Positions 1-64,000 of a stretch of DNA of 64,000 nucleotides are shown here, one piece after another; positions within the stretch are counted from its first letter, which is position 1, and each line of letters opens with the position of its first letter. Source of the stretch: Hymenobacter rigui (GTDB lineage Bacteria; Bacteroidota; Bacteroidia; Cytophagales; Hymenobacteraceae); assembly GCF_003944715.1 (NCBI RefSeq), contig NZ_RWIT01000003.1, positions 1 to 64,000 of the forward strand, given 5' to 3'. The position numbers were made by a program, and so were the translations under genes. The notes below the pieces were generated by a model that was given only the letters and a program-made list of their open reading frames with translations, did not search any database and had not been told where the DNA came from.

Positions 1-245
1 CGAAAATGAGCTGATGTCAAGTGCTGATCCGACCCGGTATATTTGACGAGCTGCTTGTGGGCTCATCCCATGATTCGCTTGAAAACCTGTAATGTCGACT
101 TCTTTTCCTACTTACGCAGAAGCGAAGTCGCTTACCGTTTTTGTCTTTTCCAGTCATTCAAAGAACGTGTGCAGTGCCCCGTTGGGCCCTACCGTGTACC
201 GCTCGAAAGCGGCGAAGTATTCGTGTTGTCAGCCCCTTCCGATTG
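1..245 (-). promoter_or_regulatory. rRNA operon leader (transcribed leftwards)
   Basis: No coding sequence is supported here. Read on the minus strand, this stretch follows four tandem promoters and carries the sequence GTTCTTTGAATGACTGG, which resembles the boxA-like element found before 16S rRNA genes in Bacteroidota (GTTCTTTGA followed by a TGG). The natural reading is that it is the transcribed leader of an rRNA operon whose 16S gene starts beyond the left edge. The 16S 5' end is not inside the window, so the assignment is inferred from promoter layout and the boxA match. Confidence 0.75.
158..166 (-). promoter_or_regulatory. boxA-like antitermination element
   Basis: Minus-strand GTTCTTTGA, about 90 nt downstream of the nearest promoter of the tandem set. 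This matches the conserved start of Bacteroidota rRNA leaders, where NusB/S10 (NusE) antitermination complexes are expected to assemble. Its position between promoters and the expected 16S gene supports the call. Confidence 0.7.
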
Positions 246-255
246 AAGCGGGTTG

Positions 256-285
256 CAAAGGTAAGCAGCTTTTTTTGTTCTGCAA
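256..285 (-). promoter_or_regulatory. rRNA promoter P1 (most downstream)
   Basis: Minus strand: -33 TTG at 285-283, spacer of 19 nt, -7 TACCTTTG at 263-256. This fits the Bacteroidota sigma-ABfr consensus (TTG, 19-21 nt, TAnnTTTG) exactly. Confidence 0.8.
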
Positions 286-357
286 GCCTTTTTCGAAAAA
301 CTTTTTTTCGAAAGCGATTCGTTTTTCAGTGTATCCGCTTCCGGTGGAAGCGGGGTG

Positions 358-387
358 CAAAGGTAGCAACCTTTTTGCTTTTTCCAA
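358..387 (-). promoter_or_regulatory. rRNA promoter P2
   Basis: Minus strand: -33 TTG at 387-385, spacer 19 nt, -7 TACCTTTG at 365-358, followed by GCACCCCGCTTC, a segment shared with the other copies. AT-rich runs lie upstream, as is usual for strong rRNA promoters. Confidence 0.8.
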
Positions 388-465
388 GAACCAGAGAAGA
401 AAAAGTTTTTCGCATTTTCTTCGTTTCCGATTCACTGGCCCGGTTTCTCGTTCGAAAGCGGGGTG

Positions 466-497
466 CAAAGGTAGCAAGCTTTTCTTCCTTTTTCCAA
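466..497 (-). promoter_or_regulatory. rRNA promoter P3
   Basis: Minus strand: -33 TTG at 497-495, spacer 21 nt, -7 TACCTTTG at 473-466, again followed by GCACCCCGCTTTC. Near-identical discriminator region to P2 and P4. Confidence 0.8.
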
Positions 498-561
498 GAG
501 CGAAGCGAAAAAAGTTTTTCGGTTTCGACTCGTGGAAAACGTCTCCTTCTGAAGCGGGGTG

Positions 562-593
562 CAAAGGTAGCAACTTCTTGCTGACTTGTGCAA
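562..593 (-). promoter_or_regulatory. rRNA promoter P4 (most upstream)
   Basis: Minus strand: -33 TTG at 593-591, spacer 21 nt, -7 TACCTTTG at 569-562, followed by GCACCCCGCTTC. The four -7 boxes are spaced 96-108 bp apart. The stretch 600-859 beyond it holds one weak degenerate copy near 733 and otherwise nothing I can support. Confidence 0.78.
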
Positions 594-859
594 CCCCAGT
601 GACTACCTTTTTTTCACCGGGCCTTTCCGAAGGAAAGACGGGGGCGGCTAAAAGGGCCGGGAGGCGAGGAAGACGTTTCGCGCTGGTGGCCCGAAGGTTG
701 GCAGCGGCCCGCTCCGCGTTCCGGATTGGGAGTGCAAAAGTGGTAGGTTGTTGCGGCATTTCCAAACCCACCGGCGAAAAAACCCGTTCAAGGCCGGCGA
801 AGGGCAGCTTTCTGCCAGATTATCAGGCAGATTAATTTACAGACTATCTACTAGCGCGT

Positions 860-2161
860 TTACCTGACCAGTTCGGGGTTGGTGAATTCGGTGGGTAGGG
901 CGCGGTTTGAACGAGGACGGCGGGCTTCGTAGCGTTGAATTGTCTGGCCCAGTGCCGCCAGAAAAGGCAATCCTACTGATTCGTACTCGTAGGCACCGTC
1001 ATTGATGATGCCATCCTTATTGACGTAGAGCACGGCGCTCAGCATAAACTCCGTTTGCTGGGTGGAATCGGCGAAATAGGCTACATCAGCTAGGCAGCCG
1101 TGCGACATGCCTACTATATTATAGATGCGCAGGCCCGCCTCCGGGGTAGTAGTTGGCCGGCGGCCGTAGTAGAGGTACTTCTTATAGGCGTCGAAATAGC
1201 GGCTGCCGGTGTACATACTATATAGAGAGCTGTGCGGCGTGTGGTGAAGGTAGTAGCGCAGGAACGCGTAATCATCGGGGGCGAGGTGCAGGCGCTGGGC
1301 GGCGGGAGCGGCGGCGGGGAACAGGACTAGCCGCAGCAGGTCGGTGACGGACTGTAGCGGCAGATAGTTGGCCGTAGTGAAATCGTAGGGCTGCGGGATG
1401 ACGCGGCCCCCGGCTTGATAGGCGCGGCCTTTGGTGATGCGGCCGAGCGGAAGCGTGAGTGTACGGGCATTGTACGCCGCGGGCTGCTGGTATACCGTTT
1501 CGCCGGTAGCGGCGTTGCGGAACTCAATTGGGTTGGTGTGGCGGTTGGCGGCCGTATCGCAGGGGGCGAAGCGGCGGACGATACGTGTTTCGGGAAAGCC
1601 CAGCTCGGCCAAGCGGGCGTTGAGCGGGCCCTGCCCCAGGAATTCGTAGAGGCGGTTGTAGGCTTGGTTGTCGCTGACGAGCAGCATCCGCTTGATGTAA
1701 TTACCCACGGTATTTACCCGGTCGGAATCGGGCGCGGGGTTGTAGGGGGCCGGCGTCTGGCAGCGGAAGGCCGTGCCGGTCTGCATGGGCGAGCGGCGGG
1801 TGAGGCCGGGCTGGTGCAGGTCGTTTAGCTTCTCAAGGGAGAGAACTGCCGTGGGCAGCTTCACCAAGCTGGCCGGGTTGAAGTATTGGCGGGCATCGAG
1901 CCGGAAACTGTGCTGCACGAACGTGGGGCGCAGCTGCGCGTCGCGGTTGATCTGGGTGTAGATGACCTGCAACTCGTAAGCATCGGCGCGGTTGACCACG
2001 GGCAGCAGGCGGGCATCGGAATGAAGCAGGCTATCCAGCAATGGGCTGTCGGCAGGGGCCTGCGGTACCGGTGGTAATGTGCGGGGGTGGGTTTCGATGG
2101 AGGAGAGTAACAGAGCCGGGCCCAGCGTTACGGCTCCAACCAGCGCAGCAAATCGAATCAT
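860..2161 (-). CDS. class A beta-lactamase-like serine hydrolase, exported
   Basis: A 433-residue protein with an N-terminal hydrophobic segment (residues 1-22) that could be a signal peptide or anchor. It carries the penicillin-binding-protein/beta-lactamase fold signatures: SxxK at S98-K101 (NPASLVKLP) and SDN at 163-165. The third motif, KTG, is not obvious; the region near residues 360-375 (IVGMSHG) takes its place. Known members are class A beta-lactamases and related peptidoglycan or peptide hydrolases. It is longer than a typical class A enzyme (about 290 residues), so a periplasmic serine hydrolase of unknown substrate is a safer call than an antibiotic resistance gene. It begins with ATG and has a free-standing position. 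Confidence 0.75.
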   Translation of the reverse strand: MIRFAALVGAVTLGPALLLSSIETHPRTLPPVPQAPADSPLLDSLLHSDARLLPVVNRADAYELQVIYTQINRDAQLRPTFVQHSFRLDARQYFNPASLVKLPTAVLSLEKLNDLHQPGLTRRSPMQTGTAFRCQTPAPYNPAPDSDRVNTVGNYIKRMLLVSDNQAYNRLYEFLGQGPLNARLAELGFPETRIVRRFAPCDTAANRHTNPIEFRNAATGETVYQQPAAYNARTLTLPLGRITKGRAYQAGGRVIPQPYDFTTANYLPLQSVTDLLRLVLFPAAAPAAQRLHLAPDDYAFLRYYLHHTPHSSLYSMYTGSRYFDAYKKYLYYGRRPTTTPEAGLRIYNIVGMSHGCLADVAYFADSTQQTEFMLSAVLYVNKDGIINDGAYEYESVGLPFLAALGQTIQRYEARRPRSNRALPTEFTNPELVR

Positions 2162-2216
2162 AGAGAAAAGATACGCAAAACCCCTACCCTACCCCGCAAC
2201 AGGCGGCTGAAAACGA

Positions 2217-2249
2217 CGAAAGCCGCCTCCTGACAGGAAGCGGCTTTCG
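2217..2249 (-). terminator. hairpin terminator
   Basis: Arms 2217-2226 and 2240-2249 (CGAAAGCCGC / GCGGCTTTCG) with a further TCCT/AGGA inner pairing. Lies downstream of the lipoprotein gene ending at 2359, before the serine hydrolase start. Confidence 0.5.
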
Positions 2250-2336
2250 TGCAGGCCAGATTCCCAGCTCCTATATATGACAGCAGGGCGAGTCTGGTAA
2301 CTGCTTCCCGGTAGCTTTGGCGGTTAGAAGCCACCG

Positions 2337-2357
2337 CCACTCTATATATAGGAGTGG
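2337..2357 (-). terminator. hairpin right after the lipoprotein stop codon
   Basis: CCACTC and GAGTGG pair around an alternating TA core, 1 nt beyond the stop codon at 2359-2361. The core CTCCTATATAT at 2268-2278 also has its inverse copy inside this hairpin (2344-2354), so two alternative pairings exist. Confidence 0.45.
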
Positions 2358-2358
2358 C

Positions 2359-3648
2359 TTACGGCTGCACCGGTTGCTGCCGGCGGGCTAGCAGCAGGTT
2401 GGAATCGTTCTGGCGCCAGTTGTAACCGGTACCGAATGGTAGGGGGCGCGGCGGATTGGCCTTGTCGGTGTAGGCGGCGGTGAGGGCGGGCTGGTACTGC
2501 TTGGCGAACAGGTTGATGGGCCGCTTGTAGGTGCCGTAGTAGGTGAACTGCCACTCGGCGGGGCGGAAATACTTCATGGCAATGCCCGAATCATCCTGCA
2601 GCAGGTAATTGCTGCGCTCCAGAATGAGGTTGCGCACTTTGCTGAAGTAGCTTTTGTGCATGAGGTAGGTGGCCGATTTCACGTAGGTGGTGAGCGGCCC
2701 GAGGGTGCGTACGTACTTCAGGGCGGCATCCTTAGTGTTGCCCAGCTTCCAGTCGCTGATATCGGCGGAGAGATACACTACGGTTTTTTCCTGGCCGGCT
2801 TTGCTGCGCAGCTTCACCTCCACCCCGGGCACTACGTTGAGGCCGGGTTTCTGCACGGTGGCCGAATCGGCGTCGGTGAGCTGGCCCTCGGGGGTGAGTT
2901 GCACGTAGCGCAAGGCTTCCACCTGGTGGTCGGTACGGGCGGCAAACAGCAGCAGCAGCGGCACCACCCCACCGATGTTCACGCGCTGGTTGGTGCGCTC
3001 GGCCGTTTTTACGATGGAATTGGCTTTGTTGAGCGTGTTGCTGTCGGGCTTTTTGGAGTTCAGCTCCACGGCCATATCGTTGGTACGGAAGAAGCTAAAG
3101 TTTAGCACCGACCAGAGCGAGGCCTTGAGGGCCGGAAACAGCTTCGGATTTTCCAGCGTGGCCTGATCGGGCACCGTGCCAATCGGCTCCAGGCCCATCA
3201 GCACGTAGGTGGTGCTGGTGGGAAACATGGTGGTGACGTTGAGAAAATCGGGGCCGCTGAAGGGGTAAAACACCGTGGGGCTGGCGGCACGCACCGAATC
3301 CAACTCGGTGGCGGCCCATTCTTCGATTTTGGCGGTGCGGGTGGTGTGGTAGTTGGTCCAGCTCTTGGTTTGGTCGGCGGCGTAGGCCTGCCAGGCGGGC
3401 TGGGCGGTGAGGGGCCGCAGGTCGCTCTGGCGGCTGACGGGCAGCCCGGCCAGGAAAGCAGCCACATTGTGCATAGCCGAAGTATCGGGTGTAGCGGGAG
3501 TGGCCGGCGTGGCAGGCTGGGCGGCCGTGGTATCGGGGGCGGCTACGGGGGGAGCAGCGGGTTCCTGACGGGCGGTTTTTTGTTCGGAACAGGCTGTCAG
3601 GGTAGCAACCAGAGCCGGCAACAGCAGCCGGACGGGGGAAAAGCGCAT
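2359..3648 (-). CDS. lipoprotein of unknown function
   Basis: A 429-residue protein starting at an ATG at 3648; an upstream in-frame extension is possible but the signal sequence begins exactly here. The N-terminus is a type II signal peptide with lipobox LTAC at about residues 17-20, followed by a Pro/Ala/Thr-rich linker to about residue 55. The rest is a soluble domain (about 375 residues) with no family I recognise. It is expected to sit in the periplasm or on the outer membrane, anchored by lipid. Upstream at about 3690 there is an imperfect -7 box (TACCTTTCG on the minus strand). Confidence 0.8.
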   Translation of the reverse strand: MRFSPVRLLLPALVATLTACSEQKTARQEPAAPPVAAPDTTAAQPATPATPATPDTSAMHNVAAFLAGLPVSRQSDLRPLTAQPAWQAYAADQTKSWTNYHTTRTAKIEEWAATELDSVRAASPTVFYPFSGPDFLNVTTMFPTSTTYVLMGLEPIGTVPDQATLENPKLFPALKASLWSVLNFSFFRTNDMAVELNSKKPDSNTLNKANSIVKTAERTNQRVNIGGVVPLLLLFAARTDHQVEALRYVQLTPEGQLTDADSATVQKPGLNVVPGVEVKLRSKAGQEKTVVYLSADISDWKLGNTKDAALKYVRTLGPLTTYVKSATYLMHKSYFSKVRNLILERSNYLLQDDSGIAMKYFRPAEWQFTYYGTYKRPINLFAKQYQPALTAAYTDKANPPRPLPFGTGYNWRQNDSNLLLARRQQPVQP

Positions 3649-3707
3649 AGGAGCAAGTAAGGTGGAGGAGAGGCGAAAGGTAAGAAAAGCCGTTTTATAT
3701 AGTCTTC

Positions 3708-4547
3708 CTACAGTTTTTCGCCGCACTGCCAGCAGTACTCCGCTTCGGGCTTGTGGTCGGGGGCCTGGCAAACGTGGCAGACGACCTGCTTGTATACCGG
3801 CGCGGCCGGTGCGGGGCGGTGGCTGGTCATCTGGGCCGATACGATGCCGGTGGGCACGGCAATGATGGCGTACCCCAGAATCATGAGTACCGACGCCAGC
3901 GTCTGGCCCAGCACCGTAACGGGCGAAATGTCTCCGTAGCCCACGGTAGTCACCGTTACGATGGCCCAGTAAATGCTTTTCGGGATGCTGCTGAAGCCGT
4001 GCTGCCCGCCTTCCACCACGTACATGAGCGTGCCAATGACGGTTACCAGCGTGAGCACGGCGGCCAGAAACACCAGAATTTTAAAGCGGCTGGCTTTGAG
4101 GGCCGTCACGATGAATTCCCCCTCGCCCACAAACCGGCCCAGCTTGAAAATGCGAAACACCCGCAACAGCCGCAGCGTGCGGATGACAAGCAGGTACCGG
4201 CTGCCACTAATCAGCAGGCTGGCCAGCGTGGGCACGATGGCCAAGAAGTCGATAATGCCCAGCAGGCTGAAGGCGTAGGCCAGCGGCCGGCGCACCACCA
4301 GCAGCCGTAGCGCGTACTCGAGCAGGAACAGCCCAGTGAAAAACCACTCCACCGCCCGCAGATAGGCGCCGTACTCCCGGTTGATGGGAGCCACGCTTTC
4401 CAGCATCACGGCCATTACGCTCAGCACAATGGCTACCAGCAGGGCCACATCGAAGTTGCGGCCGGCACGGGTGTCCGACTCGAAGATGATCTGATAAGCG
4501 CGCTGCTTCCAGGCAGACTGCGGAGGTTCGGGCTGGCTAGTAGGCAT
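3708..4547 (-). CDS. Kv-type voltage-gated ion channel with C-terminal zinc ribbon
   Basis: 279 residues; the ATG at 4547 is preferred over a TTG 18 nt upstream. It is a six-helix channel: S1-S3, an arginine-rich S4 (RTLRLLRVFRIFKLGR), and the pore with selectivity filter TVGYGD at about residues 199-205, which predicts potassium selectivity. The C-terminal tail is unusual: CHVC at 257-260 and CWQC at 272-275 form a zinc ribbon of the type more often seen in soluble proteins. It lies 21 nt downstream of the stop codon of the APC permease and is probably cotranscribed with it. The channel fold is certain; a metal- or redox-sensing role for the tail is inference. Confidence 0.9.
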   Translation of the reverse strand: MPTSQPEPPQSAWKQRAYQIIFESDTRAGRNFDVALLVAIVLSVMAVMLESVAPINREYGAYLRAVEWFFTGLFLLEYALRLLVVRRPLAYAFSLLGIIDFLAIVPTLASLLISGSRYLLVIRTLRLLRVFRIFKLGRFVGEGEFIVTALKASRFKILVFLAAVLTLVTVIGTLMYVVEGGQHGFSSIPKSIYWAIVTVTTVGYGDISPVTVLGQTLASVLMILGYAIIAVPTGIVSAQMTSHRPAPAAPVYKQVVCHVCQAPDHKPEAEYCWQCGEKL

Positions 4548-4568
4548 CGGAACGGGTGGCAGCAAGGG

Positions 4569-5885
4569 TCAGGCCCGCACGGACCGGCGCTGGCTGAGCC
4601 AGTACACCAGCAGCCCCACTACCAACGTGCCCAGGCCGTAGAGCGTTTCGGTGGGTTTGTCGCGGGCGATGAACCAGAGCGTCCAGCCATTGAGCAGCAG
4701 AAACAGCAGCGGCGTGAGCGGGTAGCCCCAGGCGCGGTAGGGCCGCGGCAGCTCCGGCTCGCGGCGGCGTAGCACAAACAGGCCTAGCACCGTCAGAAAC
4801 GTGAACAGGTTCAGGATAAAGCCGGCGTACACCACCACCTGCGCAAACGACGACACCAGCACGAACAGCAGCGTGAGCCCTCCCTGAAACAGGGTGGCCC
4901 GCACCGGCACCTCGGCGGCGCTGCGCTTGGCCAGCCACCGCAGGGCCGGCACATCTTCACCCATGGCCTGCACAATGCGGGGTCCGGCAAACACCATAGA
5001 ACTGACCGTGGACACCAACAGAGCCGCAATCAGCCCGCCCATCAGTCGGCCGCCAGCCGCCCCAAACAGGGAAGTAGCCGCCACGAAACCTACCTCTACC
5101 TGCCCTTTCAGCTGGGCAATGGGCGTGGAATACAGGAAAATGAAGTTCAGCCCCACGTACAGCAGCAGCACTATCGCCGTACCGGTAAGCAGAATGCGGG
5201 GCAAGTTGCGCTGCGGGTTTTGTACCTCGCCCGTGAGGTAGGCCGCCGCGTTCCAGCCGGAATAGGCGTACGACACAAAAATCAGGGAGACGGCAAACGC
5301 CGGGCTCAGCAGCTGCTGCCAGTCGGCGGAGCCCTGGGGCAGGAAGGCCAGCGGCTGGGGTTGCCCCAGCGCCAGCCCGGCTCCAATGAAGCCCACCAGC
5401 ACGACCACCTTTACGGCCGTTACTACTACCTGCAGCCGGCTGCCGGCTTTGCGGCTGCTGGCATGCACGGCCGTGAGCACCACCACCACTCCCACCGCCA
5501 GCAGACGCGGCGGCAGCGCGGGCCACACGCTGCCGGCGTACCGCTCCAGGGCCAAAGCCGCCGCCGCCGTGGGCGCGGCAAACCCCACCGTGGCCGATAC
5601 CCAACCCGATAAAAAGCCCAAAGCCGGGTGGTAGATGCGCGACAGGTAGTGGTACTCACCGCCCGAGCGGGGCATGGCGGCCGCCAGCTCACCGTAGCAC
5701 AACGCCCCGCACAGCGCAATTACGCCCCCCACTACCCACAGCATCAGCAGCGCAAACCCGCTCTGAATGGTGATGACCTGAAACCCCAGGCTGGTGAAAA
5801 CGCCGGTACCCACCATATTGGCCACTACCAGAGCCACGCCGGTCAGCACGCTGATTTTATAGGGAGATGCAGAAGGTGATGCCAT
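4569..5885 (-). CDS. APC-superfamily amino acid permease
   Basis: 438 residues with about twelve hydrophobic helices. The start is the ATG at 5885, where the cytoplasmic N-terminus is followed by the family signature GTGVFTSLGF in the first helix (about residues 20-35). The second half holds the conserved GGEYHYLSR stretch, also typical of APC exchangers. It would import or exchange amino acids across the inner membrane; the substrate cannot be read from sequence. First gene of a probable two-gene unit with the Kv channel. Confidence 0.88.
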   Translation of the reverse strand: MASPSASPYKISVLTGVALVVANMVGTGVFTSLGFQVITIQSGFALLMLWVVGGVIALCGALCYGELAAAMPRSGGEYHYLSRIYHPALGFLSGWVSATVGFAAPTAAAALALERYAGSVWPALPPRLLAVGVVVVLTAVHASSRKAGSRLQVVVTAVKVVVLVGFIGAGLALGQPQPLAFLPQGSADWQQLLSPAFAVSLIFVSYAYSGWNAAAYLTGEVQNPQRNLPRILLTGTAIVLLLYVGLNFIFLYSTPIAQLKGQVEVGFVAATSLFGAAGGRLMGGLIAALLVSTVSSMVFAGPRIVQAMGEDVPALRWLAKRSAAEVPVRATLFQGGLTLLFVLVSSFAQVVVYAGFILNLFTFLTVLGLFVLRRREPELPRPYRAWGYPLTPLLFLLLNGWTLWFIARDKPTETLYGLGTLVVGLLVYWLSQRRSVRA

Positions 5886-6071
5886 GCAGGAACGGAATTT
5901 GCGGCCAAAGATGCACATTCCGGCCGGCTGCCCTTCATTCGGCCACCTGCTCGGCCGCAACCCACGTACCGCTACACAGCGGGTACCGGCGAAGCACTGC
6001 TTCGCGCTACCACGCAAATCGGCCCGCCAGTGGGTACTGACGGGCCGATTTGACATTTGCTCGTTGGGCCG

Positions 6072-6596
6072 CTATTCGGCGACTTTATCCTTGGGGCGCT
6101 TGTAGAGCGGCACGGTGCTGCACGGCTCGCCGTACATGATGCTGGCCGCTACCGGCAGCAGCTTCTGCATAATGGCCACGTAGGCGTAGGTGGGCACGGG
6201 CTTTTCGCCGCAGCCTTTGATGACCAGCTTGGCGTCGCGGAACTGCTCGGCGTCCACCCCGGCAATGGCCTCCTGGAACAGCTCCTGCTCCAGGGCCTCC
6301 AGGTTGCCGAACACGTAGCGGTGGGCGTGGTTCTGGAGCTTGCTGGCCAGCAGCATATAGGCCCAGGTGGGCACAATGGCATCGGTAGAGCAGATGATGG
6401 CCACGTTCTGGCCGTCGTACTGCGTCCAGTCGTGGGTTTTGATGAACTCGCGGAAGTCCTTTTCGCGCAGCATCAGGCCGTGGAACAGGTTGTCCTTGAT
6501 ATCATACACCACCCGCTCGCCGGGGTGAATGAAGTCTTCCAGATTAAAAGTGACGAGGCCGGAATTGGCGACGCGGTTGACGAAGAGAGGTTCCAT
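6072..6596 (-). CDS. DUF2480 family protein
   Basis: 174 residues from the ATG at 6596; a further in-frame ATG lies 15 nt upstream but the family begins at MEPLFVNRVANSGL. The protein is cytosolic, without signal peptide or membrane helices. The pattern (LEDFIHPGERVVYDIKDNLFHG, then KLVIKGCGEKPVPTYAY) is that of DUF2480, a family almost confined to Bacteroidota and with no known function. Single-copy and conserved in the phylum, so probably housekeeping. Confidence 0.85.
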   Translation of the reverse strand: MEPLFVNRVANSGLVTFNLEDFIHPGERVVYDIKDNLFHGLMLREKDFREFIKTHDWTQYDGQNVAIICSTDAIVPTWAYMLLASKLQNHAHRYVFGNLEALEQELFQEAIAGVDAEQFRDAKLVIKGCGEKPVPTYAYVAIMQKLLPVAASIMYGEPCSTVPLYKRPKDKVAE

Positions 6597-6684
6597 ATTC
6601 CTAACAGACAACGGGTGAATACAGCCTAAACCGGGCGCGGCCCGTCTCGGTTATCGGGCAGAAGCAGACAACCCGGCTGTACGT

Positions 6685-6855
6685 ATGAAAACTAAAATCT
6701 GCGCCCACTGCCGGCGCGAGGCCACCACACTCTACCGCATTCAGCTGCAGGCCAGCGGCAAAAGCTGGTTTTTCGTGTGCGAAAGTTGCTGCATCAGCGC
6801 CAAACCCCAGCCGGGCTACCGCTACGGCGGCACCTGGCAGGGCTACCGACACTAA
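6685..6855 (+). CDS. small zinc-ribbon protein (56 aa)
   Basis: A 56-residue reading frame from ATG at 6685 to TAA at 6855, facing the convergent tsaB gene with only 3 nt between the stop codons. It has two CxxC knuckles (C6/C9 and C32/C35) separated by a basic, aromatic stretch, which is a standard zinc ribbon, then a Gly/Tyr-rich tail ending GYRYGGTWQGYRH. The cysteine spacing and codon use support a real gene. Function unknown; nucleic-acid or protein binding is a guess. Confidence 0.7.
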   Translation: MKTKICAHCRREATTLYRIQLQASGKSWFFVCESCCISAKPQPGYRYGGTWQGYRH

Positions 6856-6858
6856 GCA

Positions 6859-7554
6859 CTATTTTTTTGGGGTGGTGGTGTACACTTCCTTCAGATAAAA
6901 CGGCTCGTAGTAGGCCACGCTACGGAATTCCTGGCGGCGGTAGGCTTCCAGCGCCAGCGCCCCTACGGCCACCGCCGAGGGTTCAATACCCGACAGGAAA
7001 GCCGCGTGCGGGTGCCCGGCTACCAGCGGGTGGAACTTGGCCGCCCCGTTTCCGAAGAACAACAATGACTGCTCGGCCAATTGTTCGGCCAGGGTGGTTT
7101 CATCGAGCAGCAGCGGCGTGGGGGCCAGCACTTCCGTACCATCGGCTTGGTACATGCCGGCGTACACTTCCATCCGGCGGGCATCCAGCATGGGGCAGTA
7201 GAGGTACTGCTCGGGCCGGGCCGTCACGGCGGCTACCTGGTGAGCGAGGCTTTGCAGGGTGCTGATGGCCAACAGCGGAATGTCCAGCGCGTAGCACAGT
7301 CCTTTAGCCGCCGCCGCCCCAATGCGCAGCCCCGTGTAGGAGCCTGGTCCGTCCGATACGGCCACTGCTGCCACGTCTGCCAGCGTGTGCAGGGTGTTTT
7401 CCAGCAGTTGGCTGATGAGCAGACTCAGGTGCGAGGAGTGCGACTTCTCCAGCCGCAGCTCCGTCTGGCCGACCAGCCGGCCCGTTTCGAGATGATGCAG
7501 CGCCACCGAGCACACCGGCGACGAGGTTTCGAGGGAAAGCAGCAACTTGGACAT
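6859..7554 (-). CDS. tsaB: tRNA threonylcarbamoyladenosine biosynthesis protein TsaB
   Basis: 231 residues with the ASKHA fold. The N-terminal LSLETSSPVCSVAL and the motif SDGPGSYTGLRIG (about residues 67-79) are diagnostic of TsaB. TsaB partners TsaD and TsaE to add threonylcarbamoyl to A37 of tRNAs that read ANN codons; TsaB itself is the non-catalytic scaffold. A -7 box lies only 5 nt before the ATG, suggesting a leaderless transcript. Confidence 0.95.
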   Translation of the reverse strand: MSKLLLSLETSSPVCSVALHHLETGRLVGQTELRLEKSHSSHLSLLISQLLENTLHTLADVAAVAVSDGPGSYTGLRIGAAAAKGLCYALDIPLLAISTLQSLAHQVAAVTARPEQYLYCPMLDARRMEVYAGMYQADGTEVLAPTPLLLDETTLAEQLAEQSLLFFGNGAAKFHPLVAGHPHAAFLSGIEPSAVAVGALALEAYRRQEFRSVAYYEPFYLKEVYTTTPKK

Positions 7555-7558
7555 ATGG

Positions 7559-7566
7559 CAAAGGTA
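7559..7566 (-). promoter_or_regulatory. -7 promoter box of tsaB
   Basis: TACCTTTG on the minus strand, its last G 5 nt before the A of the tsaB ATG. No good -33 TTG at the right distance. The close placement implies transcription starting at or next to the start codon. Confidence 0.55.
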
Positions 7567-7568
7567 CT

Positions 7569-7970
7569 ATGCTGATGCGTCACATAGCCTTTTTGACTAA
7601 TCTCTCAGCTTCGTACTATATTGACGATAAACGCAAGTGCTATCCTGTGAAAAGATTACTCGCCGTAGTTATTTCATCCATTGTTTTTACATGCCTTCTG
7701 TACATTTCGATACATATGCAAAGGGAGCATGTGAAAGAAACAAGGATGTCACTTATAAGGAAAGGAATGTCTAGAATAAATGTCTTGAGCATCATTTCTC
7801 AGCCGGACCTTTCCATCTCCCGATATCCTAGTTCGGAAGAAATGTATTATAACCACAGCCTATTCAATAAACAGCCGCCTTTTGAAAAATATGTAGTTCT
7901 ATATATGCTAAACGATACTGTTATAAGCTGCTCAAGATTTTCTGGCAAAAGTGAACATCTTTTATTCTAA
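7569..7970 (+). CDS. small membrane-anchored protein of unknown function, AT-rich
   Basis: 133 residues from ATG at 7569; an in-frame GTG at 7647 gives a shorter protein that begins directly with the hydrophobic helix (KRLLAVVISSIVFTCLLYIS) and may be the true start. One membrane-spanning segment is followed by a soluble part of about 80 residues with no recognised motif. Base composition is clearly lower in GC than all neighbouring genes, with AT-ending codons, which points to recent acquisition. Its TAA stop (7968-7970) overlaps the stop of the degenerate DUF433 frame on the other strand. Confidence 0.5.
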   Translation: MLMRHIAFLTNLSASYYIDDKRKCYPVKRLLAVVISSIVFTCLLYISIHMQREHVKETRMSLIRKGMSRINVLSIISQPDLSISRYPSSEEMYYNHSLFNKQPPFEKYVVLYMLNDTVISCSRFSGKSEHLLF

Positions 7971-8166
7971 GAGACTACCATATAGTACAACGTAGCCTGC
8001 ACGTCCAGCGCCTCCAGATCTGGTATTTCCGCTACCATATGCTCAACCGATAGTCCAACTGCCAGTAGGTTCAATACATCGGCTATCCGAATACGCATAC
8101 CCGCCCGCCACTTTGCAGCGGGTTGACAATAATGCGGCTTCGTAGATTTCCTATATTTAGCTAAAC
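7967..8166 (-). pseudogene. DUF433 family gene remnant (frameshifted)
   Basis: The C-terminal part reads GMRIRIADVLNLLAVGLS and then VEHMVAEIPDLEALDVQATL, a clear DUF433 signature (small helix-turn-helix-like protein, often the antitoxin partner of a DUF5615 PIN-like toxin). The preceding part, RSRIIVNPLQSGGR, is in another frame; the expected link (G-G-R-P-C-I-R-G-M-R) is missing about 13 nt near 8100. No plausible start codon is present for an intact copy, and no DUF5615 partner is visible. Hence a broken gene next to an AT-rich orphan. Confidence 0.65.
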
Positions 8167-8171
8167 CGCTG

Positions 8172-9884
8172 TTACTGGCGGCCGCCGGCAGTGCTGCGCT
8201 TGGCTTCGGGGCGGGTTTTAGCTTCAACAGTACCGGGCTTGAGCAGCGCGGAGTAGCGCGGAGCATCGTTCAGCACCGTCATGGCCATCAGGATGTTGGG
8301 GTCGTCGTCGAAGCTGGCCTCAATACCACCTTTCTGGAAGTAGTAGCGCGACACAATTTCCTGCTCCAATAGCTCCCGGATTTCGGGCTTGAAGCGCATC
8401 AGGTCGTTGGCCTTGTTGGTGGTCACCTTGCGGCGCATAGCTTCCAGCTCGGTTTTCACGTCCTCATAGTGCTTTTCGTCCTTCACTTTTTTAGTGAGGT
8501 CAGCCAGCGCCTTCTCCGCATCGGTGCTGTAGCTGATATCCTTGCCCTTGAGGTAATCCACGAACTTCTGGTAGTCAGTGTCGGTGAGCTTGAACTGCCG
8601 GGCCGGCGGAATAGTGGCATGCTCGGCGCGGTAGCGGGTGGCGTAGTCGAACAGGTAGCTTTTCTGAAGCAATACCCGCGTGATGTCGGCAATTTCCCGG
8701 TCTACTACTTCCACGTCGGGCGCCACGCCGCCACCATCATACACAGTGCGGCCGGCCACCGTTTTGAAGGCGGTCCGCAACGAATCGGGTACTTTACCCA
8801 GCGTGCCATCATCGGCGCGGTGCGAGTAGTCGATTTCCTGAATGCAGCGGCCGCTCGGAATGTAGTATTTAGCGGTAGTAACCTTCAGCTGCGAGTTGTA
8901 GCTCAGCGGCCGGGTAGCCTGCACGAGTCCCTTACCAAACGTCCGCTCCCCTACCAGCACCGCCCGGTCGTAGTCCTGCAGCACACCCGACACAATTTCG
9001 GAGGCCGAGGCTGAGCGGTTGGAAGTAATGACCACCATTGGAATCTGGGTATCCAGCGGGGCATCCAAGGCTTTGTAGGTCTTGTTCCAGTCAGAAACCT
9101 TGCCCTTGGTGCTCACAATATCCTTACCCTTGTCCACGAAAAGGTTGGAGATATTCACCGCCTCGTTAAGCAAGCCGCCGGGGTTGTCCCGGATATCGAA
9201 CACCAGCTTTTTAGCGCCCTGTTCCTTGAGCTTGGCTACGGCCATGCGCACTTCCTTGCCGGCATCCACCGTGAAGCCCGACAGCTGGAAGTAGCCGATT
9301 TCAGGTGTGAGCATGCCATAGTACGGCACGTTGTCCACCTGAATCTTGTCACGGGTAATGTTGATTTCCACGGGGGCGTCCTGCCCGTAGCGGGTTACCA
9401 TCAGCTTCACCTGCGAGTTGGCCTGGCCCTTCAGCAGCTTGCTGATATCGGCGTTGGACTTCTTCTCCACATTCACGCCGTTGATGGTCAGAATTTCGTC
9501 GCCGGGCAGCAGGCCGGCTTTCTGGGCCGGGTAGCCCTCGTAGGCAGCCTGTACTACAGTTTTATTGTTGCGCTTCTGCACTACCGCCCCAATGCCCCCG
9601 TACTGGCCGGTGGTCATGGTGCGAAAGTCCTCAATGTCGTCCTCGGGGATGTAGTTGGTGTACGGATCCAGCGACTTGAGCATGGCGTCGATGCCCGTTT
9701 TTACCAGCTTAGCCGGCGGCACCTCGTCCACATAATAGGTATTCACCTCCTTGAACAGGGTGGCGAAGATGTCAAGGTTCTTGGCAATTTCGAAGTACCG
9801 CTCGTTGTCGGTAGCTGCGCGGAAGGATACGAGCAGACCGGCACCGCCCAGCAGGGCAGCCACGGCCAAGGATTTTTTGCGCAT
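8172..9884 (-). CDS. S41 family C-terminal processing peptidase (CtpA/Tsp-like)
   Basis: 570 residues from ATG at 9884. An N-terminal signal anchor (about residues 6-24) is followed by a helical region, a PDZ domain (about 85-165, GIGAVVQKRNNKTVVQ onward, with the PAQKAGLLPGD loop), and the tail-specific protease domain with the Ser/Lys pair: S in NRSASASEIVSGV and K in GERTFGKGLVQ. It cleaves C-terminal tails of periplasmic proteins. The C-terminal 170 residues are helical, as in Bacteroidota homologues. It lies downstream of rpmH-rnpA, a frequent arrangement in this phylum. Confidence 0.93.
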   Translation of the reverse strand: MRKKSLAVAALLGGAGLLVSFRAATDNERYFEIAKNLDIFATLFKEVNTYYVDEVPPAKLVKTGIDAMLKSLDPYTNYIPEDDIEDFRTMTTGQYGGIGAVVQKRNNKTVVQAAYEGYPAQKAGLLPGDEILTINGVNVEKKSNADISKLLKGQANSQVKLMVTRYGQDAPVEINITRDKIQVDNVPYYGMLTPEIGYFQLSGFTVDAGKEVRMAVAKLKEQGAKKLVFDIRDNPGGLLNEAVNISNLFVDKGKDIVSTKGKVSDWNKTYKALDAPLDTQIPMVVITSNRSASASEIVSGVLQDYDRAVLVGERTFGKGLVQATRPLSYNSQLKVTTAKYYIPSGRCIQEIDYSHRADDGTLGKVPDSLRTAFKTVAGRTVYDGGGVAPDVEVVDREIADITRVLLQKSYLFDYATRYRAEHATIPPARQFKLTDTDYQKFVDYLKGKDISYSTDAEKALADLTKKVKDEKHYEDVKTELEAMRRKVTTNKANDLMRFKPEIRELLEQEIVSRYYFQKGGIEASFDDDPNILMAMTVLNDAPRYSALLKPGTVEAKTRPEAKRSTAGGRQ

Positions 9885-9981
9885 AAGAGGGGCTAAAGGC
9901 AACTGTACGACCCTAAACGGAAGTCCGGAGGGTCGGTTTGCGTTTCACACCTGAAAAGCCCGCCCCCCAGCACATTTGTTG

Positions 9982-10416
9982 TCAAGACCCCGCTCCTGCC
10001 TCCGCAGTTGCACCAGTCTCGGCAAGCAAACGCTCCAGCCCTGAAGTTAATTTCTTTTCGATAAGCGTCAAGGGCTTTTTTTCCTTGCCGGTATAGATGA
10101 TAGCGAGCTGGGCCACCCGATGGCCGCCGGGGGCCTCCAGCAGCCGGTACTTATTGAGGCGGTAGGCCTCGCGCAGCAGGCGCTTCAGATAGTTGCGGTC
10201 GACGGCGCGCTTGAAGTTGCGCTTGCTCACGCTCACCAGTACCTGCGGCGGCTCGGTGGTGGGCGTTTCGGTGGCCCGCCAGGTGAGGCGCAGGGGGTAT
10301 AAACCAAAAGAAGAACCCTGACCGAAAAGCGCTTCAATGAGCTTTTTTCGGCACAGATGTTCTTCTTTCGGAAACGAGTAGGAGCGCGCGCCCGGCGTTG
10401 AAACAGGAGTCGTCAT
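9982..10416 (-). CDS. rnpA: ribonuclease P protein component
   Basis: 144 residues. The N-terminal FPKEEHLCRKKLIEALFGQG and the RNR-type motif KRNFKRAVDRNYLKRLLREAYR (about residues 65-86) identify RnpA. It binds the RNase P RNA and helps mature tRNA 5' ends. The gene is 37 nt downstream of rpmH, the universal rpmH-rnpA pairing, and probably shares its promoter. Confidence 0.96.
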   Translation of the reverse strand: MTTPVSTPGARSYSFPKEEHLCRKKLIEALFGQGSSFGLYPLRLTWRATETPTTEPPQVLVSVSKRNFKRAVDRNYLKRLLREAYRLNKYRLLEAPGGHRVAQLAIIYTGKEKKPLTLIEKKLTSGLERLLAETGATAEAGAGS

Positions 10417-10453
10417 CGGCGGGAGCAGCGGCCATTCAGCCGCCGGCAGCGGC

Positions 10454-10612
10454 TTAGCGCTTATGACGACCTTCGTCAGATACGGTCAGGCGCTTGCGGC
10501 CTTTGGCACGACGACGAGCGATTACGCTGCGGCCGTTAGCGGTTTCCATGCGCGAGCGGAAACCGTGCTTGTTGCGGCGCTTGCGCTGCGAGGGCTGAAA
10601 AGTACGTTTCAT
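10454..10612 (-). CDS. rpmH: 50S ribosomal protein L34
   Basis: 52 residues, [20 protein letters not shown] at the start and Arg/Lys-rich throughout, the complete L34 family sequence with the usual GFRSRM core. Structural protein of the large ribosomal subunit. It precedes rnpA on the same strand and has a full promoter 38 nt upstream of its ATG. Confidence 0.97.
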
Positions 10613-10649
10613 GGTATGGGTAAGTGACTCTTGTTACAACTTAGGCCGG

Positions 10650-10680
10650 CAAAGGTAACAGGTTGAGTTGGAATTGACAA
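10650..10680 (-). promoter_or_regulatory. rpmH-rnpA promoter
   Basis: Minus strand: -33 TTG at 10680-10678, spacer 20 nt, -7 TACCTTTG at 10657-10650. Full match to the Bacteroidota consensus, leaving a leader of roughly 35 nt before the L34 ATG. Confidence 0.75.
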
Positions 10681-10698
10681 GCCTACGTCACTGAATGT

Positions 10699-10720
10699 GG
10701 TTCAAGCTTCAGCTTGAACC
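10699..10720. repeat. REP-like palindrome 1
   Basis: GGTTCAAGCTTCAGCTTGAACC, a near-perfect inverted repeat (9-bp arms). Shares the CAAGCT/AGCTTG core with the copies at 10786 and 11524 that bracket the RAYT gene. Confidence 0.7.
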
Positions 10721-10785
10721 GTATGGAAGACATAGGGCATACGTTACTATATTGATAATCAACAGCATTTCTCATTAGCACATTC

Positions 10786-10807
10786 GGTTCAAGCTAAAGC
10801 TTGAACC
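10786..10807. repeat. REP-like palindrome 2
   Basis: Arms GGTTCAAGCT and AGCTTGAACC, differing from copy 1 only in the loop (AA instead of TC). It ends 1 nt before the RAYT stop codon, so it forms the transposase gene's 3' hairpin. Confidence 0.72.
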
Positions 10808-10808
10808 A

Positions 10809-11429
10809 CTACCAGTCGGGCCGTAGGTAGGAATACGGCCACTCAGTGGCTTCTGCTACCAGACCAGCACGCACGGGGTTATCCAGCGTGTACGCCATGA
10901 CGCGCTCCAACTCACCCGGACGTTGCACCAAGTGGTCGTAACTTTCGTGCTGCCAAAACCCACCTGTGCGCTTCAATAGCCGATTTGCGGCCAAAGCTGT
11001 TCTGCCCTTCAGCCGCTGCATTATGCGGGGATACGAGAAATTGGGCTGCGGTGGGAGCTGCACCACGAGATGCACATGATTCGACATCACGCAGAAGCAC
11101 CATACCTGCACCGACAGTTCCGACAAACGATGCATCTCATCCGCCACAATGCCGGCAATAGCCGGTTGCCGCAGCCAATGCGGACCGTCTTGGCTGGTAT
11201 CCAGGTAGGCATCCAGCCGCGCAAACTGGCGCTTGTGCAGGTTTAGCAGCGCTTCCCGCCGCTGGACAAGCTGGGGTATCTCCCGGTGCAGGCGTCGGAT
11301 TTGCTCGTCAGTTTCTTGTAGAAATCGATGCAACACTATGACAGGCAGGGAACCTTTGAGCCGAAAAGTGATGAACAAGGTAGCGCCCGGTGGCACAAAG
11401 TGCGGTAAATTGCGCTGGTAAAAACTCAT
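10809..11429 (-). CDS. REP-associated tyrosine transposase (RAYT, Y1/HUH)
   Basis: 206 residues starting MSFYQRNLPHFVPPGATLFI. It has the Y1 transposase/HUH fold: MSNHVHLVV holds the metal-binding His pair (about residues 116-124), and the C-terminal half has FWQHESYDHLVQRPGELERV with the catalytic Tyr candidate and DNPVRAGLV, both typical of TnpA_REP proteins. Such single-copy enzymes nick and move or multiply REP palindromes at extragenic sites. The gene is bracketed by related palindromes at 10786-10807 and 11524-11545 and has a further copy at 10699-10720. It appears intact. Confidence 0.92.
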   Translation of the reverse strand: MSFYQRNLPHFVPPGATLFITFRLKGSLPVIVLHRFLQETDEQIRRLHREIPQLVQRREALLNLHKRQFARLDAYLDTSQDGPHWLRQPAIAGIVADEMHRLSELSVQVWCFCVMSNHVHLVVQLPPQPNFSYPRIMQRLKGRTALAANRLLKRTGGFWQHESYDHLVQRPGELERVMAYTLDNPVRAGLVAEATEWPYSYLRPDW

Positions 11430-11523
11430 GCAGGAAAAGCTTTTGCAGGCGGCGGGCGTATAGGGCCCGTTCCTGTTTCTAAGATAACGCTTTGTACCTG
11501 CTGGCTGCCCCCAAGCAAACCCC

Positions 11524-11545
11524 GGCCCAAGCTAAAGCTTAGGCC
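11524..11545. repeat. REP-like palindrome 3
   Basis: Arms GGCC.AAGCT and AGCTT.GGCC around an AA loop, sharing the core AAGCTAAAGCTT with copy 2. Located about 95 nt upstream of the RAYT start and 10 nt upstream of the M61 peptidase start. Confidence 0.6.
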
Positions 11546-11555
11546 ACCTCTTTCC

Positions 11556-13289
11556 ATGATCCACTACCACGTTTCCTTCGAGAACCCGCTCACGTTTTAC
11601 CTGCAAATTCAGATGACGTTTGAGGTGCCCGCCGGCACCGAAGCGCCGGTGGAGCTGCAGCTGCCCGCTTGGCGGCCGGGCCGCTACGAGCTGCAGAACT
11701 TCGCCCAGAAGCTACAGCACGTGGTACTGGAGGATGCGGTCTCCGGCGAGGCGCTGCCGAGCCGCAAAATCACGAAGGACCGGTGGCAGCTGAGCGGGGC
11801 GGCGGGCCGCACGGTGCGGGTGCGCTACAACTTCTACGCCCACCAGATGGACGCCGGCGGCTCCTGGCTCGATGAAACCCAGCTGTACCTGAACCCGGTG
11901 CAGGCGCTGATGTACGTGGAAGGCCGGCAGCAGGAAACCTGTCAGCTGCTGCTGGATCTGCCCGAAGGCTGGCAATTGGCCTGTGGCCTGCCCCAGCGCG
12001 GCCCCAACCTGCTGGAAGCCCGCAGCTTCGACCACCTGGCCGACTCGCCCCTGATTGCCAGCCCCACCCTGCAGTACCGTAACTACGAGGTGAACGGGCT
12101 GCCCTTTTATATCTGGATTCAGGGAGAATGCCCAGTCGACTGGACGCGGCTGGTGCAGGATTTCCGGGCCTTCAGTGAGGAGCAGTTGCAGCTGTTCGGC
12201 TCGTTTCCGGCCCAGGACTACCACTTTCTCAACCAGATTCTGCCCTACAAGCACTACCACGGCGTGGAGCACCTGAATTCCACCGTCATCACGTTGGGTC
12301 CGGCCGAGCTGTTGATGACCGAAGGCCTGTACAAGGAGCTGCTGGGCGTGAGCTGCCACGAACTGTTCCACGCCTGGAACATTAAGAGCATCCGGCCGGC
12401 CGAGATGCAGCCCTACGATTACGCCCGCGAGAACTACTTCCGCACCTGCTTTATTGCCGAGGGTATTACTACCTACTACGGCGAGTACCTGCTGGCCCGG
12501 GCCGGGGTGCGCACCGCCGAGCAGTACTTTGCCGAGCTGAACACCGTGCTGCGCAAGCACTACGACGACTACGGCCGCTACCACCTCTCGGTGGCCGATG
12601 CCAGCATGGATCTGTGGCTGGATGGCTACAAACCTGGCATCCCCGACCGCAAAGTATCGGTGTACCACAAGGGCGCGTTGGTGGCGCTGCTGCTCGATCT
12701 TACGCTGCGCCAGCTCTCGGGCCACCAGCGCAGCCTCGATGACGTGATGCGCCGTTTGTGGGAGGACTTCGGCCAGACCGGCGTGGGCTACACCGAGGAA
12801 GACTACACCCGCCTGGTACAGGAAGTGGCCGGGCGCGACATGCAGACCTACTTCGACAAGTTCATTTACGGCACGGCCCCGCTGGAGGAGCCCCTGAACC
12901 GGGTGCTGAGCTTCGTGGGCTGCCGCCTGCGCATTGATGAGAATGCCTCGGCCTCGGAAGGCGTGTACGGATTCCGAACGGTGGTGAAAAACGAGCGGAC
13001 CGAAGTAACCGACATCCTGCCCGACGCCCCCGCCGCCCTGGCCCTAACGGTGGATGACGAAATCGTGGCCATCAACGGCCGCCGCGTGGATATGAACCTG
13101 CACAGCCTGCTCAGCGACGGGGCCGACCACCACGAGGTAACCGTATTCCGCCAGAACCGCCTGCTGACCGTGACGCTCGCCGCCGACCCGGCCCACCGGT
13201 TCTGGCAGAAGGTAACGGTGGAAAAACTGCCGTCGGCTACGCCTGAGCAGCAGGGCAGCTTCCGGCAGTGGCTGAAGCAGGATTTTTAA
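11556..13289 (+). CDS. M61 family peptidase with C-terminal PDZ domain
   Basis: 577 residues. The N-terminal beta domain (about 1-165) is followed by a thermolysin-like catalytic core with zinc motif HELFH at 268-272 and the downstream glutamate in FIAEGITTYYGEYLLA (about 308). A PDZ domain occupies about residues 480-555 (GFRTVVKNERTEVTDILPDA). This is the glycyl aminopeptidase/M61 architecture; members cleave N-terminal residues, preferring Gly or Ala in characterised examples. No signal peptide is seen, so it is probably cytosolic. Starts at the ATG 11556 close after a REP palindrome. Confidence 0.93.
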   Translation: MIHYHVSFENPLTFYLQIQMTFEVPAGTEAPVELQLPAWRPGRYELQNFAQKLQHVVLEDAVSGEALPSRKITKDRWQLSGAAGRTVRVRYNFYAHQMDAGGSWLDETQLYLNPVQALMYVEGRQQETCQLLLDLPEGWQLACGLPQRGPNLLEARSFDHLADSPLIASPTLQYRNYEVNGLPFYIWIQGECPVDWTRLVQDFRAFSEEQLQLFGSFPAQDYHFLNQILPYKHYHGVEHLNSTVITLGPAELLMTEGLYKELLGVSCHELFHAWNIKSIRPAEMQPYDYARENYFRTCFIAEGITTYYGEYLLARAGVRTAEQYFAELNTVLRKHYDDYGRYHLSVADASMDLWLDGYKPGIPDRKVSVYHKGALVALLLDLTLRQLSGHQRSLDDVMRRLWEDFGQTGVGYTEEDYTRLVQEVAGRDMQTYFDKFIYGTAPLEEPLNRVLSFVGCRLRIDENASASEGVYGFRTVVKNERTEVTDILPDAPAALALTVDDEIVAINGRRVDMNLHSLLSDGADHHEVTVFRQNRLLTVTLAADPAHRFWQKVTVEKLPSATPEQQGSFRQWLKQDF

Positions 13290-13461
13290 TTTTTCGGCTA
13301 CATCCCGGCCGCTGCCGTGCACGTAGAAACCACGGCGGCCGGGACGGCGCAAACTTTTTGCCGGGTTTGCGCTTTCGGGAACTCTCCGCATGCGTTTTTC
13401 TTTTCGTTCTCTGTCCACCCGACAACGACGCGCCTTTCGATCCAAGTCTACACTTCTGCTC

Positions 13462-14268
13462 ATGTTCCGGTTTCGTACCGTAGCTACTGCCCTACCGCTG
13501 GTAGTGGCGCTACCGGCTTGTTCGTTGCGCATGCAGCCCACCGAAAAGTCGCGGCCCAGTGTAGCCTTACCGCCCCCGCCTGCTCCCAAGCCGCCGCGCA
13601 TCTACCGGCTCCAGCACCTCGATACGCTGGTGCAGGTACCCGGGCGCGTACTGCACATCTACCCGGCCCCGCGGCAGGCCTATGCGCAGCTTAAAAGCCC
13701 CGACTGGGTGATAACCAACCCGGCTTCGGCGGAGGAGGAAGACTCTTTTCTGGATTTTGCTGCCGAGGAACGGCTGCGGCTGAATAAAGCCGGAACGCGC
13801 ATACAGCGCACTGGTCGGGCCCTGCGCCTGCGCCCCACGGCCGCAGCCGAGGTACGGCTAGTAAACAACCCCGCCGAGGATGAGCGCAACGTAGCGTACG
13901 AATACTTGGCTACCCTGCCCAGCATCCACCAGTGGCTGATTTCGGTGCACTTGTACGAGGGCGGCTACTACATGCTGGTGGACCAGCGCAGCGGCCGCCG
14001 CACCCAGCTAATGGCCCCACCCGTTATTGCCCCCGATGGCCGCCACTTCGTGTGCGGCAACTCCGACGTGCTGGCCCGTTTCGAACCCAGCGGCTTGCAG
14101 CTCTGGAGCCTCGACGACAAAGCCCCGCGCCTGCTCTGGGAGCGGCAAACCGAATGGGGCTGCACCCAGCCCCGCTGGCTCGACAACAAAACCATCTTGT
14201 TCGAGCAGGACTTCTTTGACAAAGGCGACGTGGACACCCGCGTAGTCCGCCTGACCGTTGTGCCTTGA
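13462..14268 (+). CDS. lipoprotein of unknown function
   Basis: 268 residues from ATG at 13462, chosen because it opens a type II signal peptide with lipobox LPAC (about residues 17-20). A proline-rich linker (PPPPAPKPP) follows. The C-terminal half has a run (APDGRHFVCGNSDVLARFEPS, then LWSLDDKAPRLLW) that looks like beta-propeller or WD-like blades, but there is no firm family match. It ends just before a 28-bp-arm inverted repeat that separates it from a convergent gene. Confidence 0.75.
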   Translation: MFRFRTVATALPLVVALPACSLRMQPTEKSRPSVALPPPPAPKPPRIYRLQHLDTLVQVPGRVLHIYPAPRQAYAQLKSPDWVITNPASAEEEDSFLDFAAEERLRLNKAGTRIQRTGRALRLRPTAAAEVRLVNNPAEDERNVAYEYLATLPSIHQWLISVHLYEGGYYMLVDQRSGRRTQLMAPPVIAPDGRHFVCGNSDVLARFEPSGLQLWSLDDKAPRLLWERQTEWGCTQPRWLDNKTILFEQDFFDKGDVDTRVVRLTVVP

Positions 14269-14311
14269 TGGAGAGCTTAGAGATTAGAAGGTAGAGTTCA
14301 GACACAAGCAT

Positions 14312-14385
14312 CTGAAAACAAGAAGTGAGACGTTCGTTCTGCTACCTGTCGGTTACGGAACGAACGTCTCACTTCTTGTTTTCAG
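14312..14385. terminator. large inverted repeat between convergent genes
   Basis: Perfect 28-nt arms (14312-14339 and 14358-14385) around an 18-nt loop. It would form a very stable hairpin for transcripts from either direction and sits between the ends of the lipoprotein gene (14268) and the small gene ending at 14424. Flanking GAGAGCTTAGAG and complementary CTAAGCTCTC extend it imperfectly. Confidence 0.7.
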
Positions 14386-14423
14386 GTTCTAAGCTCTCAC
14401 TTCCAACCTCTAAGTTATAACCC

Positions 14424-14672
14424 CTAGTGTTTGGCGTCGCCGCCTTTGCCCACTTTGCCGCTGTTTACGGAGGCGGGATTATTGCCTTGGGGGTTGTTGC
14501 GAATGTTGTGCACGCCCTCGCCGGCGGAGGCTCCGTCGGTGGTGTTGCCGTGGGCCGAAACGTCCATGGTATTGGGGCTCTGCACCTGGGTGCTTTTCTT
14601 CTTGGTATTGGCAGCCGGGTTGACGGACGTTTTATCGTTGGTCAGGTCGGTTTCTTTTTTGCTCATGCTCAT
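14424..14672 (-). CDS. small hydrophilic, low-complexity protein
   Basis: 82 residues from ATG at 14672 (a second ATG at 14666 is as likely). The sequence is rich in Asn, Ser, Thr, Lys and Gly, with no hydrophobic core (KKETDLTNDKTSVNPAANTK, then a Gly/Lys tail ending GKVGKGGDAKH). It is predicted disordered. Similar short hydrophilic proteins occur in Hymenobacter-type genomes and may be stress related, but I do not recognise a family. Codon use is normal for the neighbourhood. Confidence 0.5.
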   Translation of the reverse strand: MSMSKKETDLTNDKTSVNPAANTKKKSTQVQSPNTMDVSAHGNTTDGASAGEGVHNIRNNPQGNNPASVNSGKVGKGGDAKH

Positions 14673-14769
14673 GGCCGTGGGATTTACGGGTGGATGAATA
14701 CTCCTTGTACCCAACGGCTCCGGCAGAGGTTACTATAAAATTTGGCCATTCTCAGAGAGTTAGAACGCA

Positions 14770-14812
14770 AAACGCCCGTCAACCTGAGCGGCGCTCAGGC
14801 TGACGGGCGTTT
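14770..14812 (-). terminator. hairpin terminator of the PfkB kinase gene
   Basis: Arms AAACGCCCGTCA (14770-14781) and TGACGGGCGTTT (14801-14812) with inner CCTGAGC/GCTCAGG pairing, 19 nt after the kinase stop codon on the minus strand. Confidence 0.75.
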
Positions 14813-14831
14813 GAAGCTGCTGCCGGAACAG

Positions 14832-15761
14832 TTACGCTTCGGTAGCTACAGGCTGCACGGCTACCAGCTCGCCGAACTGCTTTTCGCGGGCTTCGATTTC
14901 TTCCTGTGTCAGGTTCAGCAGACGCTCGGTGCCGAATTTCTCCACGCAGAACGAGGCCATGGCCGAACCGTGAATTACGGCGCGCTTCATGTTTTCGAAG
15001 CTGATGTCGTCGGTGGCGGCCAAGTAGCCGATGAAGCCGCCCGCAAAGGTGTCGCCGGCGCCGGTGGGGTCGAAGACTTCTTCCAGCGGCAGGGCCGGGG
15101 CGAAGAAGATCTGATTTTTGTGGAACAGCAAAGCGCCGTGCTCCCCCTTCTTGATGATGAGGTACTTCGGGCCCATCTCCATGATGATTTTGGCGGCTTT
15201 CACCAACGAGTGCTGGCCGGAAAGCTGACGTGCTTCTTCATCGTTGATGCTGAGCACGTCCACCATTTCAATGGTGGTTTTCAGCTCGTCCAGGGCCACG
15301 TCCATCCAGAAGTTCATCGTGTCCATCACAATGAGCTTGGGGCGGTTCACGAGGCGCTGAATCACGAGGCGCTGAATCTGGGGCGTGAGGTTACCCAGCA
15401 TCAGATACTTGCAGTCCTGGTAGGAATCGGGCAGCACGGGGTCGAAATCGGCCAACACGTTCAGCTCGGTAGCCAGGGTTTCGCGTGAGTTCAGGTCGTT
15501 GGAGTACTTACCCGACCAGAAGAACGACTTCTCACCCTGTTTGATCTGCAGACCTTCGGTGTCCACGCCATGCTCGCCCAGCATCACGATATCCGACTGC
15601 GGAAAATCGTCGCCCACTACGGCCACAATTTTCACGGGCTTAACCGAATAGGAAGCCGACAGGCTGATGTAGGTAGCAGCGCCGCCAACAATCTTGTCGG
15701 TTTTGCCGAAGGGCGTTTCCAGGGCGTCGAAGGCCACCGTGCCGATAACAACCAGACTCAT
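14832..15761 (-). CDS. PfkB family carbohydrate/nucleoside kinase
   Basis: 309 residues from ATG at 15761. The N-terminus MSLVVIGTVAFDALETPFG and the GGAATY motif (about residues 27-32) form the substrate-binding signature; the C-terminal DPTGAGDTFAGGF (about 232-244) is PfkB signature 2 with the catalytic Asp. The protein is cytosolic. Members phosphorylate ribose, adenosine, fructose or related sugars; the exact substrate is not evident. Followed by a strong hairpin terminator. Confidence 0.9.
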   Translation of the reverse strand: MSLVVIGTVAFDALETPFGKTDKIVGGAATYISLSASYSVKPVKIVAVVGDDFPQSDIVMLGEHGVDTEGLQIKQGEKSFFWSGKYSNDLNSRETLATELNVLADFDPVLPDSYQDCKYLMLGNLTPQIQRLVIQRLVNRPKLIVMDTMNFWMDVALDELKTTIEMVDVLSINDEEARQLSGQHSLVKAAKIIMEMGPKYLIIKKGEHGALLFHKNQIFFAPALPLEEVFDPTGAGDTFAGGFIGYLAATDDISFENMKRAVIHGSAMASFCVEKFGTERLLNLTQEEIEAREKQFGELVAVQPVATEA

Positions 15762-15880
15762 AGATTCAAAGGGGAAAAAGTGGTTCAGGGTTCTACTTAT
15801 ACAGGGCCGCAACACCAGCCGCCGCCGAATCCTTCCATTGGCACTGGAAAAGGCGGAGCTAATGCGGAATGCTGAAAAAC

Positions 15881-15915
15881 AAAAAAGGCCTCTGCCGCTG
15901 AGGAGAGACCTTTTT
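15881..15915 (-). terminator. tRNA-His terminator
   Basis: On the minus strand AAAAAGGTCTCT pairs with AGAGGCCTTTTT (one T-G wobble), ending in a T run, 14 nt downstream of the tRNA 3' end. Confidence 0.7.
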
Positions 15916-15928
15916 GTTCAAAACGGAG

Positions 15929-16003
<75 letters not shown>

Positions 16004-16022
16004 GTGTTGGGTATTGGAGCCA

Positions 16023-16052
16023 CAAAAGTAGCGGCCGGCCGCAGATTTGCAA
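16023..16052 (-). promoter_or_regulatory. tRNA-His promoter
   Basis: Minus strand: -33 TTG at 16052-16050, spacer 19 nt, -7 TACTTTTG at 16030-16023, about 20 nt before the tRNA 5' end. Exact consensus spacing. Confidence 0.78.
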
Positions 16053-16190
16053 AACAAATGGCCAGTTTTTTTCTCCCGCTCCGCTAACTGACTGTTACGC
16101 ACATACGTGGAGCTACCCCACCGATGCTGGTTTTATGGCGGTTACGGCCGGGCCGAGGTCACAAGCCAAGGCCCGCGCCCGGATTCCGCG

Positions 16191-16198
16191 TACCTTTG
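16191..16198 (+). promoter_or_regulatory. -7 promoter box of the DEAD-box helicase gene
   Basis: TACCTTTG, 23 nt before the ATG at 16222. A convincing -33 TTG at 19-21 nt is lacking. Confidence 0.5.
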
Positions 16199-16221
16199 TG
16201 GTTTACAACACGCTTTGCCTT

Positions 16222-17652
16222 ATGTCTGACACGCCGCTGCCGCTCACTTTCGCCGATTTCAAGCTCAACAAGCAACTGCTGACGGCAGTGGAGGAGGCCG
16301 GCTTTACGGAGCCCACACCCGTACAGCAGCAAACCATTCCGCTGCTGCTGGCTGGCCACGACGTGTTGGGCATTGCCCAGACCGGTACCGGCAAAACAGC
16401 TGCCTTCGGGCTGCCGTTGCTGATGAAGGTAAAATACGCCCAGGGCATTCATCCGCGCGCGTTGGTTATGGCCCCCACCCGGGAACTGGCTATGCAGCTG
16501 GAAAGCCACCTGAAAAAACTGGCCGTGTACACCGACCTGCGCATTTTCGCCATTTACGGTGGCCTGGGCCCCAAAACTCAGATCGAAACCATTGCCAAGG
16601 GCGTGGATATTTTGATTGCCACGCCGGGCCGCCTCATGGAGCTGTACCTGCGCGGCGACCTGGTGCTGAAGGAGCTGAAAACGCTGGTGCTGGATGAGGC
16701 TGATAAAATGATGGACATGGGCTTTATGCCCCAGATTCGACGCTTGCTGGAGGTGATTCCGCGTAAGCGCCAGAACGTACTATTCTCGGCCACCATGCCG
16801 GAAAAAGTAACTACGCTCAGCGAGGAATTCCTGGAGTTTCCGGTGCGGATTGAGGTAACGCCCGCGGCCACCTCGGCCCAGACCGTGAGCCAGTCGCTGT
16901 ACGAAGTACCCAACCTGCTCACCAAAATCAACCTGCTGGAGTACCTGTTCCTCGACTGGGACACCTTCCACCGCGTGATGATTTTCACGCGCACCAAGGA
17001 GCACGCCGATAACGTGGCCAGCTTCCTGCAGCGCAAAGCCCACGGCGAGGTGCGGGCCATTCACGGCAACAAGGGCCAGAACATGCGCATCAACGCTATG
17101 GAGGCCTTTAAAGCCGGGGAAGTGCGCTTTCTGGTGGCTACCGATGTGGCGGCCCGTGGCATTGACGTACCGGAAGTATCGCACGTGGTGAATTTCGATG
17201 TGCCGCTGGTGTACGATGATTACGTGCACCGCATTGGCCGCACGGGCCGGGCCCAGCACACCGGCGCGGCCATCACCTTCGCCAACGAGGCCGAGATGTA
17301 CCACATGGAGCAGATTGCGGAGCTGATCCGGCAGGAAATTCCGCTGCTGCCCATTCCGGAGGGTGTCGAAATTGCCAAAACCTCTTTCGATGAGCAGCAG
17401 AACATGGACCGGGAGAAGGATGACCGCCGCAAGCGCGAAGACCCCAACTTTAAGGGTGCTTTCCATGAGCGCAAGGAGTGGATCAAACCCGGCGTAACCA
17501 TTGATAAGCGCACTGGCAAGGAGTTCAAAGCCGGCCCCAACCGCAGCCAGAAGGGCAAGAAGGCTAACCCGTCCAAGGGCAAAGCTTCCTCCCACTCCTC
17601 CAAAGCCTTCCGCGCCGCCCAGGGCCGCGCCCGCGCCAAACGGAGCAAGTAA
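16222..17652 (+). CDS. DEAD-box ATP-dependent RNA helicase (RhlE-like)
   Basis: 476 residues; the ATG at 16222 starts the conserved Q-motif region (FADFKLNKQLLTAVEEAGF). Helicase motifs appear in order: Walker A AQTGTGKT, PTRELA, TPGR, DEAD (VLDEADKMMDMGF), SAT, and C-terminal RGIDVP with HRIGRTGRA. The last 80 residues are a Lys/Arg/Ser-rich tail typical of RhlE-type enzymes involved in RNA remodelling and ribosome assembly or cold adaptation. Cytosolic. It ends 1 nt before a large inverted repeat. Confidence 0.95.
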   Translation: MSDTPLPLTFADFKLNKQLLTAVEEAGFTEPTPVQQQTIPLLLAGHDVLGIAQTGTGKTAAFGLPLLMKVKYAQGIHPRALVMAPTRELAMQLESHLKKLAVYTDLRIFAIYGGLGPKTQIETIAKGVDILIATPGRLMELYLRGDLVLKELKTLVLDEADKMMDMGFMPQIRRLLEVIPRKRQNVLFSATMPEKVTTLSEEFLEFPVRIEVTPAATSAQTVSQSLYEVPNLLTKINLLEYLFLDWDTFHRVMIFTRTKEHADNVASFLQRKAHGEVRAIHGNKGQNMRINAMEAFKAGEVRFLVATDVAARGIDVPEVSHVVNFDVPLVYDDYVHRIGRTGRAQHTGAAITFANEAEMYHMEQIAELIRQEIPLLPIPEGVEIAKTSFDEQQNMDREKDDRRKREDPNFKGAFHERKEWIKPGVTIDKRTGKEFKAGPNRSQKGKKANPSKGKASSHSSKAFRAAQGRARAKRSK

Positions 17653-17733
17653 TGATATAGTGAAATGGTGAGTGGCCGTTCTAAAAGCGCATTTCGCGCT
17701 AACAGAACGGCCACTCACCATTTCACTATATCA
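17653..17733. terminator. large inverted repeat with octamer-type arms
   Basis: Perfect 30-nt arms (17653-17682 and 17704-17733) around a 21-nt loop that itself contains AGCGC/GCGCT. It follows the helicase stop directly and ends 4 nt before the convergent membrane-protein gene. The arm contains GTGAAATGGTGAGT, shared with the repeat at 27941. Confidence 0.75.
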
Positions 17734-17736
17734 CCA

Positions 17737-18201
17737 CTACCGATAATGGTCGAAAATGGGCAGGTGGCTGAAGCGAATGGCCAGCATAGTAAACGTGAAG
17801 CCCCAGAAGGCAGCACTCCAGGCCATGTGCAGCAGGATGCGCCAGCGGGGCACGTGCAGCTGCGTGGCAATGACGGTACCGCCCACCGGGCTGAACAGAA
17901 TGGGCGTCAGAAACGCAATGCCCACCATGCCGAAACGCCGGTAGATGCTCACGATGGTGCGGCTGCGGCGGTTGAATAGCGGCTTGCCCTTCTGCTCCCG
18001 CTTGCGCCGCATGTGCAGCGCCCATTGCCGGCCCAAGCCGGATATCAGCACCACCGTGGTCATCATGCCCGCCACCGACAGGCCCCAGACCAGCGGCATG
18101 GGCAGGCCTGCCGCCACCCCGGCAACGGGAGCGGCCACAAACTTGAACATGCCGATGGCGAAAACCGTGGCGTATTTGAGCAGATCAGGTAACACAGGCA
18201 A
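17737..18201 (-). CDS. small integral membrane protein
   Basis: 154 residues. No ATG fits; a TTG at 18201 or a GTG at 18195 opens the frame, both just before the first helix. There are about four hydrophobic helices and a basic cytosolic loop (HMRRKREQKGKPLFNRRSR). The segment FGMVGIAFLTPILFSPVGGT resembles the re-entrant region of small multidrug-export/DedA-like proteins, but the match is loose. Its 3' end is closed by the large inverted repeat shared with the helicase gene. Confidence 0.65.
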   Translation of the reverse strand: MPVLPDLLKYATVFAIGMFKFVAAPVAGVAAGLPMPLVWGLSVAGMMTTVVLISGLGRQWALHMRRKREQKGKPLFNRRSRTIVSIYRRFGMVGIAFLTPILFSPVGGTVIATQLHVPRWRILLHMAWSAAFWGFTFTMLAIRFSHLPIFDHYR

Positions 18202-18318
18202 ATTTGGTAAGCGAAGCAGCGTAAATATAACCAGCAGGCGGCCGCCGGGTTAGCACCGCCCTGTTAGCAGTCTGTTACGAAACCCAACGAATACAGGCCC
18301 GGTTCACCGGCTCCGATA

Positions 18319-19023
18319 TTAGAGCTTGCTACCGTATGACAGGTCGCCGGCGTCGCCGAGGCCGGGCACGATGTAGGCCTGCTCGTTGAGGCCTTGGTCG
18401 ATGGCAGCCACCCAGAGGGTGGCTTCGGGAATTTCGCGGGTCACGTACTCCACCCCCTGGGGGCTGGCAATGACGGCGGCAATGTGCACCTGCCGGGGCG
18501 TTCCGAAGCGCAGCATGGCCCGGTACGTCTGCACCAGGCTTTTGCCGGAGGCCAGCATGGGGTCGGCCAGAATCAGGACCCGCTCATCCAGGCTGGGAGC
18601 CGAGAGGTAATCGACCTGCACCTGCACCTGGGCCGTGCCCTCAATGCGGTAGGCGGCAGCAAAAGCGGAGGGCGACTGGTCGAAGTAGTTCAGAAAGCCC
18701 TGGTGAAAGGGCAGGCCGGCCCGCAGCACGGTGGCCAGCACCGGGAAATCGTGGAGGTGCTTGCTGCTGGACTCGCCCAGCGGCGTGCGCACCGTTTTAT
18801 CGGTGTAGCTCAGCTGGGAGCTGATTTTGAGGGCCATGATTTCACCCAGGCGCTGCAGGTTACGGCGGAAGCGCAGGGAATCCTGCTGCACCGATACATC
18901 GCGCAGCTCGGCCAGGAAGTGGTTGGCAATGGATGGCTCGGCGCACACCACGTGCACGCGCGGGTTGGCCGCGGCGGCGGCCGCAGCGGAAAGGTCAGCA
19001 GGAGAAGGCGTCAGCGCAGCCAT
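18319..19023 (-). CDS. upp: uracil phosphoribosyltransferase
   Basis: 234 residues. The PRPP-binding segment VLILADPMLASGKSL and the C-terminal GLGDAGDLSYG, which contacts uracil, identify UPRTase. It converts uracil and PRPP to UMP (pyrimidine salvage). Its ATG lies inside the last codons of the upstream acetyltransferase-like gene (13-nt overlap), so the two are translationally coupled and probably cotranscribed. Confidence 0.94.
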   Translation of the reverse strand: MAALTPSPADLSAAAAAAANPRVHVVCAEPSIANHFLAELRDVSVQQDSLRFRRNLQRLGEIMALKISSQLSYTDKTVRTPLGESSSKHLHDFPVLATVLRAGLPFHQGFLNYFDQSPSAFAAAYRIEGTAQVQVQVDYLSAPSLDERVLILADPMLASGKSLVQTYRAMLRFGTPRQVHIAAVIASPQGVEYVTREIPEATLWVAAIDQGLNEQAYIVPGLGDAGDLSYGSKL

Positions 19024-19955
19024 TGTAGGTACCAGGGTAGTTGGGAGGTGAAGGATAGCGCCGCGTACGACACGGGCACGGCCCCGAAATTGGCAAAAAA
19101 ACGGGCAATAGACGGTATCATGCCGCCTTCAAAATCGAGCACCAGCCCCGGCGTGCCCGCGTGCCGCTGGATGGCCGCATCTACCAGGGCTAACGGAGCC
19201 GCCTGCTTTTTACCTTCCGCAGAAGCCGCAGCAAACAAATACACCAACCGGGAGCGGTACCGTACGAACAGCGCCCCGGCCAGTAACTGGCCGGTTTGCT
19301 GGTCGCGCGCTTCGTACAATGTCAGTAGCTGCCGGGCTTGTAGTACCGCCGCCAGCCGGCGTAGTAGTGCATAATGGCGGTTTTTCAAGCCGGCGGCCGG
19401 GCCCTGGGTTTGCCGGAATAGCAACAGAAGCGGCTCCAGCTCAGGCGTGGTTTGTACGGCAAAGCTCGATGCGCCGGCTTCCTGCTGACGCAGACGGCGG
19501 CGGTAGTCGGCGCAGTAGCCGGCTTGGATGGTTTCGTACGGCTGATGCAGCGGCAGGTGATAGGTCTGGCGAACTTGTGCCGTCAGCGGGGCGGAAGGCG
19601 CAGCCGGCAAGCCGTTTTCAGTATTCAGCTGGGTGTAGAAGCGGCCGTATGCCGTGAAAGCCTCCCTTTCTTCCAGCCAGGCTTCGATGTCATTTTCTGG
19701 CCCGATAATGCCCAGCTGCTGCGTAAAGGGCGGCTGCACCACTTCCCGCCCCCATAGTCGACGCTTGACCGGTAAGGGCCACACGGCGAGATAGCGGCCG
19801 GTTTCGGGCTCCATTTTCACCAGCGCATCCCATTGTCCGGCCGTGGCCTGCAACCACCAAGAAGCCGCATAGGGTACCACCTGCGGGGCCGAATTCACGC
19901 AGGCGTCCCAGGCAGCCAAATCCAGTTCCGAGAAGCGTAGCAGGCGAATGGGCAT
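19011..19955 (-). CDS. GNAT/FemAB-like acyltransferase
   Basis: 314 residues from ATG at 19955 (MPIRLLRFSELD). The layout, an N-terminal half starting with the SELDLAAWDACVNSAPQVVP stretch and a C-terminal half ending in DFEGGMIPSIARFFANFGA, is that of duplicated-GNAT FemAB-type proteins of Bacteroidota, in which the second half holds the acceptor-binding part. The substrate is unknown. A -7 box is only 4 nt upstream of the ATG, and the gene overlaps upp by 13 nt. Confidence 0.7.
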   Translation of the reverse strand: MPIRLLRFSELDLAAWDACVNSAPQVVPYAASWWLQATAGQWDALVKMEPETGRYLAVWPLPVKRRLWGREVVQPPFTQQLGIIGPENDIEAWLEEREAFTAYGRFYTQLNTENGLPAAPSAPLTAQVRQTYHLPLHQPYETIQAGYCADYRRRLRQQEAGASSFAVQTTPELEPLLLLFRQTQGPAAGLKNRHYALLRRLAAVLQARQLLTLYEARDQQTGQLLAGALFVRYRSRLVYLFAAASAEGKKQAAPLALVDAAIQRHAGTPGLVLDFEGGMIPSIARFFANFGAVPVSYAALSFTSQLPWYLQWLR

Positions 19956-19958
19956 ACC

Positions 19959-19966
19959 CAAAGGTA
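19959..19966 (-). promoter_or_regulatory. -7 promoter box of the acyltransferase-upp unit
   Basis: TACCTTTG on the minus strand with its final G 4 nt before the A of the ATG at 19955, the geometry expected of a leaderless transcript. Confidence 0.5.
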
Positions 19967-20066
19967 CTGCCGGGCAGCTTCCGGCGTTAGGTGCTTCGTC
20001 CAATCCTGCGTAAACTCCGTAGGTTTGCCCACCTACGCGCCGGCTTTGGCGTACACGGCTCTGCTT

Positions 20067-21974
20067 ATGAGAAATTCCTACCTATACGTGCTGGGTTTGC
20101 TGGGCGTGCTGGCCACGCCCGCGGCGGCCCAAGACACCCCCACCCGCCCCACCGACGGCCAGGGCAACTGGCTCACCTACGACCAGCCGCCCAAACCCGG
20201 TAAGCCTGCCAAACCCGAAAATGCGGCGGCTACCAATGCGCAGCCGGCAGTTTCCGGCAAAACCACCATGGGCACCACCTACGTGCCACTGGATGCGGAC
20301 ATCTACCGCCTCATTGACCGTTATGTGATTCTGCACGGGCCTGACTCCTTGAGCGACCCGCACACTTCGGTGCGGCCCTATACCCGCGCCGCCGTGGCCC
20401 GGCTGGCCGAGCGCATACTGCAGGATTCCTCGGCGGGCCTTTCCCGACAGGACCGCTTCAACATCCGCTACCTGCTGCGCGACAACTGGCATGATGCTCG
20501 GCTGGACTCGGCGGTGAACGTGCGCGAGCAGCCTATTCTGAAGTATTTCTACCAGCGGCCTTCCGACCTATACAGCTTGGAGCAGCCGGAGTTTTCGCTG
20601 CGCGTGAACCCGGTGCTAGGTCTGAGCCTGGGTAATTCCGATGGGGCCAAGAGCTACTCGTTCCTGAACACCCGCGGGGTGCAGGTAGAGGGCACCATTG
20701 ATAAGCGGCTGGGCTTTTATGCCTTCCTGGCCGACAACCAGATGGCCGTGCCGCTGTACGTGCAGGAGCGAGTGGAGCGCGACCGGGCCGTACCCCACGA
20801 GGGGTTCTGGAAGCCCTTCAAAACCACCGGCGGGCAGTACGATTTCCTGTCGGCGCGGGGCTACCTGACGTATGCCGCTGGCCGCCACGTGAGCCTGCAG
20901 CTGGGCCACGACCGGAACCAGATTGGCAACGGCTACCGCAGCCTGATCCTGTCGGACTATTCCTCGCCCTACCTGTTCCTGAAGGTGCAAACGCGCATCT
21001 GGAAGTTTCAGTACCAGAACCTGTTTGCCCAGCTCATGGCCGACCCCGGCGACCTGGATGCATCGTACGACCGGAAGTTTCTGGCCATGCACCACCTGAG
21101 CCTCGATGTGCTGCCGAACCTGAACATCGGGGTGTTTGAGAGCGTGCTTACGGCCTCGTCGCGGCGGGATTCGGTTATCAGCAACGGGCAGGTGCGGGTG
21201 CAGCGCCGCAACACCTTCGATATCCAGTACCTCAACCCGGTTATCTTCTACCGTACCATTGAGCAAAGCACCGGCTCGCAGGATGGCAACGCCCTGCTGG
21301 GCCTTGACTTCAAGTGGAACCTCTGGAAGCGGGTGCAGCTGTACGGGCAACTGGTGCTGGATGAGTTTGTGCTGAGCCAGGTGCGCGGCGGCAACGGCTG
21401 GTGGGCCAACAAGCAGTCGGTGCAGCTGGGGGCCAAATACATTAACGTGGCCGGCATCCGCAACTTCGACCTGCAGGGCGAGTTCAACTTCATCCGGCCT
21501 TACACCTATCAGGCCCTCGACAAGTTCCGCAGCTACCAGAACGCCGCCCAGCCGCTGGCTCACCCCATGGGGGCCAATCTGTGGGAGCTGATTGGTATTG
21601 CCAGCTTTCAGCCCCTACCCCGCCTGCACGTGGTGGCCAAAGGCTTTCTGGTGCGTCAGGGCCTCGACCCCGCCGGCCAGAACTACGGCTCCAACGTGCT
21701 GCTGCCCTACGACGACCGGCCCCGCGACGCCAACGGCCAAGTACGGGAATACGGCTTCTTCGTGGGCAACGGCATCAGCTCCTACCTGCTGCACGGTGAC
21801 CTGACGGGCTCTTGGCAGGCGGCCCACAACCTGTGGCTGGATGGCAAAGTGATTTACCGGCACCGCACTTATGAAGATGGCCGTACGCCCCCGCCCAACT
21901 TCACGGCCGATGGTGGTGTGCTGGCCTCGGTGGGCCTGCGCTGGAACATTGCTCAGCGCCTGCACGAGTTTTAA
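20067..21974 (+). CDS. outer-membrane beta-barrel protein, RemB/Wzi-like
   Basis: 635 residues from ATG at 20067, which begins a clear signal peptide ending ATPAAAQ (about residue 20). After an N-terminal periplasmic helical part with repeated DRYxxLHGPDSLSD-type sequence, the remainder is rich in alternating beta strands (GHDRNQIGNGYRSLILSDYS, then LQYGQLVLDEF-like strands), fitting a large barrel. Homologues are annotated either as gliding motility protein RemB or as capsule assembly Wzi-like. With gldB present in this window a gliding or surface-polysaccharide role is plausible but unproven. Confidence 0.7.
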   Translation: MRNSYLYVLGLLGVLATPAAAQDTPTRPTDGQGNWLTYDQPPKPGKPAKPENAAATNAQPAVSGKTTMGTTYVPLDADIYRLIDRYVILHGPDSLSDPHTSVRPYTRAAVARLAERILQDSSAGLSRQDRFNIRYLLRDNWHDARLDSAVNVREQPILKYFYQRPSDLYSLEQPEFSLRVNPVLGLSLGNSDGAKSYSFLNTRGVQVEGTIDKRLGFYAFLADNQMAVPLYVQERVERDRAVPHEGFWKPFKTTGGQYDFLSARGYLTYAAGRHVSLQLGHDRNQIGNGYRSLILSDYSSPYLFLKVQTRIWKFQYQNLFAQLMADPGDLDASYDRKFLAMHHLSLDVLPNLNIGVFESVLTASSRRDSVISNGQVRVQRRNTFDIQYLNPVIFYRTIEQSTGSQDGNALLGLDFKWNLWKRVQLYGQLVLDEFVLSQVRGGNGWWANKQSVQLGAKYINVAGIRNFDLQGEFNFIRPYTYQALDKFRSYQNAAQPLAHPMGANLWELIGIASFQPLPRLHVVAKGFLVRQGLDPAGQNYGSNVLLPYDDRPRDANGQVREYGFFVGNGISSYLLHGDLTGSWQAAHNLWLDGKVIYRHRTYEDGRTPPPNFTADGGVLASVGLRWNIAQRLHEF

Positions 21975-21985
21975 CCGCTGAAGCC

Positions 21986-22345
21986 ATGCGCCACGAATCG
22001 GCTGTAACGCTGTTGTACCGGCCCGTGAATCAGGCGGAACTGGATTTGATTGCGGCTTCGGGGTGGCTGGAATTTCCGCCGCGGCTGCCGGAGCAACCGT
22101 TCTTTTATCCGGTGCTCAATGAGCAGTACGCCGCCCAGATTGCCCGCGACTGGAACGTGCCCTACTACGGCGTGGGCTACGTGCTGCGGTTTGCCGTGGA
22201 AGCCGACTACGCCGACTCGTTTCCGGTGCAGAACGTGGGTAACCCGGAGCATAACGAGCTGTGGGTACCGGCCGAGGAACTGGCCGAATTCAACCGCCAC
22301 ATCATCGGGCAGATTGAGGTGGTGAGCGTATTTAGCGCTGCCTGA
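21986..22345 (+). CDS. small conserved cytosolic protein (annotated ADP-ribosylation/crystallin J1-like)
   Basis: 119 residues starting 11 nt after the barrel gene, so probably in one transcript. The sequence TLLYRPVNQAELDLIAASGW and the ending ELWVPAEELAEFNRHIIGQI match a compact family common in Bacteroidota and Proteobacteria that databases label ADP-ribosylation/crystallin J1, although it lacks the ADP-ribosylglycohydrolase signature. No signal peptide. Function unknown. Confidence 0.65.
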   Translation: MRHESAVTLLYRPVNQAELDLIAASGWLEFPPRLPEQPFFYPVLNEQYAAQIARDWNVPYYGVGYVLRFAVEADYADSFPVQNVGNPEHNELWVPAEELAEFNRHIIGQIEVVSVFSAA

Positions 22346-22378
22346 GGTAATACTGAAGCTGTTTATGAAATCTTATAC

Positions 22379-22476
22379 CGTCATGCAGAGCGCAGCGAAG
22401 CATCTCGCGTGCTGACGTTGCAATGGTAATCCAGACATCGGCACGCGAGATGCTTTGCCTCCGGCTCTGCATGACG
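22379..22476. repeat. interspersed inverted repeat (TCATGCAGAGCG family)
   Basis: Imperfect 34-36-nt arms (22379-22412 and 22441-22476), each reading outward as GTCATGCAGAGC ... AAGCATCTCGCGTGC. The sequence GCATCTCGCGTGCTGACGTTG-type is repeated at 36433-36588 in this window. No coding sequence between 22346 and 22580. Confidence 0.7.
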
Positions 22477-22526
22477 AACTGTCGATTTTTACGATTCTTT
22501 ACACAGCTTTACTACAAGAAAACAGC

Positions 22527-22560
22527 AAAAGGGCCGGTGCAGCGTTGCATCGGCCCTTTT
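22527..22560 (-). terminator. hairpin terminator of the Rieske gene
   Basis: AAAAGGGCCG pairs with CGGCCCTTTT around TGCAGCGTTGCA, ending 20 nt from the stop codon of the minus-strand Rieske gene; it is bidirectional in form. Confidence 0.75.
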
Positions 22561-22580
22561 GTGTGTATTGCTGCTTCGTA

Positions 22581-23006
22581 CTACCCGGTAATCCGGAGGG
22601 AGTTGCCGGTTTGCGTTACGGTGTACTGCTTGAGGCCCCGGGGCGGCGGACCGCTCACCACGGCCCCGTCAGTGCTGAAATAGGCCGAATGCTGAGAGCA
22701 GAAGAACTGCTGCCGGCTGGAATTGAAGATTACTTTGACACCCTCATGCGTGCAGGGGGCCTGCACCGCCACGTAGCTGCTGGCGCTGGTTTTAGCCACA
22801 ATCACCTGGTTGCCGGAGTCGTACACGTAGCCTGTACCAGCCACCAGCGAACTGCTGGACGCGGCCGAGAGGTCCACGGTAAAATCGACGTTGGAGGCGC
22901 CGGTAGTGGAGCCGGTGCTGTCGTCTTTGCTGCAGCTGCCGAGGCAGCCGGTAGCAGCGGCGGCACTACCCAGCACCAGCAGCTGCAGAAAATCTTTGCG
23001 GTCCAT
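22581..23006 (-). CDS. Rieske [2Fe-2S] domain protein, exported
   Basis: 141 residues. The N-terminus MDRKDFLQLLVLGSAAAATGCLGSC combines a Tat-like start with a possible lipobox (ATGC). The Rieske cluster ligands are present: CTHEG (about residues 84-88) and CSQHSAYF (about 101-108), that is C-x-H and C-x2-H. Such proteins bind a 2Fe-2S cluster and transfer electrons at the outer face of the membrane. No cytochrome b or oxygenase partner lies nearby, so its redox partner is unknown. A Ser/Thr-rich linker precedes the domain. Confidence 0.85.
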   Translation of the reverse strand: MDRKDFLQLLVLGSAAAATGCLGSCSKDDSTGSTTGASNVDFTVDLSAASSSSLVAGTGYVYDSGNQVIVAKTSASSYVAVQAPCTHEGVKVIFNSSRQQFFCSQHSAYFSTDGAVVSGPPPRGLKQYTVTQTGNSLRITG

Positions 23007-23209
23007 AGAGAAGCGAAAAAAATGAGGGGAACGGTGAAACAGGGAAAGTAAACGGCAGGCTACCGCGTCAGCGGAAACAGCGGATTCCGGAAGATACTGA
23101 GGAGCTATGGGTTCTTAACGCACCGACCGCGTCCTATTGTATCAATTCTCTCTACCACTGGAAGAACGACCGGTTTTCGCCGACGAATGGCCTACCCGGC
23201 CCGATGCCG

Positions 23210-23217
23210 TACCTTTG
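23210..23217 (+). promoter_or_regulatory. -7 promoter box of the ABC exporter gene
   Basis: TACCTTTG 9 nt before the ATG at 23227, leaving a leader of only a few nucleotides. Confidence 0.45.
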
Positions 23218-23226
23218 CCCGTTCCG

Positions 23227-25071
23227 ATGAAGACCTACCTCCGCATTCTGCAATACGCCCGGCCTTGGGCTTCTTTCCTGCCGCAATACTTAGTCTACAC
23301 TGTACTTGCTACAGTGTTCGGCCTAATCAATTTCACGCTCGTTATTCCCCTTCTATCTGTACTTTTTGAGAAGACGGATAAAGTGGCTGCCGAGGCCCCA
23401 AAACAACTTCCTAAGTTTCATATCAGCATTGACTGGGCGAAAGACACCTTCAACTACTTTTTTGCGCAGATACTGGACACTTACGGCGCAATGGGTACGC
23501 TCACGTTTGTGTGTGCCGTGGTTGTGGTATCTGTGCTCCTGAGCAACCTGTTTCGCTATCTGAGCCTGCGTATTCTGGCGGTTGTCCGGGCCCGAGTAAT
23601 TAAAAACCTGCGGCATGACTTATATCACCGCATTATCGGGCTTCAGCTAGGTTTTTTCGGAGCAGAGCGCAAGGGCGACCTGATGTCGCGCTTTACCTCG
23701 GATGTGCAGGAAGTGGAAACATCGGTCGTCAACACTATGACAGCTGTTATTCAGGAGCCACTCAAGATTGTAGTCTATTTCTCGATGTTATTTTACATCT
23801 CGGTCCCGCTGACCTTGTTTGCGTTGGTATTACTTCCTATTTCCGGGGGGCTGATTGCTGGTGTTGCCAAACGCCTGCGTACTCAGGCCAAGCAGAGTCA
23901 GAGCACCTTGGGTACCATGTTGTCGGTAATCGACGAAACCCTGGGCGGTATTCGCGTCATCAAAGCCTTTAATGCTCAGGAATATGTTAAAGACAAGTTT
24001 GAGGATCAGAATGCACAATATGCACGGGCTTCCCGCAACATTGATAATACCCGCGACTTAGCATCACCATTTTCAGAGGTTGCTGGCGTAGCCGTAGTGG
24101 TTGGGTTGCTGTATTTCGGCGGCACGCTGGTGCTGGGCATTAATCCTTCGCTTACCGGCCAAACATTTCTCGGTTATGTAGTCATATTCTCGCAGGTGCT
24201 CACACCGGCTAAAGCCCTTTCGTCGTCATTCGGCAACATCCAGCGCGGGCTGGTGGCCGGGGAGCGGGTGCTGAGCATCATCGATACTGAGCCGCTGGTG
24301 CGCGACAAGCCCGGCGCTGACGTGCTGCCCGCTTTTGAGCACCAGATTGAGCTGCGCAACCTGCAGTTCGGCTACGCCGATGCGCCTGTGCTGCAAGACA
24401 TCAACCTGACTATTCCGAAGGGCAAAACCGTGGCGCTGGTAGGCCCCAGCGGCGGCGGCAAAAGCACCCTCGCCGACCTGCTCCCCCGCTTCTACGACCC
24501 CACCGGCGGCCAGCTGCTCATCGACGGCCACGACGTGCGCGACTGCACCATCCACTCCGTGCGGGACCAGATGGGCATCGTAACCCAGGAAAGCATCCTG
24601 TTCAACGACACCATTTTCAACAACATCCGCTTCAATACCGAAGCCACCGAGGCCGAGGTAATGGAGGCGGCCCGCATTGCCAACGCCCACGACTTCATTA
24701 TGGCCGCGCCGGAAGGCTACCAAACGATGATTGGCGACCGGGGCAGCCGCCTGAGCGGGGGCCAGCGCCAGCGCCTGAGCATTGCCCGCGCCATCCTGCG
24801 CAACCCGCCCATCCTGATTCTGGACGAAGCCACCTCGGCCCTCGACACCGAAAGCGAAAAACTAGTGCAGGAGGCCCTTACCAGGCTGATGCAGAACCGC
24901 ACCAGCCTGGTAATTGCCCACCGCCTGAGCACCGTGCAGCACGCCGATGAGATTGTGGTGCTGCAGCAGGGCCGCATTGTGGAGCGCGGCACCCACGAGG
25001 AGCTGCTGCGCCAGGGCGGCCTGTACCAGCGCCTGAACATGATGCAGACGACCAACGCGGCCCTGGCTTAG
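23227..25071 (+). CDS. ABC exporter (MsbA/lipid-exporter type), fused TMD-NBD
   Basis: 614 residues from ATG at 23227 (MKTYLRILQYARPW). Residues 1-330 hold six membrane helices; the nucleotide-binding domain follows with Walker A GPSGGGKST (about 405-413), signature LSGGQRQRLS (about 510) and Walker B ILILDEATSAL (about 527). The architecture is that of MsbA-type half-transporters which flip lipid A precursors or export peptides or drugs as homodimers. The first kilobase is clearly lower in GC than the NBD half; the change occurs near 24220-24240. A substrate cannot be assigned from sequence. Confidence 0.93.
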   Translation: MKTYLRILQYARPWASFLPQYLVYTVLATVFGLINFTLVIPLLSVLFEKTDKVAAEAPKQLPKFHISIDWAKDTFNYFFAQILDTYGAMGTLTFVCAVVVVSVLLSNLFRYLSLRILAVVRARVIKNLRHDLYHRIIGLQLGFFGAERKGDLMSRFTSDVQEVETSVVNTMTAVIQEPLKIVVYFSMLFYISVPLTLFALVLLPISGGLIAGVAKRLRTQAKQSQSTLGTMLSVIDETLGGIRVIKAFNAQEYVKDKFEDQNAQYARASRNIDNTRDLASPFSEVAGVAVVVGLLYFGGTLVLGINPSLTGQTFLGYVVIFSQVLTPAKALSSSFGNIQRGLVAGERVLSIIDTEPLVRDKPGADVLPAFEHQIELRNLQFGYADAPVLQDINLTIPKGKTVALVGPSGGGKSTLADLLPRFYDPTGGQLLIDGHDVRDCTIHSVRDQMGIVTQESILFNDTIFNNIRFNTEATEAEVMEAARIANAHDFIMAAPEGYQTMIGDRGSRLSGGQRQRLSIARAILRNPPILILDEATSALDTESEKLVQEALTRLMQNRTSLVIAHRLSTVQHADEIVVLQQGRIVERGTHEELLRQGGLYQRLNMMQTTNAALA

Positions 25072-25192
25072 CGTGGGGCGGCGAGGGATTTCCGCAGCTA
25101 ACACTGCCAAAGCCCTATATTTAGTCCGTTCTGTTTGCTCCTGCGTATGAGGGGCTGAATTCTCTCTCCTCCACCACAACCGCCTTCATCTC

Positions 25193-25636
25193 ATGCTTGC
25201 TCTCAAACGTCTGGTAACCATCCTGGTGATGGTATTTCTCCTGATAGCTCTGTTAGTCCTGCTGGTGCCTTCCGTACAGAGTAGCTTTGCCAGCATGGCT
25301 GATTCGCCGGAAAGCCTGTTTCATGGCCTGTTTCTGACGGCCACGGTTCTGCTGGGTCTGCAGCTACTGACTGAAAACCTGGACAGCGTACTGCTGCGCC
25401 GGGATGTAGCGGCCCGGGAGGGCAAAATCAATGAGTTGAAAGCCCGCCTCTACGACCATCAGCTGGATCAGCAGCGCACCGCTGAGCGCCCTCCGGTGGT
25501 ACCCCGCACCGGCGTTACCACCTACCCCGAGCACCACCAGCCCACGTTTCCGGAGTCGGACCCGGCCCTGCCCAACGCGCCCATCGACCAACCTAATTCC
25601 ATCATTCCGCCGCGCAACCCTAACTACCCGGCGTAA
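25193..25636 (+). CDS. small two-helix membrane protein
   Basis: 147 residues. Two hydrophobic helices (about 6-28 and 43-62) are followed by a charged helical stretch and a Pro-rich, disordered tail (about 90-147). I do not recognise the family. It lies between the ABC exporter (121 nt upstream) and gmhA (12 nt downstream, so likely cotranscribed), which hints at envelope work without proving it. Confidence 0.6.
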   Translation: MLALKRLVTILVMVFLLIALLVLLVPSVQSSFASMADSPESLFHGLFLTATVLLGLQLLTENLDSVLLRRDVAAREGKINELKARLYDHQLDQQRTAERPPVVPRTGVTTYPEHHQPTFPESDPALPNAPIDQPNSIIPPRNPNYPA

Positions 25637-25648
25637 TTTTCGCATTTC

Positions 25649-26239
25649 GTGACCCAACCTTCGCTTACCAGCCTCATCCAGGCCGAACTCAACGAAGCCC
25701 AGGCCGTGCTTGACCGGTTTGTGCAGAATCCGGCCAACCTGCAGGCCATTGAGCAGGCCGCCCGCCTGATAGCCGCCAGCCTCGATGCCGGGGGCAAAGT
25801 CCTCACCTGCGGCAACGGCGGCTCCCTCTGCGACGCCCAGCATTTTGCCGAGGAGCTTACCGGCCGCTACCGCCAGAACCGCCGCGCCCTGGCGGCCATT
25901 GCCCTCACCGAAGCCTCGCACATGAGCTGCGTGGCCAACGACTTCGGCTACGACTACGTGTTCAGCCGCTTCGTGGAAGCCCTGGGCCGCCCCGGCGACG
26001 TGCTGCTAGCCATCAGCACCAGCGGCAACTCGCCCAACGTGCTGCTGGCCGCCGAAGCCGCCCGCGCCGCTGGTATGCGCGTAGTAAGCCTAACCGGCAA
26101 GGATGGCGGCCAGCTGGCCGCCATCAGCGACGTGGAAATCCGGGCCCCGCACACCGGCTACGCCGACCGGATTCAGGAAATCCACATCAAGGCCATTCAC
26201 ATTATGATTATGCTCATTGAGCAGCTGGTGAAGTCGTAA
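25649..26239 (+). CDS. gmhA: D-sedoheptulose 7-phosphate isomerase
   Basis: 196 residues from a GTG start, 12 nt after the preceding gene. The SIS-domain phosphate-binding motifs [17 protein letters not shown] and [12 protein letters not shown], and the C-terminal [15 protein letters not shown] with the catalytic residues, identify GmhA. It isomerises sedoheptulose 7-phosphate to D-glycero-D-manno-heptose 7-phosphate, first step to the heptoses of lipopolysaccharide. No other heptose gene is next to it. Confidence 0.93.
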
Positions 26240-26261
26240 GTCCTTACTACGGCGCTCATCT

Positions 26262-26326
26262 CAAGGCCCTTTTTCTGCGGAAGCTCCCGTTGACCCGGTG
26301 CTTGCTTTGGTAGGAAAAGGGCCTTT
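26262..26326 (+). terminator. terminator-like inverted repeat after gmhA
   Basis: AAGGCCCTTTTTC (26263-26275) pairs with GAAAAGGGCCTT (26314-26325) around a loop of about 38 nt. It lies between gmhA and the comM gene. Confidence 0.45.
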
Positions 26327-26398
26327 GCATTGTGGAGGTTAATCGTAACTTCCGCTCCTGATACAATTCTATTCACCCGCTCTTTTTCCGCGTTATTC

Positions 26399-27937
26399 AT
26401 GCTTACAAAAACCTTCGGCTCGGCCGTGCAAGGGGTTAACGCTTATACTATTACCATTGAAGTAGTTGTATCGATGGGCACGGGTTTCTACGTGGTGGGC
26501 CTGCCTGATAATGCTATTAAGGAAAGTCAGCAGCGGGTAGAGGCCGCCCTGAAGTTTCGGGGGTACCGCATGCCGCGCACCAAGGTGGTGGTGAACATGG
26601 CCCCGGCCGACATCCGCAAGGAAGGATCGGCTTACGATTTACCCATTGCCGTGGGCATTCTGCACGCCTCCCAGCAGCTAACAACCGAGCGGCTGGGCGA
26701 CTACATCATTATGGGGGAGCTAGCCCTGGATGGGGAGCTGCGGCCGGTACGGGGCGTGCTGCCCATTGCCATTCAGGCCCGCAAGGAAGGCTTCAAGGGC
26801 TTCATCCTACCCCGCGAAAACGCTCGGGAGGCCGCCATTGTCAATAACCTCGACGTTATTCCGGTAGATACCATGCAGGAGGCGGTGGATTTTCTGGAAG
26901 GCCGCCTGAGCATTGAGCCGGTGGTGGTAGATACCCGGGACGTATTCCAACAGGCCGCCAACCAGTACGCCGCCGATTTTGCCGATGTGCAGGGCCAAGA
27001 GAACATCAAGCGCGCCTTGGAAATAGCTGCGGCCGGCGGCCATAACGTGATTATGATTGGCCCACCCGGCGCAGGCAAAACCATGCTGGCCAAGCGCCTG
27101 CCCAGTATTTTGCCGGCCCTGAGCATGCAGGAAGCGCTGGAAAGCACCAAAATTCACTCGGTAGCCGGCAAGCTGGGGGCCAATGCTTCGTTGCTGAATA
27201 CGAGGCCTTTCCGGTCACCGCACCACACCATCTCCGACGTGGCGCTGGTGGGCGGCGGTGGCAACCCGCAGCCGGGTGAAATATCCCTGGCCCACAACGG
27301 CGTACTGTTTCTGGATGAGCTGCCGGAGTTCAAGCGCACCGTGCTGGAAGTGATGCGCCAGCCGCTGGAGGAACGCCGCGTCACTATTTCGCGAGCCAAA
27401 GTCAGTATTGATTTCCCGGCTAACTTCATGTTGATAGCCAGCATGAATCCGTGCCCGTGCGGCTATTACAACCACCCGGAGAAAGAATGCGTGTGCGGAC
27501 CGGGCGTGGTGCAACGCTACCTGAATAAAGTATCGGGGCCGTTGCTGGACCGTATTGACCTGCACGTGGAAGTGACGCCCGTGACGTTTGACCAGATGAC
27601 GGAAACGCGCCGCTCGGAGGATAGCCGCACTATTCAGGAGCGGGTGGAAACGGCCCGGCAACGGCAGGCTGAGCGGTTCCGGGAGCAGCCCGATATCCAC
27701 TCCAACGCCATGATGCCTTCGCAGATGGTAAAGGACATCTGCCGCATTGATGCCACCGGCCTCACGCTGCTGAAAACCGCTATGGAGCGCCTCGGCCTCT
27801 CGGCCCGGGCCTACGACCGGATTCTGAAAGTGGCCCGCACCATTGCCGATTTGGCCGGCTCCGAGGAAATCCAGCTGCCCCACCTGGCCGAAGCCATCCA
27901 GTACCGCAGCCTGGACCGGGAAGGCTGGGCGGGCTGA
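26399..27937 (+). CDS. comM: YifB/ComM-family Mg-chelatase-like AAA ATPase
   Basis: 512 residues from ATG at 26399, the conserved family start (MLTKTFGSAVQGVNAYTITIE). A Lon-like domain occupies about residues 15-170; the AAA core has Walker A GPPGAGKTM (about 220) and sensor segments, then MNPCPCGYYNHPEKECVC with the zinc-binding cysteines. ComM proteins are hexameric helicases that promote branch migration during natural transformation in gamma-proteobacteria; the role in Bacteroidota is assumed by homology. Confidence 0.92.
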   Translation: MLTKTFGSAVQGVNAYTITIEVVVSMGTGFYVVGLPDNAIKESQQRVEAALKFRGYRMPRTKVVVNMAPADIRKEGSAYDLPIAVGILHASQQLTTERLGDYIIMGELALDGELRPVRGVLPIAIQARKEGFKGFILPRENAREAAIVNNLDVIPVDTMQEAVDFLEGRLSIEPVVVDTRDVFQQAANQYAADFADVQGQENIKRALEIAAAGGHNVIMIGPPGAGKTMLAKRLPSILPALSMQEALESTKIHSVAGKLGANASLLNTRPFRSPHHTISDVALVGGGGNPQPGEISLAHNGVLFLDELPEFKRTVLEVMRQPLEERRVTISRAKVSIDFPANFMLIASMNPCPCGYYNHPEKECVCGPGVVQRYLNKVSGPLLDRIDLHVEVTPVTFDQMTETRRSEDSRTIQERVETARQRQAERFREQPDIHSNAMMPSQMVKDICRIDATGLTLLKTAMERLGLSARAYDRILKVARTIADLAGSEEIQLPHLAEAIQYRSLDREGWAG

Positions 27938-27940
27938 GTG

Positions 27941-28041
27941 GTGAAATAGTGAGATAGTGAAATGGTGAGTTTGATGTTCTGCCGGTGCCACTTGCGCGCA
28001 TTAAACCTCAAACTCACCATTTCACTATCTCACTATTTCAC
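27941..28041. repeat. large inverted repeat with octamer-type arms
   Basis: Perfect 32-nt arms (27941-27972 and 28010-28041), extendable with one mismatch, around a 37-nt loop. Each arm is a run of the 8-nt unit GTGARATR. It starts 3 nt after the comM stop and ends 14 nt before the pyrD GTG start, so it may act as a terminator for comM or a structured leader of pyrD. Confidence 0.75.
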
Positions 28042-28055
28042 TGTTGCTTTGCGGC

Positions 28056-29093
28056 GTGATATACAATGCTCTGGTTAAGCCCCTGCTTTTTCGGTTGGAT
28101 GCGGAAAAGGCCCACCATTTGGTATTCAACAACCTGAAGCGCGCCTACCGGGTGCCGGGGGCGGCAGCAGCGTTGCGCGGGCTGTATGAGTTGCGCCACC
28201 CCAGTCTGGAGCGGGAAATATTCGGTCTGCGGTTCCGGAACCCGGTGGGGCTGGCAGCCGGCTTCGATAAAAACGCCGAGCTGACGGACGAGCTGGGTGC
28301 TTTGGGGTTTGGGTTCGTGGAAATTGGCACGGTAACACCTCGCCCCCAGCCCGGCAACCCGCAGCCCCGGCTGTTTCGGCTGCCGCAGGATGCCGCGCTG
28401 GTGAACCGCATGGGCTTCAACAACCACGGTGCGGAAGCCGCCGCCGCCCGCCTGCGCCAACGCCAGAACCAGGACCTGATTATTGGAGGCAACATCGGCA
28501 AGAACAAGGATACGCCCAATGAGCTGGCCGCCCACGACTACATTGCCTGCGTGGAAGCGCTGCACGAGGTGGTGGACTACTTCGTGGTGAACGTATCCTC
28601 GCCGAACACGCCGGGGCTGCGGCAGCTGCAGGAGCGGGAGCCGCTGATTGAGCTGCTGCAGCAGGTGCAGGAACGGAACCAGTCGTTACCTAAGCCCCGC
28701 CCCCTTCTGCTCAAAATTGCCCCCGACCTCACCGATCCGCAGCTCGATGATATTCTGCTGATAGCCCGCGAAACCAATCTCAGCGGCCTGGTAGCCACCA
28801 ACACTACCATCAGCCGGGAAGGCCTGACAACCCCGGCCGCCAACGTTGCCAACCTGGGAGCCGGGGGCCTCAGCGGCAAGCCCTTGCGGCAACGAGCCAC
28901 CGAGGTGATTCGGTACCTGAGCCAGCATAGCCGGGGCAACCTACCCATTATTGGGGTGGGCGGTATTCACTCGGCGCAGGATGCCCGCGAGAAGCTGGAG
29001 GCTGGAGCCTGCCTGCTGCAGCTCTACACGGGCTTCATTTACGAAGGCCCGGGTCTGGTTCGTCAGATAAACCAAGCGTTGAAAAAAGCCTAG
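28056..29093 (+). CDS. pyrD: dihydroorotate dehydrogenase, class 2
   Basis: 345 residues; the GTG at 28056 matches the family start better (IYNALVKPLLFRLDAEKAHH) than a TTG 12 nt upstream. FMN-binding and catalytic features include PVGLAAGFDKNAELTDEL, NRMGFNNHG, VVNVSSPNTPGLRQLQ (catalytic Ser) and GVGGIHSAQDARE near the C-terminus. The N-terminal helix of class 2 enzymes, which docks on the membrane and takes quinone, is present. It oxidises dihydroorotate to orotate in pyrimidine synthesis. The stop overlaps the stop of the convergent gene by 4 nt. Confidence 0.95.
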   Translation: MIYNALVKPLLFRLDAEKAHHLVFNNLKRAYRVPGAAAALRGLYELRHPSLEREIFGLRFRNPVGLAAGFDKNAELTDELGALGFGFVEIGTVTPRPQPGNPQPRLFRLPQDAALVNRMGFNNHGAEAAAARLRQRQNQDLIIGGNIGKNKDTPNELAAHDYIACVEALHEVVDYFVVNVSSPNTPGLRQLQEREPLIELLQQVQERNQSLPKPRPLLLKIAPDLTDPQLDDILLIARETNLSGLVATNTTISREGLTTPAANVANLGAGGLSGKPLRQRATEVIRYLSQHSRGNLPIIGVGGIHSAQDAREKLEAGACLLQLYTGFIYEGPGLVRQINQALKKA

Positions 29094-29764
29094 CTTTCTT
29101 GCGCAGAAGTTATTACCTGCGGGCTGATGCCGCGGGCTGGCACGTAGCGGCGCTGCATCCAGATCAGCAAGGGTACCAGCACCAGCGTGGGCCACAAAAA
29201 GTTGAGCGGAAACGGAATGAACCTGAGGCTGGTGGCGGAAAACGCCGATACCGCCGCAATATACGAGCCCACAAAGCCCGAAATGTGGTTGCGCAGCCAC
29301 TGCCCGGCGGGCCAGGGTCCTGACCGTCGAAAGCCGCGCAGCTGCCGAACCGTCGTCATCAGCCCGATGGCTCCGAATACGACCATGGCCAGGTTAAACG
29401 GGCGGCTCCAGAGGCCATAAGCCAGCGTGCCCGCGAAAATCAACAGTCCGGTTACGGTACTGGCCCAGTCATAGAGGCTGGGCTGCTGCCCCTGGCCCAT
29501 GCGCTTATGCTGCAACGAGCGGTACCCGAACTGTGCCAGGTACAGGCTGAAAATGCCCGTCAGCAGCAAAAACGTCAGTCCCTTGATGCTGGCTGAAATA
29601 ATAGCCGTGGTGCCTGCTACCAGCATAGCGTAAAAAAACACCTTGCCCCACAGCCGGTGGGCTGGGCCGCCCTTTTGCACGATAAGCGCTACGGGTGCCA
29701 CGAAAAAACCGGTGAAGCCCGCCGCAATGTGCAGCCAGCGGTTCAGAAGCAGAAAGGTTTCCAT
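29090..29764 (-). CDS. integral membrane protein (DUF2306-like)
   Basis: 224 residues from ATG at 29764, with about six to seven hydrophobic helices. The start METFLLLNRWLHIAAGFTGF and the internal HRLWGKVFFYAM stretch resemble DUF2306-type membrane proteins of Bacteroidota. Histidines in helices 1 and 2 (LHIAAG, AHRLWG) could bind haem, but this is speculation. Function unknown. Confidence 0.7.
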   Translation of the reverse strand: METFLLLNRWLHIAAGFTGFFVAPVALIVQKGGPAHRLWGKVFFYAMLVAGTTAIISASIKGLTFLLLTGIFSLYLAQFGYRSLQHKRMGQGQQPSLYDWASTVTGLLIFAGTLAYGLWSRPFNLAMVVFGAIGLMTTVRQLRGFRRSGPWPAGQWLRNHISGFVGSYIAAVSAFSATSLRFIPFPLNFLWPTLVLVPLLIWMQRRYVPARGISPQVITSAQES

Positions 29765-29883
29765 AAGCGGTAAAGCGTAGGTGAATAGCTCAAAGAAGCG
29801 CCTCTGCACACTTCAGGGCAATTACCTCTTTCCCAACTTCAGCCTACCCACCCCGAAACGTGGTTTTAGCCGACTGAGCCGTT

Positions 29884-30987
29884 CTAGAGCTTCACCCCCA
29901 GCCGACACTCAATCACATCGGCCGAGCCCCGATGCACCTTCAAGTCCACGTTGCCGAATACCCGGTCGGTGAAGTGGTATTTCAGGCCCAGTCGCTCGTA
30001 GTAAAACTTGTTGGATTTGTAGGGATTGTAGAGGTAAAATCCCAGGTGCGACACAAACGCCAGTCGGCCGAACAGCAGCTCGTGGCCCACGTAGGCTCCT
30101 GCTTTTTTCACATCGGGCAGTTGGTCGCCGGCCCGGGCCGTGTCCCGGAGCTGGGCCTGCAGACTCCGGTCAAAGAACCCCTCCACCCCGGCTACCAGGT
30201 TGCTTTTGCGGTTCACGCGACGGCCCACGGCCAGGGTTACGGAGTTTACCAGGTAGCGGCGGTGGTCGGTGGTGTTGCGCTGCTTCCAGCCCACGGAGGT
30301 ACTTACATTCAGAAAGTTACGACCAAGCTCTGCCGGAGCAGGTTCAGGAGCAGTATCCAGCGGCCGGAACGGACGTTGCTGGTGGTAGTTGAGGCCCAGC
30401 AGCACGGTGGGTAGGTTGATGCCGAAGTTGGGCTTGGTAGTGGCCCCGTTGGAATAGTGGTTTAGCCCTAAACCCAGCAACAGCCCCAAATGCTCCGTCA
30501 GGGCCACATCATACTCCAGGCGCGTCTGGATGGTGGCATTCAGTCCGGAGCTGACGATGGTGTTTTTGTGGTTGGTATCCTGGTTGTAGCGCACCGGGAA
30601 GTACCCCACGCCGGTACCAATGCGGAAGTTCAGCTCCTGCCGCCGGGTGCGCCAGAAGGCCTTGTTGATGTACACACTGGCCGCATAGGACTTGCCCAGC
30701 ACCGGGTTATGGTAATCGTAATACACCAGCGCCAAACCCACTTTAGGGTACTTATACCACGCGTGCCAGGGCTCCGAGCCGTTGGTTTGCCGCTGGATAT
30801 TGACCTCTACACCCGTGGGGTGCGATACGGCCAGATGCTTCACGGCGGGCGTGTGGGCAATGATGAAGCTGCCCTGCCCGTACACGCCCAGCACCAGCGG
30901 AGCAGCGGGCCGGCGTTGTGCCAATCCTGCGTGTAGACTTCCCCCGAAAAGCAGCGCGGCCAGCAGCCACCTGTTCCAACTCAGCAT
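29884..30987 (-). CDS. PagL-like acyloxyacyl hydrolase (lipid A 3-O-deacylase family), outer membrane
   Basis: 367 residues from ATG at 30987, which begins a signal peptide ending LHAGLAQ. The strand-rich body contains LGLNHYSNGATTKPNFGIN, matching the PagL active-site motif (H-x-S-N, with His and Ser as catalytic pair). Family members remove the 3-O acyl chain of lipid A in the outer membrane. It is about twice the length of Pseudomonas PagL (about 150 residues in the mature form), with an extra C-terminal barrel-like half, as is common in Bacteroidota. Confidence 0.8.
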   Translation of the reverse strand: MLSWNRWLLAALLFGGSLHAGLAQRRPAAPLVLGVYGQGSFIIAHTPAVKHLAVSHPTGVEVNIQRQTNGSEPWHAWYKYPKVGLALVYYDYHNPVLGKSYAASVYINKAFWRTRRQELNFRIGTGVGYFPVRYNQDTNHKNTIVSSGLNATIQTRLEYDVALTEHLGLLLGLGLNHYSNGATTKPNFGINLPTVLLGLNYHQQRPFRPLDTAPEPAPAELGRNFLNVSTSVGWKQRNTTDHRRYLVNSVTLAVGRRVNRKSNLVAGVEGFFDRSLQAQLRDTARAGDQLPDVKKAGAYVGHELLFGRLAFVSHLGFYLYNPYKSNKFYYERLGLKYHFTDRVFGNVDLKVHRGSADVIECRLGVKL

Positions 30988-31261
30988 AAAAATGTAGCAA
31001 GCACTAAGGCCAAAAGTAGCAAAATCAGCGTGTGGATTAGCCGGAAACTTCAGCCACAAGCTCAAACGATAAGCGTCTGCCAGTGTAGCACTTATCTGGA
31101 AACCGGCGTGTTACGATATGGTGAATTCTAAAGAAAATTGAATTCTTCCTGTAACCCTACTGCCCGTCTTTACGCTAAGAGCCCCTGAAAACCACGAGGA
31201 ACGTGGCTGTTGTGGTCGGTGAAGTGGTTGTTGATCTGTGCGTTCAAATCCCCCTATTGTC

Positions 31262-32005
31262 ATGAAAAAATTTGCACTACTGGCCGCATTGGGCGTTGCC
31301 TCCATTTCCGTTGTAAACGCGCAGGATGCCGGTGGCTTCCGTCTGGGAGTGAAAGTAGGCGGTACCTACTCCAACATTTCCGGTGACAACGTGAGCCAGA
31401 TTACCGGCCCCGGCTACAGCACCGACCTCGGCGACTACAAGCTGGGCTACAACGTGGGCGTAAGCACCAGCATTCCGCTCTCTTCGGACGGCTTCTTCTC
31501 CTTCGCTCCCGAGCTGCTGTACAACCGTAAAGGCTACGAGATTAAATCGATGCAGACCAGCGGCCTGGCTGCCGGCGTGAAATCGGTAGAAATAGAGCAA
31601 CAGCGCGTACTGCATTATCTGGATGTGCCGCTGCTGGCTAAAATCAACGCTGGGGGTCTGTTCTTTGAGCTGGGTCCGCAGGTGAGCTACCTGTTCGGCT
31701 CCAAAAACAAGTCGCAGACGACCACCAAATACAACGACGGCACCAAGGATAAGGTGGAAAACAACGGCGGTTTCCGCGACTATACCGGCATCTCGCGCGA
31801 TGAGGCCTACAAGTCGGACCTGGCCCAGTTTGACATCAGCGGCGTGGCTGGCGTAGGCTACATGACCGACGGCGGCATCAGCCTGGGTCTGCGGTATGCC
31901 CGGGGCTTTAACTCGCTGATCGACACCAAAAACCAGGACAACGAGCCGAAGGCCTTTAACAACGCCTTCACCCTGCAGCTCGGCTACCTGATTCCGACCA
32001 AATAG
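31262..32005 (+). CDS. porin-family outer-membrane beta-barrel protein 1
   Basis: 247 residues from ATG at 31262 with signal peptide MKKFALLAALGVASISVVNAQ. The body has the PF13568-type pattern (RLGVKVGGTYSNISGD at the start, FFELGPQVSYLFGSK in the middle, C-terminal strand FTLQLGYLIPTK). These eight-stranded barrels are abundant in Bacteroidota; function is mostly unknown. First of three tandem related genes. Confidence 0.88.
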   Translation: MKKFALLAALGVASISVVNAQDAGGFRLGVKVGGTYSNISGDNVSQITGPGYSTDLGDYKLGYNVGVSTSIPLSSDGFFSFAPELLYNRKGYEIKSMQTSGLAAGVKSVEIEQQRVLHYLDVPLLAKINAGGLFFELGPQVSYLFGSKNKSQTTTKYNDGTKDKVENNGGFRDYTGISRDEAYKSDLAQFDISGVAGVGYMTDGGISLGLRYARGFNSLIDTKNQDNEPKAFNNAFTLQLGYLIPTK

Positions 32006-32023
32006 CCGAGCCTGACCAACTAC

Positions 32024-32060
32024 AATGGCTGCTTTCCAGGAGGAGAGCAGCCATTTTTTT
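32024..32060 (+). terminator. terminator of porin-family gene 1
   Basis: AATGGCTGCT (32024-32033) and AGCAGCCATT (32046-32055) followed by a T tract, 19 nt after the stop codon. Confidence 0.85.
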
Positions 32061-32182
32061 CGGCTGGTTTATATGCCTTTCCCGTTGAATAACCGTTAAA
32101 GGCAGCAGGCTGGCATACTTTTCGTGTTCCGGCCGTGAACTTTTTTTGTTTTTCCTCACCACCCCTAACTTCTGTTGCGCTC

Positions 32183-32851
32183 ATGAAAAAGTCACTCTTG
32201 GCCGCTGCGGCCCTGCTGGCCACTGTTGCCGTTTCCGAATCGAAGGCCCAAGGCATTCGCTTCGGCCTGAAAGGCGGCGCGAATCTGTCCAATATCTCCG
32301 GCGACCTGACGAACGAGGACCAGTACAAGAACAAATTCGGTTTCCACGGCGGGGTGATGCTTAATGTTGGTCTGCTCGACGACGGTTTCCTGTCGGTACA
32401 GCCGGAGGTGCTGTTCTCACAGAAAGGCTTCACTTACGCCGACAACGAGTTTACTATTGCCGGTAACAAGTACAAGTACGAGGGTGACCGGACGTACAAT
32501 TACATTGATGTGCCGGTTCTGCTGAAGGTGCGCGCTGGCGGGGCCTACTTTGAGGCCGGCCCACAGTACAGCTACCTGCTGAAAGTGAAGGACGACTCGA
32601 AAGTGTCCGTCAACGGCAACACGGCTTACCAGCGCCAGGGTGTAGCTAACCTCGATAATGTGAACCGCAACGAAATCGGGTACGCCGCTGGCTTGGGCTA
32701 CCAGGCCGACAACGGCTTCATGCTGGGTATCCGCTACAACGGTTCGTTCACCGACTTCGCCAAAGACGGCTACACCGGCGACGCCGACGTACGCAACGCC
32801 CGCAACTCGGTGTTCCAGGCCTCGGTAGGTTTCCTGTTGCCGGGCAAATAA
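32183..32851 (+). CDS. porin-family outer-membrane beta-barrel protein 2
   Basis: 222 residues from ATG at 32183 with signal peptide ending SESKAQ. It follows the same plan as its neighbours: FGLKGGANLSNISGDL near the N-terminus, FYFEAGPQYSYLL-like central strand, and a C-terminal strand VFQASVGFLLPGK. It has its own terminators on both sides, so each copy of the cluster is a separate transcription unit. Confidence 0.88.
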   Translation: MKKSLLAAAALLATVAVSESKAQGIRFGLKGGANLSNISGDLTNEDQYKNKFGFHGGVMLNVGLLDDGFLSVQPEVLFSQKGFTYADNEFTIAGNKYKYEGDRTYNYIDVPVLLKVRAGGAYFEAGPQYSYLLKVKDDSKVSVNGNTAYQRQGVANLDNVNRNEIGYAAGLGYQADNGFMLGIRYNGSFTDFAKDGYTGDADVRNARNSVFQASVGFLLPGK

Positions 32852-32870
32852 GGCTTCGACATCCGTGCTA

Positions 32871-32908
32871 AAAACAGCCCCGCTTTCGGTTGAAAGCGGG
32901 GCTGTTTT
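32871..32908 (+). terminator. terminator of porin-family gene 2
   Basis: Perfect 17-nt arms (32871-32887 and 32892-32908) with a 4-nt loop, AAAACAGCCCCGC at the 5' side. Confidence 0.88.
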
Positions 32909-32982
32909 ATTTGCGGGCGCGGAGTACATGGGCTTTTGCGCGTAGTTTCGCGGCTTACTCCGTTTCTCCTTTCCTTCGCTCT

Positions 32983-33579
32983 ATGCAGAAAGCACTTCTT
33001 TCTCTTCTTCTCGTGGCCGGCCTGAGTGGCACGGCCCACGCTCAGCGTAACGTATCGCTGGGGCTGAAAGCCGGTGGCACACTCTCCAACTTTGCGGGCG
33101 AGCAGGCCGACAGCTACAAAAATACCTTCGGGTTTCAGGCTGGTGGCTTCGCCAATATTGGCCTGTCGAAGCTGTTTGCCTTTCAGCCGGAGGTTATCTA
33201 CTCCCGCAAGGGTGCCAAGTTGCCCACCTCCCCCGAAGTAACCACCCGCCTCGACTACGTGGATGTGCCGCTGGTTTTCCACATCAACGTGGATGGCCTG
33301 TTTTTCGAGGCTGGCCCGCAGGTAGGCTTCTTGGTGGCGGCCCGCCAGAAAACCGACAACCAGAGCCTCGACGTGAAGCCCCGCTACAACACCGTGGATG
33401 CCGGCTACCTGTTCGGGTTGGGCTACCAGCGCAAAACCGGCCTGGGCGTGGGCCTCCGCTATAACGGCGGCATCACCAACATCGAAAAATCGGTATTGGT
33501 GGGCACCACCAAGGTGCAGAACAACATCCGTAACAGCGCCTTTCAGCTGTACCTGACGTATTCCTTCCAGGGCAACTAG
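32983..33579 (+). CDS. porin-family outer-membrane beta-barrel protein 3
   Basis: 198 residues from ATG at 32983, signal peptide ending GTAHAQ. It is the shortest of the three tandem copies: SLGLKAGGTLSNFAGE at the start, LFFEAGPQVGFLVAARQ in the middle, and terminal strand AFQLYLTYSFQGN ending in the aromatic residue usual for outer-membrane barrel insertion. Function unknown. Confidence 0.87.
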   Translation: MQKALLSLLLVAGLSGTAHAQRNVSLGLKAGGTLSNFAGEQADSYKNTFGFQAGGFANIGLSKLFAFQPEVIYSRKGAKLPTSPEVTTRLDYVDVPLVFHINVDGLFFEAGPQVGFLVAARQKTDNQSLDVKPRYNTVDAGYLFGLGYQRKTGLGVGLRYNGGITNIEKSVLVGTTKVQNNIRNSAFQLYLTYSFQGN

Positions 33580-33608
33580 AAGCAATTGGCTGATCCTGAA
33601 ACGATGTT

Positions 33609-33700
33609 GAGACGCAATGTCTTGCGTCTCCTCGTTGAACGATACGTTTGAAGCGTTTTGAACAACGTCAGCAACGACGAGACGCAAAATATTGCGTCTC
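33609..33700. repeat. paired GAGACGCAA palindromes
   Basis: Two palindromes at 33609-33630 and 33679-33700, each with arms GAGACGCAA / TTGCGTCTC and different centres. They lie downstream of the third porin gene, and the flanking CTCGTTG and CAACGACGAG are mutually inverted, so the whole block can form one branched structure. Confidence 0.7.
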
Positions 33701-33703
33701 TAC

Positions 33704-33746
33704 AGCAAAAGGCCCGGCTACTGTAGCAGTAGCCGGGCCTTTTGCT
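33704..33746 (-). terminator. terminator of the M20 dipeptidase gene
   Basis: Perfect 20-nt arms (33704-33723 and 33727-33746) with a 3-nt loop, 18 nt after the dipeptidase stop on the minus strand. A/T ends on both sides make it bidirectional. Confidence 0.85.
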
Positions 33747-33764
33747 GTGCGGGCAAGCTGGAGT

Positions 33765-35129
33765 CTAGCCTTTCACGGCTGCCGCGTAGTTGCGGTAGAA
33801 GTGTGGGATGGTTTCGATGCCTTTCAGGAAGTTGAACACGCCATAGTGCTCGTTGGGCGAGTGGATGGCGTCGGAATCCAGGCCGAAGCCGAGCAGCACG
33901 GTATCCAAGCCCAGCTCGCTCTTGAACATGGCCACGATGGGAATGGATCCTCCCCCGCGCGTGGGGATGGGGCGCTTGCCGAAGGTGGTTTCCATGGCAT
34001 CGGCCGCGGCTTTGTAGGCCACCGAGTCAGTGGGCGTTACTACTGGCTCGCCGCCATGGTGGGGTTTTACTACCACCGTTACGCCGCTGGGGGCAATGCT
34101 TTCGAAATGCTTCTGGAACAGGGCCGTAATTTCATCGGAGGTCTGGTGGGGCACCAGGCGCATCGAAATCTTGGCGTAGGCCTTGGAGGCAATAACCGTT
34201 TTGGCACCTTCGCCGGTGTAGCCGCCCCAGATGCCGTTCACGTCCAGGGTAGGCCGGATGCCGATGCGCTCCACGGTGGTGTAGCCCTTTTCGCCGTAGA
34301 TATCGGGCAGGCCGATGCTCTTTTTGAACTCGTCGTCGGAGTGGGGCACGCGGTTCAGCTCGGCGCGCTCCTCGTCGGTCAGCACGGCTACGTTGTTGTA
34401 GAACTCGGGGATGGTGATGTGGTTGTTCTCGTCGTGCAGCGAGGCAATCATCTTGCAGAGCACGTTGATGGGGTTAGCCACGGCACCACCGTAGAGGCCG
34501 GAGTGCAGGTCGCGGTTGGGGCCGGTTACCTCCACTTCGTGGTAGCTCAGGCCGCGCAGACCCACCTCAATGCTGGGCTCGTCGTTGGCCAGCATGCCGG
34601 TGTCGGAAATCAGGATAACGTCGGCTTTCAACTTCTCCTTGTTGGCGCGCACGAAGATGCCGAGGTTGTTGGAGCCGATTTCCTCCTCACCTTCAATCAT
34701 CACCTTGATGTTGCAGGGAAGGCCGCCCTCCTGGTTCATCACCTCCAGGGCTTTTACGTGCATGTACACCTGGCCTTTATCGTCGCAGGCGCCGCGGGCG
34801 TAAATCTTCTCGTCTTTGATAACGGGCTCAAACGGGGGCGAATCCCACAGCTCGTAGGGGTCGGCGGGCTGCACGTCGTAGTGGCCGTACACCAGCACGG
34901 TGGGCAGCGCGGGGTCAATGATTTTCTCGCCGTACACGATGGGGTTGCCGGCCGTGGGGCAGAGCTCCACGTTTTCCAGGCCTACTTCCAGGAAGCGGGC
35001 TTTCAGGTACTCGGCGGCCCGCAACACGTCGCCGTGAAACTTAGGGTCGGCGGAAACCGACGGAATACGGAGCCAGTCGATGAGTTCGGTGAGGAAACGC
35101 TGCTGGTTCTGCTCGAGGTAGGAAGCCAT
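33765..35129 (-). CDS. M20 family metallodipeptidase
   Basis: 454 residues starting MASYLEQNQQRFLTELIDWL. Zinc ligands are visible: His in VYGHYDVQPA (about residue 82), the bridging Asp in GACDDKGQ (about 115), the EE pair in IEGEEEIGS (about 148), Asp in ISDTGM and His in FGLDSDAIHSPNE near the C-terminus. The insertion with RDLHSGLYGG is the dimerisation/lid domain of CNDP-type dipeptidases, which hydrolyse dipeptides such as Cys-Gly. No signal peptide, so cytosolic. Confidence 0.92.
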   Translation of the reverse strand: MASYLEQNQQRFLTELIDWLRIPSVSADPKFHGDVLRAAEYLKARFLEVGLENVELCPTAGNPIVYGEKIIDPALPTVLVYGHYDVQPADPYELWDSPPFEPVIKDEKIYARGACDDKGQVYMHVKALEVMNQEGGLPCNIKVMIEGEEEIGSNNLGIFVRANKEKLKADVILISDTGMLANDEPSIEVGLRGLSYHEVEVTGPNRDLHSGLYGGAVANPINVLCKMIASLHDENNHITIPEFYNNVAVLTDEERAELNRVPHSDDEFKKSIGLPDIYGEKGYTTVERIGIRPTLDVNGIWGGYTGEGAKTVIASKAYAKISMRLVPHQTSDEITALFQKHFESIAPSGVTVVVKPHHGGEPVVTPTDSVAYKAAADAMETTFGKRPIPTRGGGSIPIVAMFKSELGLDTVLLGFGLDSDAIHSPNEHYGVFNFLKGIETIPHFYRNYAAAVKG

Positions 35130-35193
35130 GCGGGGTGGTTTAGGAGTTGGAAATGCGGGGGTAAAGGTAGAAAGGCGCGGCGGTAGAAGCAGC

Positions 35194-35682
35194 TTATTCC
35201 TTCGGAAGGTACTCGTGCACGATTTCCCAAGCGCGGGCTAAGCTGATGCCCTCCCGTTGCGCTACGGCCAGCGGATGGTCGGTAGGTTCCAACTCAATAC
35301 TGGGACGCTGCCCGTTTCCAATGAAGTGCGCTTTTGACTTCAGCAGAATGGTAGGTGAAAATGCGTTGACTTCGGTACAGAACCAGCCAAAAAACGGCCC
35401 TATATCGGTCGAGTCAGGTTGCTCACGATAAGCATGAAAATGCTCTGCTTTCTGACTCACCCACACGCCAAAGCCCAAGGTTTGCTCCTGCTCATGTACC
35501 GGAATTTCCAGCACTCCTCGAATGAAATAATGCTCATCATCCAGGATACACGTATCTGCCGTTAGCATAACCCGGCCCAGCCATTCCGACTCCGGTATGT
35601 CGTATATCATGTAGGGCATTACCGAACCAATGTCTGGTAATCCTTCGTGCGTTTCGCCGCAACAGGCGCATTGATAGCCCAT
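35194..35682 (-). CDS. DUF2199 domain protein
   Basis: 162 residues starting MGYQCACCGETHEGLPDIG; the CxxC near the N-terminus with GETHEGLP and the LGFGVWVSQKAEHF stretch are the hallmarks of DUF2199. The protein is cytosolic and of unknown function. Its start codon is 4 nt from the plsY stop, in the same direction, so it may be read from the plsY transcript. Confidence 0.85.
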   Translation of the reverse strand: MGYQCACCGETHEGLPDIGSVMPYMIYDIPESEWLGRVMLTADTCILDDEHYFIRGVLEIPVHEQEQTLGFGVWVSQKAEHFHAYREQPDSTDIGPFFGWFCTEVNAFSPTILLKSKAHFIGNGQRPSIELEPTDHPLAVAQREGISLARAWEIVHEYLPKE

Positions 35683-35686
35683 CCTC

Positions 35687-36328
35687 CTACTTCTTATCCC
35701 AAGGCATAGGAACCCGGCTTTCGGTGCCGGCGCGCAGGCGCTGGATGTTGGCGCGGTGAGTGTAGATGAGCAGCCCGGCTACCACGAAGCCAAACCACAC
35801 AAGCAGCTGGTTATCGGGGCGGAACAGGGGCAGCAGCTGCAGCAAAGCAAACACCACCCCGGCCGTCATGCTGCTCAGCGACACGTAGCGCGAGGCCAGC
35901 AGCACCGCAATAAACACCAGAATGCACACGCCCACGGTAGCCGGAGCAATGGCCAGCATCACGCCCAGAATGGTAGCCACGCCCTTGCCGCCCCGGAACC
36001 CGGCCCAGACGGGGTAAATGTGCCCCACCACCGCCAGCACCCCGCAGGCCAGCTGGTAGTACAGCAGCTGCGAGGGCAAAATAGCGCCTTGGTTCAGCAT
36101 CACCGTGGCCAGCGAGGTAGCTACCCAGCCCTTCAGCACATCCACGGCCATTACAAAGGAACCGGGCTTTTTGCCCAGCACCCGAAAGGTGTTGGTGGCC
36201 CCGGAGTTGCCGGAGCCATGCTCCCGAATATCCAGCCCGAAAAACGCCCGCCCCACCCACAGAGCCGTGGGGATGGAGCCAATGAGGTAAGCGGCCACCA
36301 GCAGGCCGAGCACTAAGGGGAGATTCAT
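35687..36328 (-). CDS. plsY: glycerol-3-phosphate acyltransferase PlsY
   Basis: 213 residues, five hydrophobic helices. Conserved loops GSIPTALWVGR, REHGSGNSGATNTFRVLG and FRGGKGVATILG define PlsY. It transfers the acyl group of acyl phosphate to glycerol 3-phosphate to make lysophosphatidic acid at the inner membrane, the first step of phospholipid synthesis. A TATCTTTG -7 box (36369-36362, minus) lies 34 nt upstream. Confidence 0.95.
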   Translation of the reverse strand: MNLPLVLGLLVAAYLIGSIPTALWVGRAFFGLDIREHGSGNSGATNTFRVLGKKPGSFVMAVDVLKGWVATSLATVMLNQGAILPSQLLYYQLACGVLAVVGHIYPVWAGFRGGKGVATILGVMLAIAPATVGVCILVFIAVLLASRYVSLSSMTAGVVFALLQLLPLFRPDNQLLVWFGFVVAGLLIYTHRANIQRLRAGTESRVPMPWDKK

Positions 36329-36361
36329 GCGGGAAGAGAGAGTAGCGGTTCAGTCGATGGG

Positions 36362-36369
36362 CAAAGATA
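36362..36369 (-). promoter_or_regulatory. -7 promoter box of plsY
   Basis: TATCTTTG on the minus strand, 33 nt before the plsY ATG; -33 TTG not evident. Confidence 0.4.
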
Positions 36370-36432
36370 CGGAGCCGGGGCGCGGGTGTTGGCAGGGAAT
36401 AGAGAGTACCAGACCGCAACGCTAAGCAGACC

Positions 36433-36588
36433 GTCATTCCGAGAGAAGGCGGGGCCGCAGCCGAGGAATCTCGCGTGCTGACGTTGCCAAACTATCTGTC
36501 ATACTGAGCGAAGTCGAAGCATCTCTACCACTTCGTTGGAGTTATACAACGTCAGCACACGAGATGCTTCGGCTCCGCTCAGCATAAC
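36433..36588. repeat. interspersed TCATnCTGAGCG repeats (three copies)
   Basis: Copies at 36433-36486 (+), 36498-36525 (+) and 36548-36588 (-), built on the scheme GTCAT..TGAGCG..GCCGAAGCATCTCGCGTGCTGACGTTG. The same sequence family forms the structure at 22379-22476. Together they occupy most of the 296-nt gap between plsY and the giant gene; nothing coding is seen there. Confidence 0.75.
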
Positions 36589-36626
36589 GACAACGCCCCG
36601 GCAGAGGCTGCCGGGGCGTTGTCGTT
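36586..36626 (-). terminator. terminator of the giant secreted-protein gene
   Basis: Perfect 19-nt arms (36586-36604 and 36608-36626) with a 3-nt AGG-side loop; the hairpin begins inside the stop codon (36625-36627). Confidence 0.85.
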
Positions 36627-39600
36627 ATTCGTCGCCGAAGGGGTCGTTGGGGTCCTTCTTCTTTTTCTTCTTGGCGTCTTTCTTGGGGTCTTCGGCGGGG
36701 GCATTGGCGGCGGGGGTTGCCGGGTCTACCACCTCATCCTTTTTCTTCTTCTTTTTGCCCGTATCCTCGGCCGGAGCTTCGGTGGGAGCCGCCTCTACGG
36801 CGTCTTTCTTTTTCTTCTTGCCGGTGTCCTCAACTGGCGTATCCACGGGGGCGGCTTCTACGGATTCGTCCTTTTTCTTCTTCTTTTTGCTGCTGGGCTC
36901 CTCTACCGGCGGCTCAGCCGAGGGGTCCGAATCCAGGGCTTCCTGTACGGGGTCTTTCTTCTTCTTTTTCTTCTTGTTGGCGTCCTGGTCGAAGTCGAAG
37001 TTGCCCGTGCTCTGGGGCTGGGTCACGTTGACTTTGCGCTTGCCGGTTTCCTTGAGGTAGTCCTTACGGAAGTGGTTGAGGAAGGACTGCACCTCCTGGT
37101 CGTCGCCGAGGTAGAAGCCGTACTGGGTGGCCGTGTTGTAGTCACCCTTGGCTTTCAGACCGATGATTTCGTCGAAGGAGCCGTGCTGGGCCTTGGCCAG
37201 CAGCACATTGTTGGAGTACTTGAGGTAGTACCACGTCTGGGGCTCGGCTTCCAGGTACAGCTCCACGGCGTCGCCGGTGCTTTCCTTCTTGATTTCGATG
37301 TAGCCGTCGATAAGGGCATTGATATCCTTCTTGCCCACGCTCACTAGGCCAATCTTGCCCACCGAGTACCAGGCTTTCAGCTTCTCATTCCAGCGCAGAT
37401 TTACCTGGCTCAGCACAATGGTGTGCAGGAACTTGGCCGATACCTTCTGCAGGGGCACGTAGCCGCCCTTGCGGGTGCTGTAGTCCTGCACGGTTTTGCT
37501 ACCCACAAACTCGCCCATTTTGTACAGCTGGGCCGGTGAGCCGTTCAGCGCTTCCGGCAGACCTTTGGCGTTGGTAGCCATATCCGTGCCCATAGCCTCC
37601 ACCGCCTTTTCGGGCAGCACAATATCGAAGGCCATGAAGGTATCCAGGTCGTAGAGGTTGCTGTCGGGCTTGGCGGTACCCAGGCCGGCGGCCGTGAGGG
37701 TGTAGTCCTTGTTGGAGTTGATGAGGTTGAGCTTGCCCCGGAAGTTCAGCTGGCCTGTGGAGTCCTGCAGCGTCATTACCGAGCCCTCGTACACGTCCGG
37801 GTCGTTGGGGTCGTGCTGGCTGATGGCGTAGGTTTTCCGGCGGATGTCGTAGGTCAGGTTGCCATCCACCTGGAACAGGTTCATATCCGTTACGCCCGGC
37901 TTGGGTGCCACAAACAGCGGGTACACCTTGCTGGTGCCGTCGGCCATAAACAGGCCCGTCAGCATGGGGGTGCCGTCCTCGGTTTTGGGGCTGTTGAGCT
38001 TGATGCGGATGGCTTTGGGGTCGATGGTATCCTGCACCGCAAACCACTCCGAGGCTGCCGCCGACTTCACGAAGTTCAGCTTGGCCTGCCCATCAAAGGT
38101 GAAGCCCTTCTTCTGGGAGTTCATGGTGATGCCGCCCCGGTACGCAATGCGCGGAGCCAGGTGAAATTTATCGGTAGCCAGCAGGCTGGCCACGGCAATG
38201 GTCGGCGGTGAAGGCGGGAAATCATACCCGTCACTGGCCGGGCCACGCTTCAGCAGGCCTTTACCCAGCGCCCCACCCTTCCGGCCCGCCGAGGCCATGG
38301 CCGTAGCGGCCGAATCGACGTGGAAGTTGGCAAACTTGATGGCGAAGGAGTCGGCGGAGGTTTTGTAGCTGTACAGGGCGTTGCCGCTGAAGGCCGTGCG
38401 CGACAACACCCGGATTTCACCTTTGTACAGCTTGTGGTACTTACGCAGAGTATCCATCACAATGCCGGCGTTCTGGAAGGCGCGCATCTCGGCGTTGGGC
38501 AGAATGTACACCTTGCTGGAATCGGGCATAATCCAGGCATCGGCCGAGGAAATGCGGGGTACGCCGGCCGCCACCAACCGGTAACGGCTCAGATCATACT
38601 GGCCGGTAGCCGCCTGGAACTTCAGGCCCCGCTGCTCGGGCTTGGTGCTGTAGAAGAACGAGCGGGATGAGTCGGCGCCGGCCGCTACGCGCAGCTGCAC
38701 CAGCTTCTTCTTGAAATCCCACTTGCCCCCCGACAGCGTGGTGCGGTACTGCGAGTACGGCAGCTCAATGCTGGATTTGGTATCGTCGAACTCCCGGGCA
38801 AACTCGGTATTGCCGTTTTTCAGATCGTAGGTAAAGTTTACGTTGTTAGCCGTGAGGGCCGGCTTGTTCACCTCCGCCGATTTGATGTTCAGCGTAGACT
38901 TGGTGCCGGTGTAGCGCGTGGGCTTGAAGGCAAACGTAGTAGAGCGGATAAACGACTGGGGGCCATCCATACGCCCGTCGCCAAACAGGCCGGTGGGCGT
39001 GTAGGTGAGGGTGCCTTTGAAGCCGTAGGTAGCGTCGTAGATCTTGAAGGCTTCGCCCTTATCCTGCGTGGTGAGGTACATGGAGTCCTGCTTCACGGCC
39101 CACTTCATCTGGTAGCCGGGCAGGAACGTCACCTTCGCAAACTCCGTCCCGTTGAGCGGCCCCGGCAGAATGGTAGCCGCTTTACCCACCGTCACCACCG
39201 AGTCTTTATAGAACACAAACTGGTCGCTCTGGAAGTCGCCGGTGAGGTACTTGATGTTGCCGATGCCCTGGAAGCCGTGGTTGTTCATGGCTACCTTATT
39301 GAACAGGCGGCCCTTGCCCCCATACAGCGGGAAACCAGCCTTGGGCACATCGTACACGAAGCCCAGGGAGCCATCATCCTGCATGCTGAGCTTGGTATCG
39401 AAGTTGGGCACAATGCCTCCGCTCACGAAAGTACCCTTGAAGCCCACGGCCGCCCGGTTCTTGTTATTCAGCGAGTCCAGCTTGAACGGCGGAATATCGA
39501 AGTACATGGTGGTATCGTAGGCACCGCCCAGCACTTCCGGCTTATCGAAGTACACGTACGCACCGGTGCTGGCATCAAACGACGGGTACGCGCCCAGCTT

Positions 39601-41928
39601 CTTCCGCCCCGACTTGTTGCTGGGATGGTTGATGTAGAGCTTACCAGCCGAGTTTTTCTTTTTGTTGGTCAGAGTCCAGTCCAGGTCCTTGCGGGCTTTC
39701 ATCACCGAGCCTTTGGAGCCCTTGCCCTTCACAATGATGGAGTCAATCTTCACCAGATCAATGAAGAAGCCGTCATAATCGAACTTGAACTCCTTGCCCT
39801 TGAACACGAAGGCTGAGGCCACTACCGTCCCGTTGAACAGCACACCCCGGTTTTTCTGAATGCGGATAATGCTGGAATCCGGCTTCACGAATACTGTCAC
39901 GGAGTCGTCGGAGAAGTTGAAGCGGTCCACGCCCCGCACAATCAGGTCGTTGGTGTTCAGGTCCAGCGTGGCGTTTTTACCGTTCGGGGCCAGGCTTTTG
40001 ATGGCAATGTGGTCGTAGTCCTTTTTGCCGCGCGAGGAGTTTACGTAGTGCAGCGCCTTGGGCAGCAGCACAATCTGGTCAGTAGCAGGGTACCAGCCCA
40101 CGTACCCGTCGCGGGCCAGGCCGGCCACCGCCGAGCGGACGTTGTCGGGCTTGAGCTTGCGGAAGGTGGCAATATCCTGCACCGTGAACAGGCGCTTGTT
40201 GCCGTTTTCCATGCTGTAGCCCACCACCATCTGCAACGGGTGCAGCTTGTTGATGGCCTTGATCTGCTGGTAGCGGGTGTTGGTGTAGAACTCCTTCGAC
40301 TCAAAATTGGCTGTCACCTGGTTTTTCGCCGTCAGGATGCTGAAGTCGATGTAGGGCGTGCGCACGGGCCAGGTCAGCAGCTCCGCGGTTACTTCCATCT
40401 GGTGGTAGGAGTCGTAGTAGGGCGTGGATTTATAGAGGCCATCCTCGCGGGCCAGCTGCAGAATCTGCTTGCCTTTGTTGTACTTCAGCTTCACACCAGG
40501 GTGCGTGAGCGAGTCCTGCTTATCCTGGAAGATGGATACCTGCGCGTGCTGGGCCGTGATGATGGAGTCGCCAAGCACATACGCCCGCGAGGAGGCTTTG
40601 AACTTCGGCTTGCCATCCACGTCCACAATAATGCGCGACATGGCCCCATCGAGGGAAGCCGACAGCGCCCGGTTACCGGTAAGCGAGAAGCCCCCGAAGT
40701 AGCGGATGTTCTCACCGATGTTCTTTACCCGGGCGTCGTTGGTGTTGGAGATAAAGCGCGGGTAGCCCGATTCCTTCACGCCCGGTTTGCGCTGCACGCT
40801 CTTGTAGGCGAACCAGCCTTTGATTGGCGCTTCCAGTACGGCCGGGTACGTGAGCGTTACCGGGTTGGCCACGAACTCCGCTTTCAGGATGTCGAAGTCG
40901 TAGCTATCCAGGACCACCGAGGCGGGGTTACCATTTACCTGCCAGGCAAACTCGCCGCCGTAGCCCACAAACCGGTTGCTGCTGCCCACCACGGCTCCGC
41001 TGGTTTTGCGGATATACACCGAATCGGAAGGCGACACCAGAAACAAATCCGCATCCTTCAGCAGAATAACCGGCCCACGGGTGGGCGGTGCCATGTATGA
41101 AGTATAGGAAGGCGTGGTGGTAGCATCCCAACCGGAGTCAGCGGGTTTAGCGGCCGCCGTACCCGCCGATTTTTTGGCGGGCGTACTCCAGCCGTCGTCG
41201 GTATTGCTCCAGGGGTCATCATCACCCCAGCCGCTGCTTTTCTTGGCGGGCTTGGCGGCTCCTTTGGTGTTCAGCGGCTTGGTAGTAACGGTAGGGGTAA
41301 CCGGCGCGGCCGGTACCGGGGCCGCCGGCGGAGCCATCGAGGGCATGTCCTGTACGTTATAGGCAAAGCTGAACGTACCGCCCACTACCTGCAATGAGCT
41401 ATAACGGGATCTGTGCAGAAACTTGGTATCCAGAAAGTTGGCCGCGCTGGCCAGAAACTTCTCGGCATCGGCGGGCTGCTCCTTTTCAAGGGTTTTGCCA
41501 GCCACGTCCAGGAACTCCGTCATCTGTTGGTCGGAGAAGTTCTGTACCAGGGCGCCGGCGGCAATGGCGGTGTAAAACTGCTCGAAGTGGGGCTTGGGCC
41601 GAAACTTGCGCCCCAGCATGTACTGGCTCAGGGCCACAATGTAGCGCTGCTGGGTGGCCGTGAGGCGGTTGCTGGCCCACACCTGCTGTAGCCGCGTACC
41701 GGCCGCTTTGGCCGCCGCGTTGTTGGTGGTAGCCATCATCGACTGCACATCCACCATAAACTGCTCGGGCTCCGAGCTAAGCTTACCCGCGAATTTGGGC
41801 AGAACCGGGGCCGCCGGAGCGGGCTCGCCTTTTTTAGCTGCCTGAGGCTTTTGCTGCGCCCAAGCCGGCGCACCAATGCCCAACCCCACTACCACGGCGC
41901 AAACCCATCTAAAAGCGAAATGCTTCAT
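36625..41928 (-). CDS. very large secreted protein of unknown function with lysine-run tail
   Basis: 1767 residues from ATG at 41928, with signal peptide ending APAWAQ (about residue 25). A helical N-terminal part (to about 180) is followed by a Pro/Ala- and Trp/Asp-rich linker (SSGWGDDDPWSNTDDGWS), then some 1350 residues of beta-rich sequence with repeated strands reminiscent of OstA/LptA-like stacks (for example DSIITAQHAQVSIFQD). The segment FRKLKPDNVRSAVAGLARDG looks like a small winged helix. The last 140 residues hold five runs of 5-7 lysines separated by acidic/Pro-rich spacers and end DPFGDE. No family assigned; presumably periplasmic or outer-membrane associated. Confidence 0.85.
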   Translation of the reverse strand: MKHFAFRWVCAVVVGLGIGAPAWAQQKPQAAKKGEPAPAAPVLPKFAGKLSSEPEQFMVDVQSMMATTNNAAAKAAGTRLQQVWASNRLTATQQRYIVALSQYMLGRKFRPKPHFEQFYTAIAAGALVQNFSDQQMTEFLDVAGKTLEKEQPADAEKFLASAANFLDTKFLHRSRYSSLQVVGGTFSFAYNVQDMPSMAPPAAPVPAAPVTPTVTTKPLNTKGAAKPAKKSSGWGDDDPWSNTDDGWSTPAKKSAGTAAAKPADSGWDATTTPSYTSYMAPPTRGPVILLKDADLFLVSPSDSVYIRKTSGAVVGSSNRFVGYGGEFAWQVNGNPASVVLDSYDFDILKAEFVANPVTLTYPAVLEAPIKGWFAYKSVQRKPGVKESGYPRFISNTNDARVKNIGENIRYFGGFSLTGNRALSASLDGAMSRIIVDVDGKPKFKASSRAYVLGDSIITAQHAQVSIFQDKQDSLTHPGVKLKYNKGKQILQLAREDGLYKSTPYYDSYHQMEVTAELLTWPVRTPYIDFSILTAKNQVTANFESKEFYTNTRYQQIKAINKLHPLQMVVGYSMENGNKRLFTVQDIATFRKLKPDNVRSAVAGLARDGYVGWYPATDQIVLLPKALHYVNSSRGKKDYDHIAIKSLAPNGKNATLDLNTNDLIVRGVDRFNFSDDSVTVFVKPDSSIIRIQKNRGVLFNGTVVASAFVFKGKEFKFDYDGFFIDLVKIDSIIVKGKGSKGSVMKARKDLDWTLTNKKKNSAGKLYINHPSNKSGRKKLGAYPSFDASTGAYVYFDKPEVLGGAYDTTMYFDIPPFKLDSLNNKNRAAVGFKGTFVSGGIVPNFDTKLSMQDDGSLGFVYDVPKAGFPLYGGKGRLFNKVAMNNHGFQGIGNIKYLTGDFQSDQFVFYKDSVVTVGKAATILPGPLNGTEFAKVTFLPGYQMKWAVKQDSMYLTTQDKGEAFKIYDATYGFKGTLTYTPTGLFGDGRMDGPQSFIRSTTFAFKPTRYTGTKSTLNIKSAEVNKPALTANNVNFTYDLKNGNTEFAREFDDTKSSIELPYSQYRTTLSGGKWDFKKKLVQLRVAAGADSSRSFFYSTKPEQRGLKFQAATGQYDLSRYRLVAAGVPRISSADAWIMPDSSKVYILPNAEMRAFQNAGIVMDTLRKYHKLYKGEIRVLSRTAFSGNALYSYKTSADSFAIKFANFHVDSAATAMASAGRKGGALGKGLLKRGPASDGYDFPPSPPTIAVASLLATDKFHLAPRIAYRGGITMNSQKKGFTFDGQAKLNFVKSAAASEWFAVQDTIDPKAIRIKLNSPKTEDGTPMLTGLFMADGTSKVYPLFVAPKPGVTDMNLFQVDGNLTYDIRRKTYAISQHDPNDPDVYEGSVMTLQDSTGQLNFRGKLNLINSNKDYTLTAAGLGTAKPDSNLYDLDTFMAFDIVLPEKAVEAMGTDMATNAKGLPEALNGSPAQLYKMGEFVGSKTVQDYSTRKGGYVPLQKVSAKFLHTIVLSQVNLRWNEKLKAWYSVGKIGLVSVGKKDINALIDGYIEIKKESTGDAVELYLEAEPQTWYYLKYSNNVLLAKAQHGSFDEIIGLKAKGDYNTATQYGFYLGDDQEVQSFLNHFRKDYLKETGKRKVNVTQPQSTGNFDFDQDANKKKKKKKDPVQEALDSDPSAEPPVEEPSSKKKKKKDESVEAAPVDTPVEDTGKKKKKDAVEAAPTEAPAEDTGKKKKKKDEVVDPATPAANAPAEDPKKDAKKKKKKDPNDPFGDE

Positions 41929-42069
41929 ATACCTATCCACAGAAACCTGATTACTCGCCTACAATTTCAGCAAAAGACAGCACTTTCCGGTGTCCTCTGT
42001 CCGCTGCCTACCCACAATCATACTCGGGCTTTTTTTCGTTCAATTCTGATTGTCAGCCCTTTTTCAGCA

Positions 42070-42113
42070 AAAACCCTACCGCTTGGTCCAGCTGGACCAA
42101 GCGGTAGGGTTTT
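42070..42113 (-). terminator. perfect 44-nt palindrome, terminator of prmA
   Basis: The whole 44 nt is self-complementary, AAAACCCTACCGC at one end and its complement at the other, 23 nt after the prmA stop on the minus strand. A/T-rich ends make it usable in both directions. Confidence 0.85.
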
Positions 42114-42136
42114 ATGGCGAAAGCCAGAAACGGGGC

Positions 42137-42973
42137 TTATGCGGGCTGACGGAACACGGCCGAAACCCAGTGATTCTGCACGCGGTGGCTCTCGTAGCGG
42201 AACCCTGCTTTTTCGGCGGCTTCCCGAATCAGGGGCAGGTCGTCCTCGTAGAAGCCGCTGAACAGGATAGGGCCGCCGGGCTTGAGGTACTGCGCATACG
42301 CACCCATATCCTCCAGCAGCACATTGCGGTTGATGTTGGCCAGGATGATATCGAAGGGCTCCTCCCCTTCCAGAGCAGTTACGTCGCCGAGGCGGGCCTC
42401 CACTTTGTCCTGCACGTTGTTTTCCAAGGCGTTGTCGGCGGCGTTTTCGGCGGTCCAGGGTTCCACGTCCACGGCCAGCACATAGCTAGCGCCCAGGTGC
42501 ACGGCCATAACGGCCAGAATTCCGGTGCCGCAGCCCATATCCAGCACCCGCTTGCCTTGGTGGTCAATGTCGAGCTGGTTGGTAATCATCAGGGCCGTGG
42601 TGTCGTGGTGGCCGGTGCCGAACGACATGCGGGGCATGATGACGATTTCGTATTCCAGATCGGGCCGGGCCTCGTGGAAGGGCGCGCGCACCGATACCTT
42701 ATCGGCAATGACCAAGGGCTGGAAGTTCTTTTCCCACTCGGCGTTCCAGTTCTGGCGGGTAATCACGCGGTGCGAAAACTCCAGCTCACCCAGGCCCTCG
42801 TAGCGGCTCATGATTTCGGCCACGTTATCAGCCGAAAACTGGTCCTCATCAATGTAGGCGCAGAATCCTTCGTCGTTGTCCTCGAAGGTGTTATAGCCCA
42901 CTTCGGCCAGCTCAGCTACCAGTATATCCGACAACTCGCGGGAAGCCTGCACACGCAGTTCAACGTAATCCAT
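42137..42973 (-). CDS. prmA: ribosomal protein L11 methyltransferase
   Basis: 278 residues from ATG at 42973 (MDYVELRVQ), the family start; a longer frame upstream is not conserved. The AdoMet-binding motif VLDMGCGTGILAVMA, the preceding MSFGTGHHDTTALM and the NPPY-like ANINRNVLL are diagnostic. PrmA trimethylates the N-terminus and lysines of ribosomal protein L11. Cytosolic. Confidence 0.94.
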   Translation of the reverse strand: MDYVELRVQASRELSDILVAELAEVGYNTFEDNDEGFCAYIDEDQFSADNVAEIMSRYEGLGELEFSHRVITRQNWNAEWEKNFQPLVIADKVSVRAPFHEARPDLEYEIVIMPRMSFGTGHHDTTALMITNQLDIDHQGKRVLDMGCGTGILAVMAVHLGASYVLAVDVEPWTAENAADNALENNVQDKVEARLGDVTALEGEEPFDIILANINRNVLLEDMGAYAQYLKPGGPILFSGFYEDDLPLIREAAEKAGFRYESHRVQNHWVSAVFRQPA

Positions 42974-43147
42974 CAGCAATTCAGTAAAAAAGGGAAATCG
43001 GGAAAACCGGCCGGACCGGGGCCGCAAAGGTCGGTCAAAAAACCATCTTCCTTGTGGTACCCGACAGATCACTGCCGGAGGAATCAAAATATTTTGATAT
43101 AAATATGTCTTTATTTGAGCCACCAAATCTTCTCTTTTTCCCCTCCT

Positions 43148-43855
43148 ATGAAAAACACGCTGCGCTATCTTACTCTGGCTTGCTTGCTGACAACCGCTCT
43201 TTCCGGCTGCGGCAGCAAAGACAAAGCTGAAGAAACCACCGCCACTACCACCACCGAAACCTCTGCAACAACCACTGCGCCTGCCACTGCAACGCCTGCC
43301 GAAGAAGCTCCTGCCACCTCGGCTCCGGCCGCTGCTTTCGACATCAATACTGTTCCCGTTTCCAGCGCCAACCTGGGCCAGTTCCCGTACCTGAGCGCAT
43401 TAAAAGGCTACGAAGTAAACACCAGCAACAGTGAGGACTACGACTTTGAGCGCGCCTACGTGTTCGATGGAAAAAGCCTGATACCCATAGAGGGCAAAGT
43501 GTCGCAGCGGCTGTTTGATGAGATGAACGGCGAGAAAAAGGCCTCTGAGCTGATGATTCAGCGGAACTATGAAACCCTGCTTAAAGGCTTGGGTGCGGTG
43601 CAGGTATTTTCCGGCAAGGTTACCCAGGAAGCCATTGATAAGGTTGGCTCAGATGAAGTGTACAAGCACAACAAATGGAGCCTGAGCCCCGACCACGAAA
43701 CCTCCACGTACGTTATCCGCCAGAAGGACAAGGAAGTGTGGGCGCTGGTAACTCCGCTGGGCGGCGACGGTAACTACAACATCACCATGATTGAGCGTGC
43801 CGCCATGCCCCAGCAGGCCACCATCATCAAAGCCGACGAGTTAAAAAAAAACTAG
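43148..43855 (+). CDS. OmpA-family lipoprotein, N-terminal part (zero frame)
   Basis: 235 residues from ATG at 43148. Signal peptide with lipobox LSGC (about residues 17-20), a Thr/Ala-rich linker to about residue 65, then a globular domain (LGQFPYLSALKGYEVNTSNS through GDGNYNITMIERAAM). The frame ends at a TAG that directly follows a nine-A run. In the -1 frame the reading continues without interruption into a complete OmpA domain (43852-44196). The full product would be about 349 residues. Either the two parts are joined by frameshifting or slippage, or the gene carries a one-base deletion. Confidence 0.85.
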   Translation: MKNTLRYLTLACLLTTALSGCGSKDKAEETTATTTTETSATTTAPATATPAEEAPATSAPAAAFDINTVPVSSANLGQFPYLSALKGYEVNTSNSEDYDFERAYVFDGKSLIPIEGKVSQRLFDEMNGEKKASELMIQRNYETLLKGLGAVQVFSGKVTQEAIDKVGSDEVYKHNKWSLSPDHETSTYVIRQKDKEVWALVTPLGGDGNYNITMIERAAMPQQATIIKADELKKN

Positions 43856-43881
43856 ATACAGAAGGCCAGATAGCCCTGTAT
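43843..43881 (+). promoter_or_regulatory. slippery A-run, stop codon and hairpin (candidate frameshift signal)
   Basis: Nine A residues (43843-43851) include the heptamer A AAA AAC in the zero-frame phase needed for -1 slippage, immediately followed by TAG. Three nt after the heptamer a small hairpin can form: ATACAG (43856-43861) with CTGTAT (43876-43881) and inner GGC/GCC. The A9 tract alone could also cause transcriptional slippage. Confidence 0.55.
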
Positions 43882-44196
43882 ATCAACTTCGACACGGATA
43901 AAGCCATCATTCGGCCCGAATCGGCGGCTACGGTAGCCGAGGTACTTACACTGCTGCAGCAGAACCCGCAGTTGCGCCTGGCCGTGCAGGGCCACACCGA
44001 TAATGCCGGCACCGCCCCGCACAACCAGCAGCTTTCTACCGCCCGGGCGCAAAGTGTAGTGGCAGCGCTTACCGAAGCGGGTATTGCTACAAACCGACTG
44101 CAGGCCGCTGGCTTCGGGCAAACCAAGCCAGTAGCTGATAACACTACCGAAGAAGGCCGGGCTAAAAACCGTCGGGTAGAACTGGTAAAGTTGTAG
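43852..44196 (+). CDS. OmpA C-terminal domain in the -1 frame
   Basis: About 114 residues read LDTEGQIALYINFDTDKAI, then GHTDNAGTAPHNQQLSTARA and GRAKNRRVELVKL: the complete OmpA/MotB peptidoglycan-binding domain with the diaminopimelate-binding Asp and Arg motif (TDNAG... RAKNRRVE). The frame has no start codon of its own near the junction and no internal stop, which indicates it is normally made as a fusion with the upstream lipoprotein part. Confidence 0.8.
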   Translation, partial: LDTEGQIALYINFDTDKAIIRPESAATVAEVLTLLQQNPQLRLAVQGHTDNAGTAPHNQQLSTARAQSVVAALTEAGIATNRLQAAGFGQTKPVADNTTEEGRAKNRRVELVKL

Positions 44197-44206
44197 GCAA
44201 AAAAGC

Positions 44207-44278
44207 CCCCACAAGTAGCCGCCCTTCATTCCAGCCCGTCGTAGGGTGACCTGGAATGAAGGGCGGCTACTTGTGGGG
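44207..44278. terminator. large inverted repeat between convergent genes
   Basis: 28-nt perfect arms (44207-44234 and 44251-44278) and a 16-nt loop, with flanking AAAAGC / GCTTT. It separates the OmpA gene from the convergent DUF6150 gene. Confidence 0.78.
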
Positions 44279-44288
44279 CTTTGGGTAC

Positions 44289-44669
44289 TTACTGCTTCCG
44301 GCAGCCGGCGTAGTTGCGCACTTTGGTGTAATGGAAGCTGAAGTCGGCCAGGTTGCGGTTGTCCGTCACGAATAACACGTAATCAGCAAAGTCACGCGAA
44401 TCCGACAGATACCACAGACCCACTTTGTCAGCAAACAGCTTGTTGTTCTCCTGATACACCAGCAGGTCAGCAAAAGCCTCTTCGGGCTCCTGATACACCA
44501 CTCCAAAGCACTGCCCTTTGCGGCGCGGGTCGGTTTCCAGGTACACCGTGCCATAGAGGCGGCAGGGGTCCACGGAACTCACGGCTCCGGCAGCCAGCGG
44601 CACGCGCGGCTGTGGGGCGGCAAATGGGTTTAGAGCCAACAGGCCGGAAAGCAGCAGCGTTGAGAGCAT
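44289..44669 (-). CDS. DUF6150 family secreted protein
   Basis: 126 residues with an N-terminal signal peptide (MLSTLLLSGLLALNPFAA). The body consists of short repeats (ADLLVYQENNKLFADKVGLWYL, DFADYVLFVTDNRNLADFSF) characteristic of DUF6150, a small beta protein of unknown function. Two cysteines (in DPCRLYG and AGCRKQ) could form a disulfide in the periplasm. Its upstream region is a large inverted repeat shared with the end of tpiA. Confidence 0.78.
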   Translation of the reverse strand: MLSTLLLSGLLALNPFAAPQPRVPLAAGAVSSVDPCRLYGTVYLETDPRRKGQCFGVVYQEPEEAFADLLVYQENNKLFADKVGLWYLSDSRDFADYVLFVTDNRNLADFSFHYTKVRNYAGCRKQ

Positions 44670-44677
44670 GAGGATGT

Positions 44678-44829
44678 AGTGCTTAGTTGTTGGTGCTTAG
44701 TGCTTAGGCTGTAACCGGCAGACCTGGTAGCTTAAGGACTCTCGGTGCCAGAAACATAAATGATACCGAAGTTTTAACACGGATATAGAATCCCGCCCTC
44801 TAAGCACTAAGCACCAGCAACTAAGCGCT
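44678..44829. repeat. spaced inverted repeat with GTGCTTAG units
   Basis: 30-nt arms (44678-44707 and 44800-44829) with two mismatches, enclosing about 92 nt. Each arm is built from repeats of the unit TGCTTAG/GTGCTTAG. The right arm ends at the tpiA stop codon and the left arm begins 9 nt from the DUF6150 ATG. The loop presumably holds the DUF6150 promoter. Confidence 0.7.
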
Positions 44830-45593
44830 TAGAACGACTTAATAATCTCCGTGAAGTCGCGCGACTTGAGCGAAGCACCGCCAATGAGGCCGCCATCCAC
44901 GTCGGGCTGGCTGAACAGCTCCCGGGCGTTCTGAGCATTAGCCGAGCCACCGTAGAGGATGCTCGTATTCAGCGCGGCTTCCGCGTCGTAGGCGCGGGCA
45001 ATCTGCTCCCGGATGAAGGCGTGCACCTCCTGTGCCTGGGCACTGGTGGCCGTTTTGCCGGTCCCAATAGCCCAAATGGGCTCATAGGCAATAACTACCT
45101 GGTCGAATTCCTCATTGGAGAGGTGGAATAGGCCGTCTTTCAGCTGCTTGCTGATGAAGTTGAAAGTTTCGTCGGCTTCCCTGGTTTCCAGGCTTTCGCC
45201 CACGCAGAAAATGGGCTTCAGGCCGGCGACCAGCGCGGCTTTCAGCTTCTGGCTCAGCAGCTCGTCGTCCTCATGGAAATACTGTCGACGCTCCGAGTGG
45301 CCCAGAATCACGTATTCTGCCCCCACCGACTGCAGCATCTTGGCCGATACCTCGCCGGTGTAGGCGCCGCTTTCCTTCTGGTGGCAGTTCTGCGCACCCA
45401 GATGGAACCGGCTACCCTCGGGGAGCTGCTTACCAATGGCCGTCAGGAAGGGGAAGGGCGGGCACACGACCACCTCTACCGAGGAATTGGTCACTTCGTC
45501 CTGCACCATGTTCACGATTTCGGAAATCAGCGCCTGACCGTCCTGAAGAGTGGTGTTCATCTTCCAGTTGCCGGCCACAATCTTCTTACGCAT
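44829..45593 (-). CDS. tpiA: triosephosphate isomerase
   Basis: 254 residues from ATG at 45593 (MRKKIVAGNWKMN). The catalytic Lys in GNWKMN, His in LGHSERR and Glu in AYEPIWAIGTGKTA, plus the C-terminal phosphate-binding LYGGSANAQNA and GGLIGGASL, are all present. It interconverts dihydroxyacetone phosphate and glyceraldehyde 3-phosphate. Confidence 0.97.
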   Translation of the reverse strand: MRKKIVAGNWKMNTTLQDGQALISEIVNMVQDEVTNSSVEVVVCPPFPFLTAIGKQLPEGSRFHLGAQNCHQKESGAYTGEVSAKMLQSVGAEYVILGHSERRQYFHEDDELLSQKLKAALVAGLKPIFCVGESLETREADETFNFISKQLKDGLFHLSNEEFDQVVIAYEPIWAIGTGKTATSAQAQEVHAFIREQIARAYDAEAALNTSILYGGSANAQNARELFSQPDVDGGLIGGASLKSRDFTEIIKSF

Positions 45594-45692
45594 AGCGGAA
45601 AGGGTTGAGGTTGGGTTTGGGCGCAAGTTAGGGGAATAGGGAAGAGAACTTAGAAATGAGAGGTGAGAACCGAGAGCTTACATGGTAGCAAC

Positions 45693-45720
45693 GGCCGCAG
45701 GCCAGGACCGAACTGCGGCC
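45693..45720 (-). terminator. hairpin downstream of the TspO-like gene
   Basis: GGCCGCAG (45693-45700) and CTGCGGCC (45713-45720), 11 nt beyond the minus-strand gene's stop. Confidence 0.5.
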
Positions 45721-45731
45721 TATACTATCCA

Positions 45732-46559
45732 TCACTTCTGCGCTCTAAGCTCTCTTTTTCCCCACCACACCAGCACTAGGCTCATTACAGCTACCACACC
45801 TGCCGCTGCCAGCGCCATCCAGGCCAGCACCATCGTACTGGTTTCCCCGTGCCGAGCCGCCCAGATGCCCACCAGGCCCCAGGTTACGGCGGCGGGGTAC
45901 GCCAGCTCGCGAAACCGCTTGGTCACGTTGAGCGCCAGCCCAGCCACAATGCCTACCAAGATGATGGCTATTTCAACGCCTTTGGCTTCACTTACCTGCC
46001 AGCGGGTGCCCAGGGCTACAGTGGCATTCACCGCCAGCGCCACCGAAATCCAGCCCAGGTACAGACCGAACGGCAGGTTGACCCAGGCCGGCGCTTCTCC
46101 TCGGCGGGCAAAGTGCCGCACGCGGCCGTACACCACCGCCAGCCCGGCCAGAATACCCAGCATCACCACCACGCTCAGGGGCAGCAGCTCGTAAGCAAAC
46201 ACCACCAGCCAGAAGCCCGTCAATACGTTCACCAGCACTAGCGGCCGGGCCACGGCATCGGGCAGGGGGTTGCGGCGCTGGGCCGGCAGCAGCTGCCATA
46301 CCGCATACACCAGCAGACTCAGGAAAATAATGCCCCAGATGCTGAAAGCATACCCGGCCGGCGTGAGCGGCGTGGGGTACTTGCCTGATACATCGGCGTT
46401 GGTTTGCCCGTTGAAGGGAAACCGCTGCGACACGTAGTTGAGAGCAATATTGCCCACAATGGCACCGGAAGCGGCCCAGCGCCAGGCCCGGCTTTCAGTG
46501 GGAGCCGAGAGGTAGTCGAAAGCGGCCGTGGCCGCAGCGGGGGAAGAAGTACCGGACAT
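45732..46559 (-). CDS. TspO/MBR-related tryptophan-rich membrane protein
   Basis: 275 residues with about eight hydrophobic segments. PTPLTPAGYAFSIWGIIF and FGLYLGWISVALAVN match the WG-rich pattern seen in tryptophan-rich sensory proteins. It is longer than classical TspO (about 160 residues), like the extended members annotated in actinobacteria and Bacteroidota. TspO binds tetrapyrroles; whether this protein does is unknown. Confidence 0.72.
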   Translation of the reverse strand: MSGTSSPAAATAAFDYLSAPTESRAWRWAASGAIVGNIALNYVSQRFPFNGQTNADVSGKYPTPLTPAGYAFSIWGIIFLSLLVYAVWQLLPAQRRNPLPDAVARPLVLVNVLTGFWLVVFAYELLPLSVVVMLGILAGLAVVYGRVRHFARRGEAPAWVNLPFGLYLGWISVALAVNATVALGTRWQVSEAKGVEIAIILVGIVAGLALNVTKRFRELAYPAAVTWGLVGIWAARHGETSTMVLAWMALAAAGVVAVMSLVLVWWGKRELRAQK

Positions 46560-46603
46560 AGCGCGAAGAAGCTAAAAAAACCGGTTTGCCTGTACGCAAG
46601 GCA

Positions 46604-47065
46604 TTACTGTGGAGTTCCGGTGCACAATGCAGGCTGCTGCCACTCAGCCCATAATGCTGGATGATGCGGCATAGCTTCGAGCAACCAGTGAAACGCGGAA
46701 GCCGCATCCGTGAAAAAGTGTAGATCGAAGGAGGGCTGCAGGCTGGCATCGTGCACGGGGGCGGTGGCCACTAGGTAGTTATGCATATCGGGTGGCAACA
46801 CCAAGGCCAACTGCTCCACGGGCGTACGGGCCATTTCGGCAAACCACTCCTGCCCAATCCAGACCTGCTCCGTGGGGCCCAGCGGCGGAATGTTATGCAT
46901 ATCAATCAGCCAGCGCGTTACGTGCTGCTCCCGGCTCAGCCGCATCAGGGCTTCCAACGCCGGCCGAAACTGCTCCAACGGCTGCCCGGCAACCCAGGCC
47001 GCCCGCAAAAAGCTGGCAGCCGCATCGTACTGCACCCGCACTCCTGGTTGTTGCTCCACCATCAT
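46604..47065 (-). CDS. SpoIIAA/STAS-like small cytosolic protein
   Basis: 153 residues; two adjacent ATG codons (47065, 47062) start it. The fold pattern (YDAAASFLRAAWVAGQPLEQ, then RWLIDMHNIPPLGPTEQVW, then a late FHWLLEAM helix) resembles single-domain STAS-like proteins of Hymenobacter-type genomes and is similar in layout to the protein at 58886. No signal peptide. Function unknown. Confidence 0.6.
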   Translation of the reverse strand: MMVEQQPGVRVQYDAAASFLRAAWVAGQPLEQFRPALEALMRLSREQHVTRWLIDMHNIPPLGPTEQVWIGQEWFAEMARTPVEQLALVLPPDMHNYLVATAPVHDASLQPSFDLHFFTDAASAFHWLLEAMPHHPALWAEWQQPALCTGTPQ

Positions 47066-47150
47066 GGCTGTACGTTTTTCTGCCCCCCTCTTATAAGATA
47101 CCGATTATTTAGGACACAAGTATCGGGCCGAGCTACCGTATTAACCAAAC

Positions 47151-47179
47151 CGCCCCGCCCGAATAGCTCGGGCGGGGCG
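47151..47179 (-). terminator. GC-rich hairpin terminator of uvrA
   Basis: CGCCCCGCCCGA pairs with TCGGGCGGGGCG (5-nt loop), 23 nt past the uvrA stop on the minus strand; the flanking TTAACCAAAC is A-rich so a T-run follows on the minus strand only weakly. Confidence 0.6.
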
Positions 47180-47201
47180 GGGCATTTTCACGCAGGTACT
47201 A

Positions 47202-50036
47202 CTACAGCTTCTCAGCCAGGAAACGGGCGGTGTGGTTGGTGTCTTTGAGCTTCACCATGTCCTCAGGCGTACCTTCAAAGAGCAGGTGGCCACCGTTGGT
47301 GCCGCCTTCGGGGCCCAAGTCAATCACCCAGTCGGCGCACTTGATGATGTCCATGTTGTGCTCGATGATGAGCACCGAGTTGCCCTGCTCTACTAGCGCG
47401 TTCAGGGCCGTCATCAGCTTGTTGATGTCGTGGAAGTGCAGGCCGGTGCTGGGCTCATCGAAGATGAACAGGATTTTATCGTTCTGCAAGGTGTTGCCCT
47501 TGGTCAGGAACGAAGCCAGCTTCACGCGCTGGGCTTCCCCGCCCGACAGCGTGTTGGCCGACTGCCCCAGCCGGATGTAGCCCAGCCCTACATCATCGAG
47601 CGGCTTGAGGCGCTCCACGATTTTAGGCTGGTCCTTGAAGAACTCAATGCTGTCTTCAATGGTCATTTCGAGCACCTCATTGATGCTCTTGTCCTTGTAC
47701 TGCACGTCCAGCACGTCCTGCTTGAACTTGCGGCCCTCGCAGGCCTCGCAGGTCAGGTAGATGTCGGCCATGAACTGCATTTCAATCTTCACCTGGCCCT
47801 CGCCCTGGCACACCTCGCAACGGCCACCATCAATATTGAAGCTGAAATGCGACGGTTTGAATCCCCGAGCCTTAGCCAGCTGCTGATCGGCAAATAGGGT
47901 CCGGATGGCGTCGTAGGCCTTCACGTAGGTAACCGGGTTGGAGCGGCTGCTCTTGCCGATGGGGTTCTGGTCCACGAACTCCACGTGCGTTACCTGGCCG
48001 TTCACGCCGGTGAGACGGTCGAACTTGCCGGTGGCCTCCCCTGCCCCGCCGCCAAGCTGCTTGAGCAGCGCCGGCGCCAGAATCCGCTTCACCAGCGTGC
48101 TTTTACCGGAGCCCGATACGCCCGTTACCACCGTCATGACGTTCAGCGGAAACTTCACTGACACGTTCTTGAGGTTGTTTTCGCGGGCTCCGGTCAGCTC
48201 TAGGGCGTTGCGCCAGGGGCGGCGGGTTTTGGGTACCTGCACCGCCATGCGGCCGCTCAGGTACTGGCCGGTGTAGGTATCAGAGGCCAACACCTCGGCG
48301 TAGGTGCCCTGGAACTGCAGGATGCCGCCGCCCGAGCCGGCTTCGGGCCCGATGTCGATGATCTGGTCGGCCTGCTCCATCATCTTGTCCTCGTGCTCTA
48401 CCACAATTACGGTGTTGCCGAGCTGCTGCAAGGAACGCAGCACACCAATCAGCTGCTCGGCATCCTTGGGGTGCAGACCGATGCTGGGTTCATCGAGAAT
48501 GTACATGGAACCCACCAGCGCCGAGCCCAGCGAGGTAGCCAACGAAATTCGCTGGCTTTCTCCGCCCGAGAGCGTGCTGCTGAGGCGGTTGAGCGTGAGG
48601 TAACCCAGGCCTACGCGGTTCAGGTACTCCAGGCGGTTGGTTACTTCCGTCACGAGGCGCTCGGCCACTTTGGCTTCGTGCTCGGGTAGGTCGAGGGTCT
48701 GGAAAAACTCCAGCGCCCGGCTCACTGGCAGCAGCACCAAGTCGGTGATACTCTGGCCCTGGATTTTGACGTACTGAGCGTCTTTGCGCAGGCGGGTGCC
48801 ACGGCAGTCGGGGCAGGTAGTGCGGCCCCGGTAGCGGCTCTGCAGCACCCGGTACTGGATTTTGTGCGTCTGCTCGCTCACCCACTTGAAGTAAGCGTCG
48901 AGGCCATCGAAGTACTTGTTGCCCTTCCAGAGCAGGTTCCGCTCGGCCTCACTCAGCTCGTTATAGGGCCGGTGAATGGGAAAATCGAAGCGGATGCCGT
49001 TTTTGAGCAGGGGCTTCAGCCACTCACTCTGCTTGTCGGTGCGCCAGGGGGCAATAGCGCCCTCATACACCGTCATGCTCTTGTCCGGGATTACCAGGTC
49101 CTCATCAATGCCCAGCACCGAGCCGAATCCTTCGCAGGTCTGGCAGGCCCCGTACGGGTTGTTGAAGGAGAAGAAGTTAACGCTCGGCTCCTCGAACACC
49201 AATCCGTCCAACTCAAACCGGTCGGAGAAAGTGCGCGTTTCATCGTCCATCTTCACGATACAGGTGCCGTGGCCCTCGAAGAAAGCCGTCTGCACGGAGT
49301 CGCTCAGGCGGAACATCAGGTCCTCGTCGCCGGGCTGAATGGCGGCGCGGTCAATCATGATGAAGACTTCGCCCGCTACTTCGGGCTGGCCTTCGGCAAT
49401 GAGCTCTTCGATAAAGGCCGTTTCGCCGTTCACCACCACCCGGCTATAGCCTTTCTGGAGCAGCAGATCCAGCTCCTTGCTCATGGGGCGGCCGTCCTGG
49501 GCGGGCTGCAGGGGGGCCAGCAGCATCACGCGGGTTCCCTCGGGCAGGCGCATGAGGTAGTCCACCACGTCGGCCACGTTGTCCTTTTTCACCTGCTCGC
49601 CGCTGACGGGCGAGTAGGTACGGCCCACCCGCGCAAACAGCAGCTTCAGGTAGTCGTATATTTCGGTGCTGGTGCCCACGGTGGAGCGGTTGTTCTTGAT
49701 GCTGACCTTCTGCTCGATGGCAATGGCCGGCGAGATGCCCCGGATGTAGTCCACGTCGGGCTTATCCATGCGGCCCAGAAATTGGCGGGCGTAGCTGCTG
49801 AGGCTCTCCACGTACATGCGCTGGCCCTCGGCGTACAGCGTATCAAACGCCAACGACGACTTGCCGGAGCCCGACAGGCCCGTCACGACGATGAATTTAT
49901 TGCGCGGCAGCGCCACGCTCAGGTTCTTGAGGTTATGGACCCGGGCGTTTTTGATGAGGATAAACTCGCGCGGGTCGAGCTGGTCAATGGGGTCGGCCGC
50001 AGGAGCGGCTACTTGCAGAGCGGAGTTATCGGCCAT
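47202..50036 (-). CDS. uvrA: excinuclease ABC subunit A
   Basis: 944 residues from ATG at 50036. Two ABC ATPase modules: Walker [20 protein letters not shown] (about residue 42) and [15 protein letters not shown] (about 650), each with its signature [12 protein letters not shown] and [12 protein letters not shown]. Zinc-binding cysteines appear in CPDCRGTRL and [18 protein letters not shown]. UvrA scans DNA for bulky damage and loads UvrB in nucleotide excision repair. Length and domain order are normal. Confidence 0.97.
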
Positions 50037-50140
50037 AGAACGGGTAAACAACTGCGGCCGGGGGTTTGGTTTCCCTGGGCGCGGTTTAGGTCAGGCGAAG
50101 GTACGGCGGGGTAGCAGTGTCGTGCTACTCTGGGTTATTT

Positions 50141-50692
50141 TTACTCCGTTGCCAGCAGCGCAATGCGGTCCAGCTCTCCCCAAACGGCGGGAACATCTGC
50201 ATTTATCCGCCCTAGTTCATGCCTGAGCTCTGTCATTATTTTGATTTGCTGGATTATCCAGTCCGTGAGCCGGCCATACTCTATCCTGTTCAGTCCACGC
50301 ACATCCGGGTTATCACTCTTAATAACATAGAGTGTTACTAGTGGATTATCAGCTCCTAATTGGATGGCAAAGAAGTTATATCCCTGCCATTGTGAAATCA
50401 CAAAGTCTCGTGAAGCGAGTGTTTCGTTGTTTTCCGCAAGCAACGTAATGGCGCATTCCCAGCTGTAGTCCAGAGAATCGGCCGTGAAATCCTGACCGCC
50501 CATCCACTCCATCGTGCCTTTGCCGCACCACTTCAGGAAAAGCCGGTAGGATTCGGGAAATTGAACACCCCACTCTTTCTCTGTTTCTTCTATTTCTGCA
50601 TCCGTACAGCCTGGCTCAGCTATTGGTACATCCAGTCCCGTGGTGAGCAGGTATGCATTGAGCTCTGTGTAGAAATTGAGTAAACAGCTCAT
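50141..50692 (-). CDS. SMI1/KNR4 (SUKH) family protein
   Basis: 183 residues from ATG at 50692. The signature [27 protein letters not shown] (kept here as description: conserved E, F/Y-P and LxxxxGG-type turn) is that of SMI1/KNR4 proteins, followed by [11 protein letters not shown]. In bacteria this superfamily supplies immunity proteins against contact-dependent or secreted nuclease toxins, although many members stand alone. No toxin is encoded nearby. AT content is slightly higher than in uvrA. Confidence 0.8.
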
Positions 50693-50947
50693 GGCTCGCC
50701 CAGCTGATAAATGAAGTATATGTAAGTATCTCAAAGATATAGCCTCATCTGCGAGAAATGAGACATACGCTTTGCTATGTCGCTCTATGAAAACCTATCA
50801 GGCACGAGTGCAGCACAAAATAACTTACGCCAGACATCGAACATCCATTATGGAATCACAACGCAACAAAGCACGCGCACAACCAAACGCCCTACTCGTA
50901 GTATGTCACTTGCAGTAAGCGCTTCAATGGTAATCTGACAAGGACCT

Positions 50948-51376
50948 ATGGACTCATCTGCCCACGAGGATATTGACCTTCTCTTAGCAAAAGCAAAAAG
51001 CTCCGGAAAAACGGAAGACCTGTCTGCCTTGTGGAAAGCGGCCCTCAGTTTGCCGCAATGGCATTTCATAACGCGGCAAACGGCCACTATCGAAGACCGA
51101 AAACCGTTTGTGGGCGTGATGGATTGTAAGCCCTGGGCGTTCCTGTTTACGGACAGGCAACGGGCGCAGGAGTACGCCAGAACCATCCCCAACGGTGGGT
51201 TTGTGGATGAAAGCGGCAACGTGCTGGTGATATCCACGGATACGCAAAAAGCCATTGACTACCTGCTGGCTCTTGCTGCGCAAGGCGTGTATGGCCTGAG
51301 GTTCAATGAACTGAATGGCTGGTTTTCACCCATCGAAAACTTATCAGCTATTATACAGCACGTGCATAAAGGCTAA
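50948..51376 (+). CDS. SseB-like domain protein
   Basis: 142 residues starting at ATG 50948. The sequence LSALWKAALSLPQWHFIT, then KPFVGVMDCKPWAFLFTDRQ and AQEYARTIPNGGFVD, fits the SseB N-terminal-like domain (type III secretion/immunity-related small domain) that occurs widely as a solitary cytosolic protein. Function unknown. Between 50693 and 50947 I see only AT-rich spacer. Confidence 0.65.
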   Translation: MDSSAHEDIDLLLAKAKSSGKTEDLSALWKAALSLPQWHFITRQTATIEDRKPFVGVMDCKPWAFLFTDRQRAQEYARTIPNGGFVDESGNVLVISTDTQKAIDYLLALAAQGVYGLRFNELNGWFSPIENLSAIIQHVHKG

Positions 51377-51460
51377 GTGGTAGTTATGCTGCAGCCAGAC
51401 CATAAGGCCTTTCATGCTGGTTGAAAACTCCTTACGCTTCACTTACCACAATGCTGTAGC

Positions 51461-52078
51461 ATGAAACGCTTTTTTCTTCTTCTGGCCTTTTCATCCTTCC
51501 TTATTTCCTGCGAGCAACGCACCGAGTCACAGAAAGAAGCGGCCGTAAAAGAAAGTCAGCCGGCCCCAGCGCAACCGGCAGCCGATGCACAGGTGCCGCC
51601 ACTTACCCGGGATTCTTCTACGGGAAAAATGGCCACCCCAGCCACTACGCCCACCGAGCAAGCTGTGCTGGCTATCCGCAAGGAATTTGCGCGGATCAAC
51701 TCGCTTCGGTTGAAAGCGAAAAAGCGCACGTTTGTGTGTGATGCCGAAAATACGATTACCTATTACACCGACAATGGTAAAGTGGTCAAGATTGTACTCG
51801 ACTGGGGATTTGTCGGCGACGGGGCTTCCAAGTATGAGTATTATTACAGGGACGGCAAATTACTTTTCACCTATAAAGTACATACTGGCGGACCGGCCGG
51901 CTTGCCCGAAACCCGGAACGAGGAAAGAACCTACGTCCAGAACGACAAGACGATTCGCTATCTGAAAAACCAGCGGGCCGGTGCCTGTCCGGTTTGCCGG
52001 TTTGATGCGTCATCCCGCGAGTATGAAGCCCTGAGAGCTTATACTGCCGCCGACGTTACCCCAGCTCTGTGCAAGTAA
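51461..52078 (+). CDS. lipoprotein of unknown function
   Basis: 205 residues with a type II signal peptide (lipobox LISC, about residues 14-17), a disordered Glu/Ala/Pro linker, and a C-terminal domain from about residue 68 with KKRTFVCDAENTITYYTDNG and a CPVC pair near the end. No family recognised. Expected at the outer membrane periplasmic face. Confidence 0.75.
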   Translation: MKRFFLLLAFSSFLISCEQRTESQKEAAVKESQPAPAQPAADAQVPPLTRDSSTGKMATPATTPTEQAVLAIRKEFARINSLRLKAKKRTFVCDAENTITYYTDNGKVVKIVLDWGFVGDGASKYEYYYRDGKLLFTYKVHTGGPAGLPETRNEERTYVQNDKTIRYLKNQRAGACPVCRFDASSREYEALRAYTAADVTPALCK

Positions 52079-52172
52079 TACCTCGCTGCCGGGGCCATTG
52101 CGTTTCACCCCGTTCTGCTGCTATATTCCAGCTGCCAACGACCAGCTGAACCAGCCACTCCCCAATAACGCA

Positions 52173-52757
52173 ATGAACACCAATCCCAAAGTCGACTTCT
52201 ACTTCGTCAAAGCAGAAAAGTGGCAGCAGGAACTCCGTGCGTTGCGGGCTATTGTGCTGGAATGCGGACTTGTGGAGGAGTTGAAATGGGGCGTGCCGTG
52301 CTACACGTTTCAGCAAAAAAACGTGGCCCTGATTCACGGCTTCAAGGAATACTGCGCGCTGCTGTTCATGAAAGGCGCACTGCTGAGTGACACCAACGGC
52401 TTGCTGATTCAGCAGACGGAAAACGTGCAGGGTGGCCGGCAGATCCGGTTCACCAACGTGCGGCAGATAACTGAGTTGGCCCCTATCCTGAAAGCGTATC
52501 TCTACGAGGCAATAGAGGTGGAAAGGCTAGGCCTGAAAGTAGAATCAAAAGCAAAAGAGGTACTGGTTTTTCCCGAGGAGTTTCAAAGCAAACTAGCTGA
52601 CAATCCGGCGCTGAAAACAGCCTTCGAGGCCCTGACGCCGGGCCGGCAGCGCGCTTACAACCTGCATTTTTCCGCGCCCAAGCAGTCGAAAACCCGCGAG
52701 TCACGCATTGAAAAATGTGTGCCGCAGATTCTCCATGGCAAAGGGCTGCATGACTAA
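52173..52757 (+). CDS. YdeI/OmpD-associated (DUF1801-type) protein
   Basis: 194 residues from ATG at 52173. The opening NPKVDFYFVKAEKWQQELRA and ELKWGVPCYTFQQKNVALI match the DUF1801/YdeI fold, and a C-terminal YdeI tail (ALTPGRQRAYNLHFSAPKQS, then KTRESRIEKCVPQIL) follows. Function unproven; the family has been linked to resistance to cationic peptides in enterobacteria. Its stop codon lies inside the start region of arr (ATGACTAA), implying translational coupling. Confidence 0.82.
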   Translation: MNTNPKVDFYFVKAEKWQQELRALRAIVLECGLVEELKWGVPCYTFQQKNVALIHGFKEYCALLFMKGALLSDTNGLLIQQTENVQGGRQIRFTNVRQITELAPILKAYLYEAIEVERLGLKVESKAKEVLVFPEEFQSKLADNPALKTAFEALTPGRQRAYNLHFSAPKQSKTRESRIEKCVPQILHGKGLHD

Positions 52758-53181
52758 TACTCCCATGGCCTTCACCCCAGACCTAACCGACCAGCCACTC
52801 TACCACGGTACCAAGGCCGACCTGAAGCCCGGCGACCTGATTGTGCCCGGATTTGCCTCCAACTACGGCCAGCAAAGACAGGCTGTGTATATCTACCTGA
52901 CTGCTACGCTGGATGCGGCCACTTGGGGAGCCGAACTGGCCTTGGGCGAAGGGCGCGGCCGAATTTACATAGTGGAGCCCACCGGCCCATTTGAGGATGA
53001 CCCTAACCTGACGGACAAAAAGTTTCCCGGCAACCCTACCAAGTCGTACCGCTCCAAGCATCCGCTACGGGTTACGGGTGAGGTAACGGAGTGGCAGGGT
53101 CACTCGCCGGAACAGCTGAAGGCCATGCAGGAAAACCTGGCACGGCTGAAGGAGCTGGGAATCGAAGCCATTGAAGATTGA
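52750..53181 (+). CDS. arr: rifamycin ADP-ribosyltransferase
   Basis: 143 residues from ATG at 52750, overlapping the YdeI gene's stop by 8 nt. The sequence follows the Arr family closely: QPLYHGTKADLKPGDLIVPG, ATLDAATWGAELALGEGRGR, IYIVEPTGPFEDDPNLTDKK and SYRSKHPLRVTGEVTEW. Arr transfers ADP-ribose from NAD to the C23 hydroxyl of rifamycins and so inactivates them. It has no mobile-element context here, suggesting an intrinsic chromosomal copy, although a YdeI-arr pair could move together. Confidence 0.93.
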   Translation: MTNTPMAFTPDLTDQPLYHGTKADLKPGDLIVPGFASNYGQQRQAVYIYLTATLDAATWGAELALGEGRGRIYIVEPTGPFEDDPNLTDKKFPGNPTKSYRSKHPLRVTGEVTEWQGHSPEQLKAMQENLARLKELGIEAIED

Positions 53182-53239
53182 GTCGGATTGTAGCTTCAAT
53201 TTCGCATGATAAGGCTACGTAATGGCAGAGTTTACGCTA

Positions 53240-53935
53240 TTATTTCTTTAACCGCTTCCCCACCACCTTCTTCCACACCGCGTAACCGGCGGGCGTCATG
53301 TGCAGGCTGTCGGACACGTAGAACTGCGGCTGGGGCCGGCCGTTGCGGCCCAGTAGCGGCGTGGCCGTATCCACGTAGCGCAGGTGTTTGGGGTGCTGCT
53401 CAATGTACTCCCGGATCAGGCGGTTGGCTTCCTCCACTTTTGGGTAAAGCGCCCAGCGCGAGGGGCTGGGCTTGATGGCCAGAAACACCAGCGGCACCTT
53501 GGGCAGCTTCTGTTGCATCAACTGCTCAAATGCCTGGAACGACTGGAATACCTCCTGTGCCGAGGCACCGGATCCGATGTCGTTGTCGCCTTCGTAGAGC
53601 ACCACCTGCCGGGGCTCATAGGCCACCACCAGCTGATCAAAAAAGTACAACGCATCGGGGAAACGGGAGCCACCGAAGCCGCGGTTGAGCACCGGGCGGC
53701 CGGCAAAATCCTGGCGCAGGGTTTCCCACTTGCGGATGGAGGAGCTGCCGTAGAACAGAATGGGGTGCGCGGGCGGAGGCGTAAGGCTATCCTGCCGGGC
53801 AAAGGCACGCAGCTCATCGGTCCACTGAGCGGGCTTAATGGGTGGTGCCTGAGCGGCAGCTACGTGCCCGAAACCGCAGGTACCAAGTAGTACTAAAACA
53901 ATTTTCCGCCAGTAGCCCAACGATGTAGAAAGCAT
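53240..53935 (-). CDS. SGNH/GDSL-type hydrolase, exported
   Basis: 231 residues from ATG at 53935 with a signal peptide ending VAAAQ (about residue 30). SGNH blocks: FYGSSSIRKW (nucleophile Ser, block I), NRGFGGS (block II Gly), GDNDIG (block III Asn) and DSLHMTPAGY (block V Asp and His). Such enzymes hydrolyse esters, often acetyl groups on polysaccharides or lipids. Secreted to the periplasm or beyond. Confidence 0.9.
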   Translation of the reverse strand: MLSTSLGYWRKIVLVLLGTCGFGHVAAAQAPPIKPAQWTDELRAFARQDSLTPPPAHPILFYGSSSIRKWETLRQDFAGRPVLNRGFGGSRFPDALYFFDQLVVAYEPRQVVLYEGDNDIGSGASAQEVFQSFQAFEQLMQQKLPKVPLVFLAIKPSPSRWALYPKVEEANRLIREYIEQHPKHLRYVDTATPLLGRNGRPQPQFYVSDSLHMTPAGYAVWKKVVGKRLKK

Positions 53936-54252
53936 AGTATATAAACTCAACTGTACCTACTATTTACCCACCTGAACAGGGAGCCATTATGCCAAAGTCG
54001 GGACACCCGCTGGGAGGTTGCGCCGGCGCACCGGAAGCGGCAGAAATCAGCTATTTCGGAATATAGCTCCCTGTTGATGCTGCCAGGGCGAAATAGATGA
54101 ACTACTGCAAAAGTTTTTTGGGCGTTTCCGCCCGTTCCAATGGGTTCCGACCATGGTTCCGCAACCTTGGCTGGCATGTATGCGTCAAGTTTGATATTTT
54201 CCGTCTCTTGTTGCCCTGGCGACAGTAAAATACCCTTCTTGTTTTTCATTTT
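53936..54252. other. divergent intergenic region
   Basis: 317 nt between two genes reading away from each other. No gene is convincing; a 100-codon minus-strand frame (53947-54249) lacks homology or composition support. A possible plus-strand promoter, TTG, 20 nt, TACCCTTC, lies about 30 nt before the hydrolase start. Confidence 0.4.
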
Positions 54253-55737
54253 ATGAAGAAACTCTTACACGTATTTTTTCTGCTTGGGCTACTTTTCTGG
54301 ATGTTGCCCACGGCCGTTTTCGCCGGCGAAGCCCCAGCTCCACTTAACGGGCAATGGAAGGGTCCGCTCAAGGTTCCCGGGGGGCAGCTCACGCTTATTA
54401 TTACGCTGGTTCCTCTCTCCAACGGCGCATATTACGCGGCGCTGGATGCCCCCCAGCAGCGCATCAGCCGGATGCCTGCTGAGGTAACGCTGAAAGGCAC
54501 CGATATTACGATTAGCATCGAGCAGGCGGGCAGCAAGTTTGTAGGCAAAGTGAAGGATGGGGGAACGACGTTTCAGGGAACCTGGACGCAGCCCGGGCTG
54601 TCGGCTCCGCTGACGCTTACGCGCATGGCCGCTGCCAAGCAGCCCGTAGCCGCCAGCAAGCCCCGCCTCACGCCACCGTACCGCGAGGAAGAGGTGAAGT
54701 TTGTGAATACTGCCGCCGACCTGGCCCTGGCCGGCACGCTGACCATTCCGGCGGGTCCCGGTCCTTTCCCGGCCGTGGTGCTGCTTTCCGACAATGGCCC
54801 CCAAAACCGCGACGTGGAACAGCAGGATTACCGCATGTTCGGGGCACTGGCCGACCACCTCACCCGTCGGGGTATTGCCGTACTGCGCTTCGATGACCGG
54901 GGCGTGGGCAAGTCGCAGGGCAACCACTTCGTGACCACCACCGCCGATTTGGTGGGCGATGCGCAGGCCGCCATGGTGTACCTGCGGGCAAAGCCCCTCA
55001 TCGACCAGCGCTACATCGGGCTGATTGGCCACGGCGAAGGAGCCAACGTGGCTCTGCTGGCCGCCGCCGAGCAGCAGCCCGTTACGCCGGCTTTCGTAGT
55101 GTCCCTGTCGGGCTACGGCGTACCCGGCCGCGACGTGATTATGCGGCAGCAGATGGAAATTATGCGCCTGATTGGCTCGAACCCGGCGCAGGTGAAAGCC
55201 GCGCTGGAACTGCACAAGGAGATGGTGGAAATCATCCGCCAGACGCCCAACGACAACCAGGCCCGGGGCAAGGTGGCCGCCACGCTGCGCTTCAACAACG
55301 TAGACCTCGACCCCCACATGGCCCGGGCCCGCGCTATTCAGCTTACCTCGCCCTGGTCGCGCTATTTCCTCGATTTCGACCCCACCCGGAGCCTGACCAG
55401 TGTAAAATGTCCGGTGCTGCTGCTGGGTGGCTCCAACGATTTGCAGGTGGACTCGCACCAGAATATGGCTCCACTGAAGAAAGGCCTGAAAAGTGCCAAA
55501 GTGAAATCAGAGCGCATTGCCGGAGCCAACCACTGGTATCAACCCGAAATGAAGGATTGGCCGCTGGTGAACGGCGAGCAGCAGCCCGTATTCTCGCCCA
55601 AAGCCCTGACAGCTATGCGAGAGTGGATTTTTGAGAATACGGAGCGGCCCCAGCCCGGTCCATCGGCCGACAAATCGGCCACGACAACGCCCAAAACCGG
55701 TAAAAAAACCATCAAGAGTGCTCAGGCCAGCCGCTAG
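54253..55737 (+). CDS. alpha/beta hydrolase (S9-like), with Gly in place of the catalytic Ser
   Basis: 494 residues with signal peptide ending TAVFAGE (about residue 25). A beta-rich N-terminal domain (about 30-130) precedes the alpha/beta hydrolase core: LSDNGPQNRD (oxyanion region), FDDRGVGKSQGN, and the nucleophile elbow GLIGHGEGANV at residues about 256-266. Families of this type have G-H-S-E-G; here residue 261 is Gly (codon GGC at 55033-55035). The Asp (GGSNDLQV) and His (ANHWYQ) positions remain. It is therefore either catalytically dead, or uses another mechanism. Its upstream neighbour is a divergent SGNH hydrolase. Confidence 0.88.
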   Translation: MKKLLHVFFLLGLLFWMLPTAVFAGEAPAPLNGQWKGPLKVPGGQLTLIITLVPLSNGAYYAALDAPQQRISRMPAEVTLKGTDITISIEQAGSKFVGKVKDGGTTFQGTWTQPGLSAPLTLTRMAAAKQPVAASKPRLTPPYREEEVKFVNTAADLALAGTLTIPAGPGPFPAVVLLSDNGPQNRDVEQQDYRMFGALADHLTRRGIAVLRFDDRGVGKSQGNHFVTTTADLVGDAQAAMVYLRAKPLIDQRYIGLIGHGEGANVALLAAAEQQPVTPAFVVSLSGYGVPGRDVIMRQQMEIMRLIGSNPAQVKAALELHKEMVEIIRQTPNDNQARGKVAATLRFNNVDLDPHMARARAIQLTSPWSRYFLDFDPTRSLTSVKCPVLLLGGSNDLQVDSHQNMAPLKKGLKSAKVKSERIAGANHWYQPEMKDWPLVNGEQQPVFSPKALTAMREWIFENTERPQPGPSADKSATTTPKTGKKTIKSAQASR

Positions 55738-55756
55738 CTTGTAGCTATTTTAAATC

Positions 55757-55797
55757 CAAAAGCAAAGCGCCGGGCCAGTTCCGGCGCTTTGCTTTTG
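55757..55797 (+). terminator. terminator after the alpha/beta hydrolase gene
   Basis: Perfect 17-nt arms (55757-55773 and 55781-55797), CAAAAGCAAAGCGCCGG and complement, loop of 7 nt, 19 nt past the stop. Confidence 0.85.
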
Positions 55798-55853
55798 CCC
55801 CGTACTATTGCCCTTCGGGAACCCGCCACCCGGTTAGTAGCTTATAGCACCCT

Positions 55854-56459
55854 ATGCACCTGTTGCGCGCCGATATACACGACCTACTGGCCTTTGAGAT
55901 GCTCAGCCGGCATACGCTCGATATTCTACGGCATAAGCACGATGTGAGTGAAGGCGAGTTGTTCTCGGCATTGATGCAGGTGTTGCGCGAGCAGCGGGCC
56001 GCGCCTGGGCAGGTGCCGCCTAAGTCGGAAGGCCAGCTGCGGTGCGGACCGGAGGAGCACATCTGCCGGCATTGCGGGGAGTTTTTTCCGAAGCGAGATG
56101 CCATGAAGCACCTCTGGCAGGCGCACGACCTGGTGGTACGGCATGCTCCGGAAACTCATTATACCTCCGATGTTCGATTGGCAGCCCTCTACCGCCAAGC
56201 CCGCGCTACCGGTACCGATCCGCAGCCTTTGCTAGCCGCCTGGGAGGCTACCCAGCAGTTTGAGCAACGGTACACCCCGGTACGCACTGTGGGGCAGCGG
56301 CGGTACCTGGTGCGGCGGCGTGGCTACACCATTCTGGTGGTAGGCAGCACTACGCTCAACGGCCAGTACCAGCGCCACGACCTGAACCAGGACAGCCGCC
56401 GTCAGGGCTTTGCCCGCTGCCTACGCGGCACGTTTATCCTGGTGCCCATGCGTACCTGA
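55854..56459 (+). CDS. C2H2-like zinc-binding protein of unknown function
   Basis: 201 residues. The middle (about 65-92) has CRHCGEFFPKRDAMKHLWQAH, a C-x2-C-x12-H-x4-H arrangement like a eukaryotic C2H2 finger, uncommon in bacteria. An N-terminal acidic helical segment (HDVSEGELFSALMQVL) and a basic C-terminal part (VRTVGQRRYLVRRRGYTILV) surround it. No family recognised. No signal peptide; DNA- or RNA-binding is a possibility. Confidence 0.65.
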   Translation: MHLLRADIHDLLAFEMLSRHTLDILRHKHDVSEGELFSALMQVLREQRAAPGQVPPKSEGQLRCGPEEHICRHCGEFFPKRDAMKHLWQAHDLVVRHAPETHYTSDVRLAALYRQARATGTDPQPLLAAWEATQQFEQRYTPVRTVGQRRYLVRRRGYTILVVGSTTLNGQYQRHDLNQDSRRQGFARCLRGTFILVPMRT

Positions 56460-56547
56460 GCGCCGTGGGCCACCGTAGTGGCTGATGCATCTAAGCCGGA
56501 GTGGGTTGCGTAGCAGGAGATATTCACCCTGTTCACTACGCTCCACT

Positions 56548-57303
56548 ATGCTTCGTTTGCTTTCTGCTGCCCCGTTGCTGATTCTGCTTGCCGCCTGCCA
56601 GGGCCGTGAGCAACCCTACGGCACCGGCCCCCAAAACACCGCCCCCGATAAAGATGCCGGTGCTGCTGCGCTGCCCTTAGCCGGCATCTACGCCGATACC
56701 GTGCCCTGCAACGACTGCCAAGGCATAGCGACCCGCCTTACCCTCAAGCCGGATAGCCTGTACGAGCTGCAGGAAGTGTACATCGGCCGGCCGAAGCCGG
56801 AAAACTACCGCCGGGGCTCCTGGCGCGTGCGGGGACAGGTGGTTACGCTGGAGCCCAGCGGTAACGACCCCGTACGCCGGTATCAAGTAGAACCGAACCA
56901 GGGATTGCGCCTACTGGATGCGGATGGTAAACCCATGCAGACGGCCGGTCAGGATTACACGCTGCAACACCTGGCGGCCACCGACCTCAGCGCCACCGGT
57001 ACCAAGCGGGAATTCACCGGCCGCTACACCTACTTGGCCGATGCGGCAGTATTTGTGGAGTGTGGCTCCGATAAGCGCTACGCCATAGCTCCGGCCGGCC
57101 TCGGAGCCCAGCTGGAGCGCCAATACGGTACTACCCGCAAGGAAGCTGGCAAGCCGGTATTTCTGCGGGTAGCCGCTACCGTCACCAGCCAGGGCCGCAT
57201 GGAAGGCACGGTCACGGAAGAAGCCTTGCAGGTGGATAAAATTCTGGAAATGAAGCCCGACCCCATCTGCCCCCAGGATCAGAAGCAGGCTTTTCTGAAG
57301 TAA
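56548..57303 (+). CDS. NlpE-like copper-resistance/stress lipoprotein
   Basis: 251 residues from ATG at 56548 with a type II signal peptide (lipobox LAAC). An NlpE N-terminal domain follows: GIYADTVPCNDCQGIATRLT, with the CxxC motif, then LYELQEVYIGRPKP. In E. coli NlpE senses surface contact and lipoprotein trafficking faults and activates Cpx. The C-terminal half here is different, with no Cpx system in the window. Envelope function likely. Confidence 0.82.
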   Translation: MLRLLSAAPLLILLAACQGREQPYGTGPQNTAPDKDAGAAALPLAGIYADTVPCNDCQGIATRLTLKPDSLYELQEVYIGRPKPENYRRGSWRVRGQVVTLEPSGNDPVRRYQVEPNQGLRLLDADGKPMQTAGQDYTLQHLAATDLSATGTKREFTGRYTYLADAAVFVECGSDKRYAIAPAGLGAQLERQYGTTRKEAGKPVFLRVAATVTSQGRMEGTVTEEALQVDKILEMKPDPICPQDQKQAFLK

Positions 57304-57310
57304 GTATTCC

Positions 57311-57366
57311 GGTAAAAGAGACGGGGCCGGTGTTCAGTGCTGAACACCGGCCCCGTTGCTTTTACC
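57311..57366. terminator. bidirectional terminator between convergent genes
   Basis: ACGGGGCCGGTGTTCA (57321-57336) with TGAACACCGGCCCCGT (57341-57356), extended by GGTAAAAG/CTTTTACC. It lies between the NlpE-like gene and the convergent MFS gene. Confidence 0.85.
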
Positions 57367-57378
57367 TTACAGTCAGGA

Positions 57379-58671
57379 TCAGGATTTGGCTTTTTCAGGA
57401 GTCATATCCAGGCGACGCAGCTTATCGGCACTCAGTGCAGTAATACCCACCACTACTAGGGTCATGATGCCGCCGAATACCACGGAAGCCGCCGTGCCCA
57501 GCCATTTCGCCATGGCCCCCGACTCAAACGCGCCGATTTCGTTGCTGGACCCGATGAAGATGTTATTCACCGCGGACACCCGTCCCTTCATGTGCTCCGG
57601 AGTAAACGTATGCAGCAGCGTGGAGCGCACAATTACTGACACAGAATCGAACATGCCCGTCAGGAATAGCAGACCCAGGGAAAGCCAGAAATTGCGCGAC
57701 AGGGCAAACCCGATGGTGGCCAGCCCGAAACCCGCCACGGCCCAGAGTAACTTACGCCCTGCATGGCGGCGCAGGGGAAAATACGTGAGCAATACGGCCA
57801 TCAGTACCGAGCCCAGCGCCGGTGCCGACTCCAGGTGGCCCAGGCCGGTGGAGCCCACTTTCAGGATGCTTTCGGCGAATACCGGCAGCATAGCCACGGC
57901 TCCACCGAACAACACCGCAAACAAATCCAGAGACAACGCGGCCAGCACCAGCTGATTTCCGAAAATGAACTTCAGCCCGGTGCTGATGCTTTCCCGGAAA
58001 TCGGGGGCGGCGCCCTCACGCTCCGGCAGCGGGTGTGAAGCCAGACTACCGAACAACCCCAGCGACACCAGCAGCATCGTGGTTGCCACGGTGTAAGCTC
58101 CGGCCACACCCAGCGGTGCAATCAGGTAGCCACCAATTACCGGCCCTATCACCGAAGAGCCCTGCCAGGTAGTGCTGTTCCAGGTAATAGCATTGGCTAG
58201 TTTCTCCCGGTCGGGCAGCAGCTGGGGCATGTAGGAGAACAGCGCCGGCCCCAGAAAGCCCCGGGCAATACCACTCACGAAAATCACCGCGTAAATGGGC
58301 AGCGTACCCAGGTGCTCCGAAGCCAGCAGGTTAATTCCCGCCGAGGATGACAGGGCCGCCAGTACCCCCGCGCACAGCACCAGCAGCGCTACGGCTACCA
58401 GAATGATGTTTTTCCGCTTGATGGAATCTGCCACGTGCCCCGCGTACAACGAGACGGCAATGCTGGGAATGGCTTCCGTCAGGCCAATGAGGCCCAGTTT
58501 CCATGGGTCGCCGGTGAGCTTGAACAGCTGCCAGCTTACCACCAGCCCCTGAATGCGGGTGGCAATAACGAAACTGGCCCGGGCCGAGATAAACCGGCGA
58601 AAATCCGGAATACGTAGGGCCGCGTACGGGTCATGGCGAGGGGAGTCGGAAGCAGGGACGGGTGCTGACAT
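57379..58671 (-). CDS. MFS transporter (multidrug-resistance-type, EntS-like)
   Basis: 430 residues from ATG at 58671, about eleven to twelve membrane helices. The start region (YAALRIPDFRRFISARASF, VSWQLFKLTGDPWKLGLIGL), the helix 2-3 loop with GHVADSIKRKN, and the long C-terminal basic tail (SADKLRRLDMTPEKAKS) match EntS-like siderophore/drug exporters. Substrate not deducible. A -7 box TACCTTTG lies 31-38 nt upstream of the ATG. Confidence 0.85.
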   Translation of the reverse strand: MSAPVPASDSPRHDPYAALRIPDFRRFISARASFVIATRIQGLVVSWQLFKLTGDPWKLGLIGLTEAIPSIAVSLYAGHVADSIKRKNIILVAVALLVLCAGVLAALSSSAGINLLASEHLGTLPIYAVIFVSGIARGFLGPALFSYMPQLLPDREKLANAITWNSTTWQGSSVIGPVIGGYLIAPLGVAGAYTVATTMLLVSLGLFGSLASHPLPEREGAAPDFRESISTGLKFIFGNQLVLAALSLDLFAVLFGGAVAMLPVFAESILKVGSTGLGHLESAPALGSVLMAVLLTYFPLRRHAGRKLLWAVAGFGLATIGFALSRNFWLSLGLLFLTGMFDSVSVIVRSTLLHTFTPEHMKGRVSAVNNIFIGSSNEIGAFESGAMAKWLGTAASVVFGGIMTLVVVGITALSADKLRRLDMTPEKAKS

Positions 58672-58701
58672 ACAAGAGCAGGCCGGAAAGCAACGGCCGG
58701 G

Positions 58702-58709
58702 CAAAGGTA
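58702..58709 (-). promoter_or_regulatory. -7 promoter box of the MFS gene
   Basis: TACCTTTG on the minus strand, 30 nt before the ATG at 58671; the -33 element is weak. Confidence 0.5.
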
Positions 58710-58885
58710 GGCCCCGCCGCTCGCCTGCTAAGCTCAGCCAGAGCACTTTTCTCCTTTTAGCTAACGTGGGTTTTCACTGACAAGCCTTTTTGCCCTGCTT
58801 ATCGTACGTATACCGGACGCACTGCACAACCTGCCGGCTTCACGGCTGTTACCCAGGCTTTCTCTCACGTTTTGTTGCTTCCCCT

Positions 58886-59305
58886 ATGTCTATTATAGCC
58901 TCTGATACCCCCGACCTGCTGACGATGCAGTACCGTCCCGAGTTGGGAGTGATGGACGTACGCTGGCTGCGGCCGGTGGCAGCCCGGGAACTGCAGCAGA
59001 GCTACAGCATGGCCCTGGAAGCAGCCCCGGCTACCCGCTACTGGCTGCTGGATTTGCGCCAGCGCGGCCCGGCCAGTGAAGACGACACGCACTGGGTACT
59101 AACCCAGTTTGTACCCGATCTGGCGGCCCGGACGCGCGGCCGCGTGTACCTGGCGTTTCTGGTAGCGGCCAGCCAACTCAGCCCCGAAGAACAGGAAGCC
59201 GGTTCCCCCATGGTACTCACCGACCAGGCCCACGTGCGTCTGTTTGCCGCTGAGGAACCGGCCTTGCATTGGCTGGCTGGCCGTCAGCACCACGAAAGTG
59301 ACTAA
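58886..59305 (+). CDS. small STAS-like cytosolic protein
   Basis: 139 residues from ATG at 58886 (MSIIASDTPDLLTMQYRPEL). The pattern LQQSYSMALEAAPATRYWLL, DLRQRGPASEDDTHWVL and a late LHWLAGRQ helix parallels the protein at 46604. Both look like members of one uncharacterised Bacteroidota family with a STAS-like fold. Not exported. Confidence 0.6.
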   Translation: MSIIASDTPDLLTMQYRPELGVMDVRWLRPVAARELQQSYSMALEAAPATRYWLLDLRQRGPASEDDTHWVLTQFVPDLAARTRGRVYLAFLVAASQLSPEEQEAGSPMVLTDQAHVRLFAAEEPALHWLAGRQHHESD

Positions 59306-59354
59306 TGTCTTTGTTTACCCCACTAGTGCTTATACCACTCCACCGTTTCACCAT

Positions 59355-59933
59355 ATGCCCGCCGTTACATACCATCTCCGCTCCCTGCTGCTGGCAGGTT
59401 TGCTTACTACTGCTTCTGCGGCTGCCCAAGCGCAGCAAACTGTTCCGGCAGCAACATCCCAGTCTCAGCTAAAAGACGGTGCCTTTCGGCGCAATGGAAA
59501 AGTGTTCCGGCTGCAGGCTGGCCAGACCACTCCCCTATCCGCTCCCCTACGCTTTGCCAACGGCCTCACGCTTCGCCCTGATGGTATTATGGTGAGCAAG
59601 AGCGGCACTCGTCAGCTACTGGAAAACGGCAAAGCCGTGAACATGCAGGGCGACGTGGTGATTTACCGCGACGATATGATGACCCCGGAGGCCATTGCCC
59701 GCCACGATGAGCAGGCCACCGGCTCATCGGGTACTACTACCGTTGCTATTCCGGTTTCCACTAATATGGCCGCTATAGCCACCCAACTGCAGAATACCGC
59801 CCAGCGGCTAGACCAGTTGCGGCAGCTAAGCCAGTTGCTGGACCAGAGGGCAGCGGCAGCCGCTACCGGTACTAGCACTACAACAGAGCTGGAGACCCGT
59901 ATTCGGCAGTTAAGCCAACAGCTCCAGCCCTAG
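59355..59933 (+). CDS. DUF6799 domain protein, exported
   Basis: 192 residues from ATG at 59355 with signal peptide ending AAAQAQQ. The DUF6799 core (QLKDGAFRRNGKVFRLQAGQ, GLTLRPDGIMVSKSGTRQLL, NGKAVNMQGDVVIY) is followed by a Gln/Ala-rich coiled segment to the C-terminus. Function unknown; such proteins are periplasmic in Hymenobacter relatives. Confidence 0.8.
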   Translation: MPAVTYHLRSLLLAGLLTTASAAAQAQQTVPAATSQSQLKDGAFRRNGKVFRLQAGQTTPLSAPLRFANGLTLRPDGIMVSKSGTRQLLENGKAVNMQGDVVIYRDDMMTPEAIARHDEQATGSSGTTTVAIPVSTNMAAIATQLQNTAQRLDQLRQLSQLLDQRAAAAATGTSTTTELETRIRQLSQQLQP

Positions 59934-59963
59934 CGCACGGTTTTTGCTATATACCTTTTCCGG

Positions 59964-60001
59964 AGGCTGATTTTCTCGTTTATTATTGAGAGAATCAGCC
60001 T
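59964..60001 (+). terminator. terminator-like hairpin
   Basis: AGGCTGATTTTCTC (59964-59977) pairs with GAGAGAATCAGCCT (59988-60001) with one wobble. Lies in the 322-nt gap before the sigma factor gene, downstream of the DUF6799 gene; the remainder of the gap holds the sigma factor promoter. Confidence 0.7.
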
Positions 60002-60126
60002 TCGTTGGCATATAGCTACACGGCACCAGCCAACGCCACCGGCAATAGGGTATTAAGTATTTAGGATAAGTGATATTAGGTTTTTCAACAGGTCGAAAAA
60101 ATTTTGTCATTTCCTCTCCTTACCCG

Positions 60127-60157
60127 TTGCGTTTCGATTAGCGGTTCTCTACATTTG
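60127..60157 (+). promoter_or_regulatory. sigma factor gene promoter
   Basis: -33 TTG at 60127-60129, spacer 20 nt, -7 TACATTTG at 60150-60157, an exact consensus promoter, leaving a leader of about 95 nt before the ATG at 60256. Confidence 0.72.
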
Positions 60158-60255
60158 ATTTATTCCAATTCTTCATTCTTCCTTCACGCGAGTATTCACC
60201 GGCAACTGCACCCTATGGCCTAAAGCTCTACGTTCCCTTCTTTTTCGTAGTGTTT

Positions 60256-60891
60256 ATGGAAACCATGCAGCCGAGCGACTCTGCTCTCATCTCGCTTTAT
60301 ATTGCCGGCCAGGAAGATGCCTTTGCTCAACTGCTTGAGCGGCACAAGGCCCGTGTATTTACTACTATTATGCTCATTGTCCGCGACGAAGACGTAGCGG
60401 AAGATTTGCTGCAGGACACGTTCATCAAAGCCGTGCACACCATGAAGAGTGGCCGGTATAATGAAGAAGGAAAATTTTCGTCCTGGATTTGCCGCATTGC
60501 GCATAACTTGGCTATTGACTGCTTCCGCCGCGAAAAACGGAGTCCTTTATTGAACCTTGACACAACAAGTCATGCGTTCAATTCGTTGTCGTTGGCAGAA
60601 GAAGGAGCCGAGGCCGCGCTTACCCGGGAAGAAACCCACGCGCGGCTCCGGGAACTGATTCAGGAGCTGCCCGCGGCGCAGAAAGAAGTCCTGATCATGC
60701 GCCACTACGGCGACATGAGCTTTCAGGAAATTGCCGATGCAACGGGGGTCAGCATTAATACCGCGCTGGGGCGTATGCGCTATGCGCTGATCAACCTGCG
60801 GAAAAAAATGGCCGCACAACCCGTTTTCTATGATCAAAACCTTTACCCACGAGACGCTGCTCCGGTACGTGTACAACGAATTGCCAGCTAA
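60256..60891 (+). CDS. ECF RNA polymerase sigma factor (sigma-70 family)
   Basis: 211 residues from ATG at 60256; a GTG 6 nt upstream is possible. Region 2 (DEDVAEDLLQDTFIKAVHTM, then FSSWICRIAHNLAIDCFRRE, about 40-98) and region 4 (PAAQKEVLIMRHYGDMSFQE, then ADATGVSINTALGRMRYAL, about 138-182) are complete. No -10-type region 3 insert, so group 4 (ECF). The last 62 nt overlap the following small gene. It likely directs a stress- or surface-related regulon. Confidence 0.92.
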   Translation: METMQPSDSALISLYIAGQEDAFAQLLERHKARVFTTIMLIVRDEDVAEDLLQDTFIKAVHTMKSGRYNEEGKFSSWICRIAHNLAIDCFRREKRSPLLNLDTTSHAFNSLSLAEEGAEAALTREETHARLRELIQELPAAQKEVLIMRHYGDMSFQEIADATGVSINTALGRMRYALINLRKKMAAQPVFYDQNLYPRDAAPVRVQRIAS

Positions 60892-61060
60892 GGAGCACCA
60901 GCAAGTTGAACACGCCCTGCTGCACGATGCCGAGTTAGCGGCTTCCTGCGCCGATTTGCTGTTGGCCCAGCGTGCCCTCAACGACTTACGCCGCGCACCC
61001 AGCCAGCGCACCACCGATTCAATTCTGCAGTATTCCCGCACCTTTCTGCGGAAGGAATAA
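60830..61060 (+). CDS. small cytosolic protein, candidate anti-sigma partner
   Basis: 76 residues, start ATG 60830 inside the sigma gene (62-nt overlap, different frame), so translation is probably coupled. The sequence TLLRYVYNELPAKEHQQVEH ALLHD-type helices resembles the N-terminal anti-sigma (ZAS-like) module, but the zinc ligands H-x3-C-x2-C are not present and there is no membrane helix. By position it may bind and control the sigma factor; this is inference. Confidence 0.6.
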   Translation: MIKTFTHETLLRYVYNELPAKEHQQVEHALLHDAELAASCADLLLAQRALNDLRRAPSQRTTDSILQYSRTFLRKE

Positions 61061-61079
61061 CCCGCTTTCTTACCCCAAA

Positions 61080-61125
61080 GCACCGCGCCGCAAAAGTACC
61101 GCTTGGTACCTTTGCGGCGCGGTGC
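61080..61125. terminator. hairpin between the sigma unit and nth
   Basis: 21-nt arms (61080-61100, 61105-61125) with one wobble and a 4-nt loop. The second arm contains TACCTTTG (61107-61114), which could be the -7 box of nth, so the hairpin may couple termination and initiation. Confidence 0.6.
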
Positions 61126-61168
61126 ATTAGTGCCGTACCGGCCTTCCCCATCAGTTCTATAGCTTTTC

Positions 61169-61888
61169 ATGCGCAAGCCCGAGCGTTTCCGCCACTTCCT
61201 TGAGTATTTCACCACTCATTTTCCGAAACCGGAAACGGAGCTGCACTACCGCAACCCGTATGAGTTGATTGTGGCAGTGGTACTCAGCGCCCAGTGTACC
61301 GACAAACGCGTGAACCAGGTAATGCCGGCCCTGCTGGAGCAATTCCCAACGCCCGAGCAGCTGGCAGCTGCCTCGGCGGAGGATATTTTCCCATTTATCC
61401 GCAGCGTCTCCTACCCTAACAATAAGGCCAAGCACCTGGCGGGCCTGGGCCGCATGTTGGTGCAGGATTTCGGCAGCGAGGTACCCAGCACGATTGAAGA
61501 ACTGCAACGGCTGCCGGGCGTGGGTCGCAAAACGGCTAACGTGGTAGTATCGGTCATCTACAATCAGCCGGCAATGGCTGTCGACACCCACGTATTCCGG
61601 GTATCCCATCGGCTGGGACTGGTAGCCGAAACCGCCACTACGCCGCTGGCGGTGGAGAAGGAACTGGTGCGCTACATTCCGCAGGATCTGATTCCCAAAG
61701 CACACCACTGGCTGATTCTGCACGGCCGGTATATCTGCCTGGCCCGCTCTCCTAAATGCGCTGTTTGCCCGCTTTCCGGGTGGTGCAAATACTACGCTGA
61801 TGTTATCAGCAAAACGATTAATTCAGCTACAGAAAATGCTCATACTCGCCGAAAAGCCATTAATTCCAAACTCAATAGTACAACTTAG
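61169..61888 (+). CDS. nth: endonuclease III
   Basis: 239 residues. The HhH motif LPGVGRKTANVVVSVIYN holds the catalytic Lys, the Asp lies in VDTHVFRVSHRLGL, and the 4Fe-4S cluster cysteines are C-x6-C-x2-C-x5-C (CLARSPKCAVCPLSGWC). It removes oxidised pyrimidines by glycosylase and AP-lyase action. About 20 residues longer than E. coli Nth, with a basic C-terminal tail. Confidence 0.95.
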   Translation: MRKPERFRHFLEYFTTHFPKPETELHYRNPYELIVAVVLSAQCTDKRVNQVMPALLEQFPTPEQLAAASAEDIFPFIRSVSYPNNKAKHLAGLGRMLVQDFGSEVPSTIEELQRLPGVGRKTANVVVSVIYNQPAMAVDTHVFRVSHRLGLVAETATTPLAVEKELVRYIPQDLIPKAHHWLILHGRYICLARSPKCAVCPLSGWCKYYADVISKTINSATENAHTRRKAINSKLNSTT

Positions 61889-61951
61889 TATATAAGTAGT
61901 TCTAAGAAGCCTATAAGTTCCTCTATGGTGTAGAGGGAAGGGCGGGGTGAA

Positions 61952-63172
61952 TCACCGGGATGCTGCTTCTAGAATATGCTGCATCACTTGCCCTATCTGT
62001 CGACGGTCAAATTCGGTAGCCGCTATTTGGCGTCCCTGCTCCCTGGCAGCTTGTAAGTATTCCGGTGTCCGGAACAGACTGGCTAGTTTCTCTGCCAAAG
62101 CCGCAGCGTCATCGGCGGGCGAGTACCAGCCACAGTGGTGCTGCTCCACGAAGTCTTTCGTCCAGCCGGAATTGGTCACGATGACGGGAGTACCCACAGC
62201 CAGACTGTCGTAGAACTTGGCGGGTGAGTTGGCATGCAGCACGGGCAGGCCCAGAAAAGGTGCTACCGATACATCGGCGAGCTTAAACCACGCAAACACG
62301 GCATGGCGCGGCTGCGACGGCACCACCCGAATGAAAGGGTAGCTGACCGACGCGCGCTCCAGAAGTCCATCATAAAACCCGTGCCCCATAAACAGCCACA
62401 CTGCGTTGGGGCACTGAGTGGCCAATTGAATAGCCGCTTCCACCAGCAGCGGAATATTGTTGGCCCGCCCGAAGGTGCCGGCATATAAAATAACCTGTTT
62501 GCCTTCCAGCCCCCAGGCCTGCCGTAAAGCAGCAACGGCCTCCTCCGTGGCAGCCGCTGCCAGGTCCAAGTCGGTGCCGTTAAGCAAGGTATGCACTTTT
62601 TGAGGTGCGAAGGGGTTGCGCTTGGCTTCCTGCCCGATGCCTCGCACGTAGTCCGTCATATCCGGCGAGAGGGTGACAATGGCCTGGGCCTGCTGATACA
62701 TGGTGCGCTCCATGCGGTACAGGGCCTGCTGCAGCTGCCGGTTGGGTACTGCCCCCATTGCAATAGGAAACGACGGCCACAAATCCTGCACCTCAAACAC
62801 CCACGGCACCCGCCGCCAGCGGGCCACCTGCGCCGCCGCCCAAGCCGCCGTGAGCGGCGTGCTGATGCCCCAGATTACGTCTGGCTTGTCTATACGCAGC
62901 CCTTCCCGGAGGGCATAAGCAGCGTAGTGCCCGAACGACATTCCCCGGCGGAGAACTCCCATCCGGTTTTCATAGGGTACGGCGGCAGCACGCATTTCCA
63001 CGCCCTCCGGTATCCAGGGAAACTCCTGCGTTAGGCGCTGCTGCTCCCAGGTTTGGGTGGTGATCAGCGTAATACGGTGCGCACGGGCCATTTGCGCCAG
63101 CAGCGCGTAGTGCCGACTGGTCGCGGGGCAGTCGGGGTTAGTATGATACTGGCTGAAGACGGCAATGTGCAC
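61952..63172 (-). CDS. family 4 glycosyltransferase
   Basis: 406 residues from a GTG at 63172 (HIAVFSQYHTNPDCPATSRH). GT-B fold: N-terminal acceptor domain with PWVFEVQDLWPSFPIAMGAV, C-terminal donor domain with VILYAGTFGRANNIPLL and the ENSPAKFYDSLAVGTPVIV-like E/K sugar-nucleotide site (HANSPAKFYDSLAVGTPV). This is the WcaI-type arrangement of exopolysaccharide or O-antigen glycosyltransferases. Substrates unknown. It lies next to gldB without overlap. Confidence 0.9.
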   Translation of the reverse strand: MHIAVFSQYHTNPDCPATSRHYALLAQMARAHRITLITTQTWEQQRLTQEFPWIPEGVEMRAAAVPYENRMGVLRRGMSFGHYAAYALREGLRIDKPDVIWGISTPLTAAWAAAQVARWRRVPWVFEVQDLWPSFPIAMGAVPNRQLQQALYRMERTMYQQAQAIVTLSPDMTDYVRGIGQEAKRNPFAPQKVHTLLNGTDLDLAAAATEEAVAALRQAWGLEGKQVILYAGTFGRANNIPLLVEAAIQLATQCPNAVWLFMGHGFYDGLLERASVSYPFIRVVPSQPRHAVFAWFKLADVSVAPFLGLPVLHANSPAKFYDSLAVGTPVIVTNSGWTKDFVEQHHCGWYSPADDAAALAEKLASLFRTPEYLQAAREQGRQIAATEFDRRQIGQVMQHILEAASR

Positions 63173-63193
63173 CGGCGGAATGGTTAATGCGAA

Positions 63194-64000
63194 TTAAGAC
63201 ACCTTCCCCCGGTTGACTTTAGGCCGGTAGCGCGAGTCGTTGAGGATGCGCTGGGCGTTTTTCTCCGCCATCAGCTGCTTCAGGGTCACGGTCGGATGCT
63301 CAGCCATGTACTTGCGTACAATCTGCCAACCAACCCACGCCCCTACCCTTCCGGGGCAGGTTTTATCAATTTCCGGAATGTTGGGCCGCTCCCCGATGTA
63401 CTTCTGAATGGTGAAAGCAGCTGTGTTATAGAGCAGGTTCTTTTCGATGAAGTGCGCCCAGATTTTGCCCTCGTTGAAATGCACTCCGGCCATTTCCTTA
63501 TCGGTATAGCCAATGAGCAGGGAATCGGGCGTGCAGGGCAGCATCTTTTCCGCGAAGTAGAGCGACTTGCCGAACTGCACCATTTCGCCCAGCATCGTCT
63601 GGTTGGTGAGTTGCTTCTGGTTGTATTTACTGCTGATGGCCAGTGCTACGGCAGGCACCAAGTGTTCTTTGGTGTAGCGCCGCAAAATGTAGCCGGGTAC
63701 ATTGGGGCGGTAGGCAGCCTCAGGACCCACAAAAAAATCGGTACTGAGCACCAGCAGGCTGTCATTCACAAATAAATCCTGACTTAAACCGCTCACAAAG
63801 GTTTTGACGGGCGGCACCCGGAAGTCCGGAAAATAATAGCGAATGTGCTGAAACATCGGTTTCAGCTGCTGCTCCAACTCGGCGGTGGTAAAGGTGGTAT
63901 CAGCCTGGGCACCCAGTTTCTGCAGACCGGAGTTGGTAGCCAGGCGCGTAAGCGTGGCTGCCAGTACGCCCGCCGGGTATTGCCCGCTTTGCAGAAACTG
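63194..64000 (-). CDS. gldB: gliding motility lipoprotein GldB (5' end missing)
   Basis: The last 268 residues are in the window; the reading frame stays open to base 64000, so the start and signal peptide lie beyond the right edge. The sequence LLIGYTDKEMAGVHFNEGKI, then WAHFIEKNLLYNTAAFTIQK and YIGERPNIPEIDKTCPGRVG are GldB signatures. GldB is an essential lipoprotein of the Bacteroidota gliding machinery (with GldC and the GldKLMN secretion/motility complex). Confidence 0.9.
   Translation of the reverse strand, partial: QFLQSGQYPAGVLAATLTRLATNSGLQKLGAQADTTFTTAELEQQLKPMFQHIRYYFPDFRVPPVKTFVSGLSQDLFVNDSLLVLSTDFFVGPEAAYRPNVPGYILRRYTKEHLVPAVALAISSKYNQKQLTNQTMLGEMVQFGKSLYFAEKMLPCTPDSLLIGYTDKEMAGVHFNEGKIWAHFIEKNLLYNTAAFTIQKYIGERPNIPEIDKTCPGRVGAWVGWQIVRKYMAEHPTVTLKQLMAEKNAQRILNDSRYRPKVNRGKVS

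Follow-up and report, generated by a model that had tools for sequence, protein, structure and literature searches.

A conserved nine-A tract with a putative slippage function splits an OmpA-family lipoprotein gene in Hymenobacter and a related genus

The split locus and its two protein halves

We examined a lipoprotein gene in a 64 kb window, the window being the whole stretch of DNA analysed (64,000 nucleotides), from a Hymenobacter rigui genome that totals 5.28 Mb across 40 contigs. The zero frame of this gene closes with the codons TTA (43841-43843), AAA, AAA, AAC and TAG, while the -1 frame is free of stops from the CTA at 43852 until a stop ending at 44196. The run of nine A's at the junction is the sole A or T run of at least eight in the 64 kb window, suggesting more than chance. 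The features of the locus are listed below.

43148 to 43855, plus strand: zero-frame open reading frame of the lipoprotein, 235 residues followed by TAG, with its ATG at 43148
43843 to 43851, plus strand: putative A9 slippage tract; exactly nine A's with TAG behind them in 33 of 39 orthologous loci
43843 to 43849, plus strand: heptamer A_AAA_AAA in the -1 phase, read from the sequence and absent from the initial annotation
43846 to 43852, plus strand: heptamer A_AAA_AAC in the -1 phase, read from the sequence and the one named in the initial annotation
43853 to 43855, plus strand: zero-frame stop codon TAG, immediately 3' of the tract
43852 to 44196, plus strand: -1 frame with an OmpA peptidoglycan-binding domain, 114 codons and a stop; match to PF00691 at 8.8e-25
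43856 to 43881, plus strand: hairpin of the initial annotation, present here, not conserved and probably outside the signal

The frames, the stop, the tract, the phase of the heptamer and the position of the hairpin all lie on the sequence where the initial annotation had placed them. The lipoprotein gene is flanked by a divergent gene on the minus strand (42137-43126), which we take to be prmA, and on its other side by a small conserved open reading frame (44289-44669, minus) followed by a presumptive tpiA (44829-45626, minus); both names were given from the translations. In a comparison of 35 loci, some of which are the same genome twice and some of which are short, 29 have PrmA next to the gene and 21 have TpiA. 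Between the convergent genes, at 44202-44282, the sequence contains an almost perfect inverted repeat, about 30 bp long, which may be a bidirectional terminator.

The first half of the gene encodes a lipoprotein signal peptide with the motif LSGC and its cysteine at residue 21, a Thr/Ala-rich linker and a domain of about 155 residues. L051 is truncated; in each of the other 35 rows, whose N-terminus is covered, a cysteine within a lipobox-like stretch was found by eye on the translations. The residues after the lipid-bearing cysteine (43208-43230 in the window) are often GSKD-like in the orthologues, and may act as a surface-export signal, as is reported for other Bacteroidota. An AlphaFold model of the first half contains one confident domain and a linker of low confidence, with pLDDT of at least 90 at 146 of the 235 residues. 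The nearest solved fold is that of PA1624 from P. aeruginosa (6td9; Z 11.8, 128 aligned residues, 3.1 A, 11% identity), followed by DcrB (Z 7.3). By sequence, the first half matched no Pfam or NCBIfam family above cut-off and no PDB entry, and a suspected link to DUF4892 found no support. The -1 frame scored 87.4 bits against PF00691 (cut-off 27.2). In NCBIfam, the OmpA half scored best with the YiaD, LptF and YfiB models, with the YiaD-type OmpA lipoprotein on top at a score below cut-off, and in the PDB it matched OprF, OmpA, YiaD and YfiB chains. The probable products of the locus are a free and a wall-tethered form of the same lipoprotein.

Conservation of the split and constraint on the tract

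To collect orthologues, the first half was used as a protein query against 120 Hymenobacter genomes, among them that of the window. Close matches were obtained in 36 of them (E <= 4.3e-60), together with a partial one where a contig ends, and the junction was read in all 37 Hymenobacter loci. In 31 of the 37, an A9 tract is followed by a zero-frame TAG and the OmpA domain is encoded in the -1 frame; the remainder consisted of three loci with A8 and CTAG behind it, two with a single open frame and one that is decayed (L038). Profile searches across the order (291 genomes) and the family (204 genomes) added two loci from a second genus, Solirubrum (G447 and G345), both with A9 and TAG. An identical split layout is thus found in 33 of 39 orthologous loci: the lipoprotein frame ends NTA-AAA-AAA-AAY-TAG over exactly nine A's, and a complete OmpA domain follows in the -1 frame. 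The loci that share the split have first halves of 44-85% identity. The alignment of homologues, proposed in the initial annotation as a check, shows that both the split and the A-run have been kept. The pattern TAAAAAAAAACTAG was present at 31 places in the 120 genus genomes and 30 of these are this site in orthologues, the last one (G039) being at an unrelated place; the same pattern read backwards, as a control, occurred twice.

Selection on the two frames was estimated from 14 pairs of sequences. The median dN/dS of the OmpA frame was 0.126 (range 0.065-0.256), indicating purifying selection, and that of the first half in the same pairs was 0.154, so that selection of this kind acts on both halves. 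The initial annotation had argued that the downstream frame is not an old pseudogene, and the low ratio for the OmpA frame bears this out.

Base changes around the tract were counted on a DNA tree of 36 rows built without the slippage site and with the decayed L038 left outside. Alignments in the linker are uncertain, which leaves the slippage site unaffected. In the codon before the run, the first base changed 11 times on the tree and the third base, which is the first A of the run, changed once; the codon is TTA, CTA or ATA in 35 of the 36 rows and CTT in L013. Since two of 13 other conserved leucine columns also showed just one third-base change, this count alone is less telling for leucine. 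Those two columns, however, are not kept at YTA, which was found in only 0 to 6 of 35-36 rows across the 13. Both lysine codons of the run are AAA in all 36 rows, in comparison with 4 to 22 of 35 rows at seven other conserved lysine columns, where 6-12 third-base changes were counted. The leucine codon after the run is CTA or TTA in 35 of the 36 rows although any leucine codon would fit the OmpA frame. A YTA at this position keeps TAG directly behind the tract; in L013 the stop is TAA and lies in the slipped phase. YTAG follows the run in 34 of the 36 tree rows and in both Solirubrum loci. We conclude from these patterns of base change that the full A9 tract and the stop behind it both appear to be constrained, which would mean that both proteins matter.

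The more distant relatives differ from the split group. The 13 genus paralogues that were read, out of 14, have a single open frame with no A-run, and carry CTG, ATG or CTC followed by AAR AAR. Unsplit homologues were found four times in another genus of the family and once in another family. In a 55-row protein tree, a quick one with a long-branch warning near the root, the split group lies on one side of a branch with an SH-aLRT of 93, apart from the unsplit paralogues; this side includes Solirubrum and a few open-frame or A8 members. Since the tree groups the split genes together and the distant homologues are unsplit and free of an A-run, the split most simply would have arisen once, before Hymenobacter and Solirubrum parted. 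The five unsplit homologues from other genera (L081-L084 and L062) have the same order of the two domains and are usable as out-groups and as single-form controls. L063, a distant relative in another family, ends at 229 codons and has no A-run there.

The loci that depart from the common layout were considered individually. Two of the three A8 tracts are in G092 and G074 (L008 and L028), and the third, L051, is at a contig end in a genome whose dnaX tract (L164) is a normal A10. Because the dnaX tracts of G092 and G074 are short as well (A8 and A9 versus A10), with broken dnaX frames (L179 and L188), the A8 tracts in these two genomes are likely homopolymer undercalls in the assemblies. A check of the assemblies for fragmentation of open reading frames did not reveal the short-tract problem of G092 and G074. 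The A8 loci, which would otherwise support polymerase slippage, were dropped as evidence for it in view of the short tracts and broken frames of dnaX in the two genomes. The two open-frame loci, L013 and L026, both come from MAGs, and they indicate that not every locus produces the short form by the usual route. L026 has no stop, a run of A8 and CTG as the leucine codon after the run, as expected once the constraint is lost; this is a single case. L013 (G094) has an open frame but keeps A9 with CTAA behind the run, such that the short form would come from slippage; slipped and unslipped mRNA may have exchanged roles at this locus. L012 (G060) and L035 (G078) have an intact A9 site and an extra in-frame TAG in the first half, at match codons 40 and 194, which reflects either strain-level loss or something unexplained. 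Taken with the decayed L038, these two loci suggest that the gene is dispensable in some strains. Such exceptions, like the restriction of close matches to 36 of the 120 genomes, count against the reading proposed below.

Slippage on the tract and its alternatives

We propose that the gene is very probably subject to programmed recoding, by either the polymerase or the ribosome. Of the two, RNA polymerase slippage on A9 is the one we consider probable. RNA polymerase would stutter on the A9 tract such that a fraction of the mRNAs gain one A or undergo a change of equal phase. Unslipped mRNA would be read to the TAG and give a 235-residue lipoprotein without the anchor domain, whereas translation of slipped mRNA would continue into OmpA and yield a lipoprotein some 350 residues long. 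Both forms would presumably be sorted as lipoproteins, and the C-terminus of the longer one is predicted to bind peptidoglycan. The presumed role of the arrangement is that the gene sets the ratio between free and wall-tethered forms of one lipoprotein. The initial annotation had put forward that slippage would produce two forms, a short lipoprotein and a long one anchored by OmpA, and the conserved split and A-run support it.

Three explanations without recoding were weighed against this proposal. The first is sequencing error, a recent one-base deletion or a pseudogene, of which the initial annotation had left the error and the deletion as possible; in its favor, some of the assemblies used here seem to contain homopolymer errors. 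Since the split and the A-run are kept in 33 of the 39 loci, in independent assemblies from two genera and with the downstream frame under purifying selection, this explanation fails for the family and we give it practically no weight. It is also highly improbable that the downstream frame has a separate start, by re-initiation or coupling, and that the two pieces are separate proteins. The stop does adjoin the downstream frame, and within the first 20 codons of that frame 15 of 36 rows have a GTG or TTG; yet these codons hold no ATG in any of the 36 rows and none of ATG, GTG and TTG in 21 of them, a lone OmpA domain would have no export signal, and the unsplit homologues hold both domains in one chain. 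Phase variation, where the length of the tract changes at replication and the anchored form is switched on or off in each cell, would suit a homopolymer within a surface-protein gene for which run lengths of 8 and 9 were observed. However, none of the 36 loci with a run and YTAG (33 A9 and three A8) is in frame, when the open state should recur often. Just two other loci are open, both of them also altered around the run, and two of the A8 cases are doubtful, so that phase variation is very unlikely as well.

The more serious alternative to polymerase slippage is programmed -1 ribosomal frameshifting at A_AAA_AAA, A_AAA_AAC or both, which would make the same two proteins from uniform A9 mRNA. 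Since the gain of one A in the mRNA and a -1 slip of the ribosome lead to the same phase, the layout itself cannot discriminate between them. Both heptamers are in the correct phase in all 33 A9 loci, with AAT in place of AAC in L030. All 33 of these loci share one phase of the shift, which corresponds to a gain of one A or to a -1 ribosomal slip; the three A8 loci have the other phase, and of these, one lies where a contig ends and two belong to seemingly undercalled assemblies. By the rule of Antonov et al., in the available text of PMC3711429, one direction of frameshift throughout is a sign of ribosomal shifting, and the uniform direction therefore speaks for the ribosome and against the polymerase. 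According to the accessible part of PMC4066793, A_AAA_AAC is inefficient in E. coli, which counts against this alternative, but low-efficiency heptamers of this sort likely serve bacterial IS elements. The initial annotation had placed -1 slippage at A_AAA_AAC; its phase is right, but a lone heptamer does not account for the site, as the constraint spans all nine A's and either heptamer needs only seven, leaving two unaccounted for. This favors polymerase slippage, which the same annotation had raised as a secondary idea and which the conservation over the whole A9 indicates. As proof of it, the conservation of A9 loses force: the first seven A's belong to A_AAA_AAA and the last seven to A_AAA_AAC, and a ribosome slipping on both heptamers would keep nine A's too.

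The downstream RNA was examined for a structure that could stimulate ribosomal slippage; such stimulators commonly, though not always, accompany -1 sites. The hairpin ATACAG/CTGTAT with inner GGC/GCC, to which the initial annotation had pointed, is indeed the predicted fold at this locus (z = -1.8 versus shuffles) and starts 3 nt past the heptamer. Across 24 loci, 59.7% of cells are paired as the hairpin requires; shuffled controls reached 59.9% and a version displaced by 2 columns 64.8%. RNAalifold, run on the same 24 loci over about 110 nt downstream and without pseudoknots, returned no consensus structure. The hairpin was accordingly rejected as a slippage stimulator. The lack of a conserved structure in these 24 loci favors the polymerase and weakens the case for the ribosome.

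A second A-tract bears on the choice. The genome of the window has 22 distinct places with at least nine A's, seven of which were read as translations, and among these seven the only one that looked like a recoding site besides the lipoprotein gene was an A10 tract (L134, G000:C40:160079-160088) in a gene that we take from its translation to be dnaX. Of 30 dnaX loci read in the genus (L156-L185), 27 have A10, two A11 and one A8. The slipped phase reaches a stop within two codons in all 27 A10 loci, and A10 is present in dnaX of both Solirubrum genomes too. By analogy, the dnaX of the genus would have a Thermus-like arrangement in which slippage would produce the short subunit. The dnaX of one genome (L184, G004) has A11 with TAA behind it, which makes the short form the zero-frame product and would leave the long one to slippage, an exchange of roles that resembles two-ORF dnaX genes. 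The tracts of T. thermophilus dnaX and of two-ORF dnaX are ascribed to transcriptional slippage in the available text of PMC3711429 and PMC5009743. The A10 tract in dnaX of the genus thus favors polymerase slippage at the lipoprotein gene and speaks against the ribosome. Frameshifting by the ribosome remains for us a tentative and rather doubtful alternative. If slippage by the polymerase is true at the lipoprotein A9, the dnaX A10 would suggest that the polymerase uses A9-A10 slippage as a regular tool of expression.

Relation to known recoding systems

With the evidence combined, we put about one chance in two on the complete reading, namely that Hymenobacter and its relatives set the ratio of the free to the wall-anchored form of an outer-membrane lipoprotein by transcriptional slippage at A9. 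If true, it would be a case of lineage-wide recoding of envelope tethering. Annotation pipelines may well label such genes as pseudogenes or as two genes, and the orthologous loci form a natural series for telling slippage of the polymerase from that of the ribosome. Conserved recoding is uncommon in non-mobile bacterial genes; a survey of nine-A or nine-T tracts in 108 genomes, in the available text of PMC1088944, gives seven cases with conserved tract and layout, a single one of them (mapW) outside IS elements. The mechanism is of a known kind, while the gene, the taxonomic depth of the split and the free or anchored outcome are apparently undescribed in the open literature.

Lipoproteins of the YiaD, YfiB and Pal type have a C-terminal OmpA peptidoglycan-binding domain as the long form here would have, and they are encoded by single-frame genes. 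Unlike these, the present protein has a first half without a Pfam family, with PA1624 as its nearest solved fold. The -1 ribosomal frameshifting of E. coli dnaX and of IS elements, on A_AAA_AAG and its relatives, shares with the lipoprotein site the -1 phase, an A-rich heptamer and a stop behind it. The heptamer of E. coli dnaX ends in G and is stimulated by a stem-loop, as the accessible part of PMC5009743 describes, whereas the lipoprotein site has C or T behind the run, keeps the full A9 and shows no conserved structure.

Closer parallels are found among genes with transcriptional slippage. The unrelated gene tssM1 of Citrobacter rodentium likewise encodes an envelope protein and has a run of eleven A's (A11) upstream of a premature stop; transcriptional slippage brings back the C-terminal domain, and both forms are required (PMC4256274). 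The available text of that report names the tract in one other tssM only, that of Y. pseudotuberculosis, while the lipoprotein split spans two genera. Runs of nine A's or nine T's lead to efficient slippage of bacterial polymerase in vivo, as described in the accessible part of PMC5009743. The dnaX of Thermus thermophilus, with its nine-base tract, and two-ORF dnaX with A10 resemble the lipoprotein gene in having an A9 or A10 in a cellular gene, a stop close behind it and two length variants with a common N-terminus, and two-ORF dnaX further shares with it that the short form is the zero-frame product (PMC3711429 and PMC5009743, in the parts available). The slippage at Thermus dnaX has been shown by experiment and that at the lipoprotein gene is proposed from its sequence; dnaX encodes a replication protein, whereas the gene described here encodes an envelope lipoprotein that would gain an OmpA domain on slippage.
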